A stretch of DNA of 33,440 bases. It comes from Candidatus Hydrogenedentota bacterium. Its GTDB lineage: Bacteria > Hydrogenedentota > Hydrogenedentia > Hydrogenedentales > JAGMZX01. Below the pieces are notes generated by a model. It ran no database searches, was not told where the DNA came from, and worked only from the letters and a program-made list of their open reading frames with translations. Where the stretch lies: contig JAKQEQ010000129.1 of assembly GCA_029556545.1 (NCBI GenBank), positions 1 through 33,440 of the forward strand, in the 5' to 3' direction. Of this stretch, positions 1-33,440 are shown one piece after another. Within the stretch, counting starts at the first letter, position 1. The number at the start of each line of letters is the position of its first letter. The translations under genes and the position numbers were made by a program.

Positions 1-630
1 GACGAGGGCAAGACCTGGAGCGTCGCGAAACAGATCAGTCCTGACGGAAAGTACACCGGCCTCACCAACGGACGAAGTCTGCGGCTCGGTTCGGGTCGCA
101 TCCTGCTCGAGGCTTGGGAGGGCGGCGACAGCTATTGTTACCTCTCGGATGATGACGGGGACACGTGGCGCGAGAGCGCGCGCGTCCAGCCCGAGGGCGG
201 GTGCTGGGAGCCCGCCTGCATCGAACTGAAGGACGGACGCGTCCTGATGCTTATGCGCACGCAACAGGGCTGCCAATACAGAAGCCTCTCGACGGACCGG
301 GGCGAAACGTGGTCTGCGCCGGAACGCACGTCGCTTGCGGGAACGGCTGCCCCCGCCGCACTTTCGCGAATACCCTCCACGGGCGCGTTATTGGCCGTGT
401 GGAACCACAACCCCGGCGCGTCCAAGCGCAACCCACTTTCGTGCGCGATCTCGACGGACGAAGGGGAAACCTGGACCATCATCAAGAACCTCGAAGACGC
501 GCCTGACGATGCCTGGGCCTATCCCGCGATAACGTGGGTCGGAGAGGAAGCGCTGATTACCTTTTTCAATTACAAGGGCGGGCTGGCGCTTCATCTTCGA
601 ATTGTTCCTGCGGGCTATTTTGCACGCTGA
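1..630 (+). CDS. Asp-box (BNR) sialidase-like protein, 3' part
   Basis: The gene is open from the first base, so its start lies outside the window; 209 residues are visible. Four Asp-box motifs of the S-x-D-x-G-x-T-W type can be read: DEGKTW at the window edge, SDDDGDTW near residue 50, STDRGETW near 99 and STDEGETW near 150. Such repeats mark the six-bladed propeller of exo-alpha-sialidases and related BNR proteins. The visible part holds the last blades and the C-terminal strand, ending AGYFAR. Catalytic residues of true sialidases (the Arg triad and the Tyr/Glu pair) mostly lie in the missing part, so activity on sialic acid cannot be confirmed. The next gene has its own promoter, so this gene probably ends its transcription unit. 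The fold assignment is secure; the substrate is unknown. Confidence 0.8.
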   Translation, partial: DEGKTWSVAKQISPDGKYTGLTNGRSLRLGSGRILLEAWEGGDSYCYLSDDDGDTWRESARVQPEGGCWEPACIELKDGRVLMLMRTQQGCQYRSLSTDRGETWSAPERTSLAGTAAPAALSRIPSTGALLAVWNHNPGASKRNPLSCAISTDEGETWTIIKNLEDAPDDAWAYPAITWVGEEALITFFNYKGGLALHLRIVPAGYFAR

Positions 631-722
631 AGCAATCTCGGCGGCGCTGAGCGGCAAGTCGCGCGAGGCGCGGCCGGGCATTCACCAGGAAGCCGTCCGT
701 GACACTGTTCGCCGCAGAGAGC

Positions 723-751
723 TTGACGAGGTGCTTCAGGCCGACTATAAT
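723..751 (+). promoter_or_regulatory. sigma-70 promoter of the DUF362 gene
   Basis: TTGACG (723-728) and a perfect TATAAT (746-751) are separated by 17 bases. Transcription would start near 758, giving a leader of about 65 bases before the ATG at 825. Confidence 0.75.
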
Positions 752-824
752 CAACACGACCAACCTGTGGTGGTGACCGGAAACGCTATGTCGAAGCTCT
801 CACATGCAGTTCGTGAGGTGCGTC

Positions 825-1940
825 ATGAGTAGTCTCTCGCGTCGTAACTTTCTTCGAATGGGGGTTCATGCCACGTCGGCTCTGGGTGCGACCGCCGGCC
901 TCACCGGCTGCCCCGCGTCGCCGCCGTTCGCCCCAACGACGCAGCGGGCGCTGGTCGCGGTAATTACTGGCAGCGACCTCGCTCAGATGACGCGCGATGC
1001 GCTCGACGCATGCGGCGGTATCCAGAGCATTGTCTACCCCGGCGAAACCGTCTTCATCAAACCGAACTTCTGCGCCGCTGGTCTCGTTCGTCACAATTAC
1101 GTCACCAGCGGCGATTCCACAAAGCCGGAAATCGTTCTTACTGTGGCGGAGGAATGCCTGAAGGCTGGCGCCGCTCAGGTCACGATTGGCGATGCGGCCC
1201 AGGTTCCCGCCTATTCGTGGGAGGAACTGCCCACCTTGGACGGCGCCCGCAACATGCTGACCGAAGTGATCCGGCTGAACGCCCGCTACGGTGGTCGAGT
1301 TCGCCTGGCCTGCCTCAATTCGGAATCGCCCGCGTGGAAGGCCGTGCCGTCCTGCACGCGCCTTGGCAACATCAAGGTTTCCAGCTTGGTCCTGGACGCC
1401 GATCGGGTCATTTCGCTGCCGGTGCTCAAGACACACCGCTGGACCCAGATCACCGCATCCATGAAGAACTTCGTCGGCGTCACCTCGGTCAACCACTATG
1501 GTCTCGGCGGCCCATGGCGCTTCCGTCTGCACAACGCTGGTATCGAACAGGCGTTCCTCGACATCGTTCACGCCGTCAAACCCGACTTCACGCTTGTCGA
1601 CTGCTCTATCGGCTGCGAAGGAAACGGTCCCCATGTGCTCCCCGGCTACTGGGGAACAACCGTCGATATGCGGGAACGCCTTGGCGCGTGGGTAATACTC
1701 GCCAGCAGGGACCTCGCGGCGGCAGACGCCACCGCGGCGCGTCTCATAGGCCACCACGCCACCGCCACGCGCCACCTCGCCATGGCGTTCAACCAAGGCA
1801 TCGGGCAAATCCATGGGCAGATGATCGACATCATCGGATCCCGCCTCGAAGACGTCCAGGTCGAATGGCGGCCGGCCGAACCCACGGACGGTTTCTGGGA
1901 CATCCTCATCCCCGGCATTCACATGTTCCTGGAAGGCTAG
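825..1940 (+). CDS. DUF362 domain protein, Tat-exported lipoprotein
   Basis: This is a 371-residue protein. The N-terminus SSLSRRNFLRMG is a twin-arginine (Tat) signal, followed by a hydrophobic stretch and LTGC at about residues 26-29, a likely lipobox, so a folded lipoprotein anchored outside the cytoplasmic membrane is expected. The rest matches DUF362: a FIKPNF segment near residue 80, a conserved LPVLKTH near 205, then SMKNFVG. Some DUF362 proteins carry iron-sulfur ferredoxin domains; none is seen here. The family's reaction is not established. The start at 825 is chosen because GTGAGG lies about seven bases upstream and the Tat motif follows directly; an in-frame ATG at 804 would only add seven residues. 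A sigma-70 promoter precedes it. A long antisense frame over the same stretch is a codon-bias shadow. Confidence 0.85.
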   Translation: MSSLSRRNFLRMGVHATSALGATAGLTGCPASPPFAPTTQRALVAVITGSDLAQMTRDALDACGGIQSIVYPGETVFIKPNFCAAGLVRHNYVTSGDSTKPEIVLTVAEECLKAGAAQVTIGDAAQVPAYSWEELPTLDGARNMLTEVIRLNARYGGRVRLACLNSESPAWKAVPSCTRLGNIKVSSLVLDADRVISLPVLKTHRWTQITASMKNFVGVTSVNHYGLGGPWRFRLHNAGIEQAFLDIVHAVKPDFTLVDCSIGCEGNGPHVLPGYWGTTVDMRERLGAWVILASRDLAAADATAARLIGHHATATRHLAMAFNQGIGQIHGQMIDIIGSRLEDVQVEWRPAEPTDGFWDILIPGIHMFLEG

Positions 1941-1960
1941 TCCGTTATCGCCACAACGCG

Positions 1961-1978
1961 ACAATGTCGTGTCATTGT
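1961..1978. terminator. weak hairpin between convergent genes
   Basis: ACAATG (1961-1966) and CATTGT (1973-1978) form a six-pair stem with a six-base loop, 20 bases past the DUF362 stop and 25 bases before the end of the convergent kinase gene. No T-run follows, so this is only a possible bidirectional terminator. Confidence 0.25.
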
Positions 1979-2002
1979 AATTGCGAGGAATACGCGTGTG
2001 GT

Positions 2003-3109
2003 TCAGGCGTTGTCCAGGATGTTGCGAATTTGCTTCTCGCGGGCCTCGATGCTCTCCGTGAGCTTGAATTGGACCCGCGCGCGGTTGAGGTTCTGCCCGT
2101 CATAGCGCGTCTTGAAATACACGTCGCCGGCGATGTAGTCCGCGAAGAACCGGAGTCCGAGTTCGAAGGCAATGAGCCGTATCGAGTCGTAAAGATACTG
2201 CCGATCGGCCTCTGTGAGAAACGACCGCGCATGGACCATGTAGCCTTTGACAATCGCCTCACAGAGATCCGTGTCGAACAGGACGCGGCTCAAGTCGGAA
2301 GTTTCTTCGCCCATCGGATTGCAGCAGGATCGCAGGCAGTCGCCGAAGTCATAGTGGATCAAGCCCGGTTTGACCGTGTCCAGATCGACAATGCACGTCC
2401 CCTTCCCCGTCGCGTCGTCTATCATGATGTTGGAAATCTTCGGGTCTCCGTGGATGGGCCGTAACTGGATTTCGCCCGCTGCCTTGGCGTCTTCCAGCAC
2501 GGAACACCACTCGCGGCGTTTCTGCACAAAACGATTGCAGGACTGGGCATCGAGCGAAGCATTCAATCTGACCCGCCCTTCCGGCGTTTGCAGGGCATCA
2601 TCGAGCTTCTTCAGATACCCCGGAGTGATGTGATACCCCTCGAGCGTGTCCCGAAGCCGGTTCACGTCAAGATCGCTGATGATGCGTTGAAAATATCCGA
2701 GCACGAACCCGGCCTCGTGGGCATGTTCCACGCTCTGCACCTGGCCATAAGAATGTGCGGACGCGATGAGCGTGATGGCGCGCCAATACTCCCCGTCGCC
2801 GTCGATGACAAAATCCTGACCGTCCTTCGCGGGGATCACGCGGGGCAATTGCCAGATGCGATCGGCCGTGTCCGCTTCCGCCTCGATGCGCCGGTGAACG
2901 TGATCGGTCAGGACGCGCATGTTCTCCATGATGTATTCCGGCCTGGAGAAGACCCGCTTGTTGATCTGTTGGAGAATGATACGTTCTTCGGAGAAAGTGG
3001 TGCGGAAGACGGCCAGATACGTGTCGTTTACGTTGCCTTCTCCCGTGTGCTCGACCGTGACCAGGCGTCCGGCGACATCAAACTTGGGCGCAATCAGGGC
3101 GGCTTTCAA
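2003..3109 (-). CDS. APH-fold phosphotransferase, N-acetylhexosamine kinase-like
   Basis: About 368 residues with the aminoglycoside-phosphotransferase/choline-kinase fold. The catalytic loop HGDPKISN (about 220-227, Asp222) and the metal-binding VDLDT (about 241-245) are intact, followed by YDFGDCLRS. The early GEGNVNDTYL segment is the glycine-rich nucleotide loop. The loop followed by DLDTVKPGL and YDFGD resembles N-acetylhexosamine 1-kinase (NahK/LnpB) and proteins annotated as mucin-desulfating sulfatase (MdsC) more than antibiotic kinases, so phosphorylation of a free amino sugar is the best guess. The start is uncertain: a TTG at 3142 has no ribosome site, whereas the TTG at 3109 has GGGAG about ten bases upstream and fits the family's usual N-terminus. 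A role in amino-sugar use would suit the sialidase-like neighbour, but that is inference. Confidence 0.75.
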   Translation of the reverse strand: MKAALIAPKFDVAGRLVTVEHTGEGNVNDTYLAVFRTTFSEERIILQQINKRVFSRPEYIMENMRVLTDHVHRRIEAEADTADRIWQLPRVIPAKDGQDFVIDGDGEYWRAITLIASAHSYGQVQSVEHAHEAGFVLGYFQRIISDLDVNRLRDTLEGYHITPGYLKKLDDALQTPEGRVRLNASLDAQSCNRFVQKRREWCSVLEDAKAAGEIQLRPIHGDPKISNIMIDDATGKGTCIVDLDTVKPGLIHYDFGDCLRSCCNPMGEETSDLSRVLFDTDLCEAIVKGYMVHARSFLTEADRQYLYDSIRLIAFELGLRFFADYIAGDVYFKTRYDGQNLNRARVQFKLTESIEAREKQIRNILDNA

Positions 3110-3342
3110 TGGAGGAGCGCTCCCTTTTTTCGTGCGACGCAACTATTGGAAGGGCGTATTGTCGCCATGCCACGGTTTCATCGCCCCGCAATCTTCCACA
3201 GTCCCCACGCGTAGGCTACATCGAATTAGCACACATTTACAAAGCCACCCATACACCGAGCCGGCGGCACATCCGCGCAGGCAGCCGACGCGTCAGACAA
3301 CGCGGCAAGAAGCCTTGCGCCCCCAGAAAACGGTTAAGGCGC

Positions 3343-5994
3343 CTAATTGTAGATGAATTGAGCCGTAGCCGTGCAGTCTCTATCCACCGTGATGCGCACC
3401 CACTGCCCGGAAAAGGCGTCGGGAAATTCGTGGTGGACATAGGGTTTCTTGCGGGTGAGCTTGAAGGAGGCGTAGGGCATCCAGTGGCCGTCGCCGAGGA
3501 TATCGACCTCCACCTCGAACCGCACCGGTCCCTTCGCTTCGCACGCAAGGTGAAGCACCTTCCGATGATACCCCGTCATAAGAAACGGGTCCGATATCTC
3601 CCCGGCCTTCACGGAAGTATCCCACCACGGCCCGCCCCACCCCGTGGGCTTGCCCAGCCGCCAGAGGTCGTCGATATTGCCGAACCACAGACCGGACTGT
3701 GGCTGGCCCGCGTCATGGTCGATCTGATCGGACGCCATCACGAAAAGGCCGCGCCAATGGCAAAAGTCGGGAACAACACGCAGATGCGTGCAAATGGGAC
3801 GTATGCCCCAGACGCGCCCGCCGTAAGCAAAGGGCGGCAGTTCGAAGAAGGCGCCATGCGCATCCATCAACAGCCGCTCGGTCACGGCGTGCCGAATGCG
3901 CATCCATTCCGTGTTCCAGGCATGGTCCCATGTATGGCTGGCCTTCGGCAGCAAGTAGCGCTGCCACTCGCCGTTCACAAGCGCGCGCAAGACGACGGAG
4001 GACTTGGTCCAGCCGATCGCATAGAGCGTGTTCCCGCCATAGGTGGCGTTGCCCTCGCTGCCGCTGACTTCGACAAACGGGTTTTCCTCGACGATCTTCC
4101 ACGTCGCGCCGTCCCACTCGGCAAGCCGTCCCGCGCTACGTTCGCCAAGGAACTCCTTCTCGTCATAGGTATTGTTGGCCACCACCACGCGGCCTTGGCC
4201 GGTATAAGCGCTCTTGAAGTGCTCCTTTGCGTCGATAATGCGCAGTTCCTCCCGCAGATCGAAGAGTTGCACGGCATCGAGTGTGCGCGCGTCCACTTCC
4301 CAGAACCCGCCTTCCATGCCGAGAAAGTAGACCTTGTGCTTGGGATCCGTGAGATGGGCGCACGTGGCGGCGAGGCGCTTATCCTTGAGCCCCTCAATGA
4401 TACGCACCTGCCCGTCCGCGTCGATGGCGTAGGGGCCGATGAAGGCTTGGCCGCTCGGCCAGTGGGGCATGCGGTTGGCATACGTCCCGGTGATGGAGGC
4501 CGGGTGCCGCCGCATGGTCATGTCCTCGCGGATTTCGTAGAGGCCGAGCCCCTGACCCCGAATGTGGGCGACGTAGCCCACCGCCCAGAGCCGATCGCCC
4601 CAGGGAATCAGCGCACCGATCCCTGCCTCCGAATCGCTGCCGAGGCCCCTCGCCATTACCGTCATGGCCGGAAATACGCCGGCCACCTGAAGGGGCGGCG
4701 CACTTGGCGGCGCTGGATCGTCCGCGCTTTCCAGATACCGCCGGACCGCCTTCGCGAGCGACAGCCCGAACGCCCGAGCGCTGTCGGGCGTGACGGCCCT
4801 GCCGCCCGCGTTCGCGTAAGGAATCTCGAAACTCGCGGCGAGCCGCAACCCTTCGATACCCTCCGCCCACCGGCCGAAGCTACGGCCCGCCGCGTAGTTC
4901 CTCGGCTGGTTCCAACTCTTGCCATGGGGCAGATTGTGCGCGGCCAGATAGGGCAAGGCGCCTGACCTGTTCGACTTCTCCAGCAAGACGCCAAGAGCCT
5001 GCTGCTGCTCCCACATGACCTCGCTCCGGCTGCCCACGATGTAGATATCTTCGTTGTGTATGCCGCGCAGGTAGGGGCAATGAAGATCAAGGGCGATCAG
5101 CAGTTTGCCGTTCGACCAGTTGCGCGCCAAGGTCCGCAATGCCGCCGTTTCCGGATGAATGCTCGGGCCGATGTAGTCGCGGTTATGATCGTAAGGACGG
5201 CGGTTTTTCCCCTGGTCGCCGTCCTCGACACCGTCCTTGTCCATGAACGGAACGGCCATCATTTCGACGTTGCGCAGAAACCAGTAGCCGTCGTCGTTGT
5301 CCGCCAGCACCGCCTCCAGCATGCCTTCCAGCACATAACTCGCCATCGCCTCGCAAGCGTGGTGCCGCGCCGTAACAAGCACGCGAAACCGCGGATCGCC
5401 GTCCAGCCGGCCTGCGCGAACCAGCGCGACGTCGCGTCCCTTGGCGCTCTTGCACAACGATTCGACGATAAGGTTCGGCGAGTTCCGGTGTCTGGCCAGG
5501 AAATTGCGGAAATCCGATTCCTGATACGGGATAGTGAATGCAAACCGAACCTCGCGCGCATCAAGCGGGAATGCATAGGTGAATTGACCGGAGCCCACCG
5601 TCTTCGTACCCATCCACGACCACGACACGCCGCCGTCCGTGCTGACCGCCGGTCCGCGAACACCTATGGGATCGCGATCGATAAAACGAAACGTAATAGT
5701 GCGCCCGGCCGCCCCCCTGACACGGAAGTTCCAATAGAACCACCAGCCTTCCGTGTCGCGCAGATCGGGCTTGAGGTAGACCGTATCGCCGTCGATGCGG
5801 TCCACAACAACGTTGCCGCCGGGGTACTCGGCATCGATGGAGATTGTGATCCCCGAAGAAACGGCCCACGCAACGTCCGCCCCTGGCCCAATAGGAGTCA
5901 CGCCGAATACGAGGAGAATTGCATTCAGGGCAAGGCCAAAGGCAATTCGTCTCACCCGCCGAAGCATGATCGGACCCAAGGCGTCACTGTGCAT
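3343..5994 (-). CDS. secreted M14 zinc carboxypeptidase with long C-terminal domain
   Basis: This is an 883-residue protein. Residues 10-45 form a signal peptide (basic start, then ALNAILLVFG). About 48-155 is a beta-rich N-terminal domain of the kind preceding M14 domains in cytosolic-carboxypeptidase-like enzymes. The M14 domain covers about 160-425: zinc ligands H212-x-x-E215 and H305 (DLHC), substrate-binding N271-R272, and catalytic E390 in SFEIPYAN. It should remove C-terminal residues from peptides outside the cytoplasm. Residues 430-883 form a second beta-rich, tryptophan-rich region, possibly a propeller, that I cannot name; it is longer than the peptidase. The start at 5994 has GGAAGGGG about seven bases upstream and a consensus promoter 30 bases away. 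An upstream-extended frame would read through that promoter. The 200 bases downstream, before the kinase gene, hold no gene. Confidence 0.88.
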   Translation of the reverse strand: MHSDALGPIMLRRVRRIAFGLALNAILLVFGVTPIGPGADVAWAVSSGITISIDAEYPGGNVVVDRIDGDTVYLKPDLRDTEGWWFYWNFRVRGAAGRTITFRFIDRDPIGVRGPAVSTDGGVSWSWMGTKTVGSGQFTYAFPLDAREVRFAFTIPYQESDFRNFLARHRNSPNLIVESLCKSAKGRDVALVRAGRLDGDPRFRVLVTARHHACEAMASYVLEGMLEAVLADNDDGYWFLRNVEMMAVPFMDKDGVEDGDQGKNRRPYDHNRDYIGPSIHPETAALRTLARNWSNGKLLIALDLHCPYLRGIHNEDIYIVGSRSEVMWEQQQALGVLLEKSNRSGALPYLAAHNLPHGKSWNQPRNYAAGRSFGRWAEGIEGLRLAASFEIPYANAGGRAVTPDSARAFGLSLAKAVRRYLESADDPAPPSAPPLQVAGVFPAMTVMARGLGSDSEAGIGALIPWGDRLWAVGYVAHIRGQGLGLYEIREDMTMRRHPASITGTYANRMPHWPSGQAFIGPYAIDADGQVRIIEGLKDKRLAATCAHLTDPKHKVYFLGMEGGFWEVDARTLDAVQLFDLREELRIIDAKEHFKSAYTGQGRVVVANNTYDEKEFLGERSAGRLAEWDGATWKIVEENPFVEVSGSEGNATYGGNTLYAIGWTKSSVVLRALVNGEWQRYLLPKASHTWDHAWNTEWMRIRHAVTERLLMDAHGAFFELPPFAYGGRVWGIRPICTHLRVVPDFCHWRGLFVMASDQIDHDAGQPQSGLWFGNIDDLWRLGKPTGWGGPWWDTSVKAGEISDPFLMTGYHRKVLHLACEAKGPVRFEVEVDILGDGHWMPYASFKLTRKKPYVHHEFPDAFSGQWVRITVDRDCTATAQFIYN

Positions 5995-6024
5995 GTCACC
6001 CCTTCCCTTGACACGTTCGGCGGC

Positions 6025-6053
6025 ATTATAGACATGCCCACAGGATCGGTCAA
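6025..6053 (-). promoter_or_regulatory. sigma-70 promoter of the M14 peptidase gene
   Basis: On the minus strand TTGACC (plus 6048-6053) and a perfect TATAAT (plus 6025-6030) are 17 bases apart. The -10 box ends 30 bases before the ATG at 5994, leaving a short leader that carries the ribosome site. This fixes the start of the peptidase gene. Confidence 0.8.
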
Positions 6054-6248
6054 AGAGCGGATTCGACTCAGGGTGCCTGAGGGTTACTCTGCTATTGCCG
6101 CTGTAATCGACGCATCCCCACTTGAGGCTCCACTTTCGTCCGGGGTCTGTGGCCGTGTGCAATTTCCCCGTCGCGACCAACGAATCATAGACGAGTCTGA
6201 AGACTGCCAGGCAGATCCCGGGGCGTTCGGCGAAGGAGGCCCACGACG

Positions 6249-6278
6249 TTCGATCTTTAGGCAGATGTGATGTATACT
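6249..6278 (+). promoter_or_regulatory. possible promoter of the polysaccharide operon
   Basis: TATACT (6273-6278) is a good -10 box; the best -35 at 18 bases is TTCGAT (6249-6254), only three of six matches. An overlapping TTGACG (6278-6283) has a poor -10 partner. The 360-base divergent gap 5995-6353 otherwise holds only the minus-strand promoter. Confidence 0.3.
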
Positions 6279-6353
6279 TGACGTGTGATGCGCCAATTGC
6301 GTATTCGGGGAAATGTCTGAAAAGGCGGTCCGCAGAGCGGAGGAGAGCATCTG

Positions 6354-7871
6354 ATGAGCGCGTTGCCTCAAATGGCGGCCCCGACACTGGGGTTCTGGAA
6401 GGGCCTCGGATATCTGCTGTTGTCGGTGGTGTTCGGCGTTGCGGTCATCGCGCTCGGCAAGATGGCGCTGGTCGGTCTTGTGGGCGCGGTCTTCTTTCTC
6501 CTGTTCGTCTATTTCCCGGTGCTGGGCCTGTACGCGACCACGGCGCTGCTGCTGCTTTCCGGCTCGCGCGGGATTGTCGGCGTGATCGAGGGCGGCGCGC
6601 TGGCGGTGACGCTGGCACGGTTGTGCGGCACGGCGGCACTTGCGGCGTGGCTGGTGAACATCCTTATTCGAAAGATCCGTTTCGAGTTCAACTGGCCCGT
6701 AATTCTATTGACGGCATACTGCGCGTGGGCGCTCCTGTGCACCCTGGTGTCGCCCGAACGCCCCGAGGTGCTGCCGGAGTGGATTCGCCTTGTCACGCTG
6801 CTCGGCTTCTTCCTGCTGGCGGTCAATACGCTCAATTCAACGCGGAATCTGCACTATTTCATCGTGCTCATTCTGCTGTGCGGGCTCATCATGTCCTTAG
6901 CGGCCGTCGCACAGTATTTCATCCCGCAGTTGCAGGTTGCAGGCGCGGAACCGTGGCGGGCCGTAACCACCGACACGGCCTATATCGATCAAGAATCGCT
7001 CCAGGGCGAATCGGCGATTCGCGTCTCGGGCCGCGCGGGGCACTCGAACTGGCTCGCCATGGTCATCCTGCTTATTCTGCCGCTGAACAGCTACTGGTAC
7101 ACGGTGGCGAAGAGCAACAAAATGAAGGCGCTCATCCTCTTCACGGTGGGCATCGAGGTTGTTACGTTGGCGCTGACCTACACGCGCACCGGCCTTATTA
7201 TCGGTGCTGTGCTCGGCTTACTGTTGCTCTACAAGCGCCTCGTGCGCATGAATGCCCTCCGATTGTTCGGCGCGCTGGGCCTCGTCGTGATCGGCTGGGT
7301 GCTTCTGCCCAGCGCGTACAAGGAGCGCGTGTTCAGCCCCAAACAATACACGGGCAGCGCCTCGGTGCAGAGTCGCCTCGACATGCAGGGGGCGGCGTTG
7401 CGCTACTTCGGCCAGAATCCCGTCTTCGGGTACGGGTCCGGTGGCTTCGGCACGCAATTCGTCCACGAGCGCAACCAGAGCGCCGCATTAATGCGGATGT
7501 ATGTCAAACTCGCGGGCTGGCAGCCGGTGTTTATCGGCACGCACAACATGTACCTGCAACTCCTTGCCGACACGGGCTTCGTGGGGTTCTGTCTCTTCAT
7601 GGTCTTTCTCATCCTTATGTTGCGCAAGCTATATCTGATCGAGAAGCAATATCAGGCCGTCGGTGACACGCAGGGGGCCGCCCTGGCCTCCGCCCTGTTC
7701 GTAAGCCTGGTCGGGTTCGTCTTCTGCGCAGTCTTCCTCCACGCGCTCACGCAGAAAATCTGGTGGATGGTCGCGGCGGCGGCGGTGGTCCTGCCCCTCT
7801 ACAACCTGAGCTTCAAGCAGGGGCTCCTGCCCAAATGGGGGTGGACCACGGAGGCGCCAACCGCGCAGTAA
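6354..7871 (+). CDS. O-antigen ligase / Wzy family membrane protein
   Basis: A 505-residue polytopic membrane protein with about a dozen hydrophobic helices. The Wzy_C domain signature is visible in the long periplasmic loop and the helix after it: GRAGHSNWLA from residue 226, then RLDMQGAALRYF, the glycine-rich GYGSGGFG near 360, and HNMYLQLLADTG from residue 397. Members join finished O-antigen or exopolysaccharide chains to a lipid carrier, a protein or each other at the outer face of the inner membrane; the acceptor is not readable from sequence. AGGAG lies about nine bases before the ATG. It opens a plus-strand run of very closely spaced genes (next start seven bases after the stop) with a glycosidase, a glycosyltransferase and an SGNH hydrolase, which supports an exported-polysaccharide role. 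Confidence 0.85.
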   Translation: MSALPQMAAPTLGFWKGLGYLLLSVVFGVAVIALGKMALVGLVGAVFFLLFVYFPVLGLYATTALLLLSGSRGIVGVIEGGALAVTLARLCGTAALAAWLVNILIRKIRFEFNWPVILLTAYCAWALLCTLVSPERPEVLPEWIRLVTLLGFFLLAVNTLNSTRNLHYFIVLILLCGLIMSLAAVAQYFIPQLQVAGAEPWRAVTTDTAYIDQESLQGESAIRVSGRAGHSNWLAMVILLILPLNSYWYTVAKSNKMKALILFTVGIEVVTLALTYTRTGLIIGAVLGLLLLYKRLVRMNALRLFGALGLVVIGWVLLPSAYKERVFSPKQYTGSASVQSRLDMQGAALRYFGQNPVFGYGSGGFGTQFVHERNQSAALMRMYVKLAGWQPVFIGTHNMYLQLLADTGFVGFCLFMVFLILMLRKLYLIEKQYQAVGDTQGAALASALFVSLVGFVFCAVFLHALTQKIWWMVAAAAVVLPLYNLSFKQGLLPKWGWTTEAPTAQ

Positions 7872-7877
7872 AGGAGC

Positions 7878-10040
7878 ATGGCCGGCGTGGCGCAGTGCGT
7901 CTTGCATCTTTGCCTGATGTCTTTGTTGTGCGGCGGGGCGCACACTCTGTCCGGCGCCATACGGGACACGCACGATGCCGCCGTAGCTAACGCGTTTGTT
8001 GCGGTGCTTGACGCGTCGTGGCAAAGCGTGGGACATGCGCGAACCGACGCGCAGGGAGCGTTTTCACTGGAATCGTCCGTTGCCGGCGCGTACCTCGTCG
8101 TGCAGCCGCCGACGCGCGAGACTGCGGACGGGTTGCAGATCTGCGCCAACGAACCGCGCATCTATCAGGTATCAGAGACAACAGCAAGTCTCGATCTGCG
8201 CCTGCCTCCGGCCGGGGCGCTCGTTTTCGAGGCCTATGACGCCGAAGGTCGCCTCATGCGCTGGGCCGATTTCGAGCGCAACGGCAGGCACGCCGGGCAG
8301 TTCATGTACGCGATAAACCTCGAGGACGAGGCCGTGCCCGCCGCGTGCTGGCCCGTGCACGGCGCGCTGACGGGCGCGGCCTCCGGCCCGCGCGATCAGG
8401 GGCTTCCCGCGTTGTACGTGCGACCGGACGACACGGTCGCAATCCAGGTCCTGTTCTGGCCGACCCGCGACTACGGCAAGCTCATGCTCCGCGCGGACAA
8501 CGAAGGCGCGGCATATCGGCTTGCGGCCCCCGGCCAAGCGCGATTGCTCCTACTGAACCTCGAACTGGCGCGCACCGCCGTCGCCGACCTCGAACGGCGC
8601 GCGGACCGATACGCGCCCGACGCGGCCGCCGCGATTGCCGCGTTGCGGGTTCGCCTCGATGACGCGTCGCGGGAGGCCGATCGCCGCCAAGCCGCCACGC
8701 ACGCGGATGCGACGCTCGCCGAGGCGCTGCGGCTGCGCGACCGCCTTGAACTTGAGGCGGCGCGGGCCGCAATACCCACCGCCCGCATGGGCGATCTGCT
8801 CGTCAAGATCATCAACACCGAAGGTCAGCCTGTCGCGGGCTGCGAGGTCTCGCTCCGACAGGACCGATCGGCATTCCTGTTCGGCGTTTACGAGGGCAGC
8901 CCATATAACGCGGAGGCGTTCGAACTGGCGCGCGCAGCGGGCTTCGACTACGCCACAGTCCTGCCCGCGTGGAACTGGACTTCGAATCCAAAAATGAAGA
9001 AGGGCGCCATTGACAAGACGTTCGGCATTTCCGCCTTGCGAAAGCTCGGATACCGCGTCAAAGCCCACGGCGTCCTATGGATGCAGGAGTACGGCATCCT
9101 CCCCGACCGTGCGCGCGCGATGCCGCATGCGGAACTGGTCGAAGCGGCGTTGTCGCATCAGCGCGCCCTCATCGAGACCTTCCCCGAGTCCATCGCCATC
9201 TGGGAGGCAATGAACGAACCGGCCAACACCAACGTGGTCGGCCTGCCCCGGGACACCATGATTCAACTGCTCACGTCCGCGGCAGCCAACATCGCCGTCA
9301 CGAGAAAGCCCGCCCTCGTCAACAGCCCCCATGAGTTCAGCTACGGCGCAATGTATTTTCAGTACGGACTGGATAATCGGCCCGTCGACGACTATCCCAT
9401 GACATATTCGGCGTTCCTGAAACTCGCGCGCGACGCGAGCGCGCTCGATGACATCGACATCATCGGGTTGCAGTTCTATCCCGGCTTCCACCTCAACCCG
9501 GACTTTGGGAGCCAGCAGGGACCGGCCTTCACGCCTGCCCATCTGCTCGATACTGTCGAGCGGTATACCCACTTCGGGAAAACGGTCCACATTACCGAGT
9601 TGTCGTTGCCGTCCGATTACGGTTCCGACTGGACCGCGGGCTACTGGCGCGAGCCCTGGACCGAGGCGGCCCAGGCCGATTACGTCGAGGCTGTATTTAC
9701 CCTAGCATTCGCTCATCCGCAGGTGCGATCGGTCACGTGGTGGGACATCACCGACCTGAAGCCCGCGGTGCTTTCCGGCGGGCTGGTCCGCGCGGACGGC
9801 GCGCCGAAGGCGGCCTTCGAGCGGCTGCGCCGCCTGCTCGAAACGTGGCGCACCAACGCTACGGGCGAAACCGACGCGCAAGGCATCGCCGCGTTTCGCG
9901 CGTTCGGCGGGGCTTATACCATCAGCGTGGTCACGCCTGGTGGCCAGATCGGGAAAGCTACCGCAACAATCGAGCGTGAGTTCGAGATTCTCGAACGTTG
10001 GAAGAACACGCTGGAGATCCAACTCGAGGACGCGCCATGA
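7878..10040 (+). CDS. secreted GH10 family glycosidase
   Basis: A 720-residue protein with a signal peptide over residues 1-26. Residues 25-110 look like a carboxypeptidase-regulatory beta-sandwich. About 225-300 is Ala/Arg/Glu-rich and probably helical or coiled. The GH10 (TIM-barrel, endo-xylanase family) domain spans about 305-665: active-site H397 in KAHGVLW, acid/base E447 in WEAMNEP, and nucleophile E574 in HITELSLPS. A short beta domain ends the protein. GH10 enzymes cut beta-1,4-linked xylan or glucan-like backbones with retention. In this operon it may trim or edit the cell's own polysaccharide rather than feed on plant xylan; that is inference. AGGAG sits only one base before the ATG at 7878, so the in-frame GTG at 7887 (ten bases away) may be the true start. 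The stop overlaps the next ATG. Confidence 0.85.
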   Translation: MAGVAQCVLHLCLMSLLCGGAHTLSGAIRDTHDAAVANAFVAVLDASWQSVGHARTDAQGAFSLESSVAGAYLVVQPPTRETADGLQICANEPRIYQVSETTASLDLRLPPAGALVFEAYDAEGRLMRWADFERNGRHAGQFMYAINLEDEAVPAACWPVHGALTGAASGPRDQGLPALYVRPDDTVAIQVLFWPTRDYGKLMLRADNEGAAYRLAAPGQARLLLLNLELARTAVADLERRADRYAPDAAAAIAALRVRLDDASREADRRQAATHADATLAEALRLRDRLELEAARAAIPTARMGDLLVKIINTEGQPVAGCEVSLRQDRSAFLFGVYEGSPYNAEAFELARAAGFDYATVLPAWNWTSNPKMKKGAIDKTFGISALRKLGYRVKAHGVLWMQEYGILPDRARAMPHAELVEAALSHQRALIETFPESIAIWEAMNEPANTNVVGLPRDTMIQLLTSAAANIAVTRKPALVNSPHEFSYGAMYFQYGLDNRPVDDYPMTYSAFLKLARDASALDDIDIIGLQFYPGFHLNPDFGSQQGPAFTPAHLLDTVERYTHFGKTVHITELSLPSDYGSDWTAGYWREPWTEAAQADYVEAVFTLAFAHPQVRSVTWWDITDLKPAVLSGGLVRADGAPKAAFERLRRLLETWRTNATGETDAQGIAAFRAFGGAYTISVVTPGGQIGKATATIEREFEILERWKNTLEIQLEDAP

Positions 10041-11227
10041 AGCCCGTCAACGTGCTCTATCTCGTCCGCACTTGGGCGCTCGGCGGGTCCCACACCATCA
10101 TCCGTCTGCTATTGCGCCATCTTCCGCGCGACCGGTTCAACGTCATTACCGTGCCTTACGACGCGCCCGGCCGCGGCGACGCCGATTTCATCGCGTCGGT
10201 CCGCAAGCAGGGCGACGATGTGGCCCCGGATCGCATTCCCTGGCGCAGCCGCGCGAACTGGTTTCGCGCGCGCCGCGCGGTCGCGGAACTGATTTGCCGC
10301 TACGACATCAGCCTCATTCATACGCACGACACAAACTCGAACGTACTGATCGGCCTTGGGCGTGACCGCTGGCCCTGCGCCTGCGTGGCGAGCCCCTACG
10401 GCTGGTGGGAACCCGAGCCGCGCCGCCGCATCCGCGCTTATCACTGGATCGAGAAGAACCTCGCGCTGCCCCGCTTCGACCGCCTCATCACAGTATCCCA
10501 CACCATGAAGCGCAAGATTCTCGCGGGCCGCGCCGCTGCGGACCGCGTCAAGGTTATTCACACCGGCCTCGATCCCTCGCAGTTCGCCGGCGGCCAAACG
10601 CGGGAAGCCGTCCGCGAGGAACTCGGCATTGCGCCGGAAGACCTTGTTATCGGCACGGTGAGCCGCCTCTTCCGCGAGAAGGGCCATACCTTCCTGCTCC
10701 AGGCCGCGGCGAGTATCGTCGCCGATTGCCCGCGACTGCGACTGCTTATCGTCGGGACGGGCGACCAGCGCGAACCGCTCGAACAGGAGGCGCGCGCGCT
10801 AGGCATCCGAGACCGTGTCACCTTTACCGGTTACTACGAGGACTTGCCGGCCGCGCTGCGTGCGATGGACCTCTTCGCGCAGCCCAGTATCCAGGACGAG
10901 GGTTTCCCGACCGCCATCCTCGAGGCGCAACTGATGGGCTTGCCCGTGATCGCGTCTAATATCGGCGGGACCTTCGAAACCATGGATGTCGACCGGACCG
11001 GCATGCTCGTTCCTCCGCGCGACGCGGACGCCCTCGCAATCGCCATGCGACTGCTCCTCCAGGACGCGCCCCGCCGCCGCGAGATGGCCGCCGCCGCCCG
11101 ACCTTGGGTCGAACACTCCTTCACACTGATAGACATGATTGATCGTGTCGTCGCGACGTATGACGAAGCCATCGCGCACTTCGCGGCGACCCGCGGCGGC
11201 CACGGGTCATTGAGGGGCGCGGAGTAG
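10037..11227 (+). CDS. glycosyltransferase family 4
   Basis: A 396-residue GT-B fold retaining glycosyltransferase. The N-terminal domain opens with NVLYLVRTWALGGSH (the GG loop). The C-terminal GT1-type domain starts near residue 200 with IGTVSRLFREKGH and holds the nucleotide-sugar motif E288-x7-E296 in EGFPTAILE, followed by GLPVIASNIGG. It should transfer a sugar from a nucleotide donor to the growing repeat unit on the cytoplasmic face of the membrane. The start is the ATG overlapping the GH10 stop (ATGA), with GAGGA about eight bases upstream; an upstream-extended frame overlaps the GH10 gene without reason. The stop TAG shares one base with the GTG of the next gene, so translational coupling along the operon is likely. 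Donor and linkage cannot be read from sequence. Confidence 0.88.
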   Translation: MKPVNVLYLVRTWALGGSHTIIRLLLRHLPRDRFNVITVPYDAPGRGDADFIASVRKQGDDVAPDRIPWRSRANWFRARRAVAELICRYDISLIHTHDTNSNVLIGLGRDRWPCACVASPYGWWEPEPRRRIRAYHWIEKNLALPRFDRLITVSHTMKRKILAGRAAADRVKVIHTGLDPSQFAGGQTREAVREELGIAPEDLVIGTVSRLFREKGHTFLLQAAASIVADCPRLRLLIVGTGDQREPLEQEARALGIRDRVTFTGYYEDLPAALRAMDLFAQPSIQDEGFPTAILEAQLMGLPVIASNIGGTFETMDVDRTGMLVPPRDADALAIAMRLLLQDAPRRREMAAAARPWVEHSFTLIDMIDRVVATYDEAIAHFAATRGGHGSLRGAE

Positions 11228-12813
11228 TGGGCACGTCGCCGCGCAGCCCGGTCATCTTCGCCACGCTCCACACTTGCGCAATCGTACTCAGCACCGCGGC
11301 GCTCGCGCCCCTGTTGCATCAAGCGGACAACACCCTGCTCAATCACCGCGAGTGGAGCGTGACCAAGACCAAGGTCGCCATGGATCTCATGGGCGCGAAA
11401 TCATACCTGACCGGCCCCCAGGCGCTCGCCGGCAGTCAGCTCAACTTGGGCGCTTGGCACGGCTATCAGGAGGTCGCGCTCCGCATGAAGGTCCGCCCCG
11501 AGACGGTCCGTTTCCGCGTTTGGCTAGAGGAAAATGCCTATCTCTACGTCATCTACGACCGGGACCACGTTGTTGGTTGGGAAGATGCCACGTGGCAGGC
11601 GGTTCGGCTGTCCACGTGGCCCTTGCTGCCATCGGCCCAAGTGCGCGCCAAAGCAGGCGGCGAGTTCTTAGAACACCGTCCGCTCGAAGGCATAGTCTTG
11701 CGCGAAAAGGCCTGGAACGACGTCGAACTGCGCTTCGGGGCCGATACCGCCGTGTTGATCTTGAACAAAGGCCCCGCCATTCCGGTCGGCGCGCCCATCC
11801 TTGATGCCTTTCACGTCGCGTTTCGCGGCGGGTCCCGGCCCGCAAGCGTGGACACGATAGCCATCGCCGGCGCGGGGAACGAGCGGGTATTCCGGGCGGA
11901 TTTCAGCAACACCGAGGGCCTTGTCCGGACGGCGCTCGTGATTGCATCGCTGCTCCTGGGCGCAACCCTCGCTTTCCTCGGTTTGTACCGCGCCGCAACC
12001 GGCGGATGGCGGCCGGGCGCGGCCGCCGCCGCAAGCGTGCTCGTCACCCTTGCGGTTTGCTCGTGGATACTCTACGTCTTCTTCACGTGTTTTCAGGCGC
12101 ACACGTATCCCGTTTTCGACGAAGACGCCCGCCGACTCGAAGACTTTCTGGTGCGGCGTTTCGCCGATGACGTGGTCGAGCAGATCAAGTCTCAGTTCAC
12201 CCCGGAGAATCCCAAACACCGCCGCCGCATTCTCATACTCGGCACCTCCCAGACCTGGGGCAGCGGCGCCATGAAGCGGGAGGACGCCTTTGTCGCCCAA
12301 GTCGAGCGCCGTCTCAACGAATCTCCCGACGACGATGCCCGCTTCGAATGCATTCCCGCAGCCATTCCCGGCGTCAATGCCCCCTTGCTGCTCGACTTCT
12401 ACCGCAATTTCTGGATCGATTTCGGCCATGAACTCGTGGTCATCAATCTCGGCATGAACGACCGTGACCCCGACGCCTTCGCGGAAGCGCTACGCGGGTT
12501 CGTGCAACTGAACCAGCAACGCGGCATACCCACGCTCTTTGCGCTGGAACCCGCCTCCATCGAGGATTGCCCCGACGGACTCGAGCCAAGTCATTCCGTC
12601 ATGCGTCGCGTGGCCCAAGAGACGGGCACGCCCATCGTGGACCTCTTTGCCGCCATGAAAGCCCGTTACGCGGACGGCATTCTCTGGTGGGACGTAGTTC
12701 ATCCCACGAACTTCGGCCACGAGTGTATCGCCGACGTCCTGGCTCCCGTCATCCGCGACCTCCTCGCGGGCGCGCCACATCCGCCCTCGCCTGGCGGTTC
12801 CGCGCAATCTTGA
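11227..12813 (+). CDS. membrane SGNH/GDSL hydrolase family protein
   Basis: A 528-residue protein. An N-terminal hydrophobic segment (about 9-30) is followed by a beta-rich extracytoplasmic region (about 40-225), two membrane helices (about 233-255 and 266-289), and an SGNH hydrolase domain from about 334. Block I is GTSQTWGSG with the likely nucleophile S341; block III is NLGMND with N411; block V is D489-VV-H492. Such domains remove or transfer acyl groups, and membrane-bound SGNH proteins in polysaccharide clusters often set O-acetylation. By sequence the catalytic set is complete. The GTG start overlaps the upstream stop (TAGTG). The last gene of the polysaccharide set, it is followed after about 70 bases by tilS. 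Confidence 0.78.
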   Translation: MGTSPRSPVIFATLHTCAIVLSTAALAPLLHQADNTLLNHREWSVTKTKVAMDLMGAKSYLTGPQALAGSQLNLGAWHGYQEVALRMKVRPETVRFRVWLEENAYLYVIYDRDHVVGWEDATWQAVRLSTWPLLPSAQVRAKAGGEFLEHRPLEGIVLREKAWNDVELRFGADTAVLILNKGPAIPVGAPILDAFHVAFRGGSRPASVDTIAIAGAGNERVFRADFSNTEGLVRTALVIASLLLGATLAFLGLYRAATGGWRPGAAAAASVLVTLAVCSWILYVFFTCFQAHTYPVFDEDARRLEDFLVRRFADDVVEQIKSQFTPENPKHRRRILILGTSQTWGSGAMKREDAFVAQVERRLNESPDDDARFECIPAAIPGVNAPLLLDFYRNFWIDFGHELVVINLGMNDRDPDAFAEALRGFVQLNQQRGIPTLFALEPASIEDCPDGLEPSHSVMRRVAQETGTPIVDLFAAMKARYADGILWWDVVHPTNFGHECIADVLAPVIRDLLAGAPHPPSPGGSAQS

Positions 12814-12886
12814 CTTGCACGCCCTGCGTAGATCGTGTTGCGGGCAAGGTGGACGGGATGAATGCCGCCCCGCTATGCTGGCGGCC

Positions 12887-14368
12887 ATGCGGGCGTCAGC
12901 AAGTTCCTTGACCAAGAAAGCACGCGCGACTATCGCCGGACATGACATGCTGCGCGCGGGACAGCGCGTGCTGGTTGCCGTCTCCGGCGGCGCGGACTCG
13001 GTGGCGTTGGCGTACGTGCTTGCGGAACTGGGCTACCCCATCGAAATCGCCCATTTCGATCATGAGACGCGCGACGGTGCGAGCGCGGCGGACGCGCGCT
13101 TCGTCGAGCGTCTCGCCAACCGGCTCAACGCGCCGTATCATCTCGAGCGGCGACCCGTGGCGCGCGAAGCATGCGCGGCGGGCAAGTCCTTCGAGCACCA
13201 TGCTCGCGACCTGCGCTACGCTTTCTTTCTCCGCACCGCCCGCGAGCGCGGTATTGCCGCCATCGCAACGGGCCATCACGCCGACGACCAGGCCGAAACC
13301 GTGCTCCTGCGCATCCTCCGCGGGAGCGGCCTCCAAGGACTCGCGGGCATCCCACCGGTACGCGAGACGGACGGCGCCCGCATCGTGCGCCCGCTGATTG
13401 CGTGCAGCCGCGTGGAGATTCTCGCGTACCTCCGGGCGCGGCGGCTGCGCTACCGCACCGACGTCACGAACGCGGACCGGTCCTTCCCCCGCAACCGCAT
13501 CCGCCACGAACTCATCCCGATGCTTGAACGCGCGTACAACCCCGCAGTGCGCGCGGCGCTGCTGCGCTTGGCGGAGATGCAGCGGCGTCAGAATGCCTAT
13601 CTTCGCCCCTTCGAGGAGAAGGCTCTGAAACGGTCCCTCGACCCGACCGGGGCGTTGCTTCGCGCGCCGTTCCGCGAGTTGCCCGAGATGCTGCGCCATC
13701 GCTGCATCGCCCAATGGACGCGGGCTCGTGGGGTCGCGTGCGACTATGAGCGTATTCTTGCGGCGGCGGACTTCATCGTCCACGGGGCGACGGGGCGACG
13801 ACTCGACTTGGGCGCGGGTACGCTCCTTTACAACGGCCGGGAAGCCGCGTATCTCCTTGGCGAGACGATCCCAGAAACCGTCGCGCCAGTAGCCTTGGTC
13901 TTTCCTCCTGATCTGTCAAGAGACACTCGGGCGAAGAGGGACAAAAAGGGACAGTCGCGGCACACCGCTTGCCCGTGCGCTGAAACACGCGCACTGGGCC
14001 GGCGCTTCCTCGTGCGGCGCCTCGAACGACCCCCGCGCGCGGCGCTGAAATCGTATTGCACCCCCACGCGCCAAGTCTTCGACGCGGATGCATTGGGCGA
14101 AGAATTGATAGTGCGGACGCGGCGCGCGGGTGACCGGTTCACGCCCTTAGGCATGTCGGGCGCGAAGAAGCTTAGCGATTTCTTTATCGACCGGGGCGTG
14201 CCCGCGCCCTGCCGCGACATCGTGCCGCTGGTGGCGGATGGCGCCCGCATTCTCTGGGTCGTAGGCTATATGCCATCGGCGCTGGCCGCCGTGGGACGGC
14301 GCACGCGGCGCTTGATTGAGATTGAGGCCCTGCCCGATTTCGGAGCAATCCCCGATGAGATTGATTGA
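12887..14368 (+). CDS. tilS: tRNA(Ile)-lysidine synthase
   Basis: About 493 residues. TilS attaches lysine to C34 of the CAU-anticodon tRNA-Ile so that it reads AUA. The ATP-PPi loop SGGADS (33-38), HFDHETRDGAS, the EHHARDLRYAFF segment, ATGHHADDQAET, LRGSGLQGLAGIPP and the FPRNRIRHELIPML segment are all present, and the C-terminal TilS domain (TRRAGDRFTPLGM, KKLSDFFIDRGVP) is intact. Starts at 12875 and 12887 are both possible; 12887 fits the family's N-terminus, and neither has a strong ribosome site. Residues about 341-372, in the linker before the C-terminal domain, are unusually basic and their DNA has an A-rich run unlike the rest of the gene (see findings). The gene overlaps hpt by 14 bases, the widespread tilS-hpt arrangement. 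Confidence 0.92.
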   Translation: MRASASSLTKKARATIAGHDMLRAGQRVLVAVSGGADSVALAYVLAELGYPIEIAHFDHETRDGASAADARFVERLANRLNAPYHLERRPVAREACAAGKSFEHHARDLRYAFFLRTARERGIAAIATGHHADDQAETVLLRILRGSGLQGLAGIPPVRETDGARIVRPLIACSRVEILAYLRARRLRYRTDVTNADRSFPRNRIRHELIPMLERAYNPAVRAALLRLAEMQRRQNAYLRPFEEKALKRSLDPTGALLRAPFRELPEMLRHRCIAQWTRARGVACDYERILAAADFIVHGATGRRLDLGAGTLLYNGREAAYLLGETIPETVAPVALVFPPDLSRDTRAKRDKKGQSRHTACPCAETRALGRRFLVRRLERPPRAALKSYCTPTRQVFDADALGEELIVRTRRAGDRFTPLGMSGAKKLSDFFIDRGVPAPCRDIVPLVADGARILWVVGYMPSALAAVGRRTRRLIEIEALPDFGAIPDEID

Positions 14369-14882
14369 GCCGCCGCTTTTCGACGCCGAGACCATCGCCG
14401 CGCGTGTCACGGCGCTGGCCGCCGCCATCGACCGCGACCGCGCCGGTGGGTCGCTTCTGGTCATCGCGGTGCTCAAGGGCGCGGCGCTCTTCGCGGCGGA
14501 CCTCGTGCGGCGTCTGTCCGGCGACGTGTGCCTCGATTTCATTCGCGCCCGAAGTTACATCGGCGAGACCTCGTCCGGCGTGGTCGAGATCATGCACGCC
14601 CCGGAAGTATTGATTCGAGACCGCCACGTATTGCTTGTCGAGGACATTCTCGATACGGGGCGGACCGCGTCCCAGATCATCGCGTGGCTCAAGGAGCGCG
14701 GCCCGGCAAGCCTGCGCGTGTGTGCGCTGATCGACAAACCGGCGCGCCGTCTGGTCGAAGTGCGCGCCGATTACGTCGGCTTTTCCATCGAAGACCATTT
14801 TGTGGTGGGCTACGGACTCGACCATAACGAACAATACCGGCACTTGCCGTCCGTGTACACGCTGGATACGAATGAGGTATAG
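14355..14882 (+). CDS. hpt: hypoxanthine phosphoribosyltransferase
   Basis: A 175-residue purine-salvage enzyme that makes IMP (or GMP) from hypoxanthine (or guanine) and PRPP in the cytoplasm. The PRPP-binding motif is complete: LLVEDILDTGRT with E96, D97 and D100-T-G-R. The flexible loop RSYIGETSSGVV (near 67) and the C-terminal purine-binding part (DYVGFSIEDHFVVGYGLD) match the family, and length is normal. The ATG at 14355 has GGAG ten bases upstream and overlaps the tilS end by 14 bases; an earlier in-frame start at 14316 would lie deep inside tilS. It is followed five bases after its stop by the oxidoreductase gene. Confidence 0.93.
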   Translation: MRLIEPPLFDAETIAARVTALAAAIDRDRAGGSLLVIAVLKGAALFAADLVRRLSGDVCLDFIRARSYIGETSSGVVEIMHAPEVLIRDRHVLLVEDILDTGRTASQIIAWLKERGPASLRVCALIDKPARRLVEVRADYVGFSIEDHFVVGYGLDHNEQYRHLPSVYTLDTNEV

Positions 14883-14886
14883 CCTG

Positions 14887-16266
14887 ATGGATTTGCACCT
14901 GGACACGACGCCCGCTCGAACCGCCGCCGTGCCCTTCGACGCCGAGGGGCGGTATCGCTCGGTCAGTTACTGGCACGAAACGGTGGACATGACGCCGGGA
15001 CCGGCGCTCGAGGGCGATATCGACTGCGACGTGGCCGTCATCGGCGGCGGCTACACGGGGTTGTCGGTCGCCTACAACCTCAAGCGACTCGCGCCAGACC
15101 TGGACATCGTCCTGCTTGAGAAAGCGGTAGTCGGCCACGGCGCAAGCGGGCGCAACGGCGGATTCGCGATGCCGCTGACGGGATGGGACCTACTCTACAC
15201 GGTCCGCAAGTTGGGCGAAGCCGCGGGCGGCGCGGTTTACCGCGTCATGTACGACGCCGTATCACACGTCAAGAAACTGGTTGCGGACCACGGCATCGCG
15301 TGCGACCTCGAGGCCACGGGATACGCGCTGATCAACACGTGCGCGGCCCGGGAACGCCGCGCCCGGAAAGAATACGCCTGCGCGCACCGCCTCGGCTTTG
15401 ACCACGTCTGGCTCGATAAGGCCGCCCTCGAGGAATACATTCGCTGCCCGCGGTTCCGCAGCGGGGTATTCGACCCGCATCCCTGCGTAATCAATCCCGC
15501 GAAGCTGGCCCGGGGCATGAAGGGCGTGGTCGAGCGCGCGGGCGTGCGCGTCTTCGAACGAACGCCGCTCGAGGCCTTGACCGCCGGCCCGCGCGTGGAG
15601 CTGTGCACGCCCAAGGGCCGTGTGCGCGCGCCGCGCGCCGTACTCGCCGTGAACGGCTACGGGGCGGCGCTCGGGTTCATGCCCGCGCGCATTCTACCCG
15701 TGCACACCTTCATCGTGCTGACCGAGCCGCTGACGACGGCGCAACTCGAACGGATCGGCTGGGCAGAAAAGCGGGCAAGTCTCGAGACCGCGCGCAATTT
15801 CATCCACTATTTCCGGCTCACCGCGGACAACCGTATCCTTTTCGGCGGTGAGGACGCCACGCTTTACTGGCGGGGCCGCTATTATGACCGCGACCCGCGC
15901 GTTTTCGACGCGCTCAAGGCCCGGTTTCGCGCCTATTTCCCGGACCTTGCCGATGTGAAATTCACGCGTGAGTGGGGCGGCGTACTCGGTGTCACTTTCG
16001 ACATGTTCCCTACTTTCGGCGTGTGCGGCGAGCACAACAACCTCTATTATGCCGCGGGCTACTCGGGCCACGGCGTGGCCCTCGCCAACTACGCGGGCGC
16101 GCTGCTTGCCCCGCGCATCGTCGCCGATCTGGGCCGGCGTGAAGCCGCGACCGCGCCCTTCTGGAACCGCACGCCGCCGTATCTGTTTCAACAACCCCTC
16201 CGCTACGCGGGCATGCACGCCTATCGCGCCGCGCTCCGCGCCGGGGATATCCTGCAAGGCGCGTAA
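14887..16266 (+). CDS. FAD-dependent amine/amino-acid oxidoreductase (DAO family, PuuB-like)
   Basis: A 459-residue flavoprotein. The Rossmann dinucleotide motif VIGGGYTG (51-58) ends in an acidic LLEK for the ribose. GHGASGRNGGF near 83-93 is the flavin-contact segment shared by gamma-glutamylputrescine oxidase (PuuB) and related DAO-family oxidases, and the C-terminal AAGYSGHGVALANYAG is the second FAD-binding signature. It should oxidise a secondary or primary amine with O2 or another acceptor; the substrate is not fixed by sequence, and no putrescine-pathway neighbours are present. The start at 14887 is chosen for GAGG nine bases upstream; an in-frame ATG at 14872 inside hpt lacks one. 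It probably shares a transcript with tilS and hpt. Confidence 0.82.
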   Translation: MDLHLDTTPARTAAVPFDAEGRYRSVSYWHETVDMTPGPALEGDIDCDVAVIGGGYTGLSVAYNLKRLAPDLDIVLLEKAVVGHGASGRNGGFAMPLTGWDLLYTVRKLGEAAGGAVYRVMYDAVSHVKKLVADHGIACDLEATGYALINTCAARERRARKEYACAHRLGFDHVWLDKAALEEYIRCPRFRSGVFDPHPCVINPAKLARGMKGVVERAGVRVFERTPLEALTAGPRVELCTPKGRVRAPRAVLAVNGYGAALGFMPARILPVHTFIVLTEPLTTAQLERIGWAEKRASLETARNFIHYFRLTADNRILFGGEDATLYWRGRYYDRDPRVFDALKARFRAYFPDLADVKFTREWGGVLGVTFDMFPTFGVCGEHNNLYYAAGYSGHGVALANYAGALLAPRIVADLGRREAATAPFWNRTPPYLFQQPLRYAGMHAYRAALRAGDILQGA

Positions 16267-16355
16267 GGTCGTCCGCGGGCCCCGTTGCGCGCGAAACGCA
16301 AAAGCGGTAGGATGACTGGAAGCGCGCGGCGGTCGCGCCCGGCGAAGAGGCAGTC

Positions 16356-18359
16356 ATGGCGAAACTGAAGTGTCCGAAATGTTTTCACGTGAACGCGGAG
16401 GGGCGCGAGGTCTGCGAGAACTGCATGACGCCGCTGCCGCGCATCCGCATCGAGGCCCGCCTCGAGCCCACGCCGCCGCCGCAAGCGCCGGAAATCCAAT
16501 TCCGGCGCGGCCAAGTGGTGGCGCAACGGTATACCGTGCTGCGCCTGATTGGCCGAGGCGGCATGGGCTGCATCTACAAGGTGCATGACAACACCCTGGG
16601 CGAGGAAGTGGCGCTCAAGACGCTGCTGCCGCAACTGGCCCGCGACCAGCTCGTCGTCGAGCGCTTCTTCAACGAGGCGCGCATCGCGCGGCGCCTCGCC
16701 CATCCGAACATCGTGCGCGTCCATGACATCGGCACCGCGGGCAACATAATCTACATCTCGATGGAATTCGTCGAGGGCGTCTCGCTGCGTCAATCCCTCG
16801 AACGGAAGCGCGTGGACGCCACGCTGCCGCTGGGGCAGGTGCTCACCGTCGTCGATGAATTATGCGCCGCCCTCGAATACGCGCATCAGTACACGGTCCA
16901 CCGCGATATCAAGCCGGAAAACGTGATGCTCAGCTCGGACGGGCGCGTCAAGCTCATGGACTTCGGCATCTCGAAACTCATGGCGGACACGCGCCTCACC
17001 GGCGCCTCCGTCGTCATGGGCACGCCCTTTTACATGGCGCCCGAACAACTACGCAACAGCCGCGACGTGGACGCCCGGGCCGACGTCTACAGTGTCGGCG
17101 TCATGTTGTACGAACTGCTTACCGGCAACGTGCCCACCGGCGTGCCGAAACCCGTTTCCGAACTGCTCAAGAAAGTCCCGACGGAACTGGACGCGATCAT
17201 CGCCCGCTGCGTCGAGCCCGACCCGAAAAACCGTTTCCAGAGCGCCACCGAGCTGCGGCGGGCGTTGGCCCCCATTCGCGAGGCGGTGCTTGCGGGCGAG
17301 ACGACAAAGACCAGGCGACGGACCACGCGTATCAAGGTCGGACCAGGGCGTTTTCGGCGGCCCTTGGGCGCCGCTTTCGCGGCGCTGCTACTGACGGCGA
17401 CGCTGTTTGGCGTCTATCGCGCCGAAGCGCGGATGCGCGCGCTGGGCGGCGCGCGACCTGAAGCGCCTGCGGCGGCCGAAGGCGTGGCGGACCGTTTCGA
17501 CAGCGTGACGGCGCTCGTCCTCCGCGCCCAGGACGCCGCAGACAGGCGCTCCCAGCGGGTCGAGGGCCAGTTGCGCACAGCCTTCGACGCGGGCGACGAT
17601 ATCTGGGCGGACGCGCAACGCGCACACGAAGCGGGCGACCCCGAGGCAGCGCGGCTCGCGCAGTATGCGCTGCAATGTTACCTCGCCACGCTGATGTGGC
17701 CCGAGGGCATGGTCTTCGTACCGCCCGGCGCAACCGACGCAAACGGGAAGCGGGTCTCTGTGCCGCCTTTCTTCATCGACGAGACGGAGGTGACCGCCGG
17801 GAAGTTCCGCCAATTCTGCGAACGCACCCCCGGCGGCTGGCCCTGTCACCTGCCCCCCGAGTACCCGGCAGACCGGCCGGTCGTAATGGTCGCGTACTAT
17901 GACGCCCTCGCCTACGCGGCCACGCAGGGCAAGCTGTTGCCCACTGAGGCCCAGTGGGCGCGCGCGGCCTACGGCGCCGATCCGGTCGATTATCCTTGGG
18001 GCAGTGCATGGGAGGACGGCGCGGCGAAGACCCTCGGCATCGGCGATCCGGGCGCGCCGGCCACGGTGAAGTCGTACGGCAAGGACCTTACCCGAATGGG
18101 TTGCTGGGACATGGCGGGCAACGTTACCGAATGGACCCGAACGGTCTCTGGCGCGGGAGGCGAGGACACCGGGGACGCGGCGCCTGATTTCAAGGCGACT
18201 ATCGCCGTGCGGGGCGGCAATTTCTCCGCTGGACCCGCCAGCCTGACGCGCTCGTTCGCCGCCGAATTCGAGAAACGCGACATGACCCTCGGATTCCGCT
18301 GCGTGCTCGAGATTCCCACACGGCGCGACATCGTCGAGAACGTCCTGAGCAAGGCATGA
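16356..18359 (+). CDS. membrane Ser/Thr protein kinase fused to FGE-sulfatase domain
   Basis: A 667-residue fusion. Residues 6-23 are a zinc ribbon (C6-x2-C9, C20-x2-C23). A Pkn2/Hanks-type kinase spans about 58-310: glycine loop GRGGMGCIY, Lys88 in [12 protein letters not shown] (Asp184), MDFG (Asp202) and GTPFYMAPE, all intact. A membrane helix follows at about 337-353. The C-terminal half, about 450-660, is a formylglycine-generating-enzyme/SUMF1-type domain ([47 protein letters not shown]) that should lie outside the cytoplasm. In kinase fusions this C-type-lectin-like fold is usually taken as a sensor or binding module; the catalytic cysteine pair of true FGEs is not evident. GAGG stands seven bases before the ATG. 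Targets are unknown. Confidence 0.88.
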
Positions 18360-18389
18360 GCACGGCATCCCGACCGCCGAAATGAAGAA

Positions 18390-18451
18390 GAGGTCTGACG
18401 CGAACGAGCGCACCAGACCTCCGCGGAAGGAGAAACGCCAAATGTGGCGTT
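18390..18451. terminator. two hairpins downstream of the kinase gene
   Basis: GAGGTCTG (18390-18397) pairs with CAGACCTC (18414-18421). Then AACGCCA (18434-18440) pairs with TGGCGTT (18445-18451) around an AATG loop. The second is followed by an A/T-rich stretch but no pure T-run. They probably end transcription from the kinase side; function is inferred. Confidence 0.45.
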
Positions 18452-18555
18452 GACCAGATTTATTATACCACGAACTCGGGCGAAAGCATCCGACGGCGCT
18501 CCATTTGCAGACGTAAACCATTGGAAACTAATGACTTGCGCACTTGGTTGTCGAT

Positions 18556-18581
18556 GACCGGCCGGTTCTGAACGGCCGGTC
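18556..18581. repeat. GC-rich inverted repeat
   Basis: GACCGGCCG (18556-18564) and CGGCCGGTC (18573-18581) form a nine-pair stem with an eight-base loop in the gap between the kinase and GT2 genes. No T-run follows. It could be a terminator, operator or REP-like element. The rest of the gap 18360-18671 shows no gene. Confidence 0.4.
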
Positions 18582-18671
18582 GCCGACCCGGACGACCCCA
18601 AGGCGGATTCGCGGCCGGTCCATGATGTGGTGATGGCGTCAAGGATGCCGCGTTCCTGGGACTCGACGATC

Positions 18672-19631
18672 ATGACTCGGGAAGTCGATATCACAGTCGC
18701 GCTCATTACGCATAATCGGGCGGAGACCCTGCCCACGTGTCTGCAACATCTCGAAGTGCAGGATTATCCGCCCGCCCGCTTCGAAATCCTGGTACTGGAC
18801 AAGGCCAGCACGGACGGCACAGCGGCGATGTTGGCGCGCTACGCGGCGGGCGCGCCGGTTCGGACGCGCTGCATCCCACTGTCTAAGGAGACCACGTGGC
18901 CCGTGGCGCGCAATCAGGCGTTCAACGAGGCCGCCGGGCGTTGGGTTCTGTTCCTTGATCAGGACTTGCTGGCCAGTCCGCGCTTGGTCTCACGCCATGC
19001 ACGGGCCCACGAACAGCAGGAGACGCCCGCGGCATTCATCGGCCATATCCTGTTCCATCCGCAGGCGCATCCCATGACCCTGACCCGCGGCTTCCTCCCG
19101 GAGGAATATGCCCCGCTGCCCGAAGGCGCGCCACTTCCGTATCTGGACTGGCGGGCGCACAACTTCAGTATCGCGAGAGAGACCGCCCTTCAGGTCGGCG
19201 GGTTCGCCCCCGATTTTCTCTTCCCTCATTTCCAGGCGGCAGATTTGGCGTGGCGCCTCCGCGAGCGCGGGGTCAACGGCTACTACCTCGGCCAAGCGCA
19301 CGCTTACATCTGGCGCCCGCTGAGCATCGAAGCGGCGCGCGCCCGCGCCTACGCCATGGGATACTCGCTGCACTTGCTGGTCCGCAAGACCGGCGAGGAG
19401 ACCATCCTTCAGCGCTACCGCCTGGCGCGCACGCCGCTGCGACGACTGTATGATCGCCTGACGATGCCCCATATCACGCGAATGTGTGAGCAGCTCGACG
19501 TCAATACGCGCCCCTTTGCGTTCTATCTTCGCCGCGTCCTGCGCTACGAGATGTACAGCGGCTACGTGGACGCGCTCCAGGGCCGGCCCCCGCGCGAGAC
19601 CGGAGAACGGACCACGTCGCACACCGAGTGA
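18672..19631 (+). CDS. glycosyltransferase family 2
   Basis: About 319 residues, GT-A fold. The N-terminus DITVALITHNRAETL is the typical GT2 first strand. VLDKASTDGT near residue 41 is the nucleotide-binding segment (usually D-x-S-x-D-G-T), and D96-Q-D98 in FLDQDLL is the DxD metal site. WRAHNFSIARETALQVGGF and the later QAADLAWRLRERG match the acceptor half of the family. It should transfer a sugar from a nucleotide donor in the cytoplasm; donor and acceptor are unknown. Several in-frame starts exist (GTG 18627, ATG 18633, 18645, 18672) without a convincing ribosome site; 18672 is preferred because the conserved strand follows within five residues. It stands alone between hairpins upstream and a 160-base gap downstream, some 6 kb from the main polysaccharide genes. 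Confidence 0.82.
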   Translation: MTREVDITVALITHNRAETLPTCLQHLEVQDYPPARFEILVLDKASTDGTAAMLARYAAGAPVRTRCIPLSKETTWPVARNQAFNEAAGRWVLFLDQDLLASPRLVSRHARAHEQQETPAAFIGHILFHPQAHPMTLTRGFLPEEYAPLPEGAPLPYLDWRAHNFSIARETALQVGGFAPDFLFPHFQAADLAWRLRERGVNGYYLGQAHAYIWRPLSIEAARARAYAMGYSLHLLVRKTGEETILQRYRLARTPLRRLYDRLTMPHITRMCEQLDVNTRPFAFYLRRVLRYEMYSGYVDALQGRPPRETGERTTSHTE

Positions 19632-19794
19632 GGCTCACGTCGCCGCCGTCCGAGGCACGGGCGCCCATCACGGACGGACGCGGGCGGATCAAAGGCTTTC
19701 TCGTGCGTCCCCGGCATGGTAAACTTGGGCCTCATGCGCGGCTTGGGTAGGAGCACGCGCCAACCGAACACCGACAGAGGATAACTATCAGTAC

Positions 19795-20181
19795 GTGCGG
19801 TATCTTGGATTAAGTATAGACTTCACCTTGTTGTACGGGCTTCTCATCCGACACATCCTTGTGGTTGCTGTGGCGGGGCTTCTTGCGAGCATATCCGGCT
19901 GCGGCAAGTCTCCCTACGATGACTTGGCGGGTGCGTGGCGCGGCGAAATCAAAGGCCAGCCGTTTGTTGTCGAATTCCGACCCCAAGAGGATGCCGTACT
20001 GTTCGACGGGCGACGCGGAACCATGCGTCTGAAAGAAGAACGGGACGGCCGCCTCGTCCTCGAAATGACCGGCCCGGACGGACGGACCGGCGAGGTGATG
20101 ATTTGCAGAATCGACGATGGTCGGACGCGCCTCGACATACCAAATCTCGGAATAAGCGTCGATATCCAGCGTCGCGAATAA
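19795..20181 (+). CDS. small predicted lipoprotein of unknown function
   Basis: A 128-residue protein that I do not recognise. A hydrophobic segment (about 11-33) leads to SISGC (Cys36), a plausible lipobox, so a membrane-anchored lipoprotein is expected. The mature part, about 92 residues, is hydrophilic and probably beta-rich, with a DLAGAWRGEIKGQPFVVEF opening that recalls small lipocalin-like or 'extracellular-function' beta domains; that is an impression only. The GTG start at 19795 lacks a well-placed ribosome site, and later TTG/GTG codons in the hydrophobic segment are alternatives. Antisense frames of similar size over the same bases are less likely because they lack any signal or family trait. 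It is convergent with clpP, 24 bases away. Confidence 0.5.
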   Translation: MRYLGLSIDFTLLYGLLIRHILVVAVAGLLASISGCGKSPYDDLAGAWRGEIKGQPFVVEFRPQEDAVLFDGRRGTMRLKEERDGRLVLEMTGPDGRTGEVMICRIDDGRTRLDIPNLGISVDIQRRE

Positions 20182-20205
20182 CACCCCCTCGGAGAAAGCG
20201 ACGAA

Positions 20206-20877
20206 CTATCTCGCGCCATGCATGCGCGCCATCACTTCGTCGACGAGCCCATACGCCTTCGCTTCTTCCGCGCCCATGAAGAAGTCGCGGTCGCTGTCGT
20301 GCCGTATGGTCTCGAGAGGTTGGCCCGTGTGCTTGACCAGGATTTCGTCGATCATCTCACCGACGCGGACAATCTCGCGCGCCTGAATCTCGATATCCGC
20401 CGCCTGCCCCCGCACGCCGCCCATTAATTGGTGTAGCAGGAACCGCGAATACGGCAGGGCAAAACGCTTCCCCTTCGTCCCGGCCGCCATGAGGACCGCC
20501 CCCATGCTGGCGGCCTGGCCCAGGCAGATGGTGCAGATGTCCGGCTTCACGAACTGCATCGTGTCATAAATGGCCAGCCCCGCCGTGACGCTGCCGCCCG
20601 GCGTGTTGATGTAGATATTGATGTCCTTGTCCGGGTCTTCCGCCTCGAGAAACAACAACTGCGCGATGATGTAATTCGCGACGTAGTCGTCGATGGGCAT
20701 CCCGAGGAAGATAATCCGGTCTGCAAGCAATCGCGAGTAAATGTCGTACGGGCGGTCGCCGCGGCTGGTCTGCTCGTATATGGTCACGGCCCGGGGAGAC
20801 GCGGGGGCGCTCCCAAACGCTGCCGCCGGCGCGTGGGCGTGCATCACCGCCAACGGGTCGGGATTAGTCCTGCTCAT
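20206..20877 (-). CDS. clpP: ATP-dependent Clp protease proteolytic subunit
   Basis: A 223-residue ClpP, the barrel-forming serine protease that works with a Clp ATPase in cytoplasmic protein turnover. The triad is visible: Ser124 in GQAASMGA, His149 in FLLHQLMGG, and Asp194 in IRHDSDRD. The hydrophobic-pocket and handle regions ([28 protein letters not shown]) are typical. The N-terminus is about 30 residues longer than the mature family core, Ala/Pro-rich, and is probably processed off. The ATG at 20877 overlaps the tig end by 14 bases and has GGAAGG upstream; a GTG at 20889 is less likely. The usual next gene, clpX, is absent: the following gene is a convergent lipoprotein. Confidence 0.95.
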
Positions 20878-22306
20878 CGCTCGCTTCACCTTCCGCGCTT
20901 GGTAATTCCTTGTCCGTAATTCGAGCGTGCTGCATCACGAGCGCCAGCGCCTTGCGCCGCAGCAGACGCTCTGCATATTCGTCCCGGTGCTCCTTCTCTT
21001 CCAGATATCCGCGGACGGCCTTTTGTTCTGCCCCGGTGCGGCGGGTAATGGCCTCGACTTCCGCTTCGAAATCGGCGTCGATCACCTTGATCTCCTCGAC
21101 GCGCGCGATCTCGCGCAGCACCAGGTACTGCTTCAACTCGGCCTCGGCGGTCTGCCGCGCCTCCTCGCGCAACGCCGCTGCCCGCGTCTCGATCTCGCCG
21201 GCGGGCATGCGCGCCCGGCGCAGCCGTTGCACCTGTTCCTCGTAATTTTCCTTCGCGATGGACTCGATCATCGATTTGGGAAACTCGAAGGCGCTCTGCT
21301 CGACTATCTTGGTCAGCGCCACCGTCTCGGCCACCTGGTCGCTCTGCGCGCTCGAACCCCGACGCAGACTGTCCCCGATCTTCGCCCGCATGTCCGCCAC
21401 GCTCTCGTAGCCGGCCTGATTCGCGAGTTCATCCGTCAATTCCGGGGTCTGGCGGCGCTTAATCTCATTGACCTTGATCGTGAAATGCGCCGTCTTGCCC
21501 GACAACTCGGCGACCCGGTAATCCTCGCCGAAACGAACGTCGCATTCGATCGCTGCGCCGGTCTTCGCGCCTTGCAGCGCCTGCTCGAACTCGGGGAAGA
21601 AGCGTTTCGTGCCCAGAATATACGGGTAATTCTCCGCGCGATTGCCCGGGAACTCCTGGCCGTCCACCTGGCCGTGGAAATCGATGATGACCTGATCTCC
21701 GTCCGCAGCCTCGGCATCCGGCGCCGTTTCATACACGGCGAAGCGTTGCCGCATGTCATTGATGGCCTCATCGACGTCCGATTCCTCGACCGTGACCACC
21801 GGGCGCTCGACCTCGACCTCCTTGTAGGGTCCGAGCGTCACGCGCGGCATTACCTCGAACTTGAACACCAGGTCCAGCGGGGACTCCGGTTCCGCCTCGC
21901 GTGCGGCATCGACCCCTTCGACATCCGGAAAGGACAATGGTCGAAGGTCCTGATCCTTCACCAGCTTCAGGAACGCGGCCCCAGTCAGCTTTTCGACCAC
22001 CTCGTCGCGAACCACCTTCCCGAACTTGCGCTCGATCAATTTGCGCGGAACCCGACCGCGCCGAAACCCCGGCACTTCGGCCTTGGTCTGCAATTCCTCG
22101 AAGACTTCGCCCGCCTTCTTTGCCTTGTTCGCCGCCGGGATAGTCACCTTGATCTCGTAGGCGCAATTCCCTTTATACGCGATATCGAACACGGGGTCTT
22201 CGACGAACTCGAACTCCTTCTCCTCGTCGTCCGTCTCCGCGGTCGCCGTGGTTACGGGCTCTTCCTGTTCGTCGTGGTTGGTCTCGGGATGCTCTCTGTC
22301 GCTCAT
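20864..22306 (-). CDS. tig: trigger factor, ribosome-associated chaperone
   Basis: A 480-residue trigger factor that binds the ribosome exit tunnel and shields nascent chains. The ribosome-docking signature GFRRGRVP lies at about 80-87 of an N-terminal domain preceded by an unusually acidic 35-residue extension (many Glu/Asp). A FKBP-type prolyl isomerase domain follows at about 205-290 ([23 protein letters not shown]), and the C-terminal helical chaperone arms occupy the rest ([13 protein letters not shown] and later). The C-terminus is acidic. It lies 19 bases downstream of tRNA-Leu and overlaps clpP by 14 bases, so tig and clpP are translationally coupled and probably share the tRNA's promoter. 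The ribosome site AGGAAC is close to the ATG. Confidence 0.94.
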
Positions 22307-22325
22307 GTTCCTGCATTCTCAAAGG

Positions 22326-22411
22326 TTGGTGGGCGAGGCGGGAGTTGAACCCGCACGCCTTGCGGCACTGGATCCTAAGTCCAGCGCGTCTGCCAATTCC
22401 GCCACTCGCCC
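22326..22411 (-). tRNA. tRNA-Leu (anticodon UAG)
   Basis: The reverse complement folds as a complete class II tRNA of 86 bases. The acceptor stem is GGGCGAG/CTCGCCC, the D-arm includes GGCAGAC, the anticodon stem CTGGA/TCCAG holds loop CTTAGGA with anticodon TAG, a variable arm TGCCGCAAGGCG follows, and the T-arm is GCGGGTTCAACTCCCGC. Discriminator A and an encoded CCA end the gene. It reads CUN, especially CUA, codons. A TATAAT box lies 33 bases upstream; tig starts 19 bases downstream on the same strand. Confidence 0.97.
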
Positions 22412-22443
22412 GGTTCAGGCTCCACCGCTGCTTAATGCCCACA

Positions 22444-22449
22444 ATTATA
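22444..22449 (-). promoter_or_regulatory. -10 box upstream of tRNA-Leu
   Basis: A perfect TATAAT on the minus strand ends 32 bases before the tRNA 5' end. No good -35 hexamer stands at 16-18 bases, so the upstream half is unclear. It would serve the tRNA and probably tig-clpP. Confidence 0.5.
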
Positions 22450-23031
22450 CATACGCGCGGCCTTCAATGGGATAGTCGCCGGCCCGCGCACCTGACGCCC
22501 CGCCCGCTGCCGCGTCGGAAGCGATCCCGCGCCTGACGCTCCATCACGCGCGACAGCCCGCAACCCGGCCCACGCTAACGACTTATATGCGCGCGATATA
22601 CCGGCGACGCATTGCCGGGTATCTCTACGCACTCACGAGGTGAGTCGCCGCATTCAGTATATGCGCCATCCGTCGAGGGACTGCTCTTCGCGCAACGTGT
22701 TCCGCGCGCCCTGCGCCTTCGACATGCCATCCAATCCGAAGAAAAGGCGAGAGGGCGTCAAACTCCAATAGACGCTACACTCGCCAAACACGCGCCGAAG
22801 CGTACCATAACGATATACTTGAATGCAATCATCCGAATTCGCGAAATTCGCGTATTCTACAGTCGGCGCGCCATGCCGGACAGCTTGGCCGGGCGTCCCG
22901 GCGCCTCGACACGGAATAGGGAGCCGCCCGTCACGGTGTTTCCGGAAAGGATGGCAACCCTCTCCCTGGCCAGGAGGCAAGTGGTTCGTCCATATCGTCC
23001 ATACCGAAGCCAGACCCCAACGAGGCATACA
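22450..23031. other. non-coding stretch before msrB
   Basis: I see no supportable gene in these 580 bases; the open frames on both strands lack ribosome sites and family traits. Noted elements are a small hairpin ACTCAC-GAG-GTGAGT near 22630-22645 and a less GC-rich patch near 22790-22860 with a doubled AATTCGCG. No clear msrB promoter was found. Confidence 0.5.
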
Positions 23032-23541
23032 ATGCGAAAGCTTCTCCTGGAAACGGTCCTGGTCGCGGGGCTCCTCGCGGGCTGCGTCGAGCATCCCGTC
23101 GAAGGGTCCGCGCCCGCATTCGATGCGCCAAACAAGGATTCAGAAATGACCGACAAGATCACGAAAACGGATGAGGAATGGCGGGCCCAGCTGACGCCCG
23201 AGCAATACCACGTCACGCGCGAAAAAGGGACGGAACGGGCATTCACGGGCAAGTACTGGAACACGAAGACGCCCGGCGTCTACAAATGCGTCTGCTGCGG
23301 GCACGAACTGTTCAACAGCGAGACGAAATTCGATTCCGGCTGCGGCTGGCCGAGCTTCCACGCGCCCGCCAACGATGCGGACATCGACGAAGCGGAAGAC
23401 CGCAGCTTCGGCATGGTGCGCACCGAAGTGACCTGCGCCCGCTGCGGCGCCCACCTCGGCCACGTCTTCCCTGACGGCCCCCAACCCACCGGCCTGCGCT
23501 ACTGCATCAACTCCGCGGCCCTGGAACTCGACGCAGAGTGA
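23032..23541 (+). CDS. msrB: peptide-methionine (R)-S-oxide reductase, lipoprotein form
   Basis: A 169-residue MsrB, which reduces the R form of methionine sulfoxide in proteins. The zinc site is complete: C86-x2-C89 (CVCCG) and C135-x2-C138 (CARC). The likely resolving C104 in SGCGWPSF and catalytic C158 in RYCINSAAL are present, as is [10 protein letters not shown]. The N-terminus carries a lipobox (LLAGC, Cys18), so the enzyme should be anchored outside the inner membrane and repair envelope proteins. The ATG at 23032 has GAGG seven bases upstream; the longer open frame before it is not coding. An internal ATG at 23145 would give a cytoplasmic form. A second, truncated copy of its 3' end lies at 24213-24395. 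Confidence 0.93.
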
Positions 23542-23556
23542 GGTGGAGGGATTACG

Positions 23557-23670
23557 AGATGCACCATGCGTGTACTTGTGGTAGCGTCTGAAATTCTTCA
23601 CGACGCCCTCGAAGCAAATCTCGGCATCGAAGGCCGCCGTGTAAGTCGGAAGATATTCGCATCGGGTCAT
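23557..23670 (-). pseudogene. N-terminal remnant of an Avd / four-helix-bundle-like gene
   Basis: From the ATG at 23670 the minus strand reads 38 codons, CEYLPTYTAAFDAEICF then VVKNFRRYHKYTHG. The combination of an early YLP-x-Y, an F-D segment and RYHKYT-x-G strongly recalls the opening of four-helix-bundle proteins of the type found as accessory (Avd) proteins beside diversity-generating reverse transcriptases. The similarity stops at about 23557, after which the frame simply runs through the antisense of msrB; a full gene of this family would need roughly 80 more residues. I therefore read it as a truncated gene cut by the arrival of msrB (15 bases away). No reverse transcriptase lies in the window. 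The family call rests on memory of the motif, not on a search. Confidence 0.45.
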
Positions 23671-23704
23671 GGCCGGAACGAGTTTTTCCCGCATCGAGGC
23701 GTGC

Positions 23705-23710
23705 TATAAT
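23705..23710 (+). promoter_or_regulatory. -10 box of the antitoxin gene
   Basis: A perfect TATAAT (23705-23710) lies 14 bases before AAGGAG (23725-23730), which is seven bases before the GTG at 23738. The matching -35 region (about 23682-23688) is only T-rich. The longer open frame beginning at 23669 would run through this promoter, so the start is the GTG. Confidence 0.5.
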
Positions 23711-23737
23711 TGTGCCGGAAAGAGAAGGAGTGTTGTC

Positions 23738-23986
23738 GTGACCGTTCGGGGACATATCAAGGCGGGCGCCATTGTGCTGGATGAGCCGACGGAACTCCCG
23801 GAAGGCGCGAGGGTGCGGTGTGTCGTGATGGTGGAACCGAGAGATACGCCCGCGCCTCATGAGAACGCGGCCAGTCACGCCGGACTGCTCAAGTTCGCCG
23901 GTGTCATCAAGGATTCACCGCCGGACGCGGCCAGAAATCTTGATCATTACTTCTACATTCGTGGTCGGTTAAGCCGCTGCACATAA
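23738..23986 (+). CDS. small antitoxin-family protein of a PIN-toxin module, altered C-terminus
   Basis: An 82-residue protein. TVRGHIKAGAIVLDEPTELPEG is the beta-strand opening of a common small antitoxin family paired with PIN-domain (VapC-like) ribonucleases, and LLKFAGVIKDSPPDAARNLDHYFY is its toxin-binding tail. In family members the tail ends D-H-Y-x-Y-G followed by a few basic residues and a stop that overlaps the toxin ATG. Here the reading instead continues IRGRLSRCT, so the last residues have been replaced, just before an inserted inverted-repeat element. A tail of the expected form (DYLYGHARK, stop) sits 200 bases downstream at 24141-24182. Promoter and ribosome site are good, so it may still be made, but its toxin is destroyed. 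Confidence 0.65.
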   Translation: MTVRGHIKAGAIVLDEPTELPEGARVRCVVMVEPRDTPAPHENAASHAGLLKFAGVIKDSPPDAARNLDHYFYIRGRLSRCT

Positions 23987-24035
23987 TGTCTCCAAGCGCA
24001 TAACGCATACTTCTTTCTCGTTTTCACGAATTGGC

Positions 24036-24117
24036 CTGGATTCCCGCTTTCGCGGGAATGACGCTGGGGGCGAAATTGGCCCTCTTTTCCGTCATTCCCG
24101 CGAAAACGGGAATCCAG
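24036..24117. repeat. MITE-like element with 27-bp inverted repeats (dRS3-like)
   Basis: The left arm 24036-24062 and right arm 24091-24117 are inverted repeats of 27 bases with one mismatch, separated by 28 bases. Each arm is itself a hairpin: ATTCCCGC and GCGGGAAT around a short A/T-rich loop. This matches the widespread ATTCCC-N8-GGGAAT (dRS3/NEMIS-type) repeats. It carries no gene. It lies between the antitoxin body and a fragment of an antitoxin tail, so it probably inserted into, or mediated rearrangement of, the toxin-antitoxin operon. Confidence 0.85.
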
Positions 24118-24140
24118 AAAGGCAAAGATAGTACCCTTAA

Positions 24141-24212
24141 CCGAACACGAATGACTACCTCTACGGTCACGCAAGAAAATGAACCGGGTCTTCATCGACA
24201 CGTCCGCGCCTG
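24141..24212 (+). pseudogene. remnant of antitoxin tail and PIN toxin start
   Basis: After an in-frame TAA, 24141-24182 reads PNTNDYLYGHARK and stop, the expected end of this antitoxin family. Its AAATGA overlaps an ATG at 24179 that reads [10 protein letters not shown], the typical first strand of PIN-domain ribonucleases, including the first metal-binding Asp. After about ten codons the toxin frame is lost, where a second msrB fragment begins. The four-base stop/start overlap is the normal layout of such modules. This is a strong match by pattern, but only some 24 codons remain, so no product is expected. Confidence 0.6.
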
Positions 24213-24395
24213 TCCGCACCTGTCAACGACGCGGACATCGACGAGGTGGAAGACCGCGGTTTCGGCATGGTCCGCACCGAGGTGACCTGCGTCCGCTGCG
24301 GCGCCCACCTCGGCCACGTCTTCCCCGACGGCCCCCAGCCCACCGGCCTGCGCTACTCCATCAATTCAGCGGCGCTGGAACTCGAAGCAGAGTGA
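24213..24395 (+). pseudogene. msrB: truncated second msrB copy, catalytic Cys to Ser
   Basis: From about 24215 the sequence matches the last third of the upstream msrB (its 23363-23541) at most bases, reading [19 protein letters not shown], then [13 protein letters not shown] and [14 protein letters not shown] to a stop at 24393-24395. It keeps the second zinc pair CVRC but lacks the first pair and the GCGWPSF segment, and the catalytic Cys (Cys158 in the full gene) is Ser. Many differences between the two copies are silent, so the parent copy seems to have diverged under selection before it was cut. There is no start or ribosome site. It joins directly to the PIN toxin fragment. Confidence 0.85.
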
Positions 24396-24470
24396 GGCGG
24401 AAACATTGCGAGCTTCGCCGCTGGACCCCATAAAGGTTCAAAGAATCAAATAGTCAAATAACCTACATCA

Positions 24471-25166
24471 TCATCGCGAACGCGAACGCACCGCGAACAC
24501 CCGGCCGTTGTCCGAGTCGGTCCGGAACTCGCGGCCGTGGAAGAAGCCGAAGCCCCACGCCGACGACGAAGCGCCCGGTTCCGCCCAGACATACCAGCCG
24601 GTGGTCCGAAACGCGGGATCCATATTCCGCTCGCCAATGCCCTCCTGGTAGAGCGTTGCAAGCTCCTGCCGCGTGGGCATGCGCCAGCCGCCGCCCGCGA
24701 CGTTGCAGCCGGCCACCCACTGTTCCGCCTGCGCGTAGTTCGTGTCCCGATCCGGCCCGGCGACCCATTCCAAACCCGTCTGGGAGTCGGCTACTACGCC
24801 TTCGCCAGACAGGGTGAAGCGCACTATCATGGGTGACGACAGGACGGAGGTCTCGCCCTGCGGCGCGCTATCGAGCCTGACAACGGCGCTTTCACAAGTC
24901 CACTTATCCGACCAGGGTTTGAGGACATACTGCGACGATGGGAAAAGCCCGCGTATCCGGAACGATCCGTCAGAACCCGTCACGGCTTCGAACTGCTCGT
25001 AGCCCTTGATAGGCTGCACCTGCGCGGCCGTGATCTTCACCCCGGCCATGGGCTTACCGTTCCCGTCGACCAGTTTTCCCTCGACCGCCGACTGCTTGCC
25101 GCCGCCGCAGGCAGTCAGCGCCAAGACCAACAACAGAATTGAAATACAGGACTCGCTGCGTTTCAT
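24471..25166 (-). CDS. lipoprotein with regulatory-like sandwich and DUF1566 (Lcl_C) domain
   Basis: A 231-residue protein. A signal peptide ends at LTAC (Cys20), a clear lipobox, followed by a glycine spacer. Residues about 27-100 form a carboxypeptidase-regulatory-like beta-sandwich (EGKLVDGNGKPMAGVKI; GSDGSFRIRGLFP). Residues about 125-231 are a DUF1566/Lcl_C domain: VVADSQTGLEWVAGP, the conserved GGGWRMPTRQELATLY, and the TTGWYVWAE...AWGFGF end strand. DUF1566 has a C-type-lectin-like fold and probably binds a ligand at the cell surface; the ligand is unknown. GGAGG lies nine bases before the ATG. Its likely promoter has its -35 box inside the end of the neighbouring insertion element. 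The C-terminus ends in Arg/Ser repeats rather than the usual VRCV-type end. Confidence 0.78.
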   Translation of the reverse strand: MKRSESCISILLLVLALTACGGGKQSAVEGKLVDGNGKPMAGVKITAAQVQPIKGYEQFEAVTGSDGSFRIRGLFPSSQYVLKPWSDKWTCESAVVRLDSAPQGETSVLSSPMIVRFTLSGEGVVADSQTGLEWVAGPDRDTNYAQAEQWVAGCNVAGGGWRMPTRQELATLYQEGIGERNMDPAFRTTGWYVWAEPGASSSAWGFGFFHGREFRTDSDNGRVFAVRSRSR

Positions 25167-25243
25167 GACTCTTCCCTCCGTTTTTCCCTCTCGGAGTTGC
25201 CGGCCGCCCGGACTGCGCCGGTTATCCAGCTCTTGCGTGCCTT

Positions 25244-25273
25244 ATTATGAACCGTTGCCTGTCCGAAGGACAA
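25244..25273 (-). promoter_or_regulatory. possible promoter of the DUF1566 lipoprotein gene
   Basis: On the minus strand TTGTCC (plus 25268-25273) and CATAAT (plus 25244-25249) are 18 bases apart, 77 bases before the ATG at 25166. The -35 box lies within the terminal palindrome of the adjacent insertion element. Confidence 0.35.
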
Positions 25274-25907
25274 GATTATGATAGCCCAGGGCAACGCCCT
25301 GGGAGAAATAACCGGGAAACACCCGCCCTGAAAGGGCGATAGAAGGATTCTTCCCATCCCACAATCGCTATCGATGAATCTGATCCATCTCATTTACAGC
25401 ACGAAAAACCGGGATGCCTGCCTCACAGCCGCGATTCGACCGAAATTATTCGCATATCAGGCCGCTATCTTGCGGGAATGGGATAGTCGCGCGATCGTGA
25501 TTGGCGGTATCTCAGACCACCTACACACGTTGCTTGTGTTATCAAAGAACCACGCCCTATGTAAGGTTGTGGAAGAGGTCAAGAGGAGTTCCTCAAAATG
25601 GCTGAAGACACAGGGGCGATCATTTGCGGGATTTCATTGGCAAAATGGATACGGGGCCTTCTCCGTCAGCCAGTCCCATGTGGCACAAGTACGTCGCTAT
25701 ATCGAGAACCAAGAAGAACATCACCGCACAATGTCGTTTCAGGATGAATTCCGGTTGTTCCTGAGGCGATACAAACTCGAATGTGATGAACGGTATGTTT
25801 GGGATTGACCTATTGTTTCGCCCCTTCAGGGCTTCATTTTTCCGGGCGCCCCTATTCTCCCAGGGCGTTGCCCTGGGCTATCATATCCTTGTCCTTCGGA
25901 CAAGGCG
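25258..25907. mobile_element. IS200-like element bounded by inverted clusters of palindromes
   Basis: A Y1 transposase gene lies between two end regions that are inverted copies of each other. From outside in, each end holds three palindromes: a GTCC-GAAG/CTTC-GGAC hairpin (25261-25271; 25887-25905), the 19-base CCCAGGGC-AAC/GTT-GCCCTGGG hairpin (25285-25303; 25859-25877), and a GCCCT-GAA-AGGGC hairpin (25324-25338; 25820-25832, less perfect). Sequence between the first two is also shared. A further copy of the first palindrome sits at 25954-25970, outside the element. Base composition is lower in GC than the surroundings. Single-strand (HUH) transposases recognise such hairpins at their ends. 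Confidence 0.75.
25356..25808 (+). CDS. IS200/REP-type Y1 (HUH) transposase
   Basis: A 144-residue protein when read from the first ATG (25374). Its HUH motif is H49-L-H51 (SDHLHTLL) and the nucleophilic tyrosine Y109 lies in VRRYIENQEEHH, so catalysis looks intact. EEVKRSSSKW, FHWQNGYGAFSVSQS and FQDEFR...YVWD are family signatures. The usual N-terminus, M-P-Q-S-L-S followed by a strand ending STKNR, is encoded in frame upstream, but its first codon is ATC at 25356, with AAGGA about nine bases before it. Either ATC is used as a rare start, or an ATG was lost and translation falls back to 25374, removing six residues. It moves single-stranded DNA through a 5'-phosphotyrosine link; it lies within paired palindromes that fit its recognition ends. 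Confidence 0.82.
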   Translation: MPQSLSMNLIHLIYSTKNRDACLTAAIRPKLFAYQAAILREWDSRAIVIGGISDHLHTLLVLSKNHALCKVVEEVKRSSSKWLKTQGRSFAGFHWQNGYGAFSVSQSHVAQVRRYIENQEEHHRTMSFQDEFRLFLRRYKLECDERYVWD

Positions 25908-25953
25908 CAGCACGCCTCAATTACCGGCGGACACCAACATCCGCCCTCATGTC

Positions 25954-25970
25954 CTTGTCCTTCGGACAAG
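25954..25970. repeat. extra copy of the transposon-end palindrome
   Basis: CTTGTCC-TTC-GGACAAG is an exact copy of the palindrome at 25888-25904, 50 bases beyond the element's right end. It may mark a second, decayed end or a REP-like array. Confidence 0.7.
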
Positions 25971-26014
25971 ACGCCGGACGCCGCTTCCGCCACGATACAT
26001 TGAATCTCTTGCGG

Positions 26015-27416
26015 CTATGCGTTGATCACCGTCTCGCAGACGTAATCCAGAACGGCCATGATTTCCTGTTCTTGCTCGGCGGTCAATCGGCTGGGCACGT
26101 TGATGCCGACGGAGGTGATTAAAGCCTCGTCGAGGCGGGGCAAGGTTCCCCGGTCGTAGCGATACGCCGCGTGGAATGCGTTGCGCGAGCAGTCCCACGG
26201 GCAGCCGTTGTTCATGGGCCGTTTCTCGATAAGCGGGTGGATGTTGTAGTAAACGTGGACCTCGAAATCGTGGAGGAACCACGGGTGCAGACCCCACGCG
26301 GCGAGCGCGGCGGCCACGGCGCGGCCCCGCGCGATCTTCGCGGCGGCGGCGGCGGGTCCCGGCGGCAGGTGAAAGATGCAGTAATAGCCGGTGTCGCCGG
26401 GTGCGCTCGCATCGGCGCGGGCGCGCGGCGTGAGGCCCAATTCGCGTGCGTGGACCTCGAAGCGCGCATGGCTCCGGCGCATGTTGTCGAGTATCGCATC
26501 CAGTTTGCGGAGTTGCGCGCGGGCCACAGCGCCTTGCAGTTCCGTCATGCGCCGTCCATGGCCCCACCCCAACGGCGCGTCGCCGTACCAGTTCTGCGCC
26601 GGGTCGGCGTCCTTGGCGTAGCCGACGTTGTGCAGCGCCTCGATGCGGCGATGGAGTTCCGGGTCGCGGGTGACGATCATCCCCCCTTCCCCCGCCGTCA
26701 TGTCCTTGTTGATTTGCAGGCTGAAGATGCCCGCGTCGCCGAAGGTCCCCACGCGATGGATGTCCTCGTCGCCCAGCGGCGCAATCGATCCGGGAATACC
26801 CCGCGCGTGCGCGCCCAGCGCTTGGGCGCAGTCTTCGAGGACCCGCACGGGCGGCAGCCCCTGCGTCCGGCGCTCGGCGTTGATCTCGCGCACCACGGCC
26901 ATGATGCGTCCGATGCGGGCGCAGCCCCCCAGCATCGGCACGGGCATGATCACCTTCGTGCGCGGGGTCACCGCCGCGCGGATCGCCTCGGGGTCCATGT
27001 TCAGCGTGTCGTCGGAGTCGACGAGCACCGGCACAGCGCGGGCGCGAATGATGGACGAAATGCTCGCGATCCACATGAACCCCTGGACGATCACTTCGTC
27101 GCCGCAGCCGACGCCGAGCGCATCGAGCGCGACCTCGAGCGCGCCGGTGCCCGAGTTGACGGCGGTCACGAGAATATCGCCGGCCTCGGGCCACGGCGCG
27201 CCCGGTTTCGCGGCAAGGTAGCGGGCGAATTCCCGCTCGAACTGCCTTACCTCGAAGCCGCAGTCTGGGCCGTAATAGCGGAACGGCGATCGCCGCTTCA
27301 TTACGCGCATGGCCGCCTCGATTTCTTCCTCGCCGTACCAGACCGCGCCCGGAAACTCGGCGGGAAGCGCGAACTTCGCGGGCTTCTTGTCCGACACCCT
27401 CTTGTCAACCGGCATA
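26015..27416 (-). CDS. DegT/DnrJ/EryC1/StrS family PLP aminotransferase
   Basis: About 466 residues, a fold-type I PLP enzyme of the sugar-aminotransferase family. The PLP lysine is K237 in FSLQINKDMTAGEGG, with D195 in LEDCAQALGA contacting the cofactor ring, and the phosphate-binding VNSGTGALEVAL near 87. Members transfer an amino group from glutamate to a keto-sugar bound to a nucleotide, or act as 3,5-AHBA-type dehydratases/aminotransferases. An insertion around 355-420 and a cysteine-containing NNGCPWDC segment suggest a less common subfamily. The ATG at 27416 is chosen for AGGGAG eight bases upstream; an in-frame ATG at 27457 lacks one. It follows the GT2-TPR gene by 56 bases, so a joint role in making and attaching an amino sugar is likely but inferred. 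Confidence 0.85.
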
Positions 27417-27472
27417 CTACGAACTCCCTGTGCTTTGCAGTCCCCGAGTCGCGCCATGTCCCCGTCGAGCGT

Positions 27473-28810
27473 CTACCGGTCCACGTCGCGCGCAAGCCGC
27501 GCGAGGTTGGCCTCGGCGGCGGCCAAGCCTGGCGCCAGTCGCAGCGCGCGCTCGAAGCTCTCGCGCGCCTTGGCGACTTGTCCCAGCGCGTGCAGAACAA
27601 CGCCCAAGTCATTGTGCATGAACGGGTCTTCGGGATCGAGCCGCAATCCCTCGACCAACGCCGCCAGCGCCTCGCGGAAAAAGCCATTCTGGAACAGGTC
27701 CTCCGCCTCGACGCGGAGCGTGTGCGCGCGCACAAGGTTCTGGAACTCGACCAGCTTCGGGGCCAGGTCCCGGGCCATTTCGAGTTCGCGCAGAGCGTGT
27801 GCGGGATGCCCCTGCCGGTCAAAAACCCGCGCGAGGCCCACGTGCGCCATCAGCGCTTTCGGGTCCGCCTCAAGCGCCGCATCGAGCCGCCGTCGCGCGT
27901 CCTCGACGCGACCCTCACGGCAGTCGATTGCGGCAAGCGCGGTGAGCATGTGCGGCGGGGCGGTGTCCCGAGCCGCAACCACTTCAAGTACGGCCCGCGC
28001 CTCGCCGAATTCGCCCCGGTTCAGCAGGATATTCGCCAGCGTCGTCGCGGAATCCGCGTCGCGCGCGTCGAGGGCCAGCGCCTTGCGGCAAGCCGTTTCC
28101 GCTTCAGCCACCAGGTTGCACGCGAGGGCCTGCTCGGCGAAATCGTGTAGCGCCTTCACGTTCTCGGGCTGGGCTTCCATCTTTCGGCGCGCGATGGCGA
28201 GGTAGCGCGCGGCCTTGTCGCCCCGGCGCGCGCGATCCGGGTCGTACCCGTAGTGATGGATGAGGATGTCTTCCTGGAGCACCTTGCCGCCCCGCTCGAC
28301 GACGCTCTCCGTGATGTTCTCGTGCACCGGCTCCCGGTACGCGAACCCCATCCGATTGCGGAACAATCGCAACAGGCCGACCCGCAGGTACCCCGAAAAG
28401 CCGCGAGCGCACTCGCACCCCGCATCGACGGGCGTCCACCGCCACGCCCGCGGATCGTCGCAGTAATTGGCCAAGACGAGTTCGACCGCGTCCGCGCCGT
28501 AGCCGTCGTGGTCCACGATGTCCCGAATGCGCCGCGCGCCGTCCGGGTCCAGCAGTTCATCCGCATCGAGATGGAGCAGCCAGTCCCCGGTCGCCGCGGC
28601 GATGGTTTCGTTGCGCGCCGCCGCGAAATCGTCCAGCCACGCGATCGGGAAGACCCGTGCGCCTAGAGCCTCGGCCAGCGCCGCCGTATTGTCCGTCGAA
28701 CCGGTATCGCCGACGACGATCTCGTCGGCGATGGACCGCACGCTCGCGAGACACGCCTCGATGCGCGCCGCTTCGTCCTTCACGATCATAATGACGCTGA
28801 GCGTGGGCAT
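27473..28810 (-). CDS. glycosyltransferase family 2 with TPR repeats
   Basis: A 445-residue fusion. Residues 1-215 are a GT2 domain opening LSVIMIVKDEAARIEACL, with GDTGSTDNT at about 34-42 for the nucleotide and the metal-binding DAD at 82-84 in LHLDADELL, then FRNRMGFAYREPVHENI. Residues about 225-440 are helical tetratricopeptide repeats (for example ACRKALALDARDADSATTLA, ARRRLDAALEADPKALMAHV, ARESFERALRLAPGLAAAEA). TPR-linked GT2 enzymes usually glycosylate proteins, the repeats holding the acceptor. Position between flgM and an aminotransferase gene raises the idea of flagellin or surface-protein glycosylation, which is inference only. No ribosome site is clear before the ATG at 28810, 24 bases after flgM. 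Confidence 0.85.
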   Translation of the reverse strand: MPTLSVIMIVKDEAARIEACLASVRSIADEIVVGDTGSTDNTAALAEALGARVFPIAWLDDFAAARNETIAAATGDWLLHLDADELLDPDGARRIRDIVDHDGYGADAVELVLANYCDDPRAWRWTPVDAGCECARGFSGYLRVGLLRLFRNRMGFAYREPVHENITESVVERGGKVLQEDILIHHYGYDPDRARRGDKAARYLAIARRKMEAQPENVKALHDFAEQALACNLVAEAETACRKALALDARDADSATTLANILLNRGEFGEARAVLEVVAARDTAPPHMLTALAAIDCREGRVEDARRRLDAALEADPKALMAHVGLARVFDRQGHPAHALRELEMARDLAPKLVEFQNLVRAHTLRVEAEDLFQNGFFREALAALVEGLRLDPEDPFMHNDLGVVLHALGQVAKARESFERALRLAPGLAAAEANLARLARDVDR

Positions 28811-28833
28811 GGCGGGCTACGATGGGAGGGGAA

Positions 28834-29154
28834 TTACGACAGGTATTTCATGAGCCGTTCGGCGACGGTGGCGACTTCTTCCGGACGCTTGTAGTCACCC
28901 CGCTCGATGCTCGCTTTCGCTTCTGCGACACGATCGGCCCGGACATCCTCCTGCGTCTTCGAGAGCCGAATAAGCTTGGCGATCTCGGCGGCGGCGCGGG
29001 CTTCGCTGCTGATCACCGCCACGTCGTCCGCGGGCTTGCCCCCGGATTCCGCGGCGGTCGCGCGCCGGACGTCCTGCTCCCGTTCCGAACGGACTTTCTC
29101 CGTCCGGTCCGATTTCGGCTCCGGTGCGCCGCCCACGCCTTGAATAGGGACCAT
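28834..29154 (-). CDS. flgM: FlgM-like anti-sigma-28 factor
   Basis: A 106-residue, mostly disordered and charged protein. The C-terminal half matches the FlgM family: VAVISSEARAAAEIAK near 46-60 and DVRADRVAEAKASIERGDYKRP near 70-91, followed by VATVAERLMKYL, the helices that clamp sigma-28. FlgM holds sigma-28 (FliA) inactive until the flagellar hook-basal body is complete and is then exported. The ATG at 29154 has AAGGAG six bases upstream; the GTG just before it is too close to that site. No other flagellar gene is in the window; it heads a minus-strand unit with a GT2-TPR and a DegT gene. Confidence 0.75.
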   Translation of the reverse strand: MVPIQGVGGAPEPKSDRTEKVRSEREQDVRRATAAESGGKPADDVAVISSEARAAAEIAKLIRLSKTQEDVRADRVAEAKASIERGDYKRPEEVATVAERLMKYLS

Positions 29155-29379
29155 CACTTACTCCTTCGGGGCACACGGCCCCGCCCGACGATCGCACGTC
29201 CGATCACCCGGCTCATCTCTCTTTATCGGCGGAACCCGTCGAAACTTTAGCGGGTCGATACCGCCGCGGTGACGTTCACCCTCCTTTGTACACTATTTTC
29301 GACGGAAGTGCAAGGCCCCAAGGCTAAATTCTTACGGGACAATGGCTTGCGCGTGATGCCCGTGTCCGTCCGATTAGCA

Positions 29380-29428
29380 GGGGACTGGCACAAGCGAGCG
29401 AGTCTTCGAGCGAGACGTGCCTGTCCCC
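29380..29428. repeat. REP-like palindrome
   Basis: GGGGACTGGCAC (29380-29391) and GTGCCTGTCCCC (29417-29428) are inverted repeats with one mismatch around a 25-base core rich in CGAG/CTCG. A looser partner with GGGACA and TGTCC arms stands just upstream at about 29335-29367. This is the form of REP elements moved by Y1 (RAYT) transposases. The 297-base gap 29155-29451 holds no gene. Confidence 0.7.
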
Positions 29429-29451
29429 AACCCCACGGACTCCGCCTTCCG

Positions 29452-30828
29452 TCAGCTTTCCTCCGGACTCAGGGGCACGAGGGCGAGGTTGTCCGCGATT
29501 ACGACCTCGTTCGTCATCTCCGAATGGATCACGAGCGGCCAGTGCGTAAGATTGCCCGTGATAACGGCGCCGCGCACGTCGGGCCCGAGGTGGAACTGCG
29601 GCTTGTGGTCCCGGAACTCGCAGCCGCGCACCATGATCGAGCCGCTCAACACGGTGATGGCGGGGTCGCGGCTCGCGCGCTGCTCGGGGGTCATTTGCCG
29701 ATTCTCCGGCCACTCGCCGAAGGTGCAGTTCGAGAACGCGACAAAGCCGATGGCGTCGCCCTCGATCACGGCGCACCGGTCCGTCGGCCCCCAGAAGCCA
29801 CAGTTATTGAAACGCACCGAGCCCCGGTTGGCCCCGGTGACGCGGACCATGATCGAACGCGGCGGATCGAGCAGGGCGTAGCCGCTGTTGTTGATGAGCA
29901 CGCCCCAGGTGGCGCAGGCGTCCACATGCACGCATGCGTGGCACAATTCGGCGTTCATGCCGTTGAAATTGCCGTAGGTGACGCCCGCCTCCGTGCGGAT
30001 GAATTTGTAGCCGATATCGTAATTGAAACAGAAGGTGTTGAGCGCATATTGCCCGTCGCTGCGCCCGAAAAGGAAACCTATGCCGTTGTCAAGCTGCCAC
30101 CGCGACATAGGGGTGTCATAGGTCCACCACGGGTTCCAGTGCACATTTTCGAGGCGGCAACAGTCATACGCCTCATCCACGAAAAGACCAATGTGGAGCG
30201 GCTGACCGTACACGTTGCGCACGAGTTGGCGTCCGCCAAGCCCGACTTTCACGCCGTTGTATGGGTTCAGCAATTCAACGTCGAGAACCGCCGGGTTCGC
30301 GCCCTGCATCGCTATCGCCCACGGATACGGCGTCGGCGGCGGCTCCAAGTCCTGATCCGGGTAATAGATGCACACGCCCTGCAATACCGAGTTAGTGTCC
30401 AGCAGGATGAACGGCGGGCCCTCCTCGCTGCCAGCGCCGCCGCGCGGCAGCAGCACCGTGCCGAACTCGGGCAGTTCGTCGTTCTTGTCGCGGATGCCCG
30501 AGTGCGAAGGCGCCCACGCAAAGACGCCGCGCAACGTGACGTCCTTCGGGACGCGAAGCGACCCGGCGAAGCTGTAGCGGCCCGTCGGCGCGAACACGAC
30601 CCCGCCCTTCCCCACCGCCGCCGCGTCGAGCGCCTTCTGGAACGCTTCCGTGTTATCGGTCTCGCCATCGCCCACCGCGCCGAAGTCCAGCACGTTCCAT
30701 TGCGACCAGCGCGACTGCTCCCCAGCCGCTTCCACGGCAACGCTGGGGGAGACCGATTGACAAGCAACTAAGAACAGCGCAGCCGCCGCCCCAGCAAATA
30801 AGATCATTACCCTCGAATCACGAATCAT
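29452..30828 (-). CDS. pectate-lyase-fold (right-handed beta-helix) lipoprotein
   Basis: A 458-residue secreted protein. The signal peptide ends in a lipobox LVAC (Cys23). The mature part opens with WNVLDFGAVGDGETDNTEAFQKAL, the hallmark of the Pectate_lyase_3 family of beta-helix glycan-active proteins, followed by GGVVFAPTGRYSFAGSLRVPKDV. Further turns carry the repeated N/G pattern expected of beta-helix rungs. Substrates in the family range from pectin to tail-spike-type glycans; specificity is not readable and no catalytic residues can be named with confidence. The ATG at 30828 has AGGGAG seven bases upstream; a longer in-frame start at 30870 precedes that site and lacks a signal peptide. 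It is divergent from the large protein at 31052. Confidence 0.82.
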   Translation of the reverse strand: MIRDSRVMILFAGAAAALFLVACQSVSPSVAVEAAGEQSRWSQWNVLDFGAVGDGETDNTEAFQKALDAAAVGKGGVVFAPTGRYSFAGSLRVPKDVTLRGVFAWAPSHSGIRDKNDELPEFGTVLLPRGGAGSEEGPPFILLDTNSVLQGVCIYYPDQDLEPPPTPYPWAIAMQGANPAVLDVELLNPYNGVKVGLGGRQLVRNVYGQPLHIGLFVDEAYDCCRLENVHWNPWWTYDTPMSRWQLDNGIGFLFGRSDGQYALNTFCFNYDIGYKFIRTEAGVTYGNFNGMNAELCHACVHVDACATWGVLINNSGYALLDPPRSIMVRVTGANRGSVRFNNCGFWGPTDRCAVIEGDAIGFVAFSNCTFGEWPENRQMTPEQRASRDPAITVLSGSIMVRGCEFRDHKPQFHLGPDVRGAVITGNLTHWPLVIHSEMTNEVVIADNLALVPLSPEES

Positions 30829-30946
30829 GGCGAGACTCCCTGTTGGCGTTGGCTTCACGGACGACCGCACACAGTCGCTCCCTCAGTATGACACCCGCGC
30901 AGCGCGGAAAGTGACATCTTGCCCTCTCAATCTTGTCTGCGTCCTC

Positions 30947-30976
30947 TTGACAGCGTGACTGCGTTGCGCGTAGAAT
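30947..30976 (+). promoter_or_regulatory. sigma-70 promoter of the large secreted protein gene
   Basis: TTGACA (30947-30952, perfect) and TAGAAT (30971-30976, five of six) are 18 bases apart, 75 bases before the ATG at 31052. The divergent gap 30829-31051 otherwise shows no clear element. Confidence 0.65.
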
Positions 30977-31051
30977 ACAATAAGAAGCGGCATGACGCAA
31001 ATAGAACCTCATTTACGACTAATTTGTCATGCATAAGGCGGGGTTTGAGCC

Positions 31052-33440
31052 ATGGCTTTCTTATGGATTCGGTCTGTTCGGGGTACGCGAGTGCTTCTGA
31101 TATTGGTGATTGCCGCCGTGTTTTCTAACGGGGGAACCGCGTGGGCGGTCCCGCCCTGTCCCGCAGTCGAGACGATTGACGCGGAAGGGCAAGCACTTTA
31201 TGCCGCCTTGTTGCGATCATGGGACCTATCGGACGTAGACGGAAACGGGATGATCGACAGTTGGGAGACGGCGCTGCTGGCGGAGGTGCTATGTCGTGAG
31301 TCCTATCCCCTCCATAGCGAGGTGCGAGCATGGTTCGACTCGACGGTGTCGACGTTGCGCAGGGACCCCGCGTACGGCGTGTTGAACCTCGGTCGGTTCG
31401 AGAACGCGATCGCCGCGCTAATCCTCCTGAGTTGGCCCATGCGCGACAAGGTCACCCACGATCTTTATCTCGCCCGGGATTTCTACGCGCCGTACATCCA
31501 CCTGGCCTCGGGGCAACTACCCTTCTCCGCTCAAGGCGACCCAGACGTCGACGGCCTCACCAACTATCAAGAATACGACGCCGTGCGCCAGGTGTACGGT
31601 TCCCGCTCCACATACGTTTGGGCCGCGCTGACGGCGCGCGGTATCGACTCGGATTTCGCGTCATCGTTGAAGTATCTCTACGAACTTGAAATTCCCGCGG
31701 TCGGCTGCCTGCTCTGCGAGAACATCTGGACCGCCGACCTGGACCAGAACGACATCGTGGACTATGCCCACGCCATGCTCGTGGACCAGGTGCTGGCTTT
31801 CGTGGACCGGCCCCACTACACGGAGGTGGCGACAGCGTATCTGCACAACAACTACTTCGTCAAGTACTACGTCAACAAACTACCCGACCTTTATTGGTAC
31901 ATCGTCGATAAGAACAAGGTGATCAAGGCGCTTACGGGCGTGGCCACCATCGGCGACCCCGCCAGCCTGGCGTTCATAAAGGCGGTTTTCTCGAATACGA
32001 CGCTCACTGGCGGCTCGCCCATCGAGGTCGACCTGAGTGTGTTCAGCACGGCGGCGCAGCCGTTTGTCGGCGCAAAGGGCGACGCGGACGACGACGGCGT
32101 GTGTAATCTGGCCGAGTACAACGCCGTGTCACACGACGCGGTTGGCTTCATGCAGTTCGCCGCCAATGCGATCAATCCCAACGTCACCGACGACGGCGGC
32201 GGCTGCGAAGGCCTCGAGTATAACGACGGCGAAGAGCCGGCGGCCTGCCCTATCCTTGAAACCATCGACGCCGAGGGAACCGCGCTTTACGCCGCGCTCG
32301 GCAAGGACTGGGCCACGGCCGACCTCGATGAGAACGGGATGATCGACAGTTGGGAGGCCACCCTGACCGCTGACGTCCTGTGTGATCCGATGTTTCCGCC
32401 CTTCTATATGGGCGCGCGCAAGAAGTACACGGGCAACCTGTGGCGCCTCGAAGCGGACGGCCAGGCCGCGCTCGCCGAACCATTCAAACATGTGCTCGCC
32501 GCCTTAATGACCACCAGCGGCAACTTCTCCGCCAAATTCAAGAGCGACTTCAACCTGACCGGCTACTACTTCCCCTACAAAGAACCGGCCGTCACCGGCG
32601 TCGAGATGCTGGCCGGCGGCGGCGACCCCGACGGGGACACGCTCACGAACAAGATCGAGTACGGCCACGTCATCGCTGCGGGCGGTGATCGAGCCGACTA
32701 CGTTTACGCGGCGAAACATCCTCTCGGCGGCGGCGACGTCGACCGCTGCGTCGGCCTGTGCGAACCCGAGGACGGCGCATGCGGCGGGCAGGATTTCGAC
32801 GCGCACATGGCGGCGGTCGACACCGCCCTCGCCATGTTCCGCGAGCAACTCGGCGGTTACAGTTTCGACCCGGGCGTCGCGGACATTAATGGAGGCATCA
32901 ACGCCGAAAACCACATCCTGCCGAACGGCATTCTCGACAGCGATGAGTTCGCGCTGATCAACCATTTCCTCACGCGCAACATCGACCTGAGCCCCGTGGG
33001 CGGCCCCACCTCGGCGGAAGTCTGCGCCGCCTGGGACCGAAATCGCGCCCAGATGCTCGCCGACCTCGGCGGCAGCGGCGGCCTGCTCAATCTTATGGTA
33101 CCGAGCCTGCATTATGTCCTAGCCGCCTACATGGTCCTCGGAGACGACGCCTCCGTCACGATCCCGGTCACCGCGATGACGTTGGCCGCGGGGTATACCG
33201 AGATCGATCTCGGGGTGACCATACCCAACCTCGCCAACTACACGTTGATGCCGCACGTGTTCGGGCCGAATGCTGACCCGGACTCGGACGGAAACACCAA
33301 CCTCGATGAGTACTATTGCTTCCGGGGTCGCAGCCGTTGCTGCTATCTTCTTGCGGCGGCTGATCCCACGCTGTTCCCCGCGCCGGGACAATGCCTCTAC
33401 CCGGGCGGCGAAGGGGAAGGGGAAGGGGAAGGGGAAGGGG
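31052..33440 (+). CDS. large secreted protein with EF-hand-like modules and Gly-Glu linker, 5' part
   Basis: This frame is open from the ATG at 31052 through the window end, 796 codons without a stop. A signal peptide (about 8-32, VLLILVIAAVFSNGGTAWA) is followed by two related modules about 363 residues apart. Each opens with a 46-residue repeat (36-81 and 399-444): CP, then ETIDAEG-x-ALYAAL, an EF-hand-like loop D-x-D-x-N-G-M-I-D-S-W-E, ending VLC. Further D-x-D-x-D/N-G/T-x-T/C-N loops (GDPDVDGLTN, GDADDDGVCN, GDPDGDTLTN, NADPDSDGNTN) suggest calcium-bound, dockerin- or thrombospondin-type-3-like surface structure. From 33407 it enters an alternating Gly-Glu linker. GGGG lies eight bases before the ATG. 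The function is unknown; a cell-surface or matrix protein is likely. Confidence 0.85.
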   Translation, partial: MAFLWIRSVRGTRVLLILVIAAVFSNGGTAWAVPPCPAVETIDAEGQALYAALLRSWDLSDVDGNGMIDSWETALLAEVLCRESYPLHSEVRAWFDSTVSTLRRDPAYGVLNLGRFENAIAALILLSWPMRDKVTHDLYLARDFYAPYIHLASGQLPFSAQGDPDVDGLTNYQEYDAVRQVYGSRSTYVWAALTARGIDSDFASSLKYLYELEIPAVGCLLCENIWTADLDQNDIVDYAHAMLVDQVLAFVDRPHYTEVATAYLHNNYFVKYYVNKLPDLYWYIVDKNKVIKALTGVATIGDPASLAFIKAVFSNTTLTGGSPIEVDLSVFSTAAQPFVGAKGDADDDGVCNLAEYNAVSHDAVGFMQFAANAINPNVTDDGGGCEGLEYNDGEEPAACPILETIDAEGTALYAALGKDWATADLDENGMIDSWEATLTADVLCDPMFPPFYMGARKKYTGNLWRLEADGQAALAEPFKHVLAALMTTSGNFSAKFKSDFNLTGYYFPYKEPAVTGVEMLAGGGDPDGDTLTNKIEYGHVIAAGGDRADYVYAAKHPLGGGDVDRCVGLCEPEDGACGGQDFDAHMAAVDTALAMFREQLGGYSFDPGVADINGGINAENHILPNGILDSDEFALINHFLTRNIDLSPVGGPTSAEVCAAWDRNRAQMLADLGGSGGLLNLMVPSLHYVLAAYMVLGDDASVTIPVTAMTLAAGYTEIDLGVTIPNLANYTLMPHVFGPNADPDSDGNTNLDEYYCFRGRSRCCYLLAAADPTLFPAPGQCLYPGGEGEGEGEGEG
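33407..33440 (+). repeat. GGGGAA hexanucleotide repeat encoding (Gly-Glu)n
   Basis: Five GG(C/G)GAA units in frame run to the window edge and probably beyond. They code for alternating Gly and Glu, a linker seen before C-terminal domains of secreted proteins in related phyla. Such repeats can change length by slippage in steps of two residues without loss of frame. Confidence 0.85.

Follow-up and report, generated by a model that had tools for sequence, protein, structure and literature searches.

A GH10-like glycosidase paired with Wzy in exopolysaccharide cassettes of Candidatus Hydrogenedentota

A four-gene run and its surroundings

The window, that is, the whole stretch of 33,440 nucleotides that was analysed, corresponds to contig C57 in the 6.1 Mb draft genome of a Candidatus Hydrogenedentota bacterium. 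It carries four consecutive genes for a Wzy_C-family membrane protein, a GH10-like glycosidase (GH10L), a GT4 glycosyltransferase (GT4a) and an SGNH/GDSL hydrolase (Table 1), followed on the 3′ side by a TilS-type gene. The original prediction had described four genes with overlapping or near-touching ends, and this was confirmed; all four lie on the same strand, with gaps of +6, -4 and -1 nt between Wzy and GH10L, GH10L and GT4a, and GT4a and SGNH, respectively. The 4-nt overlap of GH10L and GT4a is an ATGA; GT4a starts with the ATG at 10037, and its open frame extends back to a TTG at 9998. The start of GH10L is uncertain, as a GGAG (7873-7876) lies just 1 nt before the ATG at 7878 and a GTG at 7887 is possible. 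By hydropathy, Wzy has 12 membrane segments, SGNH has three and GH10L has one, which lies at the N-terminus.

Table 1. Features of the window discussed in the text.
Feature	Position	Strand	Length	Matches and remarks
M14-type carboxypeptidase	3343-6387	-		divergent from the four-gene run
Wzy_C-family membrane protein	6354-7871	+	505 aa	PF04932, E 1.6e-16
GH10-like glycosidase (GH10L)	7878-10040	+	720 aa	PF00331, 32.6 bits (cut-off 22.1); also PF13620
GT4 glycosyltransferase (GT4a)	10037-11227	+		PF00534, E 3.5e-39
SGNH/GDSL hydrolase	11227-12813	+	528 aa	PF13472, E 6.2e-11
Ser/Thr protein kinase/FGE-sulfatase fusion	16356-18359	+		N-terminal double zinc ribbon match, weak
DegT-type aminotransferase and GT2 glycosyltransferase/TPR fusion	26015-28810	-		adjoining genes

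Further genes of the window were recorded. The longest frame of the divergent carboxypeptidase overlaps the start of Wzy, and its true start is probably located further inside this frame. Downstream of the run, one gene joins a Ser/Thr protein kinase domain to an FGE-sulfatase (formylglycine-enzyme-like) domain, and further on a DegT-type aminotransferase gene adjoins one for a GT2 glycosyltransferase with fused TPR repeats.

Conservation of the Wzy-GH10L pair and its cassette

Our comparison covered 60 genomes from the order of the source genome, which was itself included; genes in relatives were called with a home-made ORF script, which gives rough starts and may miss small genes. Full-length GH10L (best E < 1e-100) was found in 15 of these genomes; at E 1e-5 the number of genomes with any match rose to 26, and the matches beyond the 15 were partial or distant GH10s. 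Wzy orthologs (E < 1e-60) are present in 18 genomes, with G032, which has one weak match, counted as absent. All 15 genomes with GH10L also carry Wzy and three have Wzy alone, no genome has GH10L alone and 42 have neither (Fisher p 1.5e-11). Counted by genus, the same classes, in the order both, GH10L alone, Wzy alone and neither, comprise 12, 0, 2 and 25 (Fisher p 2.3e-8); both p values serve as a guide, the genomes being related. The pairing of Wzy and GH10L is thus far beyond chance. Moreover, the protein distances of GH10L and Wzy are correlated (Mantel r 0.84, n=16, with 0 of 10,000 permutations as high), as is expected of co-inherited genes, and vertical descent alone would suffice for this.

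Across the phylum, GH10L occurs in 17 of 68 genomes at 18 loci. Wzy is located directly upstream on the same strand at 12 of the 18, at distances of -29 to +17 nt (starts being rough), and a member of the GT4a family directly downstream at 11. At the remaining loci, one gene separates Wzy from GH10L (G004), a contig ends upstream of GH10L (G008 and G018), or GH10L does not adjoin Wzy and has other genes upstream (G029 and both copies in G060); in G030 a contig edge lies downstream of GH10L. The search for neighbour families covered the loci other than those of G008, G018, G029 and G060, where a xylan-use context is possible. The intervening gene in G004 encodes a calcineurin-like phosphoesterase (L047:10519-11442). 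In G060, one of the two GH10L copies (L060, L064) is followed by GT4a and GT4b and the other is without cassette neighbours; L060 and L064 were assigned to G060, and L058 to G062, by their contig numbers and coordinates. Three of the 18 Wzy genomes (G033, G044 and G050) carry Wzy without a GH10L ortholog, in G044 in the order Wzy-GT4a-GT4b, and in G008 Wzy and GT4a lie together with GH10L on a separate contig. GH10L is therefore dispensable to the cassette. A scan of 84,980 species with two narrow peptide patterns, which may miss distant relatives, returned 14 loci, 13 of them in Hydrogenedentota/Hydrogenedentes and one assigned to an "uncultured bacterium".

The neighbourhoods in relatives also revealed the wider setting of the pair. 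An initiating sugar transferase (PF02397, INIT) and a flippase (PF01943, Wzx) are encoded in front of Wzy, and GT4b and further glycosyltransferases come after. At locus L041, the order is PF02397, PF01943, Wzy, GH10L, GT4a, GT4b and a DUF1972 glycosyltransferase, followed by a methyltransferase, an epimerase, a nucleotidyl transferase and then a polysaccharide export protein. This arrangement is repeated at L042 and L058 and, minus at least one part, at L035, L039, L040, L043, L044, L045 and L047. In the genome of the window, the cassette is split: homologs of INIT, Wzx and GT4b lie together on contig C170 (L091:4470-12330) and Wzy-GH10L-GT4a on C57, with contig breaks hiding the true distance. 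Gene content and order mark the locus type as a Wzx/Wzy exopolysaccharide cassette with the order INIT - Wzx - Wzy - GH10L - GT4a - GT4b. Since INIT and Wzx precede the Wzy_C protein in relatives, this protein most likely serves the cassette as its Wzy polymerase, a reading that fits better than the "O-antigen ligase" label it had been given. An assignment as XrtA O-ligase was also rejected, as TIGR03097 scored 87.6 bits against an NCBIfam cut-off of 188.1. In contrast to this label, the view of a polysaccharide-assembly unit in which a GH10-type enzyme is flanked by a Wzy-type protein and a GT4 is borne out by the order Wzy-GH10L-GT4a in relatives.

The SGNH gene does not share in this conservation. 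The protein carries the SGNH motifs GTS (339), GMND (409) and DVVH (489), and homologs (E 1e-5) were detected in 12 of the 60 genomes, the source genome included. However, none lies at the GH10L loci of the relatives examined, and the locus in the window is alone in having one. In the sister species of the same genus (G001), a minus-strand gene follows GT4a, and an SGNH homolog of 25% identity is found on another contig. An acetylation pair of the AlgJ/AlgI type would combine an SGNH protein with an MBOAT; no MBOAT lies near the SGNH gene, and the only one found in the genome is on contig C63. We therefore rejected SGNH as a cassette member, and the proposed acylation of the glycan by this protein is unsupported. 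By the same token, it is improbable that all four genes make up a unit in which a single glycan is polymerised, trimmed and acylated, as had been put forward originally: the touching ends in the window speak for it, but the other GH10L loci examined, also within the same genus, have no SGNH homolog.

Fold and active site of GH10L

By profile and predicted fold, GH10L is a (beta/alpha)8 barrel closest to GH10. PF00331 matches 14 of the 15 cassette proteins at E <= 0.001, and in the AlphaFold model (pLDDT 91.2, pTM 0.90) the GH10 barrel (~331-658) is flanked by Ig-like strands (304-331 and 660-715) and preceded by a signal-like N-terminus, a CnaB/CarboxypepD-like beta domain (~21-225) and a helical linker (226-303). 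Ranks 1-16 of the Foldseek search are GH10-type xylanases, headed by AcXyn10A (E 2.0e-23), and rank 17 is PslG (E 1.2e-11). VIA-align placed 7d89 first (Z 28.3, 338 aligned, rmsd 2.8); PslG is absent among its best 50 matches, which excludes nothing. AcXyn10A of Acetivibrio clariflavus (8b73) reached Z 28.2 in VIA-align with 361 residues aligned at rmsd 3.1, and XynA (7d88) Z 28.1 with 350 at rmsd 2.8. They share both the barrel and the flanking strands with GH10L at 22% and 20% identity, respectively, and the N-terminal beta domain is unaligned in both. The matches of this domain to CnaB/CarboxypepD-like folds are weak and partial (best E 1.7e-6, rmsd 33.5), and Pfam CarboxypepD_reg is found in 12 of 15 cassette GH10L proteins. 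The GH10L proteins of L046 and L047, which belong to one genus, are without the strands before the barrel and also without those after it, a joint loss that fits two halves of one Ig-like domain. From the hydrophobic segment at residues 1-19 (by hydropathy; start codon uncertain), we infer that GH10L may be exported.

We compared the active site among the 15 GH10L proteins and 13 other GH10s of the phylum (21 matched frames minus seven duplicates and one short frame, L025). Residues of the xylanase TmxB, for which Glu67, Asn68, Lys71 and Gln111 have been described as conserved subsite -2 residues of GH10 xylanases (PMC6163442), were mapped onto GH10L by motif spacing. Invariant in all 15 proteins are N446/E447, the Asn-Glu pair of the acid/base, the nucleophile E574, and H397, W401 and Q532. 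The subsite -1 residues that could be placed are kept, except for the His of the GxQxH motif (His230 in TmxB), which is replaced by Tyr534 in 15/15 GH10L and is His in 13/13 of the other GH10s. By motif position, the Glu, Asn, Lys and Gln of subsite -2 are also replaced in all 15, so that GH10L lacks these four residues as well as the GxQxH His of canonical GH10 xylanases. The Glu-Asn-Lys set is likewise missing in the nearest five of the 13 other GH10s and, according to the printed alignment, in AcXyn10A; its loss alone therefore does not exclude xylan as a substrate.

The segment HGVLWM (residues 397-402) had attracted attention because the second His of the usual motif is Met. This change is real, but it is not a distinctive mark. 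Next to the Trp, six of the 15 GH10L proteins have Met and nine have Leu, and eight of the 13 other GH10s also have a residue other than His there (His in 5/13); in 8b73, unlike in GH10L, the Trp of the H-x-x-x-W motif is still followed by His. We thus rejected the Met as a diagnostic change in favour of the His to Tyr replacement in GxQxH. Other clan GH-A families have a Tyr that contacts the nucleophile, and a QxY motif would therefore be compatible with activity. A tree rooted at the midpoint separates the 15 cassette proteins as a single group from the 13 others (support 100/100). The stem of this group measures 2.48 changes per column, and its status as a clade depends on the root.

A possible role in polymer trimming

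We favour, as the probable reading, that GH10L, comparable to PslG, is an exported or periplasmic endo-glycosidase by which the polymer of the neighbouring Wzy is trimmed or cleared. GT4a and GT4b would contribute to the cytoplasmic assembly of a lipid-linked repeat unit, which Wzx would flip and Wzy would then polymerise. Beyond the inner membrane, GH10L could cut this same glycan, and such cutting might set chain length or clear stalled polymer, as has been proposed for PslG and Psl; by analogy, we infer that the cognate polymer would be the one cut. This model is supported by the conservation of GH10L in an exopolysaccharide biosynthesis locus, directly after Wzy at most of its loci. Against it stand the dispensability of GH10L, the silent deletion of prmN described below and the copies in G029 and G060 that lie away from Wzy.

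Precedents for such an enzyme exist. A GH10 gene within a Wzx/Wzy cluster is already known from Sphingomonas sp. LM7, where prmN is part of the promonan cluster, and the Hydrogenedentota cassette is a variant of this organisation. Deletion of prmN left colony morphology and EPS production unaffected, unlike the GH16 gene prmQ of the same cluster, which did matter (PMC11340318). As in the case of GH10L, prmN is accompanied by glycosyltransferase genes; however, it lies three GT2 genes past wzy rather than adjoining it; the comparison made here is one of gene content and position. PslG of Pseudomonas aeruginosa (PDB 5bx9) is also an EPS-operon glycosidase with a barrel fold, but belongs to another family, GH39, and matches GH10L less well than the GH10 structures do. 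Its proposed role is to work on Psl while the polymer is being made, or to remove Psl from the periplasm (PMC9075953). AlgL and PelA are further degradative enzymes within EPS operons (PMC9075953), of which the first is a lyase and the second a different hydrolase, each acting on another polymer. The beta-1,4-endoglucanase EngXCA2 of Xylella fastidiosa lowers the size of the cell's own EPS by cleavage (PMC10653819), which offers a functional comparison rather than one of sequence or fold. PssW of Rhizobium was dropped as a GH10 precedent, since the text found for it mentions neither a hydrolase nor GH10. Our literature searches returned no paper on the Wzy-GH10L cassette of Hydrogenedentota.

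Three other roles for GH10L have to be weighed against trimming. That it is an ordinary secreted, nutritional xylanase or beta-glycanase which lies in the EPS locus by chance would agree with its fold and nearest solved structures, which are those of GH10 xylanases, and the genome of the window has two further GH10 genes (on contig C190). We nevertheless consider this unlikely, given the co-occurrence with Wzy over 12 genera, the direct linkage, the separate, long-stemmed clade and the Tyr at the His230 position; the replaced subsite -2 residues point in the same direction, although the nearest five non-cassette GH10s are also without Glu-Asn-Lys. Lacking the GxQxH His and the -2 residues, GH10L could alternatively have given up hydrolysis and serve as a carbohydrate-binding lectin or a scaffold for Wzy. 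This role hardly accounts for the invariance of both catalytic Glu residues, of the Asn that precedes the acid/base, of the Gln, and of the His and Trp of subsite -1, and we give it little credence. Finally, GH10L could be a transglycosylase or a chain-release or attachment factor, which would take completed polymer off the lipid carrier and pass it to an acceptor instead of hydrolysing it. Retaining GH-A enzymes can transglycosylate, which counts for such a role, as do the coupling of the gene to Wzy and an N-terminal CnaB-like domain (by weak matches) of a kind found in surface proteins; genomes with Wzy but without GH10L speak against it, and we regard it as highly improbable.

Beyond the trimming reading itself, we tentatively suggest, with less than even confidence, that GH10L might found a GH10 subfamily for glycan assembly, coupled to Wzy, with a remodelled site (QxY and a new -2 subsite), and either cutting or transferring and releasing a non-xylan polymer. 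If so, a family regarded as degradative would, in one phylum, have been recruited into a polymerase module. Why polysaccharide synthesis loci encode enzymes that cut their product has been described as unresolved (PMC9075953). A xylanase-type enzyme that accompanies one Wzy in 12 genera of this uncultured phylum, together with natural cassettes without GH10L, provides a clean comparative system for this question. Furthermore, automated annotation would label assembly-linked GH10s as xylanases, and the conserved His to Tyr replacement could serve as a sequence mark to tell them from degradative ones.

A second GH10 type, with QxH kept, was observed in G015 and G021, which belong to the same genus (L050:2925-11531 and L048:8778-17018). 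It is divergent from an adjoining run of XrtA-like export, chain-length, ATPase and tyrosine-kinase genes, in which XrtA models match below cut-off, and it sits elsewhere in the other genomes examined.

Follow-up and report, generated by a model that had tools for sequence, protein, structure and literature searches.

The transposase gene and its ends

The window (the whole stretch of 33,440 nucleotides that was analysed) holds an open reading frame for a Y1 (HuH) transposase, enclosed by inverted sets of hairpins. The features of the locus, with the basis for each, are:

25260..25272, + strand: left outer hairpin TGTCC-GAA-GGACA (sequence, inverted repeat, fold)
25281..25284, + strand: ATAG (NYAG) foot, guide-like, at the 5' base of the left middle hairpin and within the spacer ATTATGATAG
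25285..25303, + strand: left middle (REP-like) hairpin CCCAGGGC-AAC-GCCCTGGG (44 exact genome copies, fold)
25324..25338, + strand: left inner hairpin CGCCCT-GAA-AGGGCG, 6 bp (fold; related hairpins in dispersed copies and in relatives' loci)
25356..25358, + strand: ATC at the position of the ATG of the sister genome G001 (L031 against L063, L065 and L072)
25374..25805, + strand: Y1 (HuH) transposase, TnpAY1 subclass-1.2-like, 144 amino acids (ORF list, PF01797)
25806-25808, + strand: stop codon of the transposase
25820..25832, - strand: right inner hairpin, GCCC/GGGC stem of 4 bp, the weakest (sequence, fold)
25859..25877, - strand: right middle (REP-like) hairpin, inverted copy (sequence, inverted repeat, genome copies)
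25878-25881, - strand: ATAG foot of the right middle hairpin
25887..25905, - strand: right outer hairpin CCTTGTCC-TTC-GGACAAGG (sequence, inverted repeat, fold)
25954..25970, - strand: extra outer hairpin CTTGTCC-TTC-GGACAAG, in a 36-nt duplication at the right end

Each end carries three hairpins in mirrored order (outer-middle-inner and inner-middle-outer), as an earlier note on this DNA had described. The inverted arms, 25260-25307 and 25855-25902, are 48 nt long and 96% complementary, and both ends yield the hairpins when folded as single strands (z = -5.1 and -4.8, with 0 of 200 shuffles equally stable). The middle hairpin is made of an 8-bp stem, a 3-nt loop and a NYAG foot. The spacing that the earlier note called similar is roughly alike at the two ends without being identical, the gap from middle to inner hairpin being 20 nt on the left and 26 nt on the right. 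The extra outermost palindrome was likewise found further out, at 25954-25970, as part of a duplication within 25947-25982 (89% over 36 nt). Two other repeats lie in the same region of the window. A direct duplication of 187 nt, 90% identical (23361-23547 and 24215-24401), sits within and downstream of an ORF whose product was judged from its sequence to be methionine-sulfoxide-reductase-like, and the inverted pair GGATTCCCGCTTTCGCGGGAATGAC / GTCATTCCCGCGAAAACGGGAATCC at 24038-24115 belongs to another palindromic repeat type, without link to the transposase here.

In a profile search the ORF at 25374-25805 matches PF01797 (Y1_Tnp) with an E value of 7.7e-21. Its motifs are DHLH (residues 48-51), HWQ (88-90), YIENQEEHH (109-117) and a conserved C-terminus of about 30 amino acids, in which F122, E125, D138, Y141 and W143 are the conserved positions. 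Alignments of 25 and 35 relatives have H49, H51, Q113, H116 and H117 invariant, and the HuH motif DHLH at 48-51 together with Y109 of the Y1 fold invariant or nearly so; the HuH motif reads DHLH in the window and DHVH, DHIH, DHLH, DHMH and once NHLH in the relatives. An AlphaFold model (pLDDT 94.9) retrieved ISDra2/IS608 TnpA (E ~1e-8) and RAYT 4er8 (2.4e-5) in a structure search; its rmsd is about 5-12 Angstrom to IS200 structures against 3.2 to RAYT 4er8, a difference that may merely reflect the monomer model. By motif, tyrosine and predicted fold, the protein is a HuH Y1 enzyme. It scores 48.2 bits with the NCBIfam IS200 equivalog, under the cut-off of 55, and 24.5 bits with the REP_Tyr_transpos model, under the cut-off of 80. 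The gene is present in a single copy in its genome, G000 (6.1 Mb, 195 contigs), where the only other match is a second, distant Y1 protein with 30% identity (L032, G000:C25:13577-13819).

The start codon conserved in the relatives and in G001 is ATC in the window's gene. The next in-frame ATG lies at 25374, and its use drops six residues. Translation may start there or, since the window's gene lacks the start codon of its sister, the gene may be weakly expressed, inactive or impaired. The inspected catalytic residues are all intact and the frame is open.

Dispersed elements in the genome, compared with its sister

The middle palindrome GCCCAGGGCNNNGCCCTGGG occurs in 44 exact copies on 27 contigs of G000, with 42 of the copies lying away from the locus and spread over 26 further contigs; allowing up to 2 mismatches, matches number 52/51, against 1/2 for a reversed-pattern control. 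The dispersed copies mostly stand as facing pairs and form elements of 177-237 nt that have the anatomy of the locus without its transposase. Fourteen loci carry two facing copies 126-168 nt apart and two further loci a degenerate mate, the other copies having degenerate mates or lying at contig ends. A dispersed end consists of a 13-nt-class outer hairpin, a spacer of about 12 nt ending in ACATGAYAG or similar, the 8-bp middle hairpin with its AAC loop and, beyond some 20-26 nt, an inner GCCCTGAAAGGGC hairpin. The foot reads ATAG at the locus itself; its general form is NYAG, and GTAG is seen in some dispersed ends only. Among the outer stems of the dispersed elements (GCCCCGAAGGGGC, GGGCCGAAGGCCC, GGCCCTGAAAGGGCC) the sequence changes while the pairing is kept, which suggests a structural role for the outer hairpins.

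Similarity among copies at unrelated sites generally stops where the outer hairpins end on their outward side, 25-27 nt away from the middle hairpins, and no target motif beyond the outer hairpins was evident by eye in the table of ends. The exception is one longer subfamily, with flanks in common to about -103 and +157. The ends of contigs C27, C33, C37, C50, C51, C58, C75, C124 and C144 break within the subfamily of roughly 430 nt, so that its copy number is probably underestimated.

Two palindromes of the locus had been put forward as REPs dispersed through the genome. This is borne out for the GCCCTGGG palindrome, by the copies just described. The GGACAAG palindrome has no site in G000 outside the locus; its three sites there, like its two sites in the sister G001, are confined to this locus, which rules it out as a dispersed REP.

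In the sister genome G001 the transposase is 94% identical and its flanking sequence alike. Middle palindromes are few there, and none is dispersed at up to 1 mismatch; at the right end of the G001 transposase locus (L063:1138-1400) some five middle hairpins follow one another in tandem, at intervals of roughly 27-31 nt. The flanks of several G000 elements could be traced in G001. At the four sites compared (C150, C170, C103 and C142a) the element is missing in G001, and at C150, where G001 has an intergenic gap of 13 nt, G000 has several hundred bases, the element among them. Since the intergenic DNA is too diverged for the junctions to be read to the base, these comparisons serve as presence or absence only. 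Gain in G000 appears the simpler reading of the differences, with loss in G001 as the alternative, and we infer that the elements have transposed. A further genome, G011, has about 22 copies of the middle palindrome, and no transposase was found in its 88% complete draft.

Pairing of hairpins and transposase across genomes

G004 and G029, from another genus, have CCAGGGGCATCGCCCCTGG-type hairpins on either side of the transposase. The flanking CCAGGGGCnnnGCCCCTGG occurs there in 27 and 11 copies, and in at most 2 copies in any of the other 58 genomes; the middle palindrome of the window has no matches in G004 and G029. A search for inverted repeats around two of the G004 copies gave no intact mate. 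Inner-hairpin counts of at least 5 also accompany a strong transposase match (13/31 versus 2/29, p 0.0024). Read from these sequences, the pairing of middle palindrome with transposase is cognate, with G011 as the main exception. The earlier note had named palindromes present equally in strains lacking the transposase as a finding that would count against its proposal. On this point the outcome is mixed, G001 and G011 being discordant; the association across 60 genomes is clear.

These two genomes invite another explanation, in which a different transposase spread the elements and has since disappeared, the present gene being a relic next to old ends. It draws on the gene without dispersed copies in G001, on the copies without a detected gene in G011, and on the altered start codon in the window. 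We consider it very improbable, as the inspected catalytic residues are intact in an open frame, the locus and the dispersed elements have an identical palindrome, and the cognate pairing recurs in an independent genus.

The association extends well beyond these genomes. When 84,980 species genomes were scanned, at least 589 stretches matched and at least 583 of these encode relatives; the best 80 of the at least 589 matches include Planctomycetes, Verrucomicrobia, Acidobacteria, Bacteroidetes and Sumerlaeota. Usable flanks were available for 78 loci, and at 51 of these an inverted repeat of at least 13 nt is common to the upstream and downstream flanks; mispaired flanks gave 10.6 on average (maximum 17). 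Within 300 nt of the gene, 209 flanks hold 139 hairpins with an 8-bp stem and a 3-nt loop, 89 of them NAG-footed and 80 YAG, while the 177 flanks taken 900-1200 nt away hold 7, with a single NAG foot; the NAG foot was not a search criterion. The mispaired and far-flank controls rule out that the palindromes lie near the gene passively. In this set the stem sequences differ while their pairing is maintained (pair 4 is A-T, G-C, T-A or C-G), perfect stems having been a criterion of selection, and the stem sequence co-varies with the lineage of the transposase. Furthermore, the 6 nt upstream of the NAG foot agree at 4.8 of 6 positions within loci and at 2.0 of 6 between loci, a difference reached in 0 of 5000 permutations.

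The middle and outer hairpins together also resemble a catalogued Rfam family, RF01687 (Acido-Lenti-1), which matches both ends of the locus:

25259..25303, - strand: left middle and outer module, 25.3 bits, E 0.0019, below the gathering score of 37
25859..25903, + strand: right middle and outer module, 24.8 bits, E 0.0025, below the gathering score of 37

The 46-nt consensus of the family, two hairpins with an 8-bp stem, a 12-nt spacer and a 5-bp stem, coincides with the middle and outer hairpins. Thirteen dispersed copies in G000 reach or exceed the gathering score, as do both ends, on opposite strands, of two transposase loci (L169 and L174); two others, L164 (from an acidobacterium) and L199, have the family at one end. 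Among 60 genomes RF01687 was found in 35 of 41 that are transposase-positive and in 5 of 19 that are negative (p 1.3e-5, a guide only because related genomes are treated as independent, and including matches beside the transposase), and at an equal threshold in 0 of 14 control genomes. In G044, G050 and G052 the family occurs not only as facing pairs but also in tandem arrays with the copies on one strand, many of these arrays repeating about every 67-70 nt.

RF01687 was described in 2010 as "probably" an RNA, not cis-regulatory, in Acidobacteria and Lentisphaerae (PMC2864571), and later work has seen in it a potential regulator of genes, as in Tannerella, where it lies beside protease genes (PMC13298647). 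What is catalogued as a candidate sRNA of unknown function is read here as DNA of mobile-element ends. On the opposite interpretation the hairpins would be structured RNAs, as the catalogue has it, or terminators, with the transposase nearby by accident; the inner hairpins do lie near the ends of genes, where they could act as transcription terminators. Inverted pairs of modules on opposite strands nevertheless surround transposase genes in several phyla and recur as facing pairs in the dispersed elements, their stems follow the transposase lineage, and comparable sites of the sister genome lack the elements, so that we give this interpretation hardly any credence.

Known systems and a proposed mechanism

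RAYT/TnpAREP systems with their REPs and REPINs (Pseudomonas, E. coli, Stenotrophomonas) have in common with this one a single-copy Y1 enzyme, short dispersed inverted pairs, cognate specificity, a source locus flanked by repeats, and a middle hairpin with a tetranucleotide foot, a perfect 8-bp stem and a 3-nt loop. Facing hairpin pairs dispersed without the gene, as in REPINs, were found here. Canonical RAYTs, in contrast, are class 2 enzymes (Y...NP), whereas this one is class 1 (Y...Q..HH, YIENQ); canonical REPs have a GT[AG]G foot, here usually NYAG, and a single hairpin, here three per end in an element of about 180-240 nt. Judged on sequence, this is a system that works like a REPIN without being a canonical RAYT/REP. 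The earlier placement of the locus halfway between an IS200 and a RAYT-REP locus fits well, since the protein is class 1 in sequence, yet the locus, with its single-copy enzyme and dispersed cognate hairpins, behaves like that of a RAYT.

By motifs, length and copy number the transposase fits the published description of TnpAY1 subclass 1.2. That subclass was described as having no REP, as generally without terminal hairpins, as occurring mostly in Cyanobacteria and Bacteroidetes, and as having the HuH motif DH[IV]H (Quentin et al. 2018, PMC6006769). The protein of the window agrees with it in Y...Q..HH, the WQ motif, a C-terminal domain of about 30 amino acids, a length near 148 amino acids and low copy number. 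It differs in having relatives in Planctomycetes, Verrucomicrobia, Acidobacteria, Sumerlaeota and Bacteroidetes with cognate hairpin ends; as "generally without" is a survey result and not a defining feature, we take the hairpins as extending the description.

Subclass 1.1, the IS200/IS605 group, typically has near-identical genes in many copies, unlike the single copy here. An ordinary member of that family (IS608 and ISDra2 are examples), moving itself and leaving scattered, internally deleted MITEs or PATEs, would share the HuH/Y1 fold, the class-1 sequence and the guide-like bases 5' of a subterminal hairpin, and would explain why the tnpA element and the short elements have ends of like anatomy. 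The ends of IS608 and ISDra2 are asymmetric. Those of the present locus are inverted three-hairpin copies of one unit, the gene is in single copy, apparently at the equivalent position in G001 by its common flanking sequence, and non-autonomous copies outnumber it. The outer hairpin of the locus differs from all dispersed ones, so simple deletion at this locus does not account for the dispersed copies; no tnpB was seen between its ends, and the IS200 equivalog score stays under its cut-off. PATE-type derivatives of IS200/IS605 elements are known (PMC3119063). We regard an ordinary IS with deleted derivatives as unlikely here.

We think it probable that the locus is a REPtron-like source, in which a single-copy, IS200-related Y1 transposase mobilises non-autonomous elements with cognate ends, a REPIN-like system of a type new to the open-access literature. 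The transposase would be bounded by its own recognition ends, and the short elements with matching ends would be mobilised in trans by it or by a recent relative. The order of an element would be outer hairpin, ACATGAYAG-type guide, middle hairpin, inner hairpin, variable centre and mirror image. An end would become single-stranded, as on the lagging strand, and TnpA would bind the middle hairpin with its NYAG foot like a REP, on one strand of each end. The foot would guide cleavage by Tyr109 at a nearby dinucleotide, predicted from REP biochemistry to be cut between C and T, and the excised single-stranded element would be joined in at another site with no duplication of the target; in these steps the outer and inner hairpins may have roles. 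TnpAREP cuts single-stranded REPs between C and T, the Stenotrophomonas REP consists of GTAG, a perfect 8-bp stem and a 3-nt loop, and changes in the last two bases of its foot abolish cleavage (PMC8266576). The middle hairpin has the same geometry and keeps the AG of the foot. Against a REPtron-like source stand the gene without dispersed copies in G001, the copies without a found gene in G011, the undispersed outer palindrome of the locus itself and the altered start codon.

With somewhat less confidence, we lean towards a broader proposal, that subclass 1.2 is the enzyme of a separate REPIN-type system spread over several phyla, with three hairpins and NYAG feet, and that RF01687 is its DNA end module.

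If so, the repeat class at the breaks of the G000 draft assembly is explained, and the orphan RNA family RF01687 gains a testable explanation, our results suggesting that it really represents the ends of mobile elements. A transposase subclass reported as lacking REPs would be supplied with its partner DNA. Furthermore, a second class of Y1 enzymes, the IS200-like class 1, would join the REPIN-style systems, which bears on the origin of RAYTs from IS200.
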